Source: Salvelinus alpinus
Lineage: Eukaryota; Chordata; Actinopteri; Salmoniformes; Salmonidae
Length of the DNA stretch: 64,000 nucleotides
Reading direction: 5' to 3'
NCBI RefSeq assembly: GCF_045679555.1
Contig: NC_092087.1
Span: 86,973,864-87,037,863, forward strand
Below, one piece after another: positions 1 through 64,000 of the stretch (position 1 is the first letter of the stretch; each line of letters begins with the position of its first letter). The position numbers and the translations under genes were made by a program. Under the pieces are notes generated by a model that made no database searches, was not told where the DNA came from, and saw nothing but the letters and a program-made list of their open reading frames with translations.

Positions 1-1014
1 TATATATATAGCTATATGGCTATATGGGGGAAAAAGGTCCTGTGGAGATGTTCATATTGAAACATGTTTTTTTAATGTTACTAGATTGTTTGATTATATT
101 AGTACATATTTTTATCAGGGGACCCCACATGGGCCCCGACTCCAAGTTTGGGAACAACTATAAAACATATCTCTGCTTGCTTCCTCTCTCTCTCTGTCTC
201 CTCTACTTCTACCTGCATTGCAGCCTGCCTCAGCCTCTTCACTGAGTGCCACATCACTGTGTCTCAGTAGCCTACTCTCTGTAAAGGACTTAGTAGCATA
301 TGGTTTGCTCCTGCTGAGGTAGGCTCCGTTTAACATTAGCTTCTTACTTCATCCTTCTAGCTGGCTAAGTAATATTAACCAGACCCCTTCAATGTTACTG
401 CAATATAAGTGTCTGCCGGCAGCTATCCTCCAACCTGACTGACTGACATACAGAATGTATCTATAAGAGACTATTTACCAGTTGTGCACTCATTCTCTGA
501 GAGTGATTTGTTGTTTGGGGGATGTCTGTAGACACGGCAGGAGTCGCGGGACAGTTTAAAAACGTACCTTTTGTCCGGCATCTCGCAAACATACTGTCAG
601 CAGAGCAACCTGTGAGCTGGGGTATTTAGTTTCATGTCGCCCTCGGCCTGTGCCGCAAGAAGGGGAATTAGATACTAATGGGGAATGTGCTGCAAAAAGC
701 AAATCAGGGAGGCAGATCCAGGGGAAGCAGGCAAACATAACGAACAAACCACAGTTAATGATTCCACTTGTTCACAAAGAGGCAGGAGCGATTAGTCAGA
801 TCAAGAATATAAGATTTGATCAACGCTGGGAGCAATATTTAGATGTTGATGCGTAATTCATTTTCTTTATTGTGTTCAGTATTTGTATTAGACTAAAATT
901 AATATTATTTTCAAATTAGAAATAAGTGAACGAGGTCCGAACGTCGGTGTCCTCATATGTAGTTAGGGCCATGTGCTCATTGGAGGATTAGACAATGATG
1001 ATGTCATCAGTAAT
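1..1014. other. No gene recognised
   Basis: Non-coding stretch beginning with a short (TA)n run. The small reading frames, such as 650-856, show no recognisable domain, splice context or codon pattern. The last part, near 990-1014, may hold worn remnants of the receptor pseudogene that follows. Confidence 0.5.
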
Positions 1015-1785
1015 GCATATTCTGCATTAAGGTCATTCATGCCTCAACACCAGAAACAGGACAAGGATGTGCAATAAGCTGCTGTGAAATTTAACCTCTC
1101 ACTGATGCCACCCGATGACCATATTCTGGAATAAGGTCATTCATGTGCTGCTGCTTATTGTAAGAGATGTAATCAATATGCAAATCAGTTTACCCCTAGT
1201 GACCACTAGTGATGTCATTTCCTTAATCTACCAACCCAACTATGGACATCTCAAGACAATTACTATGACCTAGTAGAAAGAGGAGGAAGGGAAGCGCTAC
1301 TAAGTTACACAACAGTACATTTTGGTAGACAGAAGGTGCTCTTTGGTAAAAGGGGTGAATTGGTCATCAAAAATAAAGAAGGACCAAGGCACTCTTCATA
1401 TAATTAATTAAAATGCCTTCATTTGTATGGCATGTTCAATAGAAACCCTGACGAAGGCCATGCAGCCGAAACATGTCGTTTTAAAAAAAACGTTGTTTCT
1501 ATTGAACATGCCATACAATTAAAGACATTTTAATTAATTATATGAAGAGTGCCTTGGTCCTTCTTTCTTTTTTAATTACTATGACCTGTCTAAATGTGAG
1601 AGTGATGTGATGATGGTTTTTATGAGCTGTTCTCTCTGCGTTCCAAATGGTACACAGGTTTTGGGACGCAGGTTTTGTTTCATTTCTGTTTCTCTCTCTT
1701 CAGACCCGCAGCAGCACAAGCAGCTGAAGAGGACCCCTCTGTGCTCTACAGTACAGTCAACAAACCCAAAACCAAGAAGACCTGA
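1015..1785 (+). pseudogene. Relic 3' end of a Siglec/CD22-like receptor gene
   Basis: Two exons match the tail exons of the intact receptor at 39692-39926 and 40277-40335. The first (about 1041-1133) corresponds to the DVQYAAL ITIM region, but the tyrosine codon is a TAA stop at 1075-1077. The second (acceptor ending 1711, exon 1712-1785) still reads AAQAAEEDPSVLYSTVNKP. Its stop codon is lost, so it would run six residues into the adjoining minisatellite before a TGA at 1783-1785. A second copy of the 3' exon border (1015-1040, like 39929-39956) sits directly upstream, which points to unequal exchange inside the exon. No Ig, transmembrane or leader exons are seen upstream. The intron is broken by an insertion at 1272-1573. 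Confidence 0.85.
1272..1573. mobile_element. 302-bp insertion with 14-bp target duplication and hairpin arms
   Basis: AATTACTATGACCT occurs at 1258-1271 and again at 1574-1587, bracketing the insert. The intact paralogue (about 40063-40076) has this sequence once, uninterrupted, so it shows the empty site. Inside, arms at about 1376-1447 and 1496-1565 are inverted copies of each other around a core containing CTGACGAAGG. The right end is T-rich. The long target duplication suggests LINE-type retroposition rather than a cut-and-paste transposon. The family is not recognised. Confidence 0.75.
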
Positions 1786-2248
1786 ACATTACAAACCCTG
1801 AACCAAGAATACCTGAACACAACAAACCCAGAACCAAGAAGACCTGAACACAACAAACCCAGAACCAAGAATACCTGAACACAACAAACCCAGAACCAAG
1901 AAGACCTGAACACAACAAACCAGAACCAAGAAGACCTGAACACAACAAACCGAGAACCAAGAAGACCTGAACACAACAAACCCAGAACCAAGAAGACCTG
2001 AACACAACAAACCAGAACCAAGAAGACCTGAACACAACAAACCGAGAACCAAGAAGACCTGAACACAACAAACCCAGAACCAAGAAGACCTGAACACAAC
2101 AAACCAGAACCAAGAAGACCTGAACACAACAAACCGAGAACCAAGAAGACCTGAACACAACAAACCAAGAACCAAGAAGACCTGAACACAACAAACCATA
2201 ACCAAGAAGACCTGAACACAACAAACCCAGAACCAAGAAGACCTGAAC
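1786..2248 (+). repeat. 31-bp minisatellite, about 15 copies
   Basis: Tandem units of 29-31 bp with the core ACCAAGAAGACCTGAACAC. The array starts inside the last codons of the receptor pseudogene and matches a shorter array after the stop codon of the intact gene (40327-40497). Long - strand frames across it are a by-product of the repeat. Confidence 0.95.
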
Positions 2249-2261
2249 ATGCCAGGTTTGA

Positions 2262-2475
2262 CAAAAACCTTGTATATCTGGAACCTTATATTTTACTAAG
2301 TGACATAAGGCCTGAGGGGGTGTGAAATATTGGCTATTATAAACCGGGTGGTTCGAGCCCTGAATGCTGACTTGCTGAAAGGCATGGTATATCAGACCGT
2401 ATACCATGGGTATGACAGAAAATGATTATGTACTCGTCTAATTACATTGGTCACCAGTTTATAGTAGCAGTAACG
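2262..2475 (+). mobile_element. Salmonid interspersed repeat, partial
   Basis: Contains GGCCTGAGGGGGTGTG and a region ending near GTTTATAGTAGCAGTAACG. The first part matches the palindromic element at 23985-24100. This is typical salmonid dispersed repeat material; the exact family name is uncertain. Confidence 0.55.
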
Positions 2476-3100
2476 TTTTTGTGCGTCATACACGTGGTAT
2501 TTTGTCTGATATACAGTACAGACTTCTGAAATGCTGTTTCAGCCAGTCAGCTTCCAGGAACCAAACTACCCAGTTTATAATAGTATGTAATAATATATGC
2601 CATATATATATATATAATATACTCCATAAACCTCATATACGCCATCTGGCAGGTACTTTTAACCAAAGTCATTCACTCAGTCATTACAGTCATGGGTGCA
2701 TAAATCCTTCATATGGGAAGTCCCAGCAGGAATAGAACCCGTGAGTCATGCTGTACAAACTGAGTCACACAGGACTGCTGTATTCACACTTAGAGTAGGA
2801 GCGCTGATCTAGGGTCAGTTTTGCCTTTTAATCTATGATGAATAAGAAATGAACTTTGACATTTGAATTGTTTTAGTTTAGTTGTTTTTAAGTAAAACAT
2901 TTAAAAATATATATATTTCTGATTACAATAACTTTTGACAAAAAATTTATGAAGTAGCCAACCTCAAGGTCCAGTTATATTTTATAAGGCTATTTATTTT
3001 TTTATGTTATGTTTCTGAAACAATCATCAAACTTGTGAGACTGTATATGAAGGTCTAACAATAGTTATTGTGTTTCTATTGTATTGTATTACTTGATATT
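2476..3100. other. No gene recognised
   Basis: AT-rich DNA with a short (TA)n run near 2604-2617. It lies between the minisatellite and the old 3'UTR. Nothing coding is supported. Confidence 0.5.
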
Positions 3101-3560
3101 CTACTATTAGATGATACACATAGTAGAAGGTTGATGGATTTTTTTATAAAACTTTTTAATTGTTTTATGACAAAGTTATAACATGATTTTGCTTCAATGT
3201 CCAGGAAAGAGTTCTGCTTGATGAAATGTTTCTTATCGCTGAATAAATCTTCTTTGTAAAGCTCCCAGATGCTACTGTTCTACATGAAGGTCTTACTTCC
3301 ACTAGCAGCCAAAACTTGTGGGACTTTTGCCTCAACGTCCAGGAAAGAGTTCTGCTTGATGCAACGTTTCTTAATGCTTTTATCAAATCTTTTTTTGTAA
3401 ACTGTGTTGTGACATTTTTGAAATAAACTTTTAAGAATAAACTTAATTGCCATTGTTTTCATCTTGTTATAACAGTTTCTTCAGTGGAGAGAAACTGGAA
3501 ATCTTTCAACATCTCACCTCTTGTACTGTACAGTACAGACAGTAACTACAAATAATACAT
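3100..3560 (+). other. Old receptor 3'UTR and polyadenylation region
   Basis: Matches 41640-41860 downstream of the intact receptor, including the stretch CAGGAAAGAGTTCTGCTTGA, which occurs twice here (3203 and 3342 areas). AATAAA lies at 3422-3427, with a second just after. This is probably the 3' end of the dead receptor copy's last exon. Confidence 0.6.
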
Positions 3561-3818
3561 TTACATTGGTTTGGAGAGCAATAGTGGTTTATTCATCATC
3601 ATCATCATCATGTCTGTACAAAACATACACACTTTCAGAAGGAGCAATGTCCAGCACCTACAGTACACACAACCAGTTACATTAAATATTATTCATTGTC
3701 ATTTTAAAACAGACAGACACAATATGACATAACATGGATGTTTGGAGTGTGGATGATAATTCAGTCAGCGATAGCATTCCATTCCAGAACACTGAGAGAT
3801 GGAACATTCTGGAATGTC

Positions 3819-4274
3819 TGTCACGTTCCTGACCTTATTTCCTTTATTTTGTCTTTGTTTAGTATGGTCAGGACGTGAGCTGGGTGGGCGTTCTATGTTA
3901 TGTGTTTCTATGTTGGGTTCTTTTCAATTAGCCTGATATGGTTCTCAATCAGGGGCAGGTGTTTTACGTTTCCTCTGATTGAGAACCATATTAAGGTAGG
4001 CTGTTCACACTGTTTGTTTGTGGGTGAATGTTCCTGTGTTAGTGTTTCTGCCACACGGGACTGTGTCGTTTGTGAGTTTGTTCCTGTTCGTGCGTTCTTC
4101 GTTGTCTGTAAGTTCTCATGTTCAGGTCTGTTTACGTCGTTTATTGTTTTGTAGTTTGTTAAGAGTTTTTTTCGTGTTCGTCTTTCTTTAAATAAATCAT
4201 TATGTCTTCATACCTCTCTGCATATTGGTCAGATCCTTGCTCCCCCTCAGACGAGGAGGAGAACGAACGTTACA
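3819..4274 (+). mobile_element. Solo LTR (TGTCACG family) with 5-bp target duplication
   Basis: Starts TGTCACG and ends GTTACA, flanked by ATGTC at 3814-3818 and 4275-4279. The paralogous flank near 42680-42700 lacks it and shows the empty site. An AATAAA-type signal lies near 4190. The 5-bp duplication supports LTR retrotransposon integration followed by LTR-LTR recombination. Confidence 0.85.
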
Positions 4275-4279
4275 ATGTC

Positions 4280-4904
4280 GATGATTGATAATAATACATC
4301 TCACAGTTAACAAGTTCAGACCAGGCAGTGAGATATTGCCTGATATAAGAATAACAGTCCACCATTTTGTCCAACAAGTAGTTAGAGAATACATTACATC
4401 ATTGTTAAGTGAGAATGTGATGTCATATAGAATGAGTGCTATGGTCTCCAACATGGCGTGGCTCTTGACCCCCTAACTGTTGATCGACCTTCCCAGGTAG
4501 ATTCTATCTCTTTGGGGACAGAGAGGGCCTAGGAGTGGAGGGGAGAGTGGAGATCCCATGGAGAGATACCTTTTACGCCCCTGACAGCACCACTGAGTGT
4601 TTTGGGATAGAGCTTGGGGCAGGGGCAGTGGGGGTAAATATGTGTGTCCCTTCTGTTAGGCCACACCCACAGGAAGTGTCACTAAATGACAGTGTCGAAC
4701 AGATGCACGGACTGCATGATGTTCTAATCCTGGACCGGAGGCAGTAAGGGACAAAAAGCACAAAGGGTAAGAAGCAGATGGAGAGAAGGTTTAATAGAAT
4801 AACAGAAACAGGTCCTTAAAAGTAACTGTCCAATGAAAATCTCACTTTTAAAACCTGATATTAAAGTACATATTGTACACTATTATGTATGTATACACAC
4901 ATTA
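4280..4904. other. 3' flank paralogous to 42690-43300
   Basis: Similar base for base over long stretches to the flank of the intact receptor. No conserved reading frame is evident in either copy. Confidence 0.7.
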
Positions 4905-5258
4905 AAATATCCTGTTATCCATATATAGTCTAATGTAGCATGTTATCCATATATCGTTTCATGTAGCCAGTTATCCATATATAGTCTAATGTAGCCTGTT
5001 ATCCATATATAGTCTAATGTAGCCTGTTATCCATATGTAGTCTAATGTAGCCTGTTATCCATATATAGTCTAATGTAGCCTGTTATCCATATATAGTCTA
5101 ATGTAGCCTGTTATCCATATATAGTCTAATGTAGCCTGTTATCCATATATAGTCTAATGTAGCCTGTTGTCCATATATAGTCTAGTGTAGCCTGTTATCC
5201 ATATATAGTCTAATGTAGCCTGTTGTCCATATATAGTCTAATGTAGCCTGTTATCTAT
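4905..5258 (+). repeat. 28-bp minisatellite, about 12 copies
   Basis: Unit TAGTCTAATGTAGCCTGTTA plus TCCATATA. The same repeat follows the intact gene in the same orientation (43310-43915) and precedes leader modules in the opposite orientation (11020, 49019 and 53941). Confidence 0.95.
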
Positions 5259-5261
5259 GTA

Positions 5262-5440
5262 CAGTCAAAAAAATGTTTTACTTTTACCCCCCAATTTCAT
5301 GCTTTCCAAATGGTAGTTACAGTCTTGTCTCATCGCTGCAATTCCCTTGCGGACTTGGGAGAGGCGAAGGATCTCTTGTGGCACAGCTAGTAACTGTGAT
5401 GCAGTGCCTTAGATCACTGCGCCACTCGGGAGACCTGGAC
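5262..5440 (-). mobile_element. tRNA-derived SINE, internally deleted
   Basis: On the - strand it starts CTCCCGAGTGGCGCAGTGAT, a tRNA-like head, and matches the fuller copy at 43917-44330. The middle, including the B-box region, is missing here, so the element is dead. Confidence 0.7.
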
Positions 5441-5903
5441 CAAGTTGCTCCTGATGTGTTTAATGATGATTTACTTTGTATTGCTGTCAGACATTATTCC
5501 ACATTTTATATTACGTAATACCGTATTGTTCAGTGTCATGATATTGCTTGTTTTATTATTTAAAAAATCATTATTACATATTTAGATACATTAAAGATTT
5601 TTACATTTGCAGTTTTTACAGTGTGGCTCAGTGTCAATACAGGATATACATCATATCAGCATCATGTTGTAAATAATACAACAAATTGACAATAAAGACA
5701 ATAAATACATTCATGAATTATTAATACATTGATTCATGACTATTTCCAATTTGATGTTGTTTATTGTATTTCTGCCTATTGGACACATGACGGCGCCATT
5801 GAACCATGTAGCCAATGGGTGGCTAGGCTGTAGGCTAGTCAGACCTACTACATTACTGTCAGGAGATAAACTGTCATAGATCAACACCAAGCACTGTTCA
5901 TCA

Positions 5904-5941
<38 letters not shown>

Positions 5942-6090
5942 GCAGTGTTAAATGAGGTGTCATTTCAGGTGTCGAGTTCAGACCCTGTGAAGAGGAAGAG
6001 AGTCTCACTAACAGGTGACTTTAACACAATTGTCTCAGAATGATTATATCTATTCACTGAAATGACCCCAGTTTAACACTGTATGTGTGT
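5441..6090. other. Receptor 3' flank with (CA)n at about 5905-5938
   Basis: Continues the similarity to 44331-44840. Its inverted copies flank the - strand receptor at 57270-57640 and 58072-58200. No gene is seen. Confidence 0.7.
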
Positions 6091-6102
6091 GTTCTCCTCC
6101 AG

Positions 6103-6206
6103 AGAAGGGTATTCAGCTGTTTAAGCAGCCAGTACTCTCAGGCTGTGGACATGTTCTCTGAGGCTCTCCACTGTAACCCCAAAGATCACAGATACACAAC
6201 ACCTTA
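6103..6206 (+). pseudogene. Orphan TPR-repeat exon relic
   Basis: After a plausible acceptor (CTCCTCCAG) the frame reads SSQYSQAVDMFSEALHCNPKDHRY and then stops at TAA. The pattern of small and aromatic residues is that of a tetratricopeptide helix pair and resembles TTC-family proteins. No neighbouring exons are found, so it looks like a stray gene fragment. The family is inferred from the motif only. Confidence 0.45.
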
Positions 6207-6282
6207 AAGCTTGACCTCTAACCTATTACCCCAAACACCACAGGTACACAACATAAAATACCACTATACTCCCATAAAACAC

Positions 6283-6381
6283 TCTCTCTCTTTCGCACTC
6301 TGTCACTCTCTCGCTCCCTCTCTTTCCATCTCTCCCCTCTCTCTCTCTTTTCCTTTTCGCTCTCTCTCTTCCTTTTCGCTC

Positions 6382-6416
<35 letters not shown>

Positions 6417-6448
6417 GTGTCTCTCTCTCTCTGTCTATCTCGCTCTAC
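6283..6448 (+). repeat. CT-rich low-complexity tract
   Basis: Almost only C and T in the pattern (TCTC)n, giving a long S/L-rich frame that has no gene support. Confidence 0.9.
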
Positions 6449-6473
6449 AGGTGTTTGGAGAACTACTCCTCTG

Positions 6474-6591
6474 ACTTATCAGATGACTTATCAGTCATCC
6501 GCCACCGCGGACAGATGCCCACCCAGACCCTCCCCTATAGGTTCAAGTTTTGCGTCCGGAGTCCGCACCTTGGGGGAGGGGGGGGGGTTAC
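6474..6591 (+). mobile_element. 3' internal end of an LTR element with polypurine tract
   Basis: A short coding-like stretch ends in a G-rich polypurine tract (about 6571-6588) directly in front of an LTR. This is the usual order at the 3' end of gypsy-type elements. The rest of the internal region is missing. Confidence 0.6.
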
Positions 6592-6980
6592 TCTCACGTT
6601 CTGACCATAGTTCTTTTGTATTTTCTTTGTTTTAGTGTGGTCAGGGCGTGAGTTGGGTGGGTATGATCTATGTTTTCTGTTTCTATGTGGGGTTTCTCAT
6701 TTGGCCTGATATGGTTCTCAATCAGAGGCAGGTGTTAGTCATTGTCTCTGATTGGGAACCATATTTAGGTAGCCTGTGTTCTATTGTGTTTTGTGGGTGG
6801 TTGTCTTCAGTCTTTGTGTGTCTGCACCAGATAGAACTGTTTCGTTTTTCACGTTTGTTGTTTTTCACGTTTGTTGTTTTTGTATTTGTAGTGTTCAGTT
6901 TTAGATTTATTAAAATAAGATGAACACTAACCACGCTGCACTTTGGTCCTCTCCTTCTTCCACCGAAGAAAATCGTTACA
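6592..6980 (+). mobile_element. 3' LTR of the TGTCACG family
   Basis: Starts TCTCACG, a change from TGTCACG, and ends CGTTACA. It shares the internal landmarks of the family: a GTCAGGGCGTGAG block, a GATTGGGAACCATATTTA block and a late CACGCTGCACTTTGGTCC block. Confidence 0.75.
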
Positions 6981-7477
6981 GTCACTGAGATCTTCAGTAA
7001 GGCCATTCTACTGCCAATGTTTGTTTATGGAGATTGCTCAATTTTATACATCTGTCAGCAACGGGTGTGTTATAGACTATTCCACTAATCTGAAGGGATG
7101 TTCACATACTTTTGAATATATATTGTCCTGAGCTTTGTTATATATCCTAGATAGAGGACAGTCACTACAAAACCTTAGTTCTTAATATACATGTTTTCAC
7201 TGTCTTTCTTTGCCATTTATGAAAGTGTTATTCAATGTGTTTATATGGGCTATAGCAGTAAAGGACAAAATCAATATTTTATCAAATCATTTTTAAGTAT
7301 TACACTTTTTTACCTAAAGGGGTACTATAATTCAAAATCAAATATCTAAATGATCCATGGTACGACCACCTTAAAACAATTCCATATGTCAGCTAGTAGA
7401 ACCCCCCAAACGGCTCAGACTTTTAGAGGTTCAGAAACCCAGTGTCAGAGGGAGCAATGTCCAGCACCTAAACACAC

Positions 7478-7580
7478 AAATCAAATCAAATTGTATTTGT
7501 CACATGCGCTGAATACAACAGGTGTAGACCATACTGTGAAATGGTTACTGACAAGCCCTTAACTAACAATGCAGTTGTTT
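7478..7580 (+). mobile_element. Common salmonid dispersed repeat
   Basis: Contains AAATCAAATCAAATTGTATT and CACATGCGC. A second copy sits at 32897-32996 in the receptor's leader intron. The class is uncertain. Confidence 0.6.
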
Positions 7581-8230
7581 TTATGTAAGAAAATAATAAA
7601 ATAAAAATATTATAAAATTGCTACAAAAAAAAGATCACACAATAAAATAACAATATCGAAGCAGTAATAACCAATTACATGAAAGATTATTCATTGTCAT
7701 TTAAAAAAACACGCATCATGCAGACACAATGGGACACAATAATCCCAGACAGACAGACAGACTTAGTTATATGCATGTCAGGGTTCACTTTGGGTCCGTT
7801 GTTCTGAAGATCAGTGAGCTGAACACATCTCTTTCACACAAGAACACACTGGAAACTCAGAGCAGCTTGCCTTGGCCTTGGCATAATGACAGCTCACTGT
7901 TGTCTGTTGTTTCTAGTTAGCTAATGTTGATAGCTAAATGTTAGCTTACTAGTTAGCTCACAAGCTAAGTATGGGGTCTTGCTATAATTCAGTGGCAGCG
8001 CATCGTATTGTTCACAATCCAGTCCATTCAGAGTAGCTGTGTGATTCACAAAATTGCTTGCTTATCGCTGAATAACAGCAGCTTCATGTAGCTAACACGC
8101 TAGCTGAGCTCACTAGTTCACTCAATTCAAACGTCAGTTCAACATAAATCTGAATAACAGTATTTTTACGTGCATGCCTGGTTTATTCTATATACATTTT
8201 TGACATTTTCTTCCTTCTATTTTGTATATT
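7581..8230. other. No gene recognised
   Basis: Spacer between LTR debris and the first leader module, with a short (GACA)n run near 7750. No supported frame. Confidence 0.5.
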
Positions 8231-8234
8231 TTCA

Positions 8235-8692
8235 TCGGACTAATAGGGACATATGAATCCTGGAAGCTGCAGTAATGTTGAGATGTCAGTAGGGAGAGCT
8301 CTAGTCTAGAACACTGGTACCAAAGATTCTCCCATTCTTCATTGGTTCTGGAACCTTCAGTACCAGCTGATGAAGAGTGACGGGAATCGGTCACATTTTG
8401 CCTCTTGTAAAACATGTGGGCCCACTACTCAAATAAAGAAATGGAACTTCACTATTCTGACTTCAGACCATTTTCTATTTAGATACAGTAACATCCCTTA
8501 TGTGAAATGCTCTTCCTGCATGTTAACGGCCTGACTAGGCTACTTTTAAAATGTGTCAACCACAGAACTCACACTTAGGCTATGCCTGCTTCTACTAATA
8601 CTTACAGTAGACTACTTCTTGTTTCCACGCAGTGACAGTACGTTGACTCACTGTACAAGACCTCTCCCCTTCACTTCACTCTGTAAGTACAC
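8235..8692 (+). promoter_or_regulatory. Leader module A: promoter and non-coding first exon copy
   Basis: Paralogous to the sequence in front of the intact receptor (32240-32721). It has the core TTGAGATGTCAGTAGGGAGA, the stretch GTGTCAACCACAGAACTCAC, and an exon ending CTCT at 8692 before the donor GTAAGTAC. No receptor coding exon follows within reach, so this looks like an orphan promoter and leader exon. Confidence 0.65.
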
Positions 8693-9340
8693 TTGACGAT
8701 ATCCTGGAATATAGTTTTAGTTTTAAAGTTTTTAGCCATACATCACATGACTTACTGTATCTTTGTACTTGTTGGTTCATTTTGAAATGTGTTTTGGTTG
8801 TTACATCAGGGCCTGTTTTCATAAAGTGTCTCAGACCGTATAATTATGATCTAAAAGGCTAAACTGATCCCAGATCAGCTCTCCTACTCTGATATACTTC
8901 GTGAATACTGACCCTTGACTGTGGTTTCATGTGTTTAGTTTTGTTCAGTTTATTCATTTACATGTTTAAAACATGATCAGTAGAGTTTGCCAGTAATACC
9001 CAGATCTCCATTCAATAGGGTCATGTTCACTGTCAAAGTATAACAGGGTCAAGTATAACTGTGTGTGTGTGTGTGTGTCTGTTTGTGTGTGTGAGGGTAA
9101 ATTTATTTTTACATGTTAATCTGATTATTAGATATACAGTCACGACCAAAATTATTGGCACCCTTGACAAATACTGAGCTATATTGCGTTCTACAAAAGA
9201 CAGGATGTACGTTGTACATGTGGTTTCACATGTAAGACTTGTGCTAGCTATTTTAAGAGCTCTGAGTGCAATAGATTGTTGTGGAGACATTTTGAAAATG
9301 GTCCTAAAGAAAGAGTGAGAGAGATTGAGTGGATGCTTCG
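8693..9340. other. Leader-intron copy with (GT)n at about 9060-9092
   Basis: Matches the intron after the other leader exons, with TTGGTTGTTACATCAGGGCC. It also has a 9140-9190 block shared with 51850-51900 (TTGGCACCCTTGACAAATAC). Confidence 0.65.
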
Positions 9341-9344
9341 AAAG

Positions 9345-10240
9345 AGCTTAGGAGAGGTATTAACATGAGACACGGTGATGGTGGGATGCGTTTAGGAGTA
9401 GTATTAACATGAGACAGTGATGGTGGGTTGTGTATAGGAGTAGTGTTAACATGAGACAGTGATGATGGGTTGTGTTTAGGAGTAGTGTTAACATGAGTCA
9501 CAGTGATGGTGGGATGTGTATAGGAGTAGTATTAACATGAGACACAGTGATGGTGGGATGTGTTTAGGAGTAGTATTAACATGAGACAGTGATGGTGGGT
9601 TGTGTATAGGAGTAGTATTAACATGAGACACAGTGATGGTGGGTTGTGTATAGGAGTAGTGTTAACATGAGACAGTGATGGTGGGTTGTGTATAGGAGTA
9701 GTATTAACATGAGACACAGTGATGGTGGGTTGTGTATAGGAGTAGTGTTAACATGAGACAGTGATGGTGGGTTGTGTTTAGGAGTAGTGTTAACATGAGT
9801 CACAGTGATGGTGGGATGTGTATAGGAGTAGTATTAACATGAGACACAGTGATGGTGGGATGTGTTTAGGAGTAGTATTAACATGAGACAGTGATGGTGG
9901 GTTGTGTATAGGAGTAGTATTAACATGAGACACAGTGATGGTGGGTTGTGTATAGGAGTAGTGTTAACATGAGACAGTGATGGTGGGTTGTGTATAGGAG
10001 TAGTATTAACATGAGACACAGTGATGGTGGGTTGTGTATAGGAGTAGTGTTAACATGAGACAGTGATGGTGGGTTGTGTTTAGGAGTAGTATTAACATGA
10101 GACACAGTGATGGTGGGATGTGTTTAGGAGTAGTATTAACATGAGACAGTGATGGTGGGTTGTGTATAGGAGTAGTGTTAACATGAGACAGTGATGGTGG
10201 GTTGTGTTTAGGATTAGTATTAACATGAGACACAGTGAGA
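9345..10240 (+). repeat. 44/42-bp minisatellite, about 20 copies
   Basis: Unit AGGAGTAGTATTAACATGAG followed by ACACAGTGATGGTGGGTTGT and GTTT. Here many units lack one CA, giving an 86-bp dimer period. The same array type occurs at 46805-47515 and 52025-53940. The 61-residue - strand frames across it are repeat artefacts. Confidence 0.95.
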
Positions 10241-11015
10241 AACACTAGACTATACAGAACATGTTCCTCTGTAACTCAGTTGGTAGAACATGGCACCTGC
10301 AAAGTAATACGTTTGGTTACCAGGACCACCCATATGTAAAATATATTGACACAGGACTGTATATTGATTTTTGATTGTTGAGTCGACTAAACTGCATAAT
10401 TTATGGACAGCAGACTACTACAGTAGACTTCACGGTAAATACAGGAGGCTATGGTGATGTTCACTGGATTATCTGTACAGCAGAGGAGGCTGGTGGGCGG
10501 AGATATAGGAGGATGGACTCATTGTAATGGCTGGAATGAATGGAACACTATCCATTAATTTTATTCCTATTACTGTCAAATGAATAAGGACATAATATGA
10601 GGACTAGAGGCTGCAGTAATGTTGAGATGCCAGTAGGTGGAGCTCTAGTCTAGAACACTGAACCTTCAGTACCACTTTGATGCAGCTGATGAGGAGTGAT
10701 GGGAACGGGTCATATTTATCCTCTTTATAAAATGTAGGCCTACTCCTCAAAGGAAGAAATTCAACCCTTTTCTGACATGCTGTTTATCCATGTCAATGTC
10801 TTAACGTCCTGAGTAGGCAACTTTTAAAATGTGTCAATCCCAGATCTCACACGGTTTCTCTGCACTGCCAGTAAGTGTTGTTGGTTTGGATGTTGTTGGT
10901 TTATCATCACCATCCTGTCATCCATAGACCTCTACAGCCTGAACCATATCAGAGTTCTTTATATGGACATTAAACTGCACGTACTTCATTAGCACTTTAT
11001 ATTCACATAATAGTA
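10241..11015 (+). other. Partial leader module copy
   Basis: Between minisatellites, about 10590-10870 repeats the leader-module core (TTGAGATGCCAGTAGGTGGA) and then loses similarity before any splice donor. The rest shows nothing recognisable. Confidence 0.6.
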
Positions 11016-11019
11016 TATG

Positions 11020-11610
11020 AACAACATGCTACATTAGACTATATATGGATAACAGGATACATTAGACTATATATAGATAACAGGCTACATTAGACTATAT
11101 ATAGATAACAGACTACATTAGACTATATATGTATAACAGGCTAAATTAGACTATATATGTATAACAGGCTAAATTAGACTATATATGGATAACAGGATAC
11201 ATTAGACTATATATGGATAACAGGCTACATTAGACTATATATGGATAACAGGCTACATTAGACTATATATGGATAACAGGCTACATTAGACTATATATAG
11301 ATAACAGACTACATTAGACTATATATGGATAACAGCTACATTAGACTATATATGGATAACAGGCTACATTATACTGTATATGGATAACAGGCTACATTAT
11401 ACTATATATGGATAACAGGCTACATTAGACTATATATGGATAACAGGCTACACTAGACTATATATAGATAACAGGCTACATTACACTATATATGGACAAC
11501 AGGCTACATTAGACTGTATATGGATAACTGGCTACATTAGACTATATATGGATAACAGGCTACATTAGACTATATATGGATAACAGGCTACATTAGACTA
11601 TATACAATAT
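11020..11610 (-). repeat. 28-bp minisatellite, reverse orientation, about 21 copies
   Basis: Unit GGATAACAGGCTACATTAGA plus CTATATAT, the reverse complement of the array at 4905-5258. Variants include single-base losses and substitutions. Confidence 0.95.
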
Positions 11611-12064
11611 GAACAGCAGCACTCAATACTGCTAGCTACTACTGCAATTTACACAAGTGTCAACAGTGTAACAGAATATGACAGTGGCATGTTGTACAGT
11701 GTTTGGTGCTTAAATGTGACTTTGTCAAGTACCCAGTGTTGTGTTTCACCATTCTATCTGATCTGTTGTTAGTTTGTAATGTTTTATTAGCCCTATATTA
11801 TTGAGTTCATTATTATTAGGGACCAGTACTGTTCAAGGGCCCACAGTGTAACAGAATATGATATTGGCATTATATATTACTGTCCAAATGAATGAGGACA
11901 TTACATGAAGACTGGACGCTGCAGTAATGTTGAGATGCTGGTTGGCAGAGCTCTTGTCTAGGACACGGAACCTTCAACAGCACTTTGATGCAGATGAGGA
12001 GTGATGGGAATTCTAGTACAGTTAAGCATTCTAGTACAGTTAAATAGTTAACACACACACATGG
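11611..12064 (+). other. Leader-module fragment
   Basis: Has the block following the 28-bp array in other modules (GACTTTGTCAAGTACCCAGT) and a core near 11930. It is cut off by the SINE that follows. No coding exon. Confidence 0.6.
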
Positions 12065-12265
12065 ACACAGGGGTCTAAGGCACTGCATCTCAGGGCAAGA
12101 GGCGTCACTACAGTCCCTGGTTCGAATCCAGGCTGTATCACATCCGGCCATGATTGGGAGTCCCATAGGGCGGCGCACAATTGGCCCAGCGTCGCCCGGG
12201 TTTGGCCGGGGTAGGCCGTCATTGTAAATAATAATTTGTTCTTAACTGACTTGCCTAGTTAAGGT

Positions 12266-12268
<3 letters not shown>
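12065..12268 (+). mobile_element. tRNA-derived SINE (salmonid HpaI/SmaI type)
   Basis: tRNA-like head with the B-box GGTTCGAATCC near 12119-12129, a GGCGGCGCACAATTGGCCCA body block, and a tail ending TTGCCTAGTTAAGGT. A (CA)n run follows at about 12266-12292. The exact family name is from memory of salmonid SINEs. Confidence 0.8.
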
Positions 12269-12296
<28 letters not shown>

Positions 12297-12470
12297 AGAC
12301 CAAAAAGTAATTTTGTTGGCATTTACGTATGTCCCCATTACCAGTAAAACATAATAAAAACCTATTTCTTTCACTTACTTGCTGTACTGTTTCGTTGTTC
12401 ATTTGTTAATTTGTTCCGTCGTTTCTGTTGTTGGTCATTTGCTCAGCCGTTTCTTTCTCAACCAGGATTT

Positions 12471-13922
12471 CTATGGAACGCCGTTTGGTTCTTTGCTATG
12501 GAACGCCGTTTGGGTCTTTGCTATGGAACGCCGTTTGGTTCTTTGCTATGGAACGCCGTTTGGTTCTTTGCTATGGAACGCCGTTTGGGTCTTTGCTATG
12601 GAACGCCGTTTGGGTCTTTGCTATGGAACGCCGTTTGGGTCTTTGCTATGGAACGCCGTTTGGTTCTTTGCTATGGAACGCCGTTTGGGTCTTTGCTATG
12701 GAACGCCGTTTGGTTCTTTGCTATGGAACGCCGTTTGGGTCTTTGCTATGGAACGCCGTTTGGTTCTTTGCTATGGAACGCCGTTTGGGTCTTTGCTATG
12801 GAACGCCGTTTGGGTCTTTGCTATGGACCGCCGTTTGGTTCTTTGCTATGGAACGCCGTTTGGGTCTTTGCTATGGAACGCCGTTTGGTTCTTTGCTATG
12901 GAACGCCGTTTGGGTCTTTGCTATGGAACGCCGTTTGGTTCTTTGCTATGGAACGCCGTTTGGGTCTTTGCTATGGAACGCCGTTTGGGTCTTTGCTATG
13001 GAACACCGTTTGGTTCTTTGCTATGGAACGCCGTTTGGTTCTTTGCTATGGAACGCCGTTTGGTTCTTTGCTATGGAACGCCGTTTGGGTCTTTGCTATG
13101 GAACGCCGTTTGGGTCTTTGCTATGGAACGCCGTTTGGGTCTTTGCTATGGAACGCCGTTTGGGTCTTTGCTATGGAACGCCGTTTGGTTCTTTGCTATG
13201 GAACGCCGTTTGGGTCTTTGCTATGGAACGCCGTTTGGTTCTTTGCTATGGAACGCCGTTTGGGTCTTTGCTATGGAACGCCGTTTGGGTCTTTGCTATG
13301 GAACGCCGTTTGGGTCTTTGCTATGGAACGCCGTTTGGGTCTTTGCTATGGAACACCGTATGGTTCTTTGCTATGGAACACCGTTTGGGTCTTTGCTATG
13401 GAACGCCGTTTGGTTCTTTGCTATGGACCGCCGTTTGGGTCTTTGCTATGGAACGCCGTTTGGGTCTTTGCTATGGAACACCGTTTGGGTCTTTGCTATG
13501 GAAAGCTGTTTGGGTCTTTGCTATGGAACGCCGTTTGGTTCTTTGCTATGGAACACCGTTTGGGTCTTTGCTATGGAACGCCGTTTGGGTCTTTGCTATG
13601 GAACGCCGTTTGGGTCTTTGCTATGGAACGCCGTTTGGGTCTTTGCTATGGAACGCCGTTTGGGTCTTTGCTATGGAACGCCGTTTGGGTCTTTGCTATG
13701 GAACGCCGTTTGGGTCTTTGCTATGGAACGCCTTTTTGGTTCTTTGCTATGGAACGCCGTTTGGGTCTTTGCTATGGAACGCCGTTTGGGTCTTTGCTAT
13801 GGAACACCGTTTGGGTCTTTGCTATGGAACGCCGTTTGGTTCTTTGCTATGGAACACCGTTTGGGTCTTTGCTATGAAACGCCGTTTGGGTCTTTGCTAT
13901 GGAACGCCGTTTGGGTCTCTGC
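12471..13922 (+). repeat. 25-bp minisatellite, about 58 copies
   Basis: Unit CTATGGAACGCCGTTTGG followed by G or T, then TCTTTG. Since 25 is not a multiple of three and the unit lacks stops, all three forward frames stay open for about 500 codons. The three frames encode the same three peptides in rotation, so none is a gene. GGTC and GTTC variants alternate along the array. Confidence 0.97.
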
Positions 13923-14381
13923 ATGTCAAAAAAGATAAGCGTCAAATAACACTATCTGACGGGTCAAATAAGCTTGTTGACCAATCAGAACCTGAATGAC
14001 TGCACGTCACATAATAATTGAACTCGTTCATACATTTTCTACGTAGTTATTACACTATCACTCGTATTTCATATGTCACAACGATTCATCGATACGTATG
14101 CCATGATGCTGGTAAAGTTGTCTCGCGCACCTACAGTGCTGGTCATAAAAAAAAGCTAGCTCATGGATGCAAACAATGTTCTTCCCCAAAAACAGAGCAA
14201 AATGACATAATCTGTTTCAGTAGCTTTAGTCAGCTTGCTAACTATATAGCTAGGTGTCATCATCTAAAATAACCCTAATGTATAAGACAGTTCTTATTTG
14301 ATTAATGGTGGTCGGCCCCATCTATGTGAAACTATCCAAAATAAGGAATAGTCACAATAGTGGACTTTGCAGTTAGCCTTC
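13923..14381. other. No gene recognised
   Basis: Unique-looking sequence after the 25-bp array. An 84-codon frame at 14018-14272 has no recognisable features. Confidence 0.5.
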
Positions 14382-14765
14382 TGTAACGGCTTTCTTCCTG
14401 GGATGAAGGAGAGGACCAAAATGCAGCGCAGTTAGTGTTCAACATGTTTAATAAAGACTGACAATAACGTGAACACTATACAAACTACAAAATAACAAAC
14501 GTGAAAGCCGAGACAGTCCTATCTGGTGCAGAACACAAACACAGAGACAGGAAACAACCACCCACAATCCCCAACACAAAACAAGCCACCTATATATGAT
14601 TCTCAATCAGGGACAACGATTGACAGCTGCCTCTAATTGAGAACCATATTAGGCTGGACACAGAAACAGACGAACTAGACACACAACATAGAATTCCCAC
14701 CCAGCTCACGTCCTGACCAACACTAAACAAGCAAAACACATAAGAACTCTGGTCAGGACGTTACA
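14382..14765 (-). mobile_element. Solo LTR (TGTCACG family), reverse
   Basis: Starts TGTAACG and ends CGTTACA, flanked by CCTTC at 14377-14381 and 14766-14770. The internal landmarks match the family in reverse. Complete solo LTR with an intact 5-bp target duplication. Confidence 0.85.
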
Positions 14766-15243
14766 CCTTCAAAGTTTGGCAACACTGTCAATTACATAAC
14801 TTTATTTTGAAGGCAAACTGCAAATTCCACTATTGTGCCTAATCCTTATTGTAGCTAGCTTCACAACACATAACCCAGTCCGGTTGAGCCTCACTAGCCA
14901 GATGAAGCTAGCTGGCTGCTTATAAACTTAGCTTTGGGCAACAGGGTTAAGTACCTGGCTAGCTATTTATTTTCAAAAACTGAAGTTCAATTTCAATAGG
15001 CGAACAATTGGCAACCTAGCTAAAACTTACTCACAAGAATTCCTAAATCATTGCTAAGAATAATGAAAATGACTGCAGTTTCTACTGGTCATTGTTTTCA
15101 GGCTGGTTGTATTGGTGCTAGCTAGGTACCAAGTTAAAGCAACTACCCCAGAAGCTGCAGTCGAACTAATGATGCTTTATTACCAATGCGGTATTGTAAA
15201 CACTTCGTTCGTGGCCGGGGTTTGCTTGTTTGCTGACTTTTTG
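14766..15243. other. No gene recognised
   Basis: Flank of the retrotransposon, rich in the tetranucleotide GCTA. It ends with the 5-bp target site TTTTG used by the Ty3/gypsy element. Confidence 0.5.
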
Positions 15244-15800
15244 TGTCATGTTTTGTCATTGATCATCATGTCTTGTCCCTGTGCTTCCCTCTGCTGGTCT
15301 TATTAGGTTCTTTCCCTCTTTCTATCCCTCTCTCTCCCCCTCCCTCTCTCCCTCTCTCGCTCTCTCTCTCTATCGTTCCGTTCCTGCTCCCAGCTGTTTC
15401 TCATTCTCCTAACTACCTCATTTACTCTTTCACACCTGTCCCCTATTTTGCCCTCTGATTAGAGTCCCTATTTCTCCCTCTGTTTTCCGCTTCTGTCCTT
15501 GTCGGATTCTTGTTTGATGTTTGCTGTTCTGTGTCCTTGTTCCGCCCTGTCGTGTTTTTGCCTTCTTCAGATGCTGCGTGTGAGCAGGTGTCTATGTCAG
15601 CTACGGCCTGTGCCTTCCTGAAGCGACCTGCAGTCTGTGGTCGCGTCTCCAGTCGTTCCTCTCTACTGACGAGAGGATTTCAGTTTCCTGTTTTGGATTT
15701 ACCTATGATATTATCCAGGAGTATCATTGTTTGTTTTAGACTGGAATAAAGACTCTGTTTCTATTAAGTCGCTTTTGGGTCCTCATTCACCAGCATAACA
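15244..15800 (+). repeat. 5' LTR
   Basis: Begins TGTCATG and ends CATAACA (TG...CA). It carries a CT-rich tract and an AATAAA signal near 15745. The gag start follows 18 bases later. Confidence 0.95.
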
Positions 15801-15817
15801 GAAGAATCCGACCAAGA

Positions 15818-16738
15818 ATGGACCCAGCGACTACGGATTCTCGCAACACTGCCGTCGAGATCCAGGGAGCAATGCTCGGCAGACACGAGCAGGAATTGTC
15901 TGCTGCTCGTCATGCCGTTGAGACCCTGGCCGCTCAGGTCTCCGATCTCTCAGGACAGTTTCAGAGTCTTCGTCTCGTGCCACCAGCTACTTCCTGGTCT
16001 TCCGAGTCTCCGGAACCTAGGGTTAATAACCCACCATGTTACTCTGGGCAGCCCACTGAGTGTCGGTCCTTTCTCACCCAGTGTGATATTGTGTTCTCTC
16101 TCCAGCCCAACACATACTCAAGAGAGAGAGCTCGGATCGCTTACGTCATATCACTCCTTACTGGTCGGGCTCGGGAGTGGGGCACAGCTATCTGGGAGGC
16201 AAGGGCTGAGTGTTCTAACGTTTATCAGAACTTTAAAGAGGAGATGATACGGGTTTTTGATCGTTCAGTTTTTGGGAAGGAGGCTTCCAGGGCCCTGGCT
16301 TCCCTATGTCAAGGTGATCGATCCATAACGGATTACTCTATAGAGTTTCGCACTCTTGCTGCATCCAGTGACTGGAACGAGCCGGCGTTGCTCGCTCGTT
16401 TTCTGGAGGGACTCCACGCTGAGGTTAAGGATGAGATTCTCTCCCGGGAGGTTCCTTCCAGCGTGGACTCTTTGATTGCACTCGCCATCCGCATAGAACG
16501 ACGGGTAGATCTTCGTCACCGAGCTCGTGGAAGAGAGCTCGCGTTAACGGTGTTTCCCCTCTCCGCATCTCAACCATCTCCTCCCACCGGCTCAGAGACT
16601 GAGCCCATGCAGCTGGGAGGTATTCGCATCTCGACTAAGGAGAGGGAACGGAGAATCACCAACCACCTTTGCCTCTATTGCGGTTCTGCTGGACATTTTG
16701 TCATGTCATGTCCAGTAAAAGCCAGAGCTCATCAGTAA
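15818..16738 (+). CDS. gag: Gag polyprotein of Ty3/gypsy element
   Basis: 306 residues forming the structural capsid protein that packages element RNA in cytoplasmic particles. The N-terminus (about residues 1-60) is coiled-coil-like. A capsid-type region (about 70-230) includes [10 protein letters not shown] and [14 protein letters not shown] single zinc knuckle, [14 protein letters not shown] (CX2CX4HX4C), lies near residue 290. The start ATG lies just after the 5' LTR. The frame overlaps the upstream part of the pol frame by about 70 bases, with pol in the -1 frame, so pol is probably made by frameshifting. No textbook slippery heptamer was found. Confidence 0.95.
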
Positions 16739-19700
16739 GCGGAGGGCTACTGGTGAGCGCTACTACTCAGGTCTCTCCATCAAGATCCTGTACTACCTTG
16801 TCGGTCCATCTACGCTGGACCGGTTCGGCTGCTTCCTGCAGTGCCTTGATAGACTCTGGGGCTGAGGGTTGTTTTATGGACGAAGCATGGGCTCGGAAAC
16901 ATGACATTCCTCTCAGACAGTTAGGGAAGCCCACGCCCATGTTCGCCTTAGATGGTAGTCTTCTCCCCAGTATCAGATGTGAGACACTACCTTTAACCCT
17001 CACTGTATCTGGTAACCACAGTGAGACCATTTCCTTTTTGATTTTTCGTTCACCTTTTACACCTGTTGTTTTGGGTCATCCCTGGCTAGTATGTCATAAT
17101 CCTTCTATTAATTGGTCTAGTAATTCTATCCTATCCTGGAACGTTTCTTGTCATGTGAAGTGTTTAATGTCTGCTATCCCTCCTGTTTCTTCTGTCCCCT
17201 CTACTCAGGAGGAACCTGGTGATTTGACAGGAGTGCCGGAGGAATATCATGATCTGTGCTCGGTCTTCAGTCGGTCCAGAGCCAACTCTCTTCCTCCTCA
17301 CCGGTCGTATGATTGTTGTATTGATCTCCTTCCGGGGACCACTCCCCCTCGGGGTAGACTATACTCTCTGTCGGCTCCCGAACGTAAGGCTCTCGAGGAT
17401 TATCTGTCTGTTTCTCTCGACGCCGGTACCGTGGTGCCTTCTTCCTCTCCCGCCGGAGAGGGGGTTTTTTTTGTTAAGAAGAAGGACGGTACTCTGCGCC
17501 CCTGCGTGGATTATCGAGGGCTGAATGACATAACGGTTAAGAATCGTTATCCGCTTCCCCTTATGTCGTCAGCCTTCGAGATTCTGCAGGGAGCCAGGTT
17601 CTTTACTAAGTTGGACCTTCGTAACGCTTACCATCTCGTGCGCATCAGAGAGGGGGACGAGTGGAAAACGGCGTTTAACACTCCGTTAGGGCATTTTGAA
17701 TACCGGGTTCTGCCGTTCGGTCTCGCTAATGCTCCAGCTGTCTTTCAGGCATTAGTTAATGATGTACTGAGAGACATGCTGAACATCTTTGTTTTCGTTT
17801 ACCTTGACGATATCCTGATTTTTTCACCGTCACTCGAGATTCATGTTCAGCACGTTCGACGTGTACTCCAGCGCCTTTTAGAGAATTGTCTCTACGTGAA
17901 GGCTGAGAAGTGCGCCTTTCATGTCTCCTCTGTCACATTTCTCGGTTCTGTTATTTCCGCTGAAGGCATTCAGATGGATCCCGCTAAGGTCCAGGCTGTC
18001 AGCGATTGGCCCGTTCCTAAGTCACGTGTCGAGTTGCAGCGCTTTCTCGGTTTCGCTAATTTCTATCGGCGTTTCATTCGTAATTTCGGTCAAGTGGCTG
18101 CCCCTCTCACAGCTCTGACTTCTGTCAAGACTTGCTTTAAGTGGTCCGGTTCCGCCCAGGGAGCTTTTGATCTCCTCAAGAAGCGTTTTACTTCCGCTCC
18201 TATCCTTGTTACTCCTGATGTCACTAAACAATTCATTGTCGAGGTTGACGCTTCAGAGGTGGGCGTGGGAGCCATTCTGTCCCAGCGCTTTCATTCTGAC
18301 GATAAGGTCCATCCTTGCGCTTACTTTTCTCATCGCCTGTCGCCATCGGAACGCAACTATGATGTGGGTAACCGCGAACTGCTCGCCATCCGCTTAGCCA
18401 TAGGCGAATGGCGACAGTGGTTGGAGGGGGCGACCGTCCCTTTTGTCGTTTGGACTGACCATAAGAACCTTGAGTACATCCGTTCTGCCAAACGACTTAA
18501 TGCACGTCAAGCTCGTTGGGCGTTGTTTTTCGCTCGTTTCGAGTTCGTGATTTCCTATCGCCCGGGAAATAAGAACACCAAGCCTGATGCCTTATCCCGT
18601 CTCTTTAGTTCTTCTGTGGCTTCTACCGACCCCGAGGGGATTCTCCCTGAAGGGCGTGTTGTCGGGTTGACTGTCTGGGGAATTGAGAGACAGGTAAAGC
18701 AAGCACTCACTCACACTGCGTCGCCGCGCGCTTGTCCTAGTAACCTTCTGTTCGTTCCTGTCTCTACTCGTCTGGCTGTTCTTCAGTGGGCTCACTCTGC
18801 CAAGTTAGCTGGCCACCCCGGCGTTCGGGGTACGCTTGCTTCTATTCGCCAGCGGTTTTGGTGGCCTACTCAGGAGCGTGACACGCGTCGTTTCGTGGCT
18901 GCTTGTTCGGACTGCGCGCAGACTAAGTCAGGTAACTCTCCTCCTGCCGGTCGTCTCAGACCGCTTCCCATTCCTTCTCGACCATGGTCTCACATCGCCT
19001 TAGACTTTATTACCGGTCTGCCTTCGTCTGCGGGGAAGACTGTGATTCTTACGGTTATCGATAGGTTCTCTAAGGCGGCACATTTCATTCCCCTCGCTAA
19101 GCTTCCTTCCGCTAAGGAGACGGCACAAATCATCATTGAGAATGTGTTCAGAATTCATGGTCTCCCGTTAGACGCCGTTTCAGACAGAGGTCCGCAATTC
19201 ACGTCACAGTTTTGGAGGGAGTTCTGTCGTTTGATTGGTGCTTCCGTCAGTCTCTCTTCCGGGTTTCATCCCCAGTCTAACGGTCAAGCAGAAAGGGCCA
19301 ATCAGTCGATTGGTCGCATTTTACGCAGCCTTTCTTTTCGAAACCCTGCGTCTTGGGCAGAACAGCTCCCCTGGGCAGAATACGCTCACAACTCGCTTCC
19401 TTCGTCTGCTACCGGGCTATCTCCGTTTCAGAGTAGTCTTGGGTACCAGCCTCCTCTGTTCTCGTCCCAGCTCGCCGAGTCCAGCGTTCCCTCCGCTCAG
19501 GCTTTTGTCCAACGTTGTGAGCGCACCTGGAGGAGGGTCAGGTCTGCACTTTGCCGTTACAGGGCGCAGACTGTGAGAGCCGCCAATAAACGTAGGATTA
19601 AGAGTCCTAGGTATTGTCGCGGTCAGAGAGTGTGGCTTTCCACTCGTAACCTTCCCCTTACGACAGCTTCTCGCAAGTTGACTCCGCGGTTCATTGGTCC

Positions 19701-19950
19701 GTTTCGTGTCTCTCAGGTCGTCAATCCTGTCGCTGTGCGACTGCTTCTTCCGCGACATCTTCGTCGCGTCCACCCTGTCTTCCATGTCTCCTGTGTCAAG
19801 CCTTTTCTTCGCGCCCCCGTTCGTCTTCCCTCCCCCCCCCCCCGTCCTTGTCGAGGGCGCACCTATTTACAAGGTACGGAAGATCATGGACATGCGTTCT
19901 CGGGGACGTGGTCACCAGTACTTAGTGGATTGGGAGGGTTACGGTCCTGA
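16669..19950 (+). CDS. pol: Pol polyprotein: protease, RT, RNase H, integrase
   Basis: 1,093 open codons; the first ones overlap gag and the true entry point is unknown. Domains in order: aspartic protease with ALIDSGAEG (about residue 59); reverse transcriptase with KLDLRNAYH and the catalytic YLDD (about residue 380); RNase H with [14 protein letters not shown] and WTDHKNLEY; integrase with a zinc-binding HX3H-CX2C region (AGHPG to CSDC), the catalytic triad D in [10 protein letters not shown] in VSDRGPQF and E in NGQAERANQ, then a GPF/Y motif (RFIGPF). All catalytic residues looked for are present. The last 40 residues or so are out of frame: after the 12-C run the true frame moves to the chromodomain. 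Confidence 0.95.
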
Positions 19951-20059
19951 GGAGAGGAGTTGGGTTCCATCTCGGGACGTGCTGGACCGTTCGTTGATTG
20001 ATGATTTCCTTCGTTGCCGCCAGGGTTCCTCCTCGAGTGCGCCAGGAGGCGCTCGGTGA
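19844..20059 (+). CDS. Chromodomain of the retrotransposon, frame-shifted from pol
   Basis: Reads [15 protein letters not shown], then [19 protein letters not shown], a clear chromodomain with the aromatic cage-type W and Y residues. It should be the C-terminus of integrase and direct integration to certain chromatin. It is in the +1 frame relative to pol; the break is at the C run 19832-19843. This could be a real indel or a sequencing error in a homopolymer. Confidence 0.9.
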
Positions 20060-20071
20060 GTGGGGGGGTAC

Positions 20072-20628
20072 TGTCATGTTTTGTCATTGATCATCATGTC
20101 TTGTCCCTGTGCTTCCCTCTGCTGGTCTTATTAGGTTCTTTCCCTCTTTCTATCCCTCTCTCTCCCCCTCCCTCTCTCCCTCTCTCGCTCTCTCTCTCTA
20201 TCGTTCCGTTCCTGCTCCCAGCTGTTTCTCATTCTCCTAACTACCTCATTTACTCTTTCACACCTGTCCCCTATTTTGCCCTCTGATTAGAGTCCCTATT
20301 TCTCCCTCTGTTTTCCGCTTCTGTCCTTGTCGGATTCTTGTTTGATGTTTGCTGTTCTGTGTCCTTGTTCCGCCCTGTCGTGTTTTTGCCTTCTTCAGAT
20401 GCTGCGTGTGAGCAGGTGTCTATGTCAGCTACGGCCTGTGCCTTCCTGAAGCGACCTGCAGTCTGTGGTCGCGTCTCCAGTCGTTCCTCTCTACTGACGA
20501 GAGGATTTCAGTTTCCTGTTTTGGATTTACCTATGATATTATCCAGGAGTATCATTGTTTGTTTTAGACTGGAATAAAGACTCTGTTTCTATTAAGTCGC
20601 TTTTGGGTCCTCATTCACCAGCATAACA
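20072..20628 (+). repeat. 3' LTR
   Basis: Same length (557 bp) as the 5' LTR, with no difference seen. It follows a G-rich polypurine tract and ends CATAACA before the TTTTG target duplication. Confidence 0.95.
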
Positions 20629-20633
20629 TTTTG

Positions 20634-21064
20634 TACAGCTTTGACAGTGCTACTGTATCTTTTATGACACGCAAAGACCCAGACGGTGTTTGATAGTATG
20701 TATATGTTGTGAAGATAATAGCAGTTACGCTATTACTGTCTAACTCCAGTAGGGCAACATCTGAAGAAGAGCGCACTTGGTAGTGTGTACCGGTGCTCGA
20801 CCAGTCGGCGAAAGCCAATTTCGCCTTTGAGTTGTGTCACTGAAATGTCCTTAGTCTTTCAATGACTGCTCGACTTGTTGACTGCTCGACTTGTTGACTG
20901 CTCAATACACACAGCCGGTATTGTGGTTAGGTTAGGAATGCTGTGTTGCATGTGTAGCGGCAAATTTTATGTGGCGTCATTACGTCATGTACCTACGTTA
21001 TATAGGTATGCACGTCAGCTTTGTCATCGGTTTTGCACATCGGCGTTAAACTAGACATCGGGCC
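20634..21064. other. No gene recognised
   Basis: Flank of the retrotransposon, with a short direct repeat of GACTGCTCGACTTGTT near 20864-20900. Nothing coding. Confidence 0.5.
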
Positions 21065-21066
21065 GA

Positions 21067-21280
21067 TGTGCTCTAGTCAAGTTCATCCTATTCAACTAGT
21101 GCTGTACATATTTATACGAGGGATGCACGATATATCAGTGAACATATCGGAATGGGCCGATATTAGCTAAAAATGGCAACATCGGTATCGGCCCATTCCG
21201 ATATGTTCACTGATATATCGTGCATCCCTAGTATAAATATGTACAGCACTAGTTGAATAGGATGGACTTGACTGGAGCAC
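21067..21280. repeat. Long hairpin (foldback) element
   Basis: Near-perfect inverted arms about 100 bp long centred near 21173. GGGATGCACGATATATCAGT on the left pairs with its complement on the right, and the outer parts, including CTAGTGCTGTACATATTTAT, also pair. This suggests a non-autonomous DNA transposon copied head to head, perhaps hAT-like. Confidence 0.75.
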
Positions 21281-21404
21281 AGTATATACATATGAAATGG
21301 GTAAAACAGGATGTAAACATTTGCAAAGTGACCAGTGTTCCATGTCTATTAACATAGGGCAGCAGCCTCTAAGGTGCAGGGATGAGTAACCGGGTGGTAG
21401 ACAA

Positions 21405-22557
21405 CTAATGATGGCTATTTAACAGTCTAATGGCTTTGAGATAGAAGCTGTTTTTCAGTCTCTCGGTTGCAGCTTTGATGCACCTGTAATGACCTCGCCT
21501 TCTGGCTGATAGCGGGGTGAACAGGCCATTGTTCGGGTGGCTGGTATTTGATAATCTTCTTGGCCTTTCTGTGACACCGGGTGCTGTAGATGTCCTGAAG
21601 GGCATGCAGTGTGCTCCCAGTGACGCGTTGAGCTTATTGCACCACCCTCTGGAGAGACCTGCGGTTGCGGACGGTGCCGTTGTCATACCAGGCGGTGATA
21701 AAGCCTGACAGGATGCTCTGAAGGGTGCATCTGTAAAAGTTTGTGAGGGTCTTTTTGTTTTATTTTATTTATTTCACCTCTATTTAACCAGGTAGGCAAG
21801 TTGAGAACAAGTTCTCATTTACAATTGCGACCTGTCTTTGGGGCCAAGCCAAATTTTTTCAGCCTCCTGAGGTTGATGAGGCACTGTAGCGCCTTCTTCC
21901 CAACACACCTATCGTCTGTGTGGGTGGACCATTTCAGATTGTCATTGATATGTAAGATGAGGAACTTGAAGCTTGTCACCAGGGCCCAAAGCTTAATGAT
22001 GAGCTTGGAGGATACTATGGTGTTGAAGGCTGAGCTGTAGTCAATGAGCAGCATTCTTCCACTCAGTAGATATTCATCTTGTCTAGATGGTATGCGGCAG
22101 TGTGCAGTGCAATGGCGATTGCATCATCCATGGATCTATTGGTGCGGTATGCAAATTGCAGTTAGTCTAGGGTGTCGGGTAAGGTTGAGGTGATATGATC
22201 CTTAACTACCATCTCAAAGCACTTCATGATGACAGAAGTGAGTGCTGCGGGGTGATAGTCATTTAGTTTAGTTACCGTGGCTTTCTTGGGTGCAGGAACA
22301 ATGGTGGACATCTTGAAGCAAGTGGGGACAGCAGACTGGGATAGGGAGAGATTGAATATGTCCATAAACACTCCAGCCAACTGATCTGCACATGCTCTGA
22401 GGACACGGCTAGGGATACCATCTGGGCCTGCAGCCCTGTTAGGATTAACACGCTTAAATGTCTTACTCACGTCGGCCCATGTCGGCGGCACTGTGTTATC
22501 CTCAAAGCGGGCGAAGAAGGTGTTTAGCTTATCAGGTAGCAAGACGCCGCTGTCCAC
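21405..22557 (-). pseudogene. Dead LINE fragment (CR1/L2/Rex1-like reverse transcriptase)
   Basis: Three - strand pieces read as non-LTR reverse transcriptase. 22557-22162 has NPNRAAGPDGIPSRVLRACA and LNDYHPAALTSVIMKCFE. 22054-21815 has LLIDYSSAFNTIV and then KWSTHTDD. 21686-21405 is the C-terminal part. The catalytic YxDD block is missing between pieces, and frames are broken. A short SINE-like insert sits at about 21745-21840. The clade is inferred from the motif style only. Confidence 0.8.
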
Positions 22558-23200
22558 GACATGGCTGGTTTTCCATTTATAATCCGTGATTGTCTGGAGT
22601 TCCTGTCACATACGTCACATATGATAGTGGCATGTTGTATTACTACAGAAATCAGTGTTTGTGTGCTTAAATGCTACTTACAGGTGTGCTGCTGATAGGG
22701 AAATAATTAATACCATTTGCTAAAAAATTTGGTCTGTTGCAAAACGTTTTGTAACATAAACTTTCTACTGTATACTCTAGTAACCAAACAGAGCAAACAG
22801 AAAAAAAACGGGAAGGGACCTTTTTCCAATAGACACTGTTTTTGTTGCAAAACTTTTTCCGATTGTGGTAAACAGTTTCCATTGCAAAACATTTGCAACA
22901 GTCCAAATGTTTCACAACGGTCTGTGACTAATGAAAACACCCCAGGACCAGGATTAAGAAACACCAGCCTTAACAGTCAATACAGCAACACTATGGTGAT
23001 TATACTGATGCCTCTACTACTAGTATTGTACACAATGGTCAACAGTTAAACATAATTATAGTGGATGTTGTACTACTACAGACATGTGTGGTTAAATATG
23101 ACTTTGTCAAGTAGCCAGTGTTGTGTTTCATCATTCTATCTGATCTATTTCCAGTTTGTTATGTTTTATTAGTCCAACATTATCAAGGACATTATTATTA
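22558..23200 (+). other. Leader-module upstream part with a dispersed repeat
   Basis: Contains a block at about 22690-22950 with repeated GCAAAAC-type words on both strands, probably a transposon remnant. It then has the conserved CAAGTAGCCAGTGTTGTGTT stretch found 5' of other modules. Confidence 0.55.
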
Positions 23201-23204
23201 AGAT

Positions 23205-23707
23205 GGTGAAGTAATATTGAGATGCCAGAGCTCTAGTCTAAAACACTGGAACCTTCAGTAGCTGATGAGGAGTGTAAATGTAATTGATTAGCAGAATAGA
23301 ATGAATGACATCATGGAACTGACCAAATGTAAATGGAACTTTGACCTGTTCCATGTAGAACTCAGAGGGACAAGGCAACACATTCTAAGATATTATAAAC
23401 ATTCCATATAGAATAGTCAACATAGTGTTAACATGGTTCTGTATTAAAATAAAAGTGGAAATGGGGGACATTTTGTCCATTTTAGAAATGTAGGACCCAC
23501 TCTAATACAGTAATCTTCCTTTTCTGACATGCTGGTCTGGACCTCATGCATGTTAATGTCTTAAAAAGTTGGAAAGGACAGTTCTATATCAGCTTCTTGT
23601 GTCCTGACTACTTTAAATATGTGTCAACCACAGAACTGACAGTTACTAGCAGTTTCCACACACTGCCAATAAGTTGACTCACTGTACAAGACAAGACACT
23701 TCCCTCT
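23205..23707 (+). promoter_or_regulatory. Leader module B: promoter and first exon copy
   Basis: Same order as module C in front of the intact gene: core near 23218, TTTAAATATGTGTCAACCAC near 23612, then an exon ending at 23707 before GTAAGTACTC. The nearest coding exons in the same direction are those of the intact gene about 9.7 kb away, so this could act as an alternative distal promoter. That is inference. Confidence 0.6.
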
Positions 23708-23924
23708 GTAAGTACTCTTGACAACATCTTGCAAAATAGTTTTTGGTTATAAGTCATATACTTGAGGGATTGTATCATTTTACTTCTTGTTATGTTTTGA
23801 GTTGAGTTTTGGTTGTTACATCAGGCCCAGTATTCATAAAGGTTGTCAGTTTAGGAGTGTTGATCTACATGGGGAAGAAATGATTAACCAGGGTAAAAAA
23901 ATGCCTGTGTGTGCATATGTGTAT

Positions 23925-24115
23925 GATAACAGGCTAAATTAGACTATATATGCACAACAGGCTACATTAGACTATATATGGACAACAGGCCCGAGGAGGT
24001 GTGGTATACGGCCAATATACCACGGCTAAGGGCTGTTCTTCGGCATGACGCAACACGGAGTGCCTGGATACAGCCCTTAGCCATGGTATATTGGCTTTAG
24101 ACTATATATGTATAA
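23925..24115. repeat. 28-bp minisatellite remnant with palindromic repeat inserted
   Basis: Two or three 28-bp units are interrupted at about 23989 by a palindromic salmonid repeat. AATATACCACGGCTAAGGGC pairs with CAGCCCTTAGCCATGGTATA about 40 bases later. Confidence 0.75.
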
Positions 24116-24249
24116 TAGCAGTGTTGTAAATCTGGTCGAGAGACCACATATTGAGTGTCTAGATCTTGTCTCAGTGTTGGATACATTTGTACTTGGTCTT
24201 GGCTCAGTCTCGTGAGGACTTGTCTGTAAAGGTTATAGATATTCCAGAG

Positions 24250-25230
24250 ACCAGCGGAATAAAAAACGAATTGTCAGCTTCCATTTATTCAGTCAGCACA
24301 TAAAACCGCTTCGGCAGGCCAAATATATACACTCCTTTCTTGAAACATTAGCATCTTAATAGTCTTTATATCTATTATAGACATGTTTGCGCAGTGGCGA
24401 ACCTATAGGCCTTCAGTGTGTGACAGGTTCTGAATTCTGAAAGGACAGCAACCGTAATACCAGCCACTCATATAATCCCTACTGGTGCGTATCAAAGTAG
24501 TGTAGTGGTGGTACACATTTTATCAATGATGTAGTACGATAGAGAAATCATGCACAAAATAGCCTACACAATAGCCGCACACAGCCTAGTTTCAGCGGAA
24601 TATAATCTACAGGCAGCAAGAGCGTGCAGCTCTCAACTGGTTTTGAAATGGAGCAGCTCACAGAAGAATGACTTCGGTAGCCGGTAGGGTAGCTATAGCC
24701 TAATGTTAGCTAACATTGAACCTGGCTGGTTAGCTACCTGCAGATTCATGCATGGTAGTAAAGTCATGAGTTGTGATTATGGTCAATTGTTTACCTAGCT
24801 AGCTAGCTAGCTAGCTAGCTACATGCCTTAACAATAGACTCCACTATGCAAGTAACCATTTCGGGTGCGTTCATAAATTCAGTTTGGGCATCTACTCTGA
24901 TTTAAGAGCACTCTCGTTTGAGTGTGCCAGAGAGTGCAGAATAACTGATGATTTACGAACGCTCAACACTCGTTGAATATGGCCGGTGTCAGTAAACGTC
25001 AGTAAACTCATCGGCCAGAGCGTCCGGTGTGCTCTCTGAACGTGAAACGCTCTGATTTTACGAACGGCCACAGTTGCAGTCACCAAACGCTCTGAATAAC
25101 ATAACAACCTAACCAGCTCTGCTAGTGCGAGAAATGTTCAGTGAGCTGTTCTCTCTCACTTAGATGTCTGAAAGTAGCTAGCAGGTTAGCCTGCGTGCTT
25201 GACTGCTGTTGTTAGTACATTCGGATCAAC
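24250..25230. other. No gene recognised; transposon-like debris
   Basis: Holds an (AGCT)n run at about 24796-24822. A block at about 24860-25130 has ACGAACGCTC and CGCTCTGATT words in both orientations, as in degenerate hAT-type elements. No gene. Confidence 0.45.
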
Positions 25231-25234
25231 CCTT

Positions 25235-25560
25235 AAAGAGATGGGTGGGGCTAAAGCTTAAGAGGGTGTGAACGATGCTGAATCGGTGTAGACAAAGGAA
25301 GGCTCTCCAATAGTAGTACCAAAACATTCAAAGGTCATTCTCTCAAAAGTGAGTTTACAAGTAGATCAACTTTCAAAGCAAAATTACTTTCCCATTGTTC
25401 CTCAACTGTAGTGTATAGGGTATAGTGTATAGTGTGTAGTGTATGATAAATCATTTTGTAGCTCTGAGTTTCTACTTTTATCCAATGTAAAAAACACAAT
25501 TTCTAATGTTGCTACATAATACCGATTTGAGCCGGTCAGTCACATTTGTGATGCGCATTT
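25235..25560 (+). mobile_element. Dispersed repeat, copy 1
   Basis: Shares GAGATGGGTGGGGCTAA, TCAACTTTCAAAGCA and CTTTTATCCAATGTAAAAAA with copies at 26215-26500 and about 56515-56785. An unnamed salmonid repeat. Confidence 0.7.
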
Positions 25561-26214
25561 GTGACCCGATTCAGGATACTAGGCGTATGTCACAAGTCAC
25601 GACTTCACAGGAGAGCTGTTTGAACATAAAAACATTTTTTTTATCAGAATGCGAACATGTGAAATGTCATGTGCCTAAAAAAATCTAACTTGTATGCTAT
25701 CTGTAAATACAAATAAAATTGTTAAATTACGAGCCTAGTTGGTTTAGTGACAGAAAAAGTGAGCAACCTTCCCGTTAGCCATGATTGGCTGAGATAATGA
25801 GTTGGCTGGACATGCCAAGAGATGAGTTTGGATTGGTCTGCCATATAGCACGCTATTGAAGCTGATCAGTATGTCTAGGTAATCGTGTCAAACACAAGCT
25901 GTTTTTAAAAAATGTATTGTATAGTAAAACTGCATAAACCTAATGTCAAGTTAGTGTACTGTTAGCTAGCTAACGTTAGTTGGCTGGCTCGCTAGCTAAC
26001 GTTATGTGTATGCTCTCCACTTTCTGGAGGACCGAGTTTTGAAATCAGTGGAATGTGAGTACAATAGCTAAGGAGTCGGAGAAAACACCAGTCTAGATTA
26101 TATCGTCAAACTAAGGACAACCATGCATGGCATCAGACAGGAGTCGCGTCCAACCATGATGTATACTGGTAAAATGTTCTAGCTAGCTACATTTTCAGAC
26201 ATTACACGTTTCTA
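25561..26214. other. No gene recognised
   Basis: Repeat-like DNA between two copies of the same dispersed repeat. Parts resemble 55640-55990 (GCTAGCTAACGTTA words and TATAGCACGC). Confidence 0.5.
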
Positions 26215-26500
26215 AAGAGATGGGTGGGGCTAAGGCTTAAGAGGGTGTAAACAATGCTGAATGTGTTTAGACAAAGAAGGGCTCTCCAATAGTAGTACCA
26301 AAACATTGAAAGACGGTTTTCTCAAAAGTGAGTTTACAAGTTGATCAACTTTCAAAGCAGAATTACTTTCCCATTGGTTCTTCAAATGCAGTGTATGATA
26401 TACAATTTTGTAGATCAGAGTCTCTACTTTTATCCAATGTAAAAAACAGAAATTCAAATTTTGCTACGTAAGACCGAATACAGGTGGTGAGTCACATTTG
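26215..26500 (+). mobile_element. Dispersed repeat, copy 2
   Basis: Same landmarks as the copy at 25235-25560, about 980 bp downstream. The pair suggests a local tandem duplication of a larger element. Confidence 0.7.
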
Positions 26501-27046
26501 TCATCATGCCTGTTTGCATCCGGGTCGTATACATGGATGGGCCTGGGGGGACACAGGCCCACCAACTGGGGAACCAAGCCATGACAGTCTCACCCAATCA
26601 AATTGTTGTGGTTTAAGCATTGTTGTGGGCATAACCCATCACATTTCTGTATTTTTCTAATAAAAAAAGTGTGAATGGGAGAGTGAAAATCATAAATAAA
26701 TATTGGAAAACAGAGGATTTTTTGAATGCATTCAGCTGACCAACTGATAGAGTATCCCCTTTCCTATGCTGGCCGGGCGGGCAGTTTGGGAACTGTTTGA
26801 CAAAATTTGACAATTGCCACCTTCTTCAGGCACCTACACTACTGCATATGGCCGATGGAAAGACAGCAGTTACACACAGCATGATGTTAATTGAGAAGCA
26901 GATGATTAGCTCGAACATAATAAGCCAGTTGGTCCCAGTCATAAGAATACAAAAACACAACCATTAAGCATTTCCCAATCGAAATGTACAACTATTACTT
27001 CCCATTGCAAAAAACATTTCACATTTAGCACACAAAGTAACCGGTG
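26501..27046. other. No gene recognised; possible Tc1-type remnant
   Basis: Has GGGCCTGGGGGGACACAGGC, similar to the Tc1-type fragment at 37100-37140. Nothing coding. Confidence 0.4.
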
Positions 27047-27405
27047 TGTCACGGCTGTTGAAAGATGAGGACCAAGGTGCAGCGTGGTGAGCGTACATTT
27101 TCTCTTTATTTTAGAAATGACGCCGACAAAACAATAATTAATACAAAACAAACCGTGAAGCTCAAAGGCTATGTGCCCTAAACAAAGTCAACTTCCCACA
27201 AAGACAGGTAGGAAAAAAGTCTACCTAAGTATGGTTCCCAATCAGAGACAACGATAGACAGCTGTCGCTGATTGAGAACCATACCCGGCCAAAACATAGA
27301 AATAGAAAATCATAGAAACACAAAACATAGAATGCCACCCCAACTCACGCCCTGACCAAACCAAAATAGAGACATAAAAAGGATCTCTAAGGTCAGTGCG
27401 TGACA
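27047..27405 (-). mobile_element. Solo LTR (TGTCACG family), reverse
   Basis: Starts TGTCACGG and ends GCGTGACA, flanked by CGGTG at 27042-27046 and 27406-27410. Complete solo LTR. Confidence 0.85.
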
Positions 27406-27764
27406 CGGTGACTTAATTTAAAATAGAACTGACAGCGTTTGAACTACTTTGCAGATATGAAACAATCAGACAATCATATCAGTCAAAAATATCAAATTCC
27501 CAGTTCATGCTACAAAACCAACTTTATTAAAGGTTTAAAAAAAAAGGCTATATTTGACTCAACGTTCCATGATGTTAACTAAGGCATTGCTGGCAGAATA
27601 GATGGATGTAGTTCAATGCATGATTACTATAATTCACCAGTACGTTTCATGGTAGTCCAAAAAATATTGCTATCAGGTTGTAAATCACAGCTGGCCTGGT
27701 ACATTGTTTTCTGCCTCCATTCAGGATGCACTGTTTCAGTTTCAATATCAAACAATTCTGGACA
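27406..27764. other. No gene recognised
   Basis: AT-rich spacer between two LTRs of the same family in opposite orientation. Confidence 0.5.
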
Positions 27765-28150
27765 TGTCACGTCCTGACCATAGAAGCTTTTATTTTCTAC
27801 GGTAGAGTAGGTCAGGGTGTGACTGGGGGGTTGTTCTAGTTTATATTCTCTATGTGGGGTTCTAGGTTTATTTTCTATGTTGGTGACTTGTATGATTCCA
27901 AATTAGAGAAAGTTGGTTATCGTTGTCTCTAATTGGGGATCATACTTAAGTAGCATCTTTTTCCACATGTGGGTTATGGGATATTGTTTATGTTTGGAGT
28001 TAGTACACGTAGCATCTCGTTATTCACGGTTCGTTGTTTGTTTCTTTATTTGTTTTGTTCTGTATTGTTTTGGTGAGTTTAATTTATTAAACATGTGGAA
28101 CTCTACGCACGCTGCGCCTTAGTCCGACCAATTTTACAACGAACTTGACA
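27765..28150 (+). mobile_element. LTR of the TGTCACG family, 5' end of a truncated element
   Basis: Starts TGTCACGTCC and ends CTTGACA. Unlike the solo LTRs, it is followed directly by an open frame and has no matching downstream LTR, so it is probably the left LTR of a 3'-truncated element. Confidence 0.75.
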
Positions 28151-28194
28151 GAATATCCCATCAACAAAGGACCAAGCAGCGTGCCCAGGAGGAG

Positions 28195-29604
28195 ATGGCA
28201 TCCTGGTCTTTGGAGGAGATCAGGGAGAGAAGGTCCTGGACTTGGGACGAAATAATGGCAGGAGACAAGAGCCTACCATGGAAGCAGGCGGAAGCATTGA
28301 AGGAGAGACAGCGACGAAGTCAGGGAGGAAGACCACAGAAACCCCAAGAATTTTGGGGGGGAGGGCACATGGAGCAGTCGGCGGAGCCGAGGAGTGAACC
28401 AGAGCCAGTCTGGGAGAAGAGGGAGAATTTGGAGGAGAGAGAAATGGGAGAGTTGTTGAGTTGGTGGAGGATGCACGGATTTTGCCCGAAGGAATGTGTT
28501 GTCAGTTTGGTGCCACCTGAGTCAGCTCCCCGTACTCGTCCTGAGAAGTGTGTTAAAGTTCCAGTACCATTGATGCCGGCTCTACGCACCAGGTCTCCAG
28601 TACGTCTCCACAGTCCGGTACGTACTGTGCCTGCTCCTCGCACTCTCCTTGAAGTGCGTGTTCCCAGTCAGGTACGTCCTGTGCCTGCTCCTCGCACTTT
28701 CCCTGAAGTACGTGTCCCCAGTCCGGTACGTCCTGTTCCTTCTCCCCGCACTCGCCCTGAAGTGCGTGTCATCAGTCCGGTGCCACCTGTACCGGCCCCA
28801 CGCATCAGGCTTCCAGTGCGCCTCCCCAGTCTAGTACGTCCTGTGCCTGCTCCTCGCGCTCGCCCTGAGGTGCGTGTCTCTAGCCCGGTACCACCAGTGC
28901 CGGCCCCACGCACCAAGCTTCCTGCGACGATCCCGTCCAGAGCTTCCTGCGATGATCCCCAGTCCAGAGCTTCCGGCGACAGTTCCCAGTCCAGAGCTTC
29001 CGGCGACAGTTCCCAGTCCAGAGCTTGCGGCGACAGTTCCCAGTCCAGTCCAGAGCTTCCAGCGACAGTCACCAGTCCAGAGCTTCCGGCGACAGTTCCC
29101 AGTCCGGAACCTCCTCTGACGGTCCACGGTCCGGAACCTCCTGTGATGGTCAACGGTCCAGAACCTCCAGCTCCATGGCCGGAGCCTTCCCCTGCGCAGA
29201 TGCCCAGTCTGAGCACGGCATCCAGTTTAGCTCCAAGGCCAGAGTCTTCTTTTGCGTTGGTGCCCAGTCCAGGCACCGCGTCCAGTCCCGCTCCATGGCG
29301 GGTGCTTTACCCTGCGCCGATGTCCAGTCCAAACATGGCGTCCAGTCCAGCTCCATGGCAGGATCCCTCCTCTGCGCCGATGCCCAGTCCAGACACGGCG
29401 TCCAGTCCCGCTCCAAGGCAGGAGCCTTCCTCGGGATCTAGGTCCAGTCTAGGCACAGTGTTCAGCCTGGGTCCATTGCTGGATCCACGGGATGAGCGGG
29501 TTCTTCGGCCCGGACCAGAGCCACCACCTAAGATGGTGGATCCGAGAGCTGAGCGGGTTCTTCGTCCCGCACCAGAGCCGCCACCGGTGCCGGTGGTGTT
29601 TTGA
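28195..29604 (+). CDS. Proline-rich repeat ORF, probably LTR-element derived
   Basis: 469 residues with no named domain. The N-terminus (1-110) is charged and Trp-rich (SWTWDEIMAG, ELLSWWRMHGFCP). The middle (about 120-245) repeats a 19-23-residue unit around RPVPAPRTxPEVRV. Residues 250-300 repeat SRASGDSSQ, and the rest is P/S/E-rich. It starts 44 bases after an LTR, where gag should lie, so an element origin is the best reading. There is no zinc knuckle and no protease or RT downstream. The DNA repeats of 26-60 bp make several other frames open too. Whether it is translated is unknown. Confidence 0.4.
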   Translation: MASWSLEEIRERRSWTWDEIMAGDKSLPWKQAEALKERQRRSQGGRPQKPQEFWGGGHMEQSAEPRSEPEPVWEKRENLEEREMGELLSWWRMHGFCPKECVVSLVPPESAPRTRPEKCVKVPVPLMPALRTRSPVRLHSPVRTVPAPRTLLEVRVPSQVRPVPAPRTFPEVRVPSPVRPVPSPRTRPEVRVISPVPPVPAPRIRLPVRLPSLVRPVPAPRARPEVRVSSPVPPVPAPRTKLPATIPSRASCDDPQSRASGDSSQSRASGDSSQSRACGDSSQSSPELPATVTSPELPATVPSPEPPLTVHGPEPPVMVNGPEPPAPWPEPSPAQMPSLSTASSLAPRPESSFALVPSPGTASSPAPWRVLYPAPMSSPNMASSPAPWQDPSSAPMPSPDTASSPAPRQEPSSGSRSSLGTVFSLGPLLDPRDERVLRPGPEPPPKMVDPRAERVLRPAPEPPPVPVVF

Positions 29605-29607
29605 CAC

Positions 29608-29803
29608 AATTATAATCATGGTCTTGAATTGGACTATCATTTTTCTGGTCTCAGTCTTGACTCAGTTTCGTACTCCTTGTCCCCTCCCGGTCTCGGTCTT
29701 TACTCGGTCTCGCCTCCCCCTTCCGTCTTGGTCTTGCCTCAGACTCGATTTGCTCCAGTCTTGGACTTGAATCGGTCTCGCTTTTGGTGGTCTTGAATAC
29801 AAC
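29608..29803 (-). mobile_element. Dispersed repeat half, partner of 24120-24240
   Basis: Rich in GGTCTTG and GGTCTCG words. It ends where module DNA resumes. Confidence 0.5.
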
Positions 29804-30450
29804 ACTGGATAACAGGGTACATTAGACTATACAATACATTAACATCAGCAGTCAATACTGCTAGCTAAGGTTACTACTCTAATGTAGAAAAGTTTGTGGT
29901 CATACGCACATCCTTAAAACATAGGTGCTGGGCTGATAAAGAATACTAGTCAACAGCTTCACAAAGACCCAGGTCAAGATTACATGATCATTTTGTTCAA
30001 AACTTGAGATAATCAATAGAAGGTTCTCAACAATCCAATACATTCTATCTGATGTATTGTCAGTTTGTTATTTTGTTATTAGCCCAACATAATTGAGGAC
30101 AATATTATTAGGTACCAGTACTGTTCAAAGGCATACAGTGTAACAGAATATGATATTGCCATTATATTACTGCCCAAATGAATCAGGACAACATAGGATT
30201 GGAGGCTGCAGTAATGTTGAGATGCCAGTAGGGAGAGATCTAGTCTAGAACACTAAAATCTTCAGAAGGACTTTGATGCTGCAGATGAGGAGTGATGGGA
30301 ATGGGTCACATTTTGTATCTTTAAAAAAATGAAAGCCCACTCCTCAAATAAAGAAATGCACCTACGCTGACTTTTGTCCATTTTCTATTTAGATACAGTA
30401 ACATTGCTTTCAGGACATGCTGTTCATGCATGTTAATGCCCTGACTAGGC
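29804..30450 (+). other. Leader-module fragment
   Basis: One 28-bp unit remnant, then the module core near 30216 (TTGAGATGCCAGTAGGGAGA) and the AAATAAAGAAATG block. It is cut by a Tc1 element before any leader exon. Confidence 0.65.
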
Positions 30451-32115
30451 TACTTTTAAAATGCATCTCTCCAGAGATGTTCGATCCGATTCAAGTCCGG
30501 GCTCTGGCTGGGCCACTCAAGGACATTCAGAGACTTGTCCTGAAGCCACTCCTGGGTCGTCTAGGCTGTGTGCCCAGGGTCGTTGTTCTGTTGGAAGGTG
30601 AACATTCACCTCAGTTTGAGATCTTAGGTGCAGGTTTTCATCAAGGATCTCTCTGTACTTTGCACCATTCATCTTTCCCTCGATCCTGACTAGTTTCCCA
30701 ATCCCTGCCACTGGAAAACATCCCCACAGCATGATGCTGCCACCACCAAGCTTCACCGTAGGGATGGTGCCATGTATGATTGGTGGTGTGCTGCAGAGAT
30801 GTTTCTCCTTCTGGAAGGTTCTCCCATCTCCACAGAGGAACTCTGGAGCTCTGTCAGAGTGACCATTGGGTTCTTTGTCATCCTGACCAAGGCCAATCTC
30901 CCCCAATTGCTCAGTTTTGCTGGGCGGCCAGCTCTAGGAGAGTCTTGGTGGTTCTAAACTTCTTCCATTTAACCTCTCTGGGATATGTGGGAAGGTAGCG
31001 TCCCACCTGGCCAACATCCAGTGAAAATGCAGAGCGCCAAATTGAAATAAATTTCTATAAAAATTTAACTTTCATGAAATCACACATTCAATATATCAAA
31101 TTAAAGCTACACTTGTTGTGAATCCAACCAACAGTCAGATTTCAAAAATACTTTACGGTGAAAGCAAACAATGCTATTATCTGAGGATAGCACCCCAGCT
31201 AACAATCACAGACCATCACATCTCAACCCTGCGACACAAAACGCAGAAATAAAGATATAATTCATGCCTTACCTTTGACGAGGTTCTTCTGTTGGCACTC
31301 CAATATGTCCCATAAACATCACAAATGGTCCTTTTGTTCGATTAATTCCGTCGATATATATCCAAAATGTCCATTTATTTGGCGTGTTTGATCCAGAAAA
31401 ACACCGGTTCCAACTTGCACAACGTGACTACAAAATATCTCAAAAGTTACCTGTAAGCTTTTTCCAAAAATTTCAAACTACTTTTGTAATACAACTTTAG
31501 GTATTTTTTAATGTCAATAATCGATAAAATTGAAGACGGGATGATCTGTGTTCAATACCGGAGGAAAACAATGTGTAGCATGCTTTCTGGTCATGCGCCT
31601 CTAACAAACAGTACACTTCACTGGAGCCTCATTCTGAACATGGCTACTTCTTCATTTCTCAAAGGAAAAACCTCAACCAATTTCTAAAGACTGTTGACAT
31701 CCAGTGGAAGCGATAGGAACTGCAGGAAGGTCCCTTTGAAATCTGGATTCCCAATGAAAGCTCATTGAAAAGAGAGTGACCTCAAAAAAAAAAGTCTGAA
31801 GGGTTTGTCCTCGGGGTTTTGCCTGCCAAATAAGTTCTGTTATAGTCACAGACATGATTCAAACCGTTTTAGAAACTTCAGAGTGTTTTCTATCCAATAC
31901 TAATAATAATATGCATATATTAGCATCTGGGACTGAGTAGGAGGCAGTTTACTCTGGGCACGCTTTTCATCCAAACGTGAAAATGCTGCCCCCTATCCTA
32001 GAGAAGTTTTAAGAATGATGGACGCCACTGTGTTCTTGGGGACCTTCAATGCTGCAGAAATGTTTTGATACCCTTCCCCAGATCTGTGGCTGGAGCAAAA
32101 ATAGATAACAGTATG
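30451..32115 (-). pseudogene. Dead Tc1-like transposase, interrupted
   Basis: On the - strand 30906-30517 reads as Tc1 transposase: [11 protein letters not shown], then [15 protein letters not shown]. It is broken by frameshifts and lacks the catalytic end. The next part is displaced to 32013-32115 by a 1,036-bp insert. It belongs to the same family as the fragment at 41150-41640. Confidence 0.85.
30973..32008. mobile_element. TTAA-flanked 1,036-bp element inside Tc1
   Basis: TTAA at 30969-30972 and 32009-32012 brackets the insert, and joining the flanks restores continuous Tc1 sequence. The ends are imperfect inverted repeats (AACCTCTCTGGGATA and AACTTCTCTAGGATA). TTAA duplication is typical of piggyBac-type elements. 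It has no transposase, so it is non-autonomous. A relative in reverse orientation begins at 62942. Confidence 0.8.
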
Positions 32116-32721
32116 GGGATGAGGTAGTTGGATGGGCTATTTACAGATAGGCTAGCCAGTCTTGTGTTTCACAATTTTTTGTGATTTGTTTCCAGTTTGT
32201 TATGTTGTTTTTAGCCAAACATTATTAAGGAAATTATTATAAAGATGGTGCCGTAATATTGAGATGCCAGTAGGGAGAAGTCTAGTCTAGAACACTGGAT
32301 CCTTCAGTAGGTGAGGAGGAGTGTACATTGAACTGATTAGTAGAATAGAATGAATGATATCATGGAACTGACCACATGTAAATTAAACTTTGACTTGTTA
32401 CATATAGAACTCAGAATGTGTTGCCTTGCCCCTCTAAGATATTATAAACATTCCAAATAGAATAGTGAACAAATAAATAACATGGTTCTGTATTTAAAGA
32501 AGTGTAAGGTCCATCATTTGGAAGTGTATGACCCACGCTTACTCACTAACCTCCCTTTTCTGATGTGCTGGTCTGGTCATGATGCATGTGTTAAAGAGGA
32601 AGGAAAGGATAGTTCTGCAGCACCTACTTGTGCCCTGACTACTTTAAATATGTTTGAACCACAGTGTTCCAATGCACTGTTAGTAAGTTGACTTACAGTA
32701 CAGACCTCTCCCCTTCACTCT
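32116..32721 (+). promoter_or_regulatory. Leader module C: likely promoter and first exon of the intact receptor
   Basis: Core near 32260, a TATA-like TTTAAATA at 32643-32650, then the probable non-coding exon. It ends TCACTCT at 32721 before the donor GTAAGTACTC. This is the nearest module upstream of the signal-peptide exon (699 bp away). A matching acceptor lies at 33389-33403 (TTTCTAAGACTGCAG). The start of transcription is inferred, not seen. Confidence 0.65.
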
Positions 32722-32896
32722 GTAAGTACTCTTGACAATATCTTGAAATATTGTTTTTAGTTATTTGTATTTAGTCATAAGTCATAGACTTGAGGGAAAT
32801 ATATAATTTACTTCTTGTTATGTTTTGAGCTGTGTTTTGGTTGTTACATCAGGGTCAGTATTCAATAAGTGTGTCAGTGTAGGAGTGCTGATCTAA

Positions 32897-32996
32897 TCAA
32901 ATCAAATCAAATGGTGTTTGTCACATGCGCCAAATACAACAGGTGTAGACCTTACTGTGAAATGCTTACTTACAAGCCCTTAACCAACAATGCAAT
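32897..32996 (+). mobile_element. Dispersed repeat in leader intron
   Basis: Same family as 7478-7580, with AATCAAATCAAATCAAATGG and CAGGTGTAGACCTTAC. It lies in the presumed first intron. Confidence 0.6.
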
Positions 32997-33066
32997 TCAA
33001 GAAATAGAGTTACATCGGGATGACATGATGAACCAGGTGGAACACGACATGCTCAGTGTAACGCTG

Positions 33067-33067
<1 letters not shown>

Positions 33068-33124
<57 letters not shown>
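33068..33124 (+). repeat. (GT)n microsatellite
   Basis: About 28 GT repeats in the leader intron. The equivalent intron copies of modules A and D also carry (GT)n. Confidence 0.95.
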
Positions 33125-33126
<2 letters not shown>

Positions 33127-33419
33127 TTCACTTGCTGTTTAGCCTCACAGCTTGGGGATAGACTATCATTGAACCTGGTGGTCAGTCTTTAGGCTGCTGT
33201 ACAGCTTGACGGACCGTAGAGGATTGAACATTTATCCTCCTATATTTGGGGTTCTGAGAATAAAACAGCTTCACAACAATCAATGTAGAAATATGTGTTT
33301 ACAGTTCTACACATCTGTTCAATAAGTGGTTGTTGTTGATGATGATGATGTATGTTGTATTTCACCAGCTGGTGAGTTGTTGTTTATGTTTCTAAGACTG
33401 CAGGGTGGGAGATGCAACA

Positions 33420-33474
33420 ATGGCCTTGAGAACAGCAGGAAGTGTGGTGGTGGTCTTTTTCTGGTCTGTGGCAG
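33420..33474 (+). CDS. Exon: signal peptide
   Basis: MALRTAGSVVVVFFWSVA, then one base, then donor GTATGG. The start sits in CAACAATGG, a good vertebrate context. A five-codon upstream frame starts at 33412. Phase 1 end, as in Ig-superfamily genes. Confidence 0.85.
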
Positions 33475-36400
33475 GTATGGTCCCTTTCATAACTGTTTTA
33501 GTTGCCCTGTGTTTCGATTTACAAACATGTCTAAAATGTTAAGAGTCATAATGTTCTTCTATTTGTCATATCTACATCACTTTATATAGTTGTCTTTCAC
33601 TCCTCATTGAGAGATGCTTATCTGTGGTTTCCATTCACACTCAACTCAGCAACTATGGCAACAAAATGTGGACACAACCTTCTATTATTGTGAGCCATTT
33701 TGGCTTAATTGTGATTCCCTTGTGTTGTGTGACTGTGTGTTTCAGTGGTACTGGGTCAGGATGGCTGGAGTGTGACTTACACCCCTCAGAGAATCTGTGC
33801 CTTGAGGGGGTCAACAGTTGATCTGACCTGCTCTTACACATATCCCAGTGGTACAGTCACAAAAACCCGCTGGTTCACTGAATGGGGGACTGGTGTAGAA
33901 CCTAAATATCTAGGACAGGATCCAGAAAATGCAGGTCATGTGAAGTATCGTGGGGATAAGGAGAAAGACTGTACCCTGAGAATAACAGACCTGAGAGAGA
34001 GAGACTCAGCTACGTACAGGTTCAGATTACAAACAGATCAGGAAGGAGGGACATATACTGGCCAACTTGGAGTGACTTTGTCTGTCACAGGTAAAGTAAA
34101 AAATAGCTTTTATTTTGAATTCCATTTAGTTCAGGATAAATGTCTTGGTTTGTATTTACATCTGTATAACATAGGATTTCCTTCATCTTTGTATTAGAGT
34201 GATAAGTCAGTGATAAAGGGATTTACAGTGATATAGTTTATTCTCCAGGTCTTCAGGTGAAGGTGACTGGTGGACATCAGGATAAGACACTGACCTGTAT
34301 CACCACCTGTACTCTGACTGACAACCCAACCTACATCTGGTACAAGAACGGACAACATCTAGATGAGAGCACCTCCCCCCAGTACAAAAACTCAGTCTCC
34401 AGCAACTACATTGATGGTTATTCCTGTGGTGTAAAAGGCCATGAGGATCTCCACTCTCCTGCAGTGTGTGAGTGTGTATTTAATTAACAATACTGTTTAA
34501 CCTCTGTGTGTGTGTTGGTTTCACTTTCAGGTTTAACTTTCAGCATTTCTAGGAATAACTGAGAATATAATCCAGTTGACCTCTTGTTATGTCACTGTGT
34601 TTCAGGTGTTCAGGGTCAGGACTGCAACAGAGTGACTTACACCAAGAGGAGAATCTGTGTCTTGAAGGGGTCAACAGTGGACATATCCTGTACTTATGTT
34701 GGTTATAATACAGTCAAATCATCACTTTGGTTTAGTCCTAAACGGAATGCTAGTTGGACTAATAAGTTGACCCCTGAGGACCTAACCAGAGACCCAGGGT
34801 ATGCAGGTCGTGTGAAGTACCCTGACAAAGAGAGATGGAGATATAAAGATCCCTGCATCCTGAGAATCACAGATCTGAGAGAGGAGGACTCAGCTGAGTA
34901 TCGCTTCACTTTTAAAACTCAAAACTTTGAATGGGGTCATAGTTTCCCTGGAACAACTCTGTCTGTCACAGGTAAGACTGCAGTGTTTGATACAACTGTA
35001 AATCATAATTAATTACAGGAGAATATACATTAACCATCCTGTTAACACAGAGGTGTATGTGGTTTTATACATATTGTTTCAGTTCTGCAGGTGAAGGTGA
35101 CTCCTGCTGCAGAGGGACAGAAGACACTGACCTGTAGCACCACCTGTACTCTGACTGACAACCCCAACCCCACCTACATCTGGTACAAGAACGGACAACG
35201 TCTAGATGAGCCCACTTCCCTGCAATACTCTGTCAATAGTTATTATTCAGACAGTTACTCCTGTGCTGTAAAAGGCCATGAGGATCACCACTCTCCTGCA
35301 GTGTGTGAGTATGAATGAAACTAGTATTGTATGTGGTATCATTTAGAACCAATAAGAATGGTATTACTTTCTCTATCAATATTCTTAACTATATACATTG
35401 GAATGATAAACAGTTTAATAGATGTATGTACATGTATGTTAATATTTTGTTTAAATTCAAAATGAACCTGTCCAATACATCTAAAACATTTAGTCTCATT
35501 ATCGTTTCAGGAATTGATCAGTTACATTTTGTTTCAGGTGTTGTGGGTGAGAGCTGTATGAATGTGACTTACACCCATCAGAGTATCTGTGCTTTGAAAG
35601 GGTCAACAGTGGACATATCCTGCTTTTACACACATCCCAGTTGGCATAACGTCACAGAAGTATCCTGGTTCAACAAATGGGAGTCTGGTGTAACTAAAGA
35701 CCTGATCCAGGACTCAGAGTATGCAAGTCGTGTGGAATACTATCGACAAACAGAAAAGAACTCCACCCTGAGAATCACAGACCTGAGAGAGAGTGATTCA
35801 ACTGAGTACAAGTTCAGATTTACAACTGATGAGGCCAGATGGGGGTATAGCTTCCCTGGAACAACTCTGACTGTCACAGGTAACACTACATACCACATTA
35901 TACAGTTTTGAAGAGTCATGATGTTAATAATTAACTCACACCAATTCTGAACCATATACTCTTTTTTTGTTCTCCTTTAATTCAGGTTTTCAGGTGGAGG
36001 TGACTCCTGAACAGTATTCAGAGTATAAGACACTGACCTGTAGCACCACCTGTACTCTGAGTAACCCCAACCCCATCTATATCTGGTACAAGAACGGACA
36101 ACATCTAGATGAGAGCACCTCCCCCCAGTACAACTTCTCCAGGAACTATGAAGACAGCTACTCCTGTGCTGTAAAAGGCCATGAGGATCTCCTCTCTCCT
36201 GCAGTGTGTGAGTGTTTCTTTATTAAGGGACAGATCAAATTTTGCTGGGAGACTAGACAGGACTGGTCTCCAAAGTAAAAAATATTTTCACATTACCCTC
36301 CCTTTGTACTGTAAAATCAATTGAACACCCTCCCCCCTCAGAATGAACTCAAAATAATGTTTACGACCACAAATAAGAATAACTGTAGCGACCCTGCCTT

Positions 36401-39400
36401 TATAAACGTGAATACCGACTTTGTCACTTCAGCCTGCTGTTGTGGCACAGTCAATGCCACGCAGGGCTACGGGCCAGAAGTTTGAGGGTTCCCGACCACC
36501 ACAGACAAGCTCACCCTGCCTGTTTCATTACACTGCGATCATATACAAAATATATGCAACACATTTTCCACCAACAGGTTTCTGTGCCAATGCAGCACAC
36601 AACCAATAAACAAAACATACCGACTTCGGGCGCTTCAATGTCATGGTTTGTGTTTTCAACACCACAATAACTAGACAATGTAAATCTGGACAGAGAACAC
36701 ATCCCTCCCTACCTTGTAGTCTTACCCAGTATTGAAAGCTTGACAATCTCTGAATGTCATTACACTTGTTGGTGTTTTGTAACAGATGTCTCTTTCCGTT
36801 CATCAAATGTCTGCAGCTCAGTTTGGATTGATTGATTGATTGATTTTATTTGTATGTTAAAAAAAACACATATACACAATATTTTTTAAGTGAACAGGAT
36901 TGTACAATAAAGTCGGGGACTTATTTCCATTGTGGTCCCTATGTTTTACATAAATACATATACAATTATATTGAACAAAAATATAAACGCAACGTGCAAC
37001 AATTTCAACCATTTTACTGAGTAACTGCTCATAAAAGGAAATCAGTAAATTGAAATAAATTCATTAGGCCCTAATCTATGGATTTCACATGACTGGGCAG
37101 GGTCACAACCATGGGTGGGCTTGGGAGGGCATAGGCCCACCCACTGGGGAGCCAGGCCCAGCCAATCAGACTGAGTTTTTCCCAACAAAAGGGCTTTATC
37201 ACAGACAGAATTACTCATTAGTTTCATCAGCTGTCTGGGTGGCTGTTCTCAGATGATCCCGCAGGTGAAGAAGCTGGATGTGGAGGTCCTGGGCTGAATG
37301 TAAAAAACCACACAATCCTCCACATAGCAAAAACTAAATAGATCTGTCCCTAATACATCACTGTAAAACTTTATAAAATGTATTTCTGTGTGTGTGTTGG
37401 TTTCACTATGTAATATCAGAACTGTTAGCATTTCTAGAAAGAACTGAGAATATAATCCAGTTGACCTCTTGTTATGTCACTGTGTTTCAGGTGTTCAGGG
37501 TCAGGACTGCAGCAGAGTGACTTACACCAAGAGGAGAATCTGTGTCTTGAAGGGGTCAACAGTGGAAATATCCTGTACTTATGTTGGTTATTATTCCACC
37601 ACATCAACATTCTGGTTTAGAAGTGATAAGTTGACCCCTGAAGACCTAACCACAGACCCAAGGTATGCAGGTCGTGTGGAGTACACTGGAACATACAAAG
37701 ATCCCTTCACCCTGAGAATCACAGATCTGAGAGAGGAGGACTCAGCTGAGTATCGCTTCACTTTTAAAACATACAACATTGAATGGGGTCATAGTTTCCC
37801 AGGAACAACTCTGTCTGTCACAGGTAATACTACACTGTATGATACAACTGTAAATCATATTGAATTACAGGAGAAAATAAATTAACCATCCTGTTACCAC
37901 AGAGGTGTATGTGGTTTTATACATATTGTTTCAGGTCTGCAGGTGAAGGTGACTCCTGCTGCAGAGGGACAGAAGACACTGACCTGTAGCACCACCTGTA
38001 CTCTGACTGACAACCCCACCTACATCTGGTACAAGAACGGACAACGTCTAGATGAGCCCACTTCCCAACAATACTCTAGTAATACACTAGTAGTGTTGGG
38101 TCATTCTGCAGACAGTTACTCCTGTACTGTAGAACACCATGAGGACCTCCACTCTCCTGCAGTGTGTGAGTATGAATTAAACTACTATTCTACTTAGAAA
38201 GTATCAATCATTTAATATCAATGAGAAGGGTATTACTGCTTTATCTATCAATATTCATCATTACATAGAAATTACACACAATGTCATAGATGTATGCATG
38301 TCTATAGTTAGAATGTTCAGTACCTCAAACACTTGAAGAATAGTTTAGTAGACACTCAAGTCCTAAAGTTTCTCCAAATGTATTATTGTTCATGTTTTGT
38401 GTAAGTGATAGTTCTAGATAGTTCTCTGACTTTAGATATAATTTATTTTTGACATGATGTCATTTGAGGTAGTGTACTACAGTCCTGACCCTCTGACAAA
38501 TTCTGCTTTACTAGATGCTCCAAAGAACACCTCAGTGTCAGTCAGTCCCTCTGGTGAAATAGTGGAGGGCAGTTCAGTGACTCTGACCTGCAGCAGTGAT
38601 GCCAACCCACCTGTGGATAAATACACCTGGTACAAGAAGAATGGAGCTTCATTGAAAGGATCTGAAAACACCTTCCTCATCACCAACATTAACTCTGAGG
38701 ACAGTGGAGAATACTACTGTGAGGCTGAGAGTATATATGGGAGTCTCAACTCTTCTTCTGTGTCTGTGGACATTCAGTGTAAATACACCTAACCTTCTCT
38801 TCTTTTGATCAGAGAATCACACATATTTAAAGTCATATTTAACTTATCTCAATCATAAGTCCAAGTTCCATGATGCTCCTCATGTAAAGCTCTATGTATA
38901 AACAATGTGTTACATATTGTCCACCAGATGGCCCAAAGAACACCTCAGTGTCAGTCAGTCCCTCTGGTGAAATAGTGGAGGGCAGTTCAGTGACTCTGAC
39001 CTGCAGCAGTGATGCCAACCCACCTGTGGACAAATACACCTGGTACAAGAAGAATGTAACCTCACCAAAAGCATCAGGACAGAGTTACAGCATCACTAAC
39101 ATCATCTCTGAGGACAGAGGAGAATATTACTGTGAGGCCCAGAATGGAAGAGGATCTATGAACTCTACAGCTCTGATGATCATTGTAGCAGGTAAAGTTT
39201 CATCTTTAATACCTCAATACAAAATTACTTTTCAAAACTACAGGTTGGCTTATAAAATCCCCAAGTATTAACAAGTATTACATTGATATTCTGTTTTATT
39301 ATTATAACAATATGTAGTTCATTAGAACATGCTGTGTACTCATATCATCTATATTTTATTTTAGGGAAACAAACCTCAGTTGTGACTGCAGCTGTAGGAA

Positions 39401-40335
39401 TCATAGTGGTTGTTCTGGTTCTCATCCTCTGTCTCTCTGGACTCATGTGGTTCAGGTGAGTGTTTTTGTTGTTTATTATTTCACTTTAGAAGATTAAATA
39501 GTTCATTCATTTATTCATTCATTCATTTGTTTACAATACAGGAATAAAGCCTCCAAATCCACCTCTGACACAAGAGGCACAGCAGATGATGGACAGGTGA
39601 GTCTGTTGGAATCAGAAGATGACTGTGATGACTGTGTATTCTTTGTGGGACATTTCCACTCCTCATGTTGTCTGCTCTCTCTCTCCATCAGGGAGACTCT
39701 AGTCCCGTGTATGACAACATCTCAAGCATGGCCATGAACTCTACTGCAGCACAGACAGCAGCCACAGACGACCAGGATGATGTTCACTATGCCAGCGTCC
39801 ACTTCTCTGGCTCCAAAAACCAGGAAGTGCCTCTGTACTCCACCGTCCAAGTGCCTCAGACCCAGAAAGAGGATGAGGATGTCCAGTACGCTGCTCTGAA
39901 ATTCAACCTCCCAGTGCTGCCAACCGGTGAGCATATTCTGCATTAAGGTCATTCATATGCTGCTGCTTATTGTAGGAGATGTTATCAATAAGAAAAACAG
40001 TTGACCCTTAGTGACCACTACGAACCCAAACTATGAACACAACAATGGACATCTCAGGACAATTACTATGACATGTCTATAATAGGGAGTGATGTGATGA
40101 TGGTTTTGAAGAACTGTTCTTCTGTTCCAAATGGAACCCTATTCCCTATTTAGTGCACTTCTTTAGACAGAGCCCTATAGGGTGGTAGTGCACTACTTTA
40201 GACAGAGCCCTATACTGTGCCACCATTTGGGACGCTGTCTTTTTTAAATTGATGTTTCTCTGCTTCACAACCACAGCAGCACAATCAGCTGAGGAGGACT
40301 CCTCTGTTCTCTACAGTACAGTCAACAAACCCTGA
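33420..40335 (+). CDS. Siglec/CD22-like inhibitory Ig receptor, apparently intact
   Basis: Fifteen coding exons with GT/AG borders and compatible phases total 3,303 nt, about 1,100 residues: 33420-33474, 33746-34090, 34249-34467, 34606-34971, 35083-35304, 35538-35879, 35986-36207, 37491-37823, 37935-38165, 38515-38778, 38928-39191, 39365-39455, 39542-39596, 39692-39926, 40277-40335. Layout: signal peptide (1-18); V1-C2, V2-C2, V3-C2, V4-C2 (19-778); two C2 domains (779-954); transmembrane (955-985); tail (986-1100) with ITIMs VHYASV, VQYAAL and VLYSTV. The V domains have the Siglec pattern: no F-strand cysteine, an E-strand cysteine in V1 and V2, and YRFR or YKFR in V1 and V3. Expected role: cell-surface inhibitory receptor that recruits SH2 phosphatases. 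Orthology to mammalian CD22 is not claimed; exon joining is predicted, not seen in cDNA. Confidence 0.88.
33746..34090 (+). CDS. Exon: V-like domain 1
   Basis: Cys in RICAL, Cys in VDLTC (B strand) and Cys in KDCTLRI (E strand) give the Siglec B-E disulphide pattern. The F strand reads DSATYRFRLQTD, with the arginine at the sialic-acid contact position. The G strand lacks the tryptophan seen in the other three V exons. Confidence 0.88.
34249..34467 (+). CDS. Exon: C2-like domain 1
   Basis: TLTCITTCTL has the CX3C pair; one Cys probably bonds to GYSC in the F strand and the other to the preceding V domain, as in Siglec domain 2. It also has YIWYKNGQ and ends SPAVC across the splice. Confidence 0.88.
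34606..34971 (+). CDS. Exon: V-like domain 2
   Basis: Keeps the E-strand Cys (DPCILRITD), but the F strand reads AEYRFTFKT, so the key arginine is threonine. A G-strand Trp is present (NFEWGH). Probably not a classical sialic-acid site. Confidence 0.88.
35083..35304 (+). CDS. Exon: C2-like domain 2
   Basis: TLTCSTTCTLTDNPNPTYIW and YSCAVKGHED, ending SPAVC. Very close to the other C2 cassettes, showing tandem duplication. Confidence 0.88.
35538..35879 (+). CDS. Exon: V-like domain 3
   Basis: The F strand is TEYKFRFTTD, with the arginine, and the G strand has ARWGY, with the tryptophan. This is the only V domain with both Siglec ligand residues, but its E-strand Cys is replaced (KNSTLRI). 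The N-glycan motif NVTY is near the start. Confidence 0.88.
35986..36207 (+). CDS. Exon: C2-like domain 3
   Basis: TLTCSTTCTLSNPNPIYIWY and YSCAVKGHED, ending SPAVC. It is followed by the longest intron, filled with repeats. Confidence 0.88.
36208..37490. other. Intron with transposon debris
   Basis: Holds a tRNA-like dispersed repeat at about 36380-36610, a (GATT)n run near 36826-36845, and a Tc1-type non-autonomous fragment at about 36968-37300 (AAAAATATAAACGCAACGTG near its edge). No exon is recognised here. Confidence 0.6.
37491..37823 (+). CDS. Exon: V-like domain 4
   Basis: Close to V2 (GVQGQDCSRVTYTKRRICVL), but the E-strand Cys is Phe (KDPFTLRITD) and the F-strand Arg is Thr (EYRFTFKT). 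Trp is kept (IEWGH). The most altered of the four V domains. Confidence 0.88.
37935..38165 (+). CDS. Exon: C2-like domain 4
   Basis: Has an extra loop of a few residues (SNTLVVLGHSAD) before DSYSCTVEHHED, and ends SPAVC. Confidence 0.86.
38515..38778 (+). CDS. Exon: C2 domain 5
   Basis: Reads YAPKNTSVSVSPSGEIVEGS across the splice, SVTLTC, YTWYKK and GEYYCEAES: a standard C2-set domain like the membrane-proximal domains of CD22. 264 nt, the same size as the next exon. Confidence 0.9.
38928..39191 (+). CDS. Exon: C2 domain 6 (membrane-proximal)
   Basis: Same start as domain 5 (GPKNTSVSVSPSGEIVEG), so a recent exon duplication. The - strand receptor exon at 60636-60899 encodes the same domain without an amino-acid difference. 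Confidence 0.92.
39365..39455 (+). CDS. Exon: transmembrane segment
   Basis: TSVVTAAVGIIVVVLVLILC then LSGLMWF: one hydrophobic helix. It differs from the - strand copy at 60349-60439 by a single base seen by eye. Confidence 0.92.
39542..39596 (+). CDS. Exon: juxtamembrane tail
   Basis: RNKASKSTSDTRGTADDGQ: basic start after the membrane, as a stop-transfer. It changes phase from 2 to 0. Confidence 0.8.
39692..39926 (+). CDS. Exon: ITIM tail
   Basis: Tyrosine motifs SPVYDNI, VHYASV, PLYSTV and VQYAAL; the second and fourth fit the ITIM consensus (V/I/L/S)xYxx(V/I/L). If the last intron is retained, the protein would end GEHILH instead. Confidence 0.88.
40277..40335 (+). CDS. Exon: last coding exon with ITIM
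   Basis: AAQSAEEDSSVLYSTVNKP then TGA at 40333-40335. The stop codon is part of the first unit of the 31-bp minisatellite that follows. Confidence 0.85.
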
Positions 40336-40497
40336 ACCAAGAAGACCTGAACACAACAACCCCAGAACCAAGAAGTCCTGAACGCAACAAACCAAGAACC
40401 AAGAAGACCTGAACACAACAACCCCAGAACCAAGAAGACCTGAACGCAACAAACCCAGAACCAAGAAGACCTGAATACAACAAACCCAGAACCAAAG
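40327..40497 (+). repeat. 31-bp minisatellite, about 5.5 copies, in the 3'UTR
   Basis: Same unit as 1786-2248 (ACCAAGAAGACCTGAACAC). It overlaps the stop codon. Confidence 0.93.
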
Positions 40498-40529
40498 TAC
40501 GATCTTTGTTCCCATGTGCAGTTGCAAAC

Positions 40530-41135
40530 CGTAGTCTGGCTTTTTTATGGCGGTTTTGGAGCAGTGGCTTCTTCCTTGCTGAGCGGCCTTTCAGGTTGTC
40601 GATTTAAGTCTCAATTTATTGTGGATATAGATACTTTTGTACCTGTTTCCTCCAGCATCTTCACAAGGTCCTTCGCTGTTGTTCTGGGATTGATTTGCAC
40701 TTCTCACACCAAAGTACGTTAATCTCTAGGAGACAGAACGCATCTCCTTCCTGAGCGGTATGACGGCTGCATGGTCCCGTGGTGTTTATACTGTACAAAT
40801 AATTGTAAAGATGAACGTGAGATTTGGCATTTGGAAATTGCTCCCAAGGATGAACCAGACTTGTGGTGGTCTACCATTTTTTTCTGAGGTCTTGGCTGAT
40901 TTATTTTGGTTTTCCCATGATGTCAAGCAAAGAGGCACTGAGTTTGAAGGTAGGCCTTGAAATACATCCACAGGTACACCTCCAATTGACTCAAATGATG
41001 TCAATTAGCCTATCAGAAGCTTCTAAAGCCATGACATCATTTTCTGGAATTTTCCAAGCTGTTTAAAGGCACAGTCAACTTAGTGTATGTAAACTTCTGA
41101 CCCACTGGAATTGTGATACAGTAATAGTAAAATAA
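40530..41135 (-). pseudogene. Dead Tc1-like element, family 1
   Basis: Reverse-strand transposase debris and a 3' inverted-repeat-type end (AGTGTATGTAAACTTCTGAC near 41080). Frames are broken. Confidence 0.75.
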
Positions 41136-41149
41136 TAATAATAAAACAG

Positions 41150-41640
41150 AAATGTTTTGGTACCCTTCCCCAGATCTGTGCCTCAGCACAATTCTGTCTC
41201 TGAGTTCTAGAGACAATTCCTTCGACCTCATGATTTTTGCTCTGACATGCACTGTCAACTGTGGGACCGTATATAGGTAGGTGTGTGCCTTTCCAAATCA
41301 TGTCCAATCAATTGAATTTACCACAGGTGGACTCCAATCAAGTTGTAGAAACATCTCAAGGATGATTAATAGAAACAGGATGCAGCTGAGTTCAATTTCG
41401 AGTCTCAAAGCAAAAGGTCTGAATACTTATCTAAATAAGATATTCCTGTTTTTTATTTTTAAAACATTTGCAGACCTTTCTAAAAAACTGTTTTTGTTTT
41501 GTCATTATGGGAATAGTGGTATATTTTTTATATAAATCTATTTTAGAATAAGGCTGTAACGTAACAACATTTTTTTTTAAAGTCAAGGGGTCTGAATACT
41601 TTCCCAATGCATTGTATATAATTATATATATATTTTTGTT
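41150..41640 (-). mobile_element. Dead Tc1-like element end, family 2
   Basis: Starts with CCTTCCCCAGATCTGTG, as in the element at 32085, and ends with AAGGGGTCTGAATACTTTCC-type sequence. Only one end is present; it abuts the family 1 fragment. Confidence 0.75.
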
Positions 41641-41860
41641 ATGTTTCTGAAACAACCATCAAAATCGTGAGACTTTTGTCTCAACGTCCAGGAAAGAGTT
41701 CTGCTTGATGCAACGTTTCTGCAACGTAATGCTTTTATCCCCTAAAAAACATGTGTAAACTGTGTTGTGACATTTTTTTTAATAAACTTTTAAGAATAAA
41801 CTTCCTTGTCATTGTTTTCACTTGTTATAACAGTATCTTCAGTGGACAGAAAATGGAACG
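41640..41860 (+). terminator. Receptor 3' end with polyadenylation signals
   Basis: AATAAA at 41781-41786 and 41795-41800. It matches the dead copy at 3300-3480. If this is the gene's end, both Tc1 fragments lie in the 3'UTR. Confidence 0.55.
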
Positions 41861-41861
41861 C

Positions 41862-42367
41862 TGTCACGTTCGTCGTCTGTAGAAAGAGAGGAGGACCAAT
41901 GCGCAGCGTGATATGAATACATCTTTACTTTTAATAACGAAGAACACTGAATAAACTTACAAAACAATGAAACGAACGTGAAGCTATATAATATAAGTGC
42001 AGACACAAGCAACTAATACCTAGACAATCACCCACGAAATACTCAAGGAATATGGCTGCCTAAATATGGTTCCCAATCAGAGACAACGATAAACAGCTGC
42101 CTCTAATTGAGAACCAATCTAGGCAACCATAGAACATATAACTACCTAGATTAGTCAAAAACCCATAGACATACAAAAACCCCTAGACAAGTTAAACTAA
42201 ACAAACCACCCCTTCGTCACACCCTGACCTAACCAAAATAATTAAGAAAACAAAGAATNNNNNNNNNNNNNNNNNNNNNNNNNNNNNNNNNNNNNNNNNN
42301 NNNNNNNNNNNNNNNNNNNNNNNNNNNNNNNNNNNNNNNNNNNNNNNNNNNNNNNNNNGGCGTGACA
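41862..42367 (-). mobile_element. Solo LTR (TGTCACG family) containing an assembly gap
   Basis: Starts TGTCACGTTC and ends GGCGTGACA. The flanks AACGC and GACGC match at four of five bases. Unknown bases fill 42259-42358, exactly 100, so its true length is not known. Confidence 0.75.
42259..42358. other. Assembly gap (100 N)
   Basis: A run of 100 N, the conventional size for a gap of unknown length, inside a repeated LTR. Confidence 0.99.
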
Positions 42368-43300
42368 GACGCTTTCAAAATCACACCTATTGTACTGTAC
42401 ATTACATACAGTAACTACAAATAAGAAATGTACATTGGTTTGGAGAGCAATAGTGGTTAATTCATCTTCATCATCATCATCATGAATGCACAAAATATAC
42501 ACAGACACTTTCAGAAGGAGAAATGTCCGGCACCTAGACACACAACCAGTAACATGAAATATTATTTGTCATTTTTAAAACACACAGACACAATATGACA
42601 TAACATGGATGTTTGGAGTGTGGAGGGTAATTCAGTCAGCGATGGCATTCCATTCCAGAACACTGAGAGATGGAACATTCTGGAATGTTGATGATTGATA
42701 ATAATACATCTCACAGTTAACAAGTTCAGACCAGGCAGTGAGATTATTGCCTGATATAAGAATGACAGTCCACCATTTTGTCCAACTACTAGTTAGAGAA
42801 TACATTACATCATTGTTAAGTGAGAATGTGATGTCATATAGAATGAGTGCTATGGTCTCCAACATGGCGTGGCTCTTGACCTCCTAACTGTTGACGACCT
42901 TCCCAGGTAGATTTTCTCTCTTTGGGGACAGAGAGGGATTAGGAGTGGAGGGGAGAGTGGAGATCCCATGGGAGATACCTTTTACGTCCCTGACATCACC
43001 ACTGAGTGTTTTGGGATAGAGCTTGGGGCAAGGGCAGGGGGGGTAAATATGTGTGTCCCTTCTGTTAGGCCACACCCACAGGAAGTGTCACTAAATGACG
43101 TTGTCGATCAGATGCATGGACTGCATGATGTTCTAGTCCTGGACGGGAGGCAGGAAGGGACAAAAAGCACAAAGGATAAGAAACAGTTGGAGAGAAGGTT
43201 TAATTGAATAACAGAAGCAGGTCCAAGTAACTGTCCAATGAAAATCTCACTTTTAAAACCTGATATTAAAGTACATATTATACACTATATACTGTATGTA
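42368..43300. other. Receptor 3' flank, paralogous to 3520-4900
   Basis: Long similarity with the left copy, except that it lacks the LTR at 3819-4274. No conserved coding frame. Confidence 0.7.
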
Positions 43301-43309
43301 TACACACAT

Positions 43310-43915
43310 TAAAATATCCTGTTATCCATATATAGTCTAATGTAGCCTGTTATGCATGTATAGTCTAATGTAGCCTGTTATCCATATATAGTCTAATGTA
43401 GCCTGTTATCTATATATAGTCTAATGTAGCCTGTTATCCATATATAGTCTAATGTAGCCTGTTATGTATATATAGTCTAATGTAGCCTGTTATCCATATA
43501 TAGTCTAATGTAGCCTGTTATCTATATATAGTCTAATGTAGCCTGTTATCCATATATAGTCTAATGTAGCCTGTTATCCATATATAGTCTAATGTAGCCT
43601 GTTATCCATATATAGTCTAATGTAGCCTGTTAACTATATATAGTCTAATGTAGCCTGTTGTCCATATATAGTCTAATGTAGCCTGTTATCTATATATAGT
43701 CTAATGTAGCCTGTTATCCATATATAGTCTAATGTAGCCTGTTATCCATATATTGTCTAATGTAGCCTGTTTCCATATATAGTCTAATGTAGCCTGTTAT
43801 GCATATATAGTCTAATGTAGCCTGTTATCCATATATAGTCTAATGTAGCCTGTTATCCATATATAGTCTAATGTAGCATGTTGTCAATATATAGTCTAAT
43901 GTAGCATGTACAGTC
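43310..43915 (+). repeat. 28-bp minisatellite, about 21 copies
   Basis: TAGTCTAATGTAGCCTGTTA-type units, orientation as at 4905-5258. Confidence 0.95.
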
Positions 43916-43916
43916 A

Positions 43917-44330
43917 AATTGTTTTTTTTACTTTTACCCCCCAATTTTGTGCTATCCAATTGGTAGTTACAGCATTGTCTCATCACTGCAACTCCCATAC
44001 GGACTCGGGAGAGGCGAAGGTCAAGAGCCACGCGTCCTCCAAAACAAAACAAAACAAAACCCAACCAAGCCACACTGCCCAATGTGTCAGAGGAAACACC
44101 GTGCATCCGTGTCACACACGGCCCGCCACAGGAGTCGCTAGAGCAAGGACATACTTGCCGACTAAACTCTCCCCTAACCTGGAAGACGCTGGGCCATTTA
44201 CCCACCGCCGGCTGGGTCTCCCAGTCGCGGCCGGCTGCAACAGAGTCTGGACTCGAACCAGGATCTCTAGTGGGACAACTAGTAACTGTGATGCAGTGCC
44301 ATAGACCACTGCACCACTCGGGAGACCTGG
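43917..44330 (-). mobile_element. tRNA-derived SINE, fuller copy
   Basis: On the - strand the tRNA-like head CTCCCGAGTGGTGCAGTGGT is followed by a B-box CTGGTTCGAGTCC and a body with GCCGGCGGTGGGTAAATGGC. A (CAAAA)n expansion lies near 44037-44062. Related to 5262 and 55410. Confidence 0.75.
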
Positions 44331-45290
44331 ACCAAGCTTGTCCTGATGTGTTTAATGATGATTTACTTTGTATTGCTGTCAGACATTATTTCACATTTTA
44401 TATTACGTAATACCGTATTGTTCAGTGTCATGATATTGCTTGTTTTATTATTTAAAAAATCATTATTACATATTTAGATACATCAAAGATTTTTACATTT
44501 GCAGTTTTTACAGTGTGGCTCAGTGTCAATACAGGATAAACATCATATCAGCATCATGTAGTAAATAATTTAAAAAAATGTACAATAAATACATGAATGA
44601 ACTATTAATACATTGATTCATGACTATTTCCAATTTGATATTATTTCTTGTATTTCTGACTATTGGACACATGACGGAACCATTGAACCACGTAGCCAAT
44701 GAGTGTCTATGCTGTAGGCTAGTCAGACCTGCTACATTACTGTCAGGAGATAAACTGTCATAGATCAACACCCAGCACTGTTCGTCACCACACACACACA
44801 CACACGCAAGCACGCACGCACACACACACACACACAGATAGGCAGTGTTAATACTAATGTAAAATGACAATCTGTCTGTATCCTCTCAGCATGTGGGGGA
44901 GCTGAGTGTACACATGACTTACTGTTTTATTATGTCAATCAGTTGTATTAATTCATAACAAAATACAGTTTAATTAAATCATATGTGGTGTCATTATTAA
45001 TGTAATGTCATTATTCAGAAAGGCTATGTATAACGGTGTTATAAAAACCAAATACAGTTTTACCAACATGTTTGGGGAATGAACACCACCCCCACCAGCA
45101 CTAGTGTTTCTCAAACCTCTCATGAGGGACCCATCTGTCCACTCTCCATATTGTAGCCACCAATGAAGAAATACAAGTAGCCTATGACATTTAAGACACA
45201 CATTTCTTGTAAAGTCTCTCTCTCTCCTCATGAAGATGTTCACACCTTTCTTAGCCCTTTACCGACGTGTTGGTTGCCAGGAAGAGGCAT
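44331..45290. other. Receptor 3' flank with (CA)n at about 44791-44836
   Basis: Similar to 5441-5945 up to about 44850, then unmatched DNA leading into the next leader-type region. No gene. Confidence 0.6.
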
Positions 45291-45918
45291 CATGAAGACA
45301 GGAAGCCAGCTCTGCAGCACCTTTCAGCCCCTCAGTACATCTAGTTGCTGTCAACCACAGAACTCATACCCTTCTGTTTCATTCTCTTCTTGGACAGTAA
45401 GCTCACCTCCCCTCTCTCTCCTCATGAAGATGTTCATACCCTTCTGTTTCATTCTCTTCTTGGACAGTAAGCTCGCCTCCCCTCTCTCTCATCATGAAGA
45501 TGTTCATACCCTTCTGTTTCATTCTCTTCTTGGACAGTAAGCTCACCTCCCCTCTCTCTCCTCATGAAGATGTTCACACCCTGCTGTTTCATTCTCTTCT
45601 TGGACAGTAAGCTCGCCTCCCCTCTCTCTCATCATGAAGATGTTCACACCCTTCTGTTTCATTCTCTTCTTGGACAGTAAGCTCACCTCCCCTCTCTCTC
45701 CTCATGAAGATGTTCACACCCTTCTGTTTCATTCTCTTCTTGGACAGTAAGCTCACCTCCCCTCTCTCTCCTCATGAAGATGTTCACACCCTTCTGTTTC
45801 ATTCTCTTCTTGGACAGTAAGCTCACCTCCCCTCTCTCTCCTCATGAAGATGTTCATACCCTTCTGTTTCATTCTCTGTTCAGACAGTAAGCTCACCTCC
45901 CCTCTCTCTCCTCACACT
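45291..45918 (+). promoter_or_regulatory. Divergent leader module with 70-bp tandem repeat
   Basis: A leader-like start (CAGCACCTTTCAGCCCCTCA, then CAACCACAGAACTCATACCC) is followed by 70-bp units beginning GACAGTAAGCTCACC at 45393, 45463, 45533, 45603, 45673, 45743, 45813 and 45883. It ends CACACT at 45918 before GTAAGTATGC. Each unit repeats an internal GGACAGTAAG splice-donor-like word. Confidence 0.65.
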
Positions 45919-46059
45919 GTAAGTATGCTTGATGATGTCTATCTTTTCATTATCATCTGTTTCTAGTCATCAAACTTCTGCCTTGCCTGACAATTCAAAT
46001 TTTTGCAGGGCTTGACTATTCAAACTTCTGACAATATTTTTATGTTGTTGTTTTGTTTG

Positions 46060-46490
46060 TCTGTTAACCTAGATATACATAATGTAGACCTACACACAGT
46101 GTGTTTGTCTGTTAACCTAGACATACATAATGTAGACCTACATACAGTTTGTTTGTCTGTTAACCTAGACATACATAATGTAGACCTACATACAGTTTGT
46201 TTGTCTGTTAGCCTAGACATACATAATATAGACCTACACACAGTGTGTTTGTCTGTTAACCTAGACATACATAATGTAGACCTACATACAGTTTGTTTGT
46301 CTGTTAACCTAGACATACATAATGTAGACCTACATACAGTGTGTTTGTTTGTTAACCTAGACATACATAATGTAGACCTACTTACAGTTTGCTTGTCTGT
46401 TAACCTAGACATACATAATGTAAACCTACATACAGTTTGTTTGCCTGTTAACCTAGACATACATAATGTAGACCTACATAGAACATTTCT
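46060..46490 (+). repeat. 48-bp minisatellite, about 9 copies
   Basis: Unit contains TTAACCTAGACATACATAAT and GTAGACCTAC. As 48 is a multiple of three, both strands carry long repetitive frames (185 and 175 codons). No gene features. Confidence 0.93.
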
Positions 46491-46804
46491 GTGTAAATTA
46501 TGCTTTGCATGTGAATCTATGCGTAAGATATTTGGATGGTGTTTCATGTATTTGGGTTAATATTTTGCATGCATTTTTAAGTGCAGAAAAACACTGTATT
46601 TTGTGACAGCATGGGCAGTGCCATTGAGGGCTGTCTCCATTTTAAAGTAGTTAATTTCCTCTTTTTCGTCTTCGGTGAGTTTAATGACGTGGTTTCAAGT
46701 ATAAGACTTGTGCATATTATTTTGAGGCCTCTGAGAGCAATGGATTGTTGGGGAGACTTTTTTGTTTGAGTGAAAGTAGGAGTAAGAGTGATTGAGTGGA
46801 TACT

Positions 46805-47515
46805 TCGTAAGAGCTTTAGGAGTAGTGTTAACATGAGATACAGTGATGGTGGGTTGTGTTTGTGTAACGGATGTGAAATGGCTAGCTAGTTAGCGGGTAC
46901 GCGCTAATAGCATTTCAATCGGTTACGTCACTTGCTCTGAGACCTGAAGTAGGGTTTCCCCTTGCTCTGCAAGGGCCGCGGCCTTTGTGGAGCGATGGGT
47001 AACGACTCTTCATGGGCGACCGTTGTTGATGTGTGCAGAAGGTCCCTGGTTCGCGCCCGGGTATGGGCGAGGGGACGGTTTAAAGTTATACTGTTACATT
47101 TGGGAGTAGTAGTAACATGAGACACAGTGATGGTGGGTTGTGTTTAGGAGTAGTGTTAACATGAGACACAGTGATGGTGGGTTGTGTTTAGGAGTAGTAG
47201 TAACATGAGACACAGTGATGGTGGGTTGTGTTTAGGAGTAGTGTTAACATGAGACACAGTGATGGTGGGTTGTGTTTAGGAGTAGTATTAACATGAGACA
47301 GCAATGGTGGGTTGTGTTTAGGAGTAGTATTAACCTGAGACACAGTGATGGCGGGTTGTGTTTAGGAGTAGTATTAACATGAGACACCGTGATGGTGGGT
47401 TGTGTTTAGGAGTAGTATTAACATGAGACACAGTGATGGTGGGTTGTGTTTAGGAGTAGTATTAACATGAGACACAGTGATGGTGGGTTGTGTTTAGGAG
47501 TAGTATTAACATGAA
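46805..47515 (+). repeat. 44-bp minisatellite, interrupted by a SINE
   Basis: Same unit as 9345-10240. The array is split at about 46862 and resumes at about 47100. Confidence 0.93.
46863..47099 (+). mobile_element. SINE with TGTAAC...GTTACA ends inside the minisatellite
   Basis: Has GTGAAATGGCTAGCTAGTTA and a tRNA-like B-box CTGGTTCGCGCCC near 47046. Both flanks are 44-bp units, so it inserted into an existing array. Confidence 0.75.
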
Positions 47516-49015
47516 ACACAAGGCCGGCCTGCATAGGATTAGGCCTATGGCGGCAGATTGAAGAGGGCAGCATTTTCTGAGCTAAACTGACCAAGACCCA
47601 CATCCAACAACACAGAAAACATCACATAATTCTGCCTAAAAATAAAGACAATTTCTCTCAACCAGTGGGGTTTTTAGGTGAGGACTGATTCCACCCTGTG
47701 ATAGGCAGTAACCGCTTTGTCAACGACAGGGATGCAAAATATTTATATTGTCCATTCCCAGCATGCCTCTCCAGGGTGCTGTTGGAGAGACGCATCACTG
47801 CAGCGCTCCACCAACATTCTGGAAAAATAATGCAGCAGATATAACATTTGGTATAAAGAATATGTGGCCTTTTCGGGAAACTTTTTACATCAGGTTTCTC
47901 CGATATTTTAGCCTAACCTAAATGACGCCCATTCACATAAAAAATTAGCTGACACTTAACAAACAACATATTCTAAAAACAGGACAGGTCAAAGTAAAAT
48001 AGACAATATGGTCTGGACAACCAGGCTAGTCACTGCTGTCCAGGAGATTCATCCCGTGGGCTAAATTGTCATGATCAGTGGTTTCAAGGATACAAAATCT
48101 TTCAATGTTTTACTAAGCTGATCATAGTGAGAGAGAAAAATATATTTCTGTATTTGCCGCTGCAAATAGGCTCAGGATAACTCCTCTTGATAAAGTTGGG
48201 TAGCTGAAATTAAGAGCTTAATTTGCCAAATTGATTAGTCACAGGAATCAGGACTAATTAAGTTGATGAAGTGGCCTGTTTTACAAACGGTGGACCTACC
48301 AAATGGATGGTCATTCATTAAATTCTATTGTGGGCCGACATGGTAGAAAACACCCCCGTAAGCACAGGCCGACATCTTTTGGACATATTTTTGGTCATGT
48401 CCGAACTGGCAGTCTTCTTGGTGTTTTACAAATGGTAGGCCTACAACATAGATGAGCATTCCTAAAATTACATTTCAGACAACACTGTAGGCTATACCTC
48501 AGTAAGCACCGTCCTACACTGACACCTCTTGGAGGTCTTTTTTTGGTCCTGTCTGGACTGGATGTTTTTTTGGTGCATTACGGACCGGCCCTGATTTCCA
48601 CGTTCACGGACGTTGGTTGTTGGTCTGGTCCGGACCAAATCTGAACCAATCATAGACGTCGGTGTTTGGTTGAGATTTTGCCCGGTCTGGACCAGCTTTC
48701 ATTTGGCCCAAACACAGACGTCTATAAATAACGTCTTTTCATCTTTCATTCAGAACCTAAAGTGAACCTAACTTCAACGTCTGGAAAAACAAGCATTTTA
48801 AAACCACGACCTAGAGAGGTAACACCGGCCATCGACTTAACACTTTACAACTAAGCACGCTGAAAATAAACAAGCCTTCTGCAGAGTTGCACACACTGTG
48901 CACCAACCAACAGCTCCAAACAGAGAGCCAGAAGAGCTTTATTTCCTCCTTCCTGACTGCTTATGTGCTCTTAAAGTGGCAGTGCACGGTGAAGGGTCTG
49001 TGCAGAATACGCCAC
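47516..49015. other. Unrecognised 1.5-kb block between two minisatellites
   Basis: Starts AAGGCCGGCCTGCATAGGAT at the broken edge of the 44-bp array and ends at the 28-bp array. Inside, GGTCCGGACC-type words recur (48,610-48,760). No long frame. Probably one or more transposable elements not recognised here. Confidence 0.5.
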
Positions 49016-49018
49016 AAC

Positions 49019-49462
49019 ATTAAACTATATATGGATAACAGTCTACATTAGACTATATATAGATAACAGGCTACATTAGACTATATATGGATAACAGGCT
49101 ACATTAGACTGTATATGGATAACAGGCTACATTAGACTATATATAGATAACAGGCTACATTAGAATATGTATAGATAACAGGCTACATTAGACTATATAT
49201 GGATAACAGACTACATTAGACTATACATGGATAACAGGCTACATTAGAATATATATGGATAACAGGCTACATTAGAATATATATGGATAACAGGCTACAT
49301 TAGAATATATATGGATAACAGGCTACATTAGACTATATATGGATAACAGGCTACATTAGACTATATATGGATAACAGGCTACATTAGACTACATATAGAT
49401 AACAGGCTACATTAGACTATATATGGATAACAGGCTACATTAGACTATACTGTATATGGACA
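49019..49462 (-). repeat. 28-bp minisatellite, reverse, about 15 copies
   Basis: GGATAACAGGCTACATTAGA units, as at 11020-11610. Confidence 0.95.
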
Positions 49463-50250
49463 GCAGCAGTCAATACAGCAGGTTATGTTGATGATGATAC
49501 TGATGTCTCTGCTAACTAATGCTACTACCAGTACTGTACACAAGGGTCAACAGTGTAACATAATATGATAGTGGCATGTTGTAATACTACAGACATCAGT
49601 GTTTGTGTGATTAAATGTGACTTTGTCAAGTAGCCAGTGTTGTGTTTCACCATTCTATCTGATGTAATGTCAGTTTGTAATGTTGTTATTAGCCCAACAT
49701 TAATGAGGACATTATTATTAGGATGGTGCAGTAATGTTGAGATGTCAGAAGGGAGAACTCTAGTCTAGAACACTGGAACCTTCAGTACCACTTTGATGCA
49801 GCTGATGAGGAGTGTAAATTGAATGGGTTTGTAGAATAGAATGAATGACATCATGGAACTAACCAAATGTAAATGGAACTTTGACCTGTTCCATGTAGAA
49901 CTCAGAGGGACAAGGATAAAACATTCTAAGATATTATAAACATTCCACATAGAATAGTCAACATATTGTTAACATGGTTCTGTATTTAAATAAAAGTGGA
50001 AATGGGGGATATTTTGTCCATTTTAGAAAAGTAGGACCCATTTTAATACAGTAACCTCTATTCTCTGACATGCTGTTCTGGTCCTCATGCATGTTAATGT
50101 CTTAAAGAGGAAGGAAAGGACAGTTCTGTATCAGCTACTTCTTTTCTGACTACTATAAATATGTATCAACCACAGAACACACACTTACTAGCAGTTCCCA
50201 CTCACTACCAGTAATTTGACTCACTGTACAAGACCTCTCCCCTTCAGTCT
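49463..50250 (+). promoter_or_regulatory. Leader module D: promoter and first exon copy
   Basis: Full set of module landmarks: core near 49736, ATGTATCAACCACAGAACAC, an exon ending TCAGTCT at 50250 before GTAAGTACTC, then intron-like sequence. No receptor coding exon follows on this strand within the window. Confidence 0.65.
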
Positions 50251-50476
50251 GTAAGTACTCTTGATATCTTGAAATGTAGTTTTTGGTTATTTGTTTTTAG
50301 TCATAAGTCATATATGATATATGTATCATTTTACTTCTTGTTATGTTTTGAGCTGTGTTTTGGTTGTTACATCAGGGCCAGTATTCATAAAGTGTCTCAG
50401 TGTAGGAGTGTTGATCTACATAGTGATGAGATGATTATCCAGGGTAAAATAGACATGCAGACAAACATTGTAACAC

Positions 50477-50584
<108 letters not shown>

Positions 50585-50588
50585 GGGG

Positions 50589-50861
50589 GTGGGGGATTTG
50601 TACATTGCTAGACATGACCACCTTGTTGCCCTGATTGCCAGTGAGGTGAGACAAGTAGTCTCACCAACAGCACACATGCATAAACGTTCTTGTATAAGGG
50701 GAAGCTGGTTTGATGTTGATGATGATGTGTTTTCCTGTGTGCCAAATACACCAGATATAGTTGTTGTGGGGAGAGGCCAGGGGGATGTGCTCATTTTGGA
50801 AGTGGGCTGCTCATTTAATTACTACATAGAGCAGGTCTTTATAGAGAATCTGCTTAAATAG
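50589..50861 (+). pseudogene. Possible restriction-like endonuclease end of a non-LTR element
   Basis: 90 codons ending in a stop. YIARHDHLVALIA, then VPNTPDIVVVGRG and VLILEVGCSFNYYIEQVF, have the RHD, PD and (D/E)xx layout of the PD-(D/E)XK endonuclease at the C-terminus of R2/R4-type fish elements. No reverse transcriptase lies upstream; the (GT)n run abuts it. The assignment rests on motif style only. Confidence 0.45.
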
Positions 50862-51660
50862 CAGCCCCTCGTGGTGCTTGGACAGCCTGGGTGGAGGTGC
50901 TAGCTGGTGGAGCTGATATTTGGCAGGGACCTTTAAAATGTTTAAACCCTTTTTTTATTTTTTATTATTGCTTCAAATAAAGGATTTCAAATGTATGTGT
51001 GACACAGCAGATTTATCGTAGGGCCCTTCAGGACCAGACTGAAAGTAAGTAGGGTTGACATCTATACATAAGATGTGATGTGGATGAGAACCTGTGGCCA
51101 AATGCATAAGACAGGGTTGACTAGTATTGCTACTGTATCTGTATCGGTAGATTGTGTATATACACATTCTTGTATTTTGGAATCACTCAATGCCAAAAAA
51201 TGACATAAAACATATTGAAGCATATTGCATCATGTCTGATTTATTCCTGTAACATATACTGCATTGAATTCTAAACAGTAGAGGTGTCATTCTTGTTTTG
51301 TCAAGGCATTTGACAAAACAAAACATTGTGTAATGCTACATGTTGTTAGTGTGTTTTAGGTCATTGTTTTATGAGGGACAAAGTGTGCTTGTTGGGTGAC
51401 AACCTTTACTAGTGTTATGGAAGAATGAGTTGATTTGAGACATGTATGAAGTGTTTTGGTAGTTTTAGTGCATTTTGGATGTGAAATTAACTGCTGTGCC
51501 AAGCTGAAAGTTGGTTAGGAGAACTGTGTGAAGAGTTTTGAAAAAGTGACCTAAGTATTGAGAGGTGGTCCTAGCGATTGTAATAAAAACTGTAACTGCA
51601 AAATTGTATTTGTAACATATCAACTTCCACTAGAGGTCAGTAGAGTGAGGCTTAAGTCTT
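50862..51660. other. No gene recognised
   Basis: AT-rich. An AATAAA near 50978 may be the tail of the element above. Confidence 0.5.
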
Positions 51661-51664
51661 TTCC

Positions 51665-51817
<153 letters not shown>

Positions 51818-52024
51818 GTATTTTTATATATGAATCTGATTGTTGGATATACAGTCATGACCAAAATGATTGGCACCCTTGACAAATACTGAGCTATATT
51901 GTGTGCTACAAAGTTGGGATGTACATTGTACATGTTGTTTCACATGAAGACTTTAGCATGCTATTTTAAGAGCTCTCAGAGAAACAGAGTGACAGTAAGA
52001 GTAAGAGTGATTGAGTTGATGTTT

Positions 52025-53940
52025 CATAAGAGGTTTAGGAGTAGTATTAACATGAGACACAGTGATGGTAGGTTGTGTTTAGGAGTAGTATTAACATGAG
52101 ACACAGTGATGGTGGGTTGTGTTTAGGAGTAGTATTAACATGAGACACAGTGATGGACGGTTGTGTTTAGGAGTAGTATTAACATGAGACACAGTGATGG
52201 TGGGTTGTGTTTAGGAGTAGTATTAACATGAGACACAGTGATGGTGGGTTGTGTTAAGGAGTAGTATTATCATGAGACACAGTGATGGTGGGTTGTGTTT
52301 AGGAGTAGTATTAACATGAGACACAGTGACTTTGGGGTGTGTTTAGGAGTAGTATTAACATGAGACACAGGGATGGTGGGTTGTGTTTAGGAGTAGTATT
52401 ATCATGAGACACAGTGATGGTGGGTTGTGTTTAGGAGTAGTATTAACATGAGACACAGTGACTTTGGGGTGTGTTTAGGAGTAGTATTAACATGAGACAC
52501 AGGGATGGTGGGTTGTGTTTAGGAGTAGTATTAACATGAGACACAGTGATGATGGGTTGTGTTTAGGATTAGTATTAACATGAGACACAGTGATGGTGGG
52601 TTGTGTTTAGGAGTAGTATTAACATGAGACACAGTGATGGTGGGTTGTGTTTAGGAGTAGTATTAACATGAGACACAGTGATGGTGGGTTGTGTTTAGGA
52701 GTAGTATTAACATGAGACACAGTGATGGTGGGTTGTGTTTAGGAGTAGTATTAACATGAGACACAGTGATGGTGGGTTGTGTTTAGGAGTAGTATTAACA
52801 TGAGACACAGTGACTTTGGGGTGTGTTTAGGAGTAGTATTAACATGAGACACAGGGATGGTGGGTTGTGTTTAGGAGTAGTATTATCATGAGACACAGTG
52901 ATGGTGGGTTGTGTTTAGGAGTAGTATTAACATGAGACACAGTGACTTTGGGGTGTGTTTAGGAGTAGTATTAACATGAGACACAGGGATGGTGGGTTGT
53001 GTTTAGGAGTAGTATTAACATGAGACACAGTGATGATGGGTTGTGTTTAGGATTAGTATTAACATGAGACACAGTGATGGTGGGTTGTGTTTAGGAGTAG
53101 TATTAACATGAGACACAGTGATGGTGGGTTGTGTTTAGGAGTAGTATTAACATGAGACACAGTGATGGTGGGTTGTGTTTAGGAGTAGTATTAACATGAG
53201 ACACAGTGATGGTGGGTTGTGTTTAGGAGTAGTATTAACATGAGACACAGTGATGGTGGTTTGTGTTAAGGAGTAGTATTAACATGAGACACCGTGATGG
53301 TGGGTTGTGTTTAGGAGTAGTATTAACATGAGACACAGTGATGGTGGATTGTGTTTAGGAGTAGTATTAACATGAGACACAGTGATGGTGGGTTGTGTTT
53401 AGGAGTAGTATTAACATGAGACACAGTGACGGTGGGTTGTGTTTAGAAGTAGTATTAACATGAGACACAGTGATGGTGGGTTGTGTTTAGGAGTAGTATT
53501 AACATGAGACACAGTGATGGTGGGTTGTGTTTAGGAGTAGTATTAACATGAGACACAGTGATGGTGGGTTGTGTTTAGGAGTAGTATTAACATGAGACAC
53601 AGTGATGGTGGGTTGTGTTTAGGAGTAGTATTAACATGAGACACAGTGATGGTGGGTTGTGTTTAGGAGTAGTATTAACATGAGACACAGTGATGGTGGG
53701 TTGTGTTTAGGAGTAGTATTAACATGAGACACAGTGATGGTGGGTTGTGTTTAGGAGTAGTATTAACATGAGACACAGTGACGGTGGGTTGTGTTTAGAA
53801 GTAGTATTAACATGAGACACAGTGATGGTGGGTTGTGTTTAGGAGTAGTATTAACATGAGACACAGTGATGGTGGGTTGTGTTTAGGAGTAGTATTAACA
53901 TGAGACACAGTGATGGTGGATTGTGTTTAGGAGTAGTATT
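52025..53940 (+). repeat. 44-bp minisatellite, about 43 copies, with higher-order repeat
   Basis: Variant units TGACTTTGGGGTGTG occur at 52327, 52459, 52811 and 52943, and a GATGATGGGTT/AGGATTAG pair occurs twice, 484 bp apart. This is an 11-unit (484-bp) higher-order duplication inside the array. Confidence 0.95.
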
Positions 53941-54440
53941 TGTACATTAGACTATGTATGGATAACAGGCTACATTAGACTATGTATGGATAACAGGCTA
54001 CATCAGACTATATATGTATAGTAGGCTTTATTAGACTATATATGGATAACAGGCTACATTAGACTATATATGGACAACAGGCTACATTAGACTATATATG
54101 GACAACAGGCTACATTAGACTATATATGGATAACAGGCTACATTAGACTATATATGGATAACAGGCCACATTAGACTATATATGGATAACTGGCTACATT
54201 AGACTATATATGGATAACAGGCTACATTAGACTATATATGGATAACAGGCTACATTAGACTATATATGGATAACAGGCTACATTAGACTATTTGGATAAC
54301 AGGCTACATTAGACTATATATGGATAACAGGCTACATTAGACTATATATGGATAACAGGCTACATTAGACTATATATTGATAACAGGCTACATTAGACTA
54401 TATATTAATAACAGGCTACATTAGACTATACAGTATATGG
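53941..54440 (-). repeat. 28-bp minisatellite, reverse, about 17 copies
   Basis: Directly abuts the 44-bp array with no spacer. Units as at 11020-11610. Confidence 0.95.
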
Positions 54441-55215
54441 ACAGCAGCAGTCAATACAGCAGGTTATGGTGATGATGATACTGATTCCTCTGCTAACTAA
54501 TGCTACTACCAGTACTGTACACAAGGGTCAACAGTGTAACATAATATGATAGTGGCATGTTGTAATACTACAGACATCAGTGTTTGTGTGATTTAAATGT
54601 GACTTTGTCAAGTAGACAGTGTTGTGTTTCACCATTCTATCTGATTTAATTCCAGTTTGTAATATTGATATTAGCCCAGCACTATTGAGGACAATATTAT
54701 TAGGAGGCTGCAGTAATGTTGAGATGCCAGTAGGGAGAACACTAGTCTAGAACACTGCAGTAATGTTGAGATGCCAGTAGGTGGAGCTCTAGTCTAGAAC
54801 ACTGCAGTAATGTTGAGATGCCAGTAGGGAGAACTCTAGTCTAGAACACTGCAGTAATGTTGAGATGCCAGTAGGGAGAACTCTAGTCTAGAACACTGGA
54901 ACCTTCAGTATCACTTTGATGCAGCTGATGAGGAGTGTAAATTGAATGTGTTTGTAGAATAGAATGAATGACATCATGGAACTGACCAAATGTAAATGGA
55001 ACTTTGACCTGTTCCATGTAGAACTCAGAGGGACAAGACAACACATTCTAAGATATTATAAACATTCCATATAGAATAGTCAACATATTGTTAACATGGT
55101 GCTGTATTTAAATAAGAGTGGAAATGGGTGACATTGTGTCCATTATAGAAATGTAGGAACCATTTTAATACAGTATCCTCCCTTTTCTGACTTACTGTTC
55201 AGGTCGTGTTGCATA
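54441..55215 (+). promoter_or_regulatory. Leader module E with 47-bp core amplified four times
   Basis: The module core (GCAGTAATGTTGAGATGCCA to CTAGTCTAGAACACT, 47 bp) occurs four times in tandem at 54710-54897. The module then runs normally to about 55200, where similarity stops before the leader exon. Truncated module. Confidence 0.65.
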
Positions 55216-55409
55216 TTAATGCTTTGTATGATGATTGTGAGGCGCTATACATATTCAAGTCACAAGTTGGACTTCAAATAGACCTATGGCAGGGTTGCCC
55301 AACTCTCAGCCTGTGTGCCAAATTCGGCCTATGTGTGGTTTTATTTGGCCCCCCAAGTTTTCTGAGCCAAAAAAAAAGAAGATCTATATGTTTTTTTAAA
55401 TTTATTTTT

Positions 55410-55640
55410 TACCCCTTTTTTCACCCCAACTTCGTGGTATCCAATTGGTAGTAGTTACAATCTTGTCTCATCGCTGTAACTCCCGTACGGACTCGGGATT
55501 TGCGAACGTCGAGTGCCATGCGTTCTCCGAAACACAACCCAACCAAGCCGCACTGCTTCTTGACACAACGCACATCCAACCCGGAAGCCAGCCGCACCAA
55601 TGTGTCGGAGGAAATACCGTACACCTGGCTACCTGGTAAG
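55410..55640 (-). mobile_element. tRNA-derived SINE fragment
   Basis: Has the body and tail of the family at 43917-44330 (GTATCCAATTGGTAGTAGTT, ACTCCCGTACGGACTCGGGA). The tRNA-like head is missing. Confidence 0.65.
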
Positions 55641-57127
55641 CGTGCACTGGTCTGCCATATAGCACGCTTCTGTCTATTTGAGCTGGTCAGTATGTGTAGA
55701 TAAACCTGTCTAATGCAGCTTTCAATTAAATATATTGCATAGTAAAACTGCATAAGTGATGTTCTCCACTTTCTGGAGTTTTGAAATCAGTGGAATTCGA
55801 GTATGATAGCTAAGGAGATTACATCTTTAAACTAAGGGCAACTAGGATGTATACGGGTAAGATAGTCTAGCTAGCTACATTTATTTTCAGATATTGCACA
55901 TTTCTAATTTTGACAGAAAGGGGTTTCATTTCAAGTTAAAGTGTACTGTTAGTTAGCTAATGTTAGCTGGCTGGCTCGCTAGCTAACGTAACATGTATGA
56001 TCTTATTATTCATATCTCAGAGCCATTTGCTTGGCTATTAATAGCCTAATGCTAGCTAGCTAACATTGAACCTGGTTGGTGAGCTTCCTGCAGATTCATG
56101 CAACGTCATGAGTTGGGATAATGGCACTTTTTTAGCTAGCTAACTAGCTACATGTCTTCACAAAAAGGTCTCCACTATGCAAGTATTCATTTCAATAGAA
56201 TGTCACTGCAACAACTGTTGATAGACGTAATGTTAGTCAGAGCAAATTTACCAGCTAACTACTCTGATTTCAGACCACGGGTAAGATAGTCTAGCTACAT
56301 TTTCAGATATTGCACATTTCTCATTTTGACATAAAGTCTCAATTTCCAGTTAAAGTGTAATGTTAGCTAGCTGAATATTGCCGTTGAATATGGCCGGTGT
56401 CAGTAAACATCGGCAAAAAAGCGCAATTAAATTGTTGCCAGCAGCACATTTACAGTCACCAACACTCTGGATAACATGAAAACAGCCTAACCAGCTCTGC
56501 TAGGGACAGTAAAATGGGGGGGTGTGAACGATGCTGAATGGGTGTAGACAAAGAAGAGCTCTCCATTAGGTACCAAAACATTCAAAGGCCATTTACTCAA
56601 AAGTGAGGTTGATCAACTTTCAATGCAGAATTACTTTCCCAGTGTTCCTCAAATGTAGTGTATGATATACCATGTTGTAGATCTATGTCTCTGCTTTCAT
56701 CCAATGTAAAAAAAAAAAAAAACATAATTTCAAATTTTGCTACATAAGACCGAATCAAGGCGTTCAGTCACATTTGGACATTTTTCACAGAATATCTTTC
56801 CCGTTTTTTTGTTGTTGTGTTACTGTATTTTCTCCCCAAACTGTAAACGTCTTTGCTTCTCAAAAGATGACAGAGAAAACTTGACCGATGTCAACTAGAT
56901 TGAAGCATTCATTCTATCGATCTATTACATTATTCTGTTGAGGGTTTATTTAGTCTTCTAGGGCAACATGTAATGACAAAAGAGAAACTACATATAACTA
57001 GAAATTATAGACAAGTTGACAAACAAATAGACTATCAAAATATCGGAAATGAAAGTAGAAATATATCTCAATCAGGCAGCAACAGAAGATTCCGGCACCC
57101 CTGACAGAAATAATTGTTCTGACGTCT
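55641..57127. mobile_element. Dispersed-repeat debris
   Basis: 55640-56510 resembles 24700-25200 and 25840-26000 (GCTAGCTAACGT words, GAATATGGCCGGTGTCAGTA). About 56515-56785 is copy 3 of the repeat at 25235. No coding sequence. Confidence 0.55.
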
Positions 57128-58215
57128 GACTATAGCCTATAGCGCATTTTCTATATTTACGGTTAGAGTTGGGTGAGAGATTTTCACTTTATCACATGTA
57201 GTCGGGCGGTTAGCAATGGTGCGGGTGCAGGTTAACAAACAGCTGACAGGCATGTAATTGGTGAGGAACAGTGATGATCTGTTCAATGGTGCCATCATGT
57301 GTCCAATAGGCAGAAATACAAGAAGCAACAGCAGAGAGAAAATAGTTATGAATCAATGTATTAATAGTTGATCAAATAATCAATGTATTTCTTATCTTAA
57401 ACTTTAAAGCTTATTTGCAACATGATGCTTATATGATGTTATTCCTGTATGAATTGCAAAGGTAAATATGTAATGTAAAATAGGTAATAATAACAATTTT
57501 GATGATACAATAAGTGATCATGACACTAAACAATATGGTATTACCTAATATATAATAATAATGAATATAAAATATGCAATAATGTCTGAAAACAATACAA
57601 AGTATGACACTGAACCACACTGTAGAAACTGCAAATCTTTAAATGTATGTAATGTACTGATGACATGTGTCACGCCCTAACCTCAGTTATCTATGTTTTC
57701 TTTATTATTTTGGTTAGGTCAGGGTGTGACGAGGGTGGGTATGCTTGTTTTGTATTGTCTAGGTTTTTTTGTATGTCTAGGGGTGTTTGTAAGTCTAGGC
57801 ATATGTAGGTCTATGGTGGCCTGAATTGGTTCCCAATCAGAGGCAGCTGTTTATCGTTGTCTCTGATTGGGGATCATATTTAGGTTGCCATTTTCCCTTT
57901 TGGTTTTGTGGGTTCTTATTCTATGTTTAGTTGCCTGTCTGCACTAGCCATATTAGCTTCACGGTTCATTTTGTTATTTTGTTCGTTTTGTTCAGTGTTC
58001 GTTCTTTAAATAAAGATGAATCTATGCTTATCACGCTGCGCCTTGGTCTCCTCCCTACGACGGCCGTGACAACATGTATAAAAAAAACAAGCAATATCAT
58101 CACACTGAACAATATGGTATTACGTAGTATAAAATTAGTAATAATGTCTGACAGAAATACAAAGTAAATCATCATTAAACACATCAGGAGAAACTTGACC
58201 AAAGAGCTAAAAATA
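57128..58215 (-). other. Inverted copy of receptor 3' flank
   Basis: 57270-57640 and 58072-58200 are reverse-complement relatives of 5445-5830 (AATACAAAGTAAATCATCAT; ATGAATCAATGTATTAATAG). They mark the 3' side of the - strand receptor. The block is partly duplicated and split by an LTR. Confidence 0.7.
57668..58071 (+). mobile_element. Solo LTR (TGTCACG family)
   Basis: Starts TGTCACGCCC and ends GCCGTGACA, flanked by ACATG at 57663-57667 and 58072-58076. Cleanest member of the family here. Confidence 0.88.
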
Positions 58216-58555
58216 TTAATAAGCTCTTATCAATATTATCAATATTAGTTACTGAGGAAAGCAAGACTATTGATGTTATAAATCCCTAAATGGCAAAATC
58301 CCATAGAAAAGATCAGAAATATAATCTTAAACTAAACTATAGATAGTAAACAGATTGGTACACAAGAAAATTAGGCCATTTATATAATAAAAAATATGTA
58401 ATTTGAAAAATATAACCCATCTCATTTATCATCAATATACATAATCATCATTATAAGAAAATAAAATATATATTCCAGCATTTACTCAAAAGTTAAAGTA
58501 AAACTTCTAGAAAGGGAAGCAATAGAACAGAGGTATAAGGCCTAATTTGTATTGG
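58216..58555. other. No gene recognised
   Basis: AT-rich 3' flank of the - strand receptor. Confidence 0.5.
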
Positions 58556-58911
58556 AACCTTCATACCAGGTTTTGTGGTGATAATCTTCGGTCCAGGTTG
58601 TGTGGTAATAATCTTCAGTCCAGGTTCTGTGGTGCTTCTCTTCAGTCCAGGTTCTGTGGTGGTTCTCTTCAGTCCAGGTTCTGTGGTGGTTCTCTTCAGT
58701 CCAGGTTCTGTGGTGCTTCTCTTCAGTCCAGGTTCTGTGGTGCTTCTCTTCAGTCCAGGTTCTGTGGTGCTTCTCTTCAGTCCAGGTTCTGTGGTGCTTC
58801 TCTTCAGTCCAGGTTCTGTGGTGCTTCTCTTCAGTCCAGGTTCTGTGGTGCTTCTCTTCAGTCCAGGTTCTGTGGTGATTCTCTTCTGTCCAGGTTCTGT
58901 GGTGCTTCACT
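58556..58911 (-). repeat. 27-bp minisatellite, about 13 copies, after the - strand stop codon
   Basis: Unit TTCAGTCCAGGTTCTGTGGT plus GCTTCTC. As 27 is a multiple of three, several frames are open on both strands. It begins right after the stop of the - strand receptor, as the 31-bp array does for the + strand gene. Confidence 0.95.
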
Positions 58912-58935
58912 TCAGTGAGAGATTCCCCTCACATT
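58912..58935 (-). CDS. Exon: last coding exon of - strand receptor
   Basis: After TTTTCTTTCAG it reads NVRGISH and stop (58912-58914). The 27-bp minisatellite follows at once. Confidence 0.7.
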   Translation of the reverse strand, partial: NVRGISH

Positions 58936-60899
58936 CTGAAAGAAAACTAACTGAATTAGCACTAAACATGGTTTGCATGCACACACACACACAAACACAC
59001 ACACACACACACACACTCTCTCTTACTGTCAGGGTGTCATACTCTGGTGACCTGGTCTTCATGTTCAGAGGTGTGTACGTATCACTGTTAGGGTCAGGAT
59101 GGACACTCTGTGGACAGAAAGAGAGAGAGCGAGAAAGAGAGAGTGGGAGAGAAGGAGAGGGAGGGAGAGAGGGAGGGAGGAAATGCATGTGTGCTTTGAA
59201 ACACCAGTCTTTCCATAATTTACTCTAAACACATTCAAGTATAAAACACACACTCATAAGCCAAACCAAATTCATTAAAAGAGACTTACTGTCAGAGCTC
59301 CATAGTCAGGGGACATGGTCCTCATGTTCAGACCTGTGTTCGTGTAACTGTTACAGTCAGGACAGACACTCTGTGGAGAGGGAGAGAGGTAACAATGAAA
59401 ATTGGATGAAAGAGACTGTCGTGTCAATGTAAATTTATGAAAATGGAGGTGTAACTCGGAGCTGGTTGAAACCCTGTTGTAACTAATAGAATCACCTGTG
59501 TGTCTACTGTGGCATCACTGACTTCTCTACTGACTTCTAGTGGAAGTTCTTATATTACTAATACAGTTTAGCAGTTTTTCTTTTAACCTTTATTGAACTA
59601 GGCAAGTCAGATAAGAACTAATTCTTATTTTCAATGACGGCCTAGGAACAGTGGGTTAACTGTCTTGTTCAGGGGCAGAATGACAGATTTTTACCTGAAG
59701 GGCGTTGGGCCAATAAATGTATGAATGAAGTTAATAACAAATCAGAGGTCTAAGGTGAAAGAATAATACAAATATCAATGTTCCTGTAGTGGCTTCCTTT
59801 CCTCTTTACCATAGCCACTGCCCAAGCCTGAAGCGGGGTTGTTTCGGACGCATACAGTCCACACTCAACGTTTCCAAAAGGCCAAACATTCAATGAGATC
59901 CAGGGATATGGTGCAACAAAAAATGTTTATTCTTCTTATCTAACAAAAAGGTATTCTCCAATCAACTTAAAGCAGAGATTACTTGAAATGCAAATACATA
60001 ATATAATATGACCTGTCTGTCTGTCTGTCTGTCTGTATGGTCAAAAAACTATACCGCTCCCGCATCTAGCAAGGACTCCTCCCCCCGAAGGCCCAACTTC
60101 CTGCCTTTATACTAACACAATTAACACAGTACAATGAATGGGCAAGAGGGGGGGCCAAAAACTGAGTTACGCTAACAACAAATGAATATATCTCAATCAG
60201 GTAAATAAATCATAAAGGTACGTACCTAATATTTCATCATATACATTAATATTTAATATATTTACACAAATGTACATGGAGCTCAGTATGTTCAGTCTTT
60301 TATACAAATATGTCCAAATCGGCTCTAACAGTTCCCTTCTTCACTCACCTGAACCACATGAGTCCAGAGAGACAGAGGATGAGAACCAGAACAACCACTA
60401 TGATTCCTACAGCTGCAGACACAACTGAGGTTTGTTTCCCTAAAAGACAATAATGTCATTATAAACTGAAAATGAATATACAGCAATAAAGACAATTTAT
60501 GCAAAACTTGTCTATATAAGCATATGAAAAGTTATAAACCAAAGCGTAATAAAGCAAACTATGAGAAGATTACCTTGAAACATCATTTCTTATTAAACAT
60601 ACTTTTAAATTGAAGTATTAAAGATGTAACTTTACCTGCTACAATGATCATCAGAGCTGTAGAGTTCATAGATCCTCTTCCATTCTGGGCCTCACAGTAG
60701 TATTCTCCTCTGTCCTCAGAGATGATGTTAGTGATGCTGTAACTCTGTCCTGATGCTTTTGGTGAGGTTACATTCTTCTTGTACCAGGTGTATTTGTCCA
60801 CAGGTGGGTTGGCATCACTGCTGCAGGTCAGAGTCACTGAACTGCCCTCCACTATTTCACCAGAGGGACTGACTGACACTGAGGTGTTCTTTGGTCCAT
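58912..60899 (-). CDS. Second Siglec/CD22-like receptor, 5'-truncated
   Basis: Recognised - strand exons: C2 domain 60899-60636, transmembrane 60439-60349, tail 59370-59290, tail 59107-59027, last exon 58935-58912. The C2 domain equals that of 38928-39191 at the protein level. The two tail exons are 81 nt each and duplicates of one cassette (SVCPDCNSYTNTGLNMRTMS..., SVHPDPNSDTYTPLNMKTRS...), with YGAL, YTPL and YDTL tyrosine motifs. The end is NVRGISH, stop. The tail is unrelated to the + strand gene's. Upstream Ig, V and leader exons are absent: similarity stops near 60954. The transmembrane exon ends in phase 2 and the next starts in phase 0, so a juxtamembrane exon is missing or was not found. 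Probably a non-functional fragment. Confidence 0.8.
59027..59107 (-). CDS. Exon: tail cassette 2
   Basis: 27 codons, phase 0 to 0, with DTYTPLNM and SPEYDTL. Acceptor TCTGTCCACAG, donor GTAAGAG. Confidence 0.8.
59290..59370 (-). CDS. Exon: tail cassette 1
   Basis: 27 codons, phase 0 to 0, with MSPDYGAL. Acceptor CTCTCCACAG, donor GTAAGTC. Confidence 0.8.
59585..59705 (-). mobile_element. SINE fragment
   Basis: AACTAGGCAAGTCAGATAAG, CAATGACGGCCTAGGAACAG and TTCAGGGGCAGAATGACAGA are the tail and body of a salmonid tRNA-derived SINE in reverse. The head is missing. Confidence 0.75.
59706..60340. other. Intronic DNA, no exon recognised
   Basis: A (CTGT)n run near 60016-60036. The region where a juxtamembrane exon should lie shows no convincing candidate. 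Confidence 0.5.
60349..60439 (-). CDS. Exon: transmembrane of - strand receptor
   Basis: 91 nt, one base different from 39365-39455 (T to S in TSVVTAAV, giving VVSAAV). Donor GTGAGTG, then unrelated sequence. Confidence 0.9.
60636..60899 (-). CDS. Exon: C2 domain of - strand receptor
   Basis: 264 nt, phase 1 to 1, GPKNTSVSVSPSGEIVEG to ALMIIVA. Nearly identical DNA to 38928-39191, while introns diverge after about 40 bases. Confidence 0.9.
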
Positions 60900-61189
60900 C
60901 TGGTGGACAATATGTAACACATTGTTCATACATAGAGCTTTACATGAGGAGCATGGTGGACAGTATAAAAAAAATATATATACAAAAAATGTTTATAAAT
61001 GTCCCTTTGTCAGGACTCTGTCTTTCAACGATAGTTCGTAAAAATATAAAAACTTTACAGCTCTTCATTGTAAAGGGTTTAAACACTGTTTCCCATGCTT
61101 GTTCAATGAACCATAAACAATTAATGCACCTGTGGAACGATCGTTAAGACACTAACAGCTTACAGACGATAGGCAGTTAAGGTCACAGT

Positions 61190-61717
61190 TATGAAAATTT
61201 AGGACACTAAAATGGCCTTTTTACTGACTCAAAAAAACACCAAAAGAAAGATGCCCAGGGTCCCTGCCCATCTGCGTGAGCGTGCCTTAGGCATGCTGCA
61301 AGGAGGCATGAGGACTGCAGATGTGACCAGGGCAATAAATTGCAATGTCCGTACTGTAATACACCTAAGACAGCGCTACAGGGAGACAGGACGGACAGCT
61401 GATCGTCCTCACAGTGGCAGACCACGTGTAACAACACCTGCACAGGATCAGTACATCTGAACATCACACCTGCGGGACAGGTTCAGGATGGCAACAACAA
61501 CTGCCAGAGTTACACCAGGAAATCACAATCCCTCCATCAGTGCTCAGACTGTCCGCAATAGGCTGAGAGAGGCTGGACTGAGGGCTTGTAGGCCTGTTGT
61601 AAGGCAGGTCCTCACCAGACATCACCGGCAACAACGTCGCCTATGTGCACAAGCCCACCATCGCTGGACCAGACAGGACTGGCAAAAAGTGCTCTTCACT
61701 GACGACTCGCGGTTTTG
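61190..61717 (+). pseudogene. Tc1-like transposase N-terminal half
   Basis: From ATG 61251: MPRVPAHLRERALGMLQGGM, a helix-turn-helix pair, then KVLFTDDSRF with the first catalytic Asp. Only one nonsense codon (TGA 61458-61460) interrupts it; otherwise the frame is open to the junction. The C-terminal half is missing. Confidence 0.85.
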
Positions 61718-61785
61718 TCCTTTGTGCAAGGAGGAGCACTGCCAGAGCCCTGCAAAATGACATGACATGTGCATGTGTCAGCATA
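61718..61785 (+). mobile_element. Junction piece of a second Tc1 family
   Basis: Reads [14 protein letters not shown], the inverted partner of [17 protein letters not shown] in the - strand element at 62270-62220. It joins the two transposases. Confidence 0.65.
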
Positions 61786-62779
61786 TGGTCTCACAAGGGG
61801 TCTGAGGATCTCATCTCGGTACCTAATGGCAGTCAGGCTACCTCTGGCGAGCACATGGAGGGCTGTGCGGCCCCACAAAGAAATGCCACCTCACACCATG
61901 ACTGACCCACTGCCAAACCGGTCATGCTGGAGGATGTTGCAGGCAGCAGAACATTCTCCACGGCGTCTCCAGACTCTGTCACGTCTGTCACATCTGCTCA
62001 TGTGCTCAGTGTGAACCTGCTTTCATCTGTGAAGAGCACAGGGCGCCAGTGGCGAATTTGCCAATCTTGGTGTTCTCTGGCAAATGCCAAACGTCCTGCA
62101 CGGTGTTGGGCTGTAAGCACAACCCCCACCTGTGGACATCGGGCCCTCATACCACCCTCATGGAGTCTGTTTCTGACCGTTTGAGCAGACACATGCACAT
62201 TTGTGGCCTGCTGGAGGTCATTTTGCAGGGCTCTGGCAGTGCTCCTCCTAATCCTCCTTGCACAAAGGCGGAGGTAGCGGTCCTGCTGCTGGGTTGTTGC
62301 CCTCCTACGGCCTCCTCCACGTCTCCTGATGTACTGGCCTGTCTCCTGGTAGCGCCTCCATGCTCTGGACACTACGCTGACAGACACAGCAAACCTTCTT
62401 GCCACAGCTCGCATTGATGTGCCATCCTGGATGAGCTGCACTACCTGAGCCACTTGTGTGGGTTGTAGACTCCGTCTCATGCTACCACTAGAGTGAAAGC
62501 ACCGCCAGCATTCAAAAGTGACCAAAACATCAGCCAGGAAGCATAGGAACTGAGAAGTGGTCTGTGGTCACCACCTGCAGAATCACTCCTTTATTGGGGG
62601 TGTCTTGCTAATTGCCTATAATTTCCACCTTTTGTCTATTCCATTTGCACAACAGCATGTGGAATTTATTGTCAATCAGTGTTGCTTCCTAAGTGGACAG
62701 TTTGATTTCACAGAAGTGTGATTGACTTGGAGTTACATTGTGTTGTTTAAGTGTTCCCTTTATTTTTTTGAGCAGTGTA
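61786..62779 (-). pseudogene. Tc1-like transposase, second family, truncated
   Basis: From ATG at 62480: [20 protein letters not shown], paired HTH, an arginine-rich hook, [10 protein letters not shown] and [11 protein letters not shown]. After a frame break it continues as WGGISLWGRTALHVLARG to about RPLVRPYAD. The end with the last catalytic residue is missing. An inverted-repeat end (TTTTTTTGAGCAGTGTA) closes it at about 62779. Confidence 0.85.
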
Positions 62780-62941
62780 TTATTAACATTCCATATAGAA
62801 TAATCAACATATTGTTAACATGGTTCTGTATTTAAATAAAGTGTAAATGGGGGACATTTTGTCCATTTTAGAAATGTAGGACCCATTTTAATACAGTAAC
62901 CTCCCTTTTTTGACATGATGTTCTGATCGTCATGCATGTTA
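62780..62941 (+). other. Leader-module fragment
   Basis: ATTCCATATAGAATAATCAA to CATGCATGTT matches the middle of modules B, D and E. It is cut on both sides by transposons. Confidence 0.65.
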
Positions 62942-64000
62942 AAACTTCTTGTCACTACAGGGGGTGCTGTTTCAACTTCGACATTTTGCGTCTCCAAATT
63001 AAACTGCCTCGTACTCAATTCTTGCTCGTACAATATGCATATTATTATTACTATTGGATAGAAAACAATCTCTAGTTTCTAAAACCGTTTGAATTATGTC
63101 TGTGGGTGAACCAGAACTCTTTCTACAGCGAAAATCATGACAGGACATGCGATGTTCAGAAAAATAGTCTCTGATCTCGGATCAGTTTTAAGCTCTGTGT
63201 GTGCCCTATGGATCGAAATGAACTGCACCCGCCTTCCCCTGGATGTCAGTAACCAATGAGAAGTGGAATGGCGTCTCTACGTGTTTCTCAGAGTTTATAA
63301 AACGCAATGGAGTGACGTGTCCCTTCTTTTCGTCGCTCGCCAGGACGCAAGATAGGACATCAGAATGGCATGCTCAAAAGCTCTCGTTATTGACGAAAGA
63401 TATATCCGTCTGTGATTTAATTCGATATAGGTGTTAGAAACATCATAACGAAGTTATTTGAAACCGATTTATATCAGTTTATGCGAGTATATTGCTATTT
63501 TTCGGAATTTCCTTAGTATTGCGTTTGAGGATTTGGACATGTGTGTGCCGTGTAGCTATCGTTAGCTGCTAGTTCCGACGTTGAAGAGGTTGTTTTACAA
63601 CAAAGGAACGATTCTTTTGGACAAAGGACACATTGCCCAAGATACTGATGGAAGCTCGTCCAAAAGTAAGAGCTATTTATGATTTTATTCCGTATTTATG
63701 TGGAAAAATGTAAACGCTTTTGTCTGCCATTGTTGCGGCACTAGTCTGGCTCTAACGCACACTGTATGTCTAGTAATGTTAATTTTAAAAATATAAATCA
63801 GCGGTTGCATTAATAACCAATGCATCTTTCATTAGCTGTCCAACCTGTATTTTTTTAGTCAATCTAATCGATAAATAATCGTAAACTTATGTGCCTTTCC
63901 AAGATGGCGCCGACCAGAAATGCATGCCATGTTTTGACTGTTTACATAGCATAACCACGATTTGTGATGCTAAATATGCACATTTTCGAACAAACTCTAT
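62942..64000 (-). mobile_element. TTAA-type element, relative of 30973-32008, runs off the window
   Basis: Begins after TTAA (62940-62943) with AACTTCTTG. It shares ATATGCATATTATTATTA, TTGGATAGAAAACA and TCTAAAACCGTTTGAAT with the element at 30973-32008 in reverse orientation. No transposase seen. Confidence 0.7.

Follow-up and report, generated by a model that had tools for sequence, protein, structure and literature searches.

A predicted CD22-like receptor gene of Salvelinus alpinus with four V-C2 cassettes and V domains of three kinds

Exon structure of the gene

The window (the whole stretch of DNA that was analysed, 64,000 nucleotides of the Salvelinus alpinus contig NC_092087.1) contains an open gene at 33420–40335. 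The gene, with all of its exons on the forward strand, consists of a signal peptide, four V-C2 cassettes, two further Ig exons, a transmembrane (TM) exon and a tail. Exon 1 (33420–33474), an open reading frame with a splice donor, provides the start codon, shared with the NCBI model P0049, and the signal peptide MALRTAGSVVVVFFWSVA. The cassettes follow as V1 (33746–34090) with its C2 domain (34249–34467), V2 (34606–34971) with C2 (35083–35304), V3 (35538–35879) with C2 (35986–36207) and V4 (37491–37823) with C2 (37935–38165). A long intron of 1,283 bp (36208–37490) precedes the fourth cassette, and its final 106 bp match the intron ahead of V2 at 88%. Downstream are two membrane-proximal Ig domains, D5 (38515–38778, Ig_2/Ig_3) and D6 (38928–39191), the TM exon (39365–39455) and three cytoplasmic exons. 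The first of these occupies 39542–39596, the second (39692–39926) encodes YDNI (a YxN motif) and the ITIMs VHYASV and VQYAAL, and the third (40277–40335) encodes another ITIM, VLYSTV, and the stop codon. With three ITIMs and YDNI, the tail has the combination of ITIMs and a YxN Grb2 site that is typical of CD22.

All eight cassette exons (33746–38165) have an AG acceptor and a GT donor, start in phase 1 and are divisible in length by 3. Joined to the signal, Ig, TM and tail exons, they yield a product of 1,100 residues with no internal stops. This confirmed the original prediction of eight consecutive phase 1 exons alternating between V and C2, and four V exons alternating with C2 likewise bore out its claim that, unlike in mammalian Siglecs, the V-C2 pair occurs fourfold in one receptor. 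The exon borders it described matched in general, but V2 ends after splicing in SVT-V instead of SVTG, and the 'SPAVC' border is SPAV plus a codon split by the intron, which reads Cys ahead of the next V and Tyr ahead of D5. The description of the heads as membrane-distal applies to V1 alone; V4 with its C2 lies directly above the two membrane-proximal Ig domains. A chance origin of the arrangement is excluded by the reading frame, the splice sites and the whole-length predicted proteins of two Salmo species with the same VCVCVCVC-DD layout: LOC115178712 of S. trutta (P0015) and LOC106592614 of S. salar (P0020), which are 86% and 85% identical, respectively, over the whole query.

The NCBI S. 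alpinus model P0049 is identical to the locus from the signal peptide through V4 and joins these exons in order; it then runs on into the following intron for ∼20 residues and ends there, with no TM segment. Given this end, a soluble or incomplete form may exist. For a coho relative there are three isoform models, in each of which one cassette is missing.

V domain types and the Siglec arginine

All four V domains pass the Pfam Ig_CD22 profile (PF24518, 32.1–38.8 bits versus a cut-off of 27). With the general V-set profile (PF07686), V1 and V4 score above the cut-off and V2 and V3 match below it. The F-strand arginine of Siglecs, located by alignment with Siglec-7 and sialoadhesin, is kept in V1 (YRFR) and V3 (YKFR), while V2 and V4 have Thr (YRFT in both). 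V1 also has the N-terminal-side Trp. The E-strand Cys is present in V1 (DCTLRI) and V2 and is replaced by Ser in V3 and by Phe in V4; an F-strand Cys is absent from V1–V4. Extra cysteines in V (RIC) and C2 (CxxxC) would be candidates for interdomain pairing of the Siglec type.

In a tree of 63 V domains, a comparison that the original prediction had proposed, V1, V3 and V2/V4 fell into three clades, each common to other fish families. The Arg label required 3 changes on this tree compared to a mean of 21 on shuffling. We refer to the three kinds as type A (V1), type B (V3) and type C (V2 and V4), so that the order in the gene is A-C-B-C. The type C clade is common to salmonids and percomorphs, and its ten-row alignment, which includes both, has invariant columns of its own.

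Profiles were built from alignments of 11, 5 and 10 rows for types A, B and C, taken from predicted fish relatives and the window exons; the typing of these source sequences is circular, and ten cluster loci were kept out of profile building. Of 31 candidate V domains printed, 9 were omitted from the alignments, seven of them redundant. The other two, first V domains of pike, were omitted as aberrant-looking: P0098 and P0091, which has Ser in the Arg position. This choice accounts in part for the invariant Arg seen in alignment A5. The top PDB match of the type A profile was the sialoadhesin V domain, with the Trp, the E-strand Cys and the F-strand YxFR all aligned. For type B, pIgR came first and sialoadhesin and Siglec-7 next, whereas type C matched pIgR and antibody V domains best and found no Siglec among the best 60 of 363 PDB matches. 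On these comparisons, V1 is a member of the Siglec-type head clade, V3 represents a second type with Arg, and V2 and V4 are of an old V type in which Thr replaces the Siglec Arg.

Cassettes 2 and 4 share 83% identity over 962 nt, introns counted, with a dS of 0.092 for V and 0.075 for C2. V4 is nearest to V2, and dN between them is as high as dS. This low divergence marks cassettes 2 and 4 as copies of recent date, the only such pair in the gene. Recent serial duplication of one cassette was rejected as the origin of the gene, because the V1, V3 and V2/V4 types each occur in other fish families. The idea of one pair simply copied four times into four like heads is not supported: the four V domains belong to three clades and differ at the arginine site.

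AlphaFold reached a mean pLDDT of 45 for the V1 exon (4-row alignment) and a pLDDT of 60 with a pTM of 0.33 for the four-cassette NCBI protein (20 rows), models too weak for reading the binding site or disulphides. Foldseek matched the four-cassette model to many multi-Ig proteins, with MAG at rank 7 and CD22 d1–d3 at rank 18; CEA and contactin chains outrank both, and we dropped these matches as support.

Related genes in charr and other fish

The gene lies within a cluster of 4.8 Mb, spanning 84.5–89.3 Mb, in which 59 ITIM-tail exons and no fewer than 170 V exons of this kind were counted; some of them may lie outside intact genes. The V exon counts are lower bounds, as the two V searches scored 150 out of 328 candidates and 150 out of 350, and type A exons are under-counted in this census, made without a V1 query. 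The 64 tail matches include three with a stop codon and several partial ones. Pairing each V exon with a tail no more than 16 kb away left 70 of the 170 V exons over and 17 of the 59 tails with no V. Ten cluster loci, a non-random sample chosen for many V matches and typed directly from the unspliced DNA, contained 43 putative V exons, with Arg in 6/9 of type A, 2/3 of type B and 0/31 of type C; Ser occupies the site in 3/9 type A heads. Charr locus J has the same A-C-B-C order, and at the charr locus C2:89258000-89277999 a single unit begins with an Arg head and continues with seven type C cassettes.

In predicted teleost proteins the number of cassettes varies from 1 to 8. Among 120 listed proteins, Arg is present in 102/120 first V domains versus 104/308 later ones, where some models lack the N-terminal V (e.g. 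P0063, P0066 and P0104) and the counted 'first' V is in fact a later one; after thinning to 43 representatives, the figures were 33/43 and 54/125. The head is thus not always a Siglec site, since 18/120 first V domains lack Arg and three charr type A heads have Ser, and position alone does not decide, because 104 later V domains retain Arg. P0015 and P0020 both show the pattern R, A, R, T at the site, and four catfish proteins keep Arg in 18/18 V domains.

A mixed array and its possible readings

Our literature search found no paper describing the four V-C2 cassette architecture and no description of the function of relatives of the P0015/P0020 type. These teleost CD22-like or 'sialoadhesin-like' proteins, which share the layout of the charr gene, are automatic predictions named uncharacterized, titin-like, hemicentin-like or sialoadhesin-like. 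The gene is a variant of the known fish CD22-like receptors.

Sialoadhesin (Siglec-1) has one V domain, then many C2 domains, and no known ITIM. It has the solved V domain nearest to the type A profile and shares a long ectodomain with the charr gene, in which, by contrast, the V domain itself is repeated. Tandem V-set domains in one receptor are also found in pIgR, the best solved match of type C, but there they stand back to back, lack C2 partners and have a different role. The tail of mammalian CD22 (Siglec-2) contains ITIMs and a YxN site, and CD22 and the charr gene have in common the Ig_CD22 V domain, the succession of V and C2, the type I membrane topology and the ITIM tail with YxN. 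Mammalian CD22 is described with one N-terminal V followed by C2 domains (PMC12837193), whereas the charr gene has four V domains of three kinds alternating with C2, and so departs from the Siglec plan of a single N-terminal V and then C2 only. In salmonid CD22, R120 is reported as conserved and nearly all other sialic acid residues of human CD22 as missing in the fish examined there (PMC7226832), which weighs against the sialic acid binding proposed below.

We favour, with a probability of roughly 0.6, an inhibitory type I CD22-like receptor with a mixed four-cassette array, which would bind sialic acid via its Arg heads and carry type C domains as non-sialic modules. The gene, which belongs to a large CD22-like cluster of salmonids, would encode a receptor whose distal V1, and perhaps V3, binds sialylated glycans via the Siglec arginine. 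V2 and V4, with the site lost, could act as spacers that set reach or as V domains with a different ligand. On binding its ligand, the receptor would be drawn to an activating receptor, such as that of the B cell; the phosphorylated ITIMs would then recruit SHP phosphatases and YDNI would recruit Grb2, and the signal would be damped. One salmon CD22 paralog, which may or may not be the ortholog of the charr gene, is reported as B-cell restricted (PMC6362898). Because the cassettes are whole phase 1 exon pairs, they can be gained or dropped in frame through unequal exchange or gene conversion, and also when exons are skipped.

Four complete V-C2 pairs in one frame might instead form four equivalent sialic-acid heads of high avidity. 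We consider this quite unlikely in charr, as Thr takes the place of the Arg in V2 and V4, P0015, P0019 and P0020 (S. trutta and S. salar) have Ala or Thr there in the same two domains, and the type C clade common to salmonids and percomorphs lacked Arg in all 31 exons of the ten loci. Receptors with several true heads may occur elsewhere, as in the catfish proteins, where P0022 and P0050 each show a single TM-like stretch, close to the C-terminus, any signal peptide aside. The many C2 domains of mammalian sialoadhesin lift its head above the glycocalyx and, by analogy, the extra cassettes could be mainly a stalk in which non-binding type C domains raise a single Siglec head. The charr unit with one Arg head and seven type C cassettes and the range of 1 to 8 cassettes would suit such a stalk; it is nevertheless a rather doubtful explanation, given the conservation of type C as a V domain with invariant columns of its own, the Arg retained in V3 and the high dN between V2 and V4, a weak hint at more than a plain spacer.

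A product ending after V4, as in P0049, would make the gene mainly a secreted decoy, but the exons for the TM and the ITIM tail lie intact downstream in the same frame, and P0015 and P0020 carry both TM and tail, which makes this very improbable. We give still less credence to fused or collapsed adjoining genes. The region is repetitive, with copies of equal score (e.g. C2:88.98 Mb and C2:130.93 Mb), but the gene is free of gaps, the sole run of N in the window (42259–42358) lying outside it, and has a single signal exon, a single TM and a single tail. Assembly collapse as the main explanation is disfavoured as well by the four-cassette layout predicted for S. trutta and S. salar and the A-C-B-C order of locus J.

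Beyond this gene, the repeating unit is the V-C2 pair, its three V types come in an order that recurs, and the sialic acid arginine is lost from most later V domains of the listed proteins. It is possible, though we hold it only tentatively, that teleosts possess a class of mixed-array Siglec receptors, in which an Arg head for sialic acid is combined with an old V type, bearing Thr or Lys in place of the Arg, for a second ligand, the arrays being varied by copying, conversion and skipping. If so, a receptor system diversified in the germline would match the mammalian LILR/KIR complex in scale and would read sialylated self together with a second cue; the argument from scale relies on the tail and V exon counts of the one cluster, in which some exons may lie outside intact genes. 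The repeating unit, the three V types and the loss of Arg would also alter the meaning of 'CD22' as a fish B-cell marker, and they lead to testable predictions on domain-by-domain binding and on which isoforms a given antibody or primer detects.

Exon anatomy and predicted relatives

The original prediction placed four V-C2 cassettes in one Siglec-like receptor, and this is borne out by the splice sites, the uniform phase and the open reading frame. All eight V and C2 exons lie inside a single plus-strand gene (33420-40335), which, with exact splice sites, runs from a signal exon through four V-C2 pairs (V1/C1 to V4/C4), Ig exons D5 and D6 and a TM exon to three tail exons. All exons from V1 up to and including the TM exon begin in phase 1, and splicing of the whole gene leaves an open frame of 1,100 residues. 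The tail carries the ITIMs VHYASV, VQYAAL and VLYSTV together with YDNI, a YxN motif. All four V exons passed the cut-off of the Pfam family Ig_CD22 (PF24518); V2 and V3 fell below that of the general V-set family, and the C2 exons matched general Ig families, with C1 scoring below the cut-offs.

A protein-library search gave 993 proteins, and we used the best 120, nearly all with fish names. An NCBI model from Salvelinus alpinus, P0049 (721 residues), does not differ from the study gene between the signal peptide and the end of V4, after which it continues ∼20 residues into the next intron; seven of the eight V/C2 exons are present in the same order in this predicted model. P0015 (Salmo trutta, 86% identity) and P0020 (Salmo salar, 85% identity) both have 100% query coverage and the order VCVCVCVCDD. 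Among the best 120 of the 993 predicted proteins the number of V domains ranges from 1 to 8, with a C2 domain after most of them, and eight are present in each of S. salar P0001, coho P0002, perch P0038 and Scatophagus P0043. A TM-like stretch lies close to the C-terminus in P0002, P0038 and P0043; none was found in P0001. In coho LOC109878241, a single block of 188-189 residues present in isoform X2 is missing from each of isoforms X8, X9 and X10, at a different place in each, besides further small differences within the first 200 residues. As 188-189 residues is the length of one cassette, these models predict cassette skipping, which the exon phase permits.

Three kinds of V domain and the Siglec arginine

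Repetition of one and the same V-C2 pair four times held for part of the array: V2 and V4 are near-copies, but in a tree of V domains with other teleosts V1, V3 and V2/V4 fall into three clades and are not of one kind. In pairwise comparison V2 and V4 are 81% identical (dN 0.098, dS 0.092) and their C2 partners 86% identical (dN 0.080, dS 0.075), and the match between the two cassettes extends across introns (34503-35435 versus 37385-38301, 83% over 962 nt). The remaining V pairs of the gene are 51-55% identical. In the tree (63 V domains from 15 proteins, many rows on few columns, 14 of 60 inner branches drawn open), type A (21 rows, support 98/82) includes salmonid V1, the first V of Umbra and of percomorphs, perch V1, V3, V5 and V7, Scatophagus V1, V4 and V7, and catfish V2-V4. 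Type B (11 rows, 98/88) includes salmonid V3 and pike V2-V5, while salmonid V2 and V4, Umbra V2-V4, perch V2, V4, V6 and V8 and later V domains of Scatophagus, Siniperca and Epinephelus belong to type C (29 rows, 100/97). The first V domains of pike and catfish lie outside type A on long branches.

We aligned an F-strand site with the Arg by which Siglec-7 and sialoadhesin bind sialic acid. At this site the study gene has YRFR in V1 and YKFR in V3 versus YRFT in both V2 and V4; from V1 to V4 the residues are R, A, R, T in P0015 and P0020 and R, T, R, T in the predicted protein P0019. Exceptions in the tree are V2 of P0013, a basal type C domain that has the Arg, and two rows, one of type A and the other of type B, that do not. 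Among the best 120 of the 993 proteins, a set that includes isoforms and close relatives, Arg was present in 102/120 first, 68/194 middle and 36/114 last V domains, the commonest substitute being Thr and the second Lys. After thinning at 75% identity to 43 representatives, it remained in 33/43 first and 54/125 later V domains (Fisher p 0.0002). All 18 V domains of the catfish proteins P0022, P0050, P0072 and P0075 have the Arg, and on this sequence basis catfishes may possess Siglecs that are truly multi-headed. P0022 and P0050 have a single TM-like stretch near the C-terminus, any signal peptide aside, no TM-like stretch was found in P0072, and P0075, with an extra internal one, may be a fused model.

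All 11 rows of the type A alignment share a Trp close to the N-terminus. Among the best 120 of the 993 proteins it was found in 90/102 first V domains with Arg versus 7/18 without, and in 42/104 later V domains with Arg versus 5/204 without. The top solved structure matched by the type A profile was sialoadhesin, with the N-terminal Trp, an E-strand Cys and the Arg aligned. For type B it was pIgR, followed by sialoadhesin and Siglec-7, and a joint profile of the window's four V domains likewise gave pIgR first and Siglec-7 and sialoadhesin after it. The top matches of type C were pIgR and antibody V domains, and no Siglec was among the best 60 of its 363 solved matches.

The CD22-like cluster and the proposed receptor

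In a six-frame search of the whole charr genome, contig C2 at 84.5-89.33 Mb contained 140/150 of the V2, 145/150 of the C4 and 142/150 of the V3 matches scored; the others were mostly at C2:130.9 Mb, with a few on contigs C9 and C17. By the combined V searches the cluster contains at least 170 separate V exons. A tail-exon search, with all 77 candidates scored, yielded 64 matches and 59 distinct tails in the cluster; when the 70 V exons without an assigned tail were excluded, 17 tails had no detected V, 12 had one, 14 two, 8 three, 7 four and 1 eight. Ten loci rich in V matches, whose DNA we examined, have units in the order signal, V-C2 cassettes, D exons, TM and tail, one unit with eight V. 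Within the stretch examined no tail was found in loci D and J and no signal exon in locus F, and locus C has an additional D and TM exon mid-array. Their 43 V exons comprise 9 of type A (6 Arg, 3 Ser), 3 of type B (2 Arg, 1 Ile) and 31 of type C, all with Thr. Type A comes first in 9/10 loci, and the A-C-B-C order of the study gene recurs in locus J.

Towards the other end of contig C2, matches at C2:130.92-130.97 Mb have scores equal to those at 88.98-89.02 Mb, and by these scores the stretch is possibly a misplaced haplotype. On the minus strand, C2:89173846-89195059 is probably a recent tandem array: three tail exons with identical scores lie ∼8.2 kb apart, and three C2-domain exons at about the same spacing have one stop codon each.

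The sequence shows the exon layout, the kinds of V domain, the state of the Arg site, the motifs and the cluster; what the receptor binds, where it is expressed, how it signals and what type C does we infer. The proposed product is an inhibitory receptor whose V1, and perhaps V3, would bind sialylated glycans via the Siglec Arg, with type C domains as putative non-sialic modules. Against this reading, some cluster heads lack the Arg (Ser in 3/9 of type A), P0049, the sole study-gene model found, has no TM, and almost all other human CD22 contact residues are missing in salmonid CD22, according to PMC7226832. That study sets the sialic-acid-binding V-set domain of CD22 from trout and whitefish beside its human and mouse counterparts. 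Other papers describe a salmon CD22 paralog that is restricted to B cells (PMC6362898), tilapia CD22 as two Ig domains plus one IgC2 domain (PMC12837193), multiple cd22 paralogs responding to vaccination (PMC7316828) and a set of genes that change in infected steelhead and include CD22-like ones (PMC7901748). Repeated V-C2 cassettes did not appear in the literature searched (titles and abstract starts of listed papers, mostly non-subscription ones, and passages of those cited here); as far as searched, this architecture is present in automatic annotation and otherwise undescribed.

Other features of the window

On the minus strand, 60342-60960 is a piece of another family member, with a D6-like Ig exon and a TM exon; its identity to 38867-39462 is 85%. 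Neither V nor C2 nor tail exons were found next to it within the window, and it looks like a gene remnant. Pieces like the 3′ end of the study gene (39852-40495) lie at 1040-2249 on the plus strand, and 471 bases separate the window start from the end of a tail exon that belongs to a family gene upstream. From its motifs, 15459-20577 looks retrotransposon-like; its long pol-like ORF (16639-19950) is flanked by two stretches encoding the same 96-residue ORF, likely long terminal repeats. A 25-bp minisatellite of 58 copies (12471-13922) leaves all three forward frames open for 509-529 codons. Another, of 31/62 bp (40323-40495 and 1758-2249), starts within the last codons of the study gene, and its first unit contains the stop of VNKP-stop, at which site P0015 and P0020 continue as NKPRTKK.
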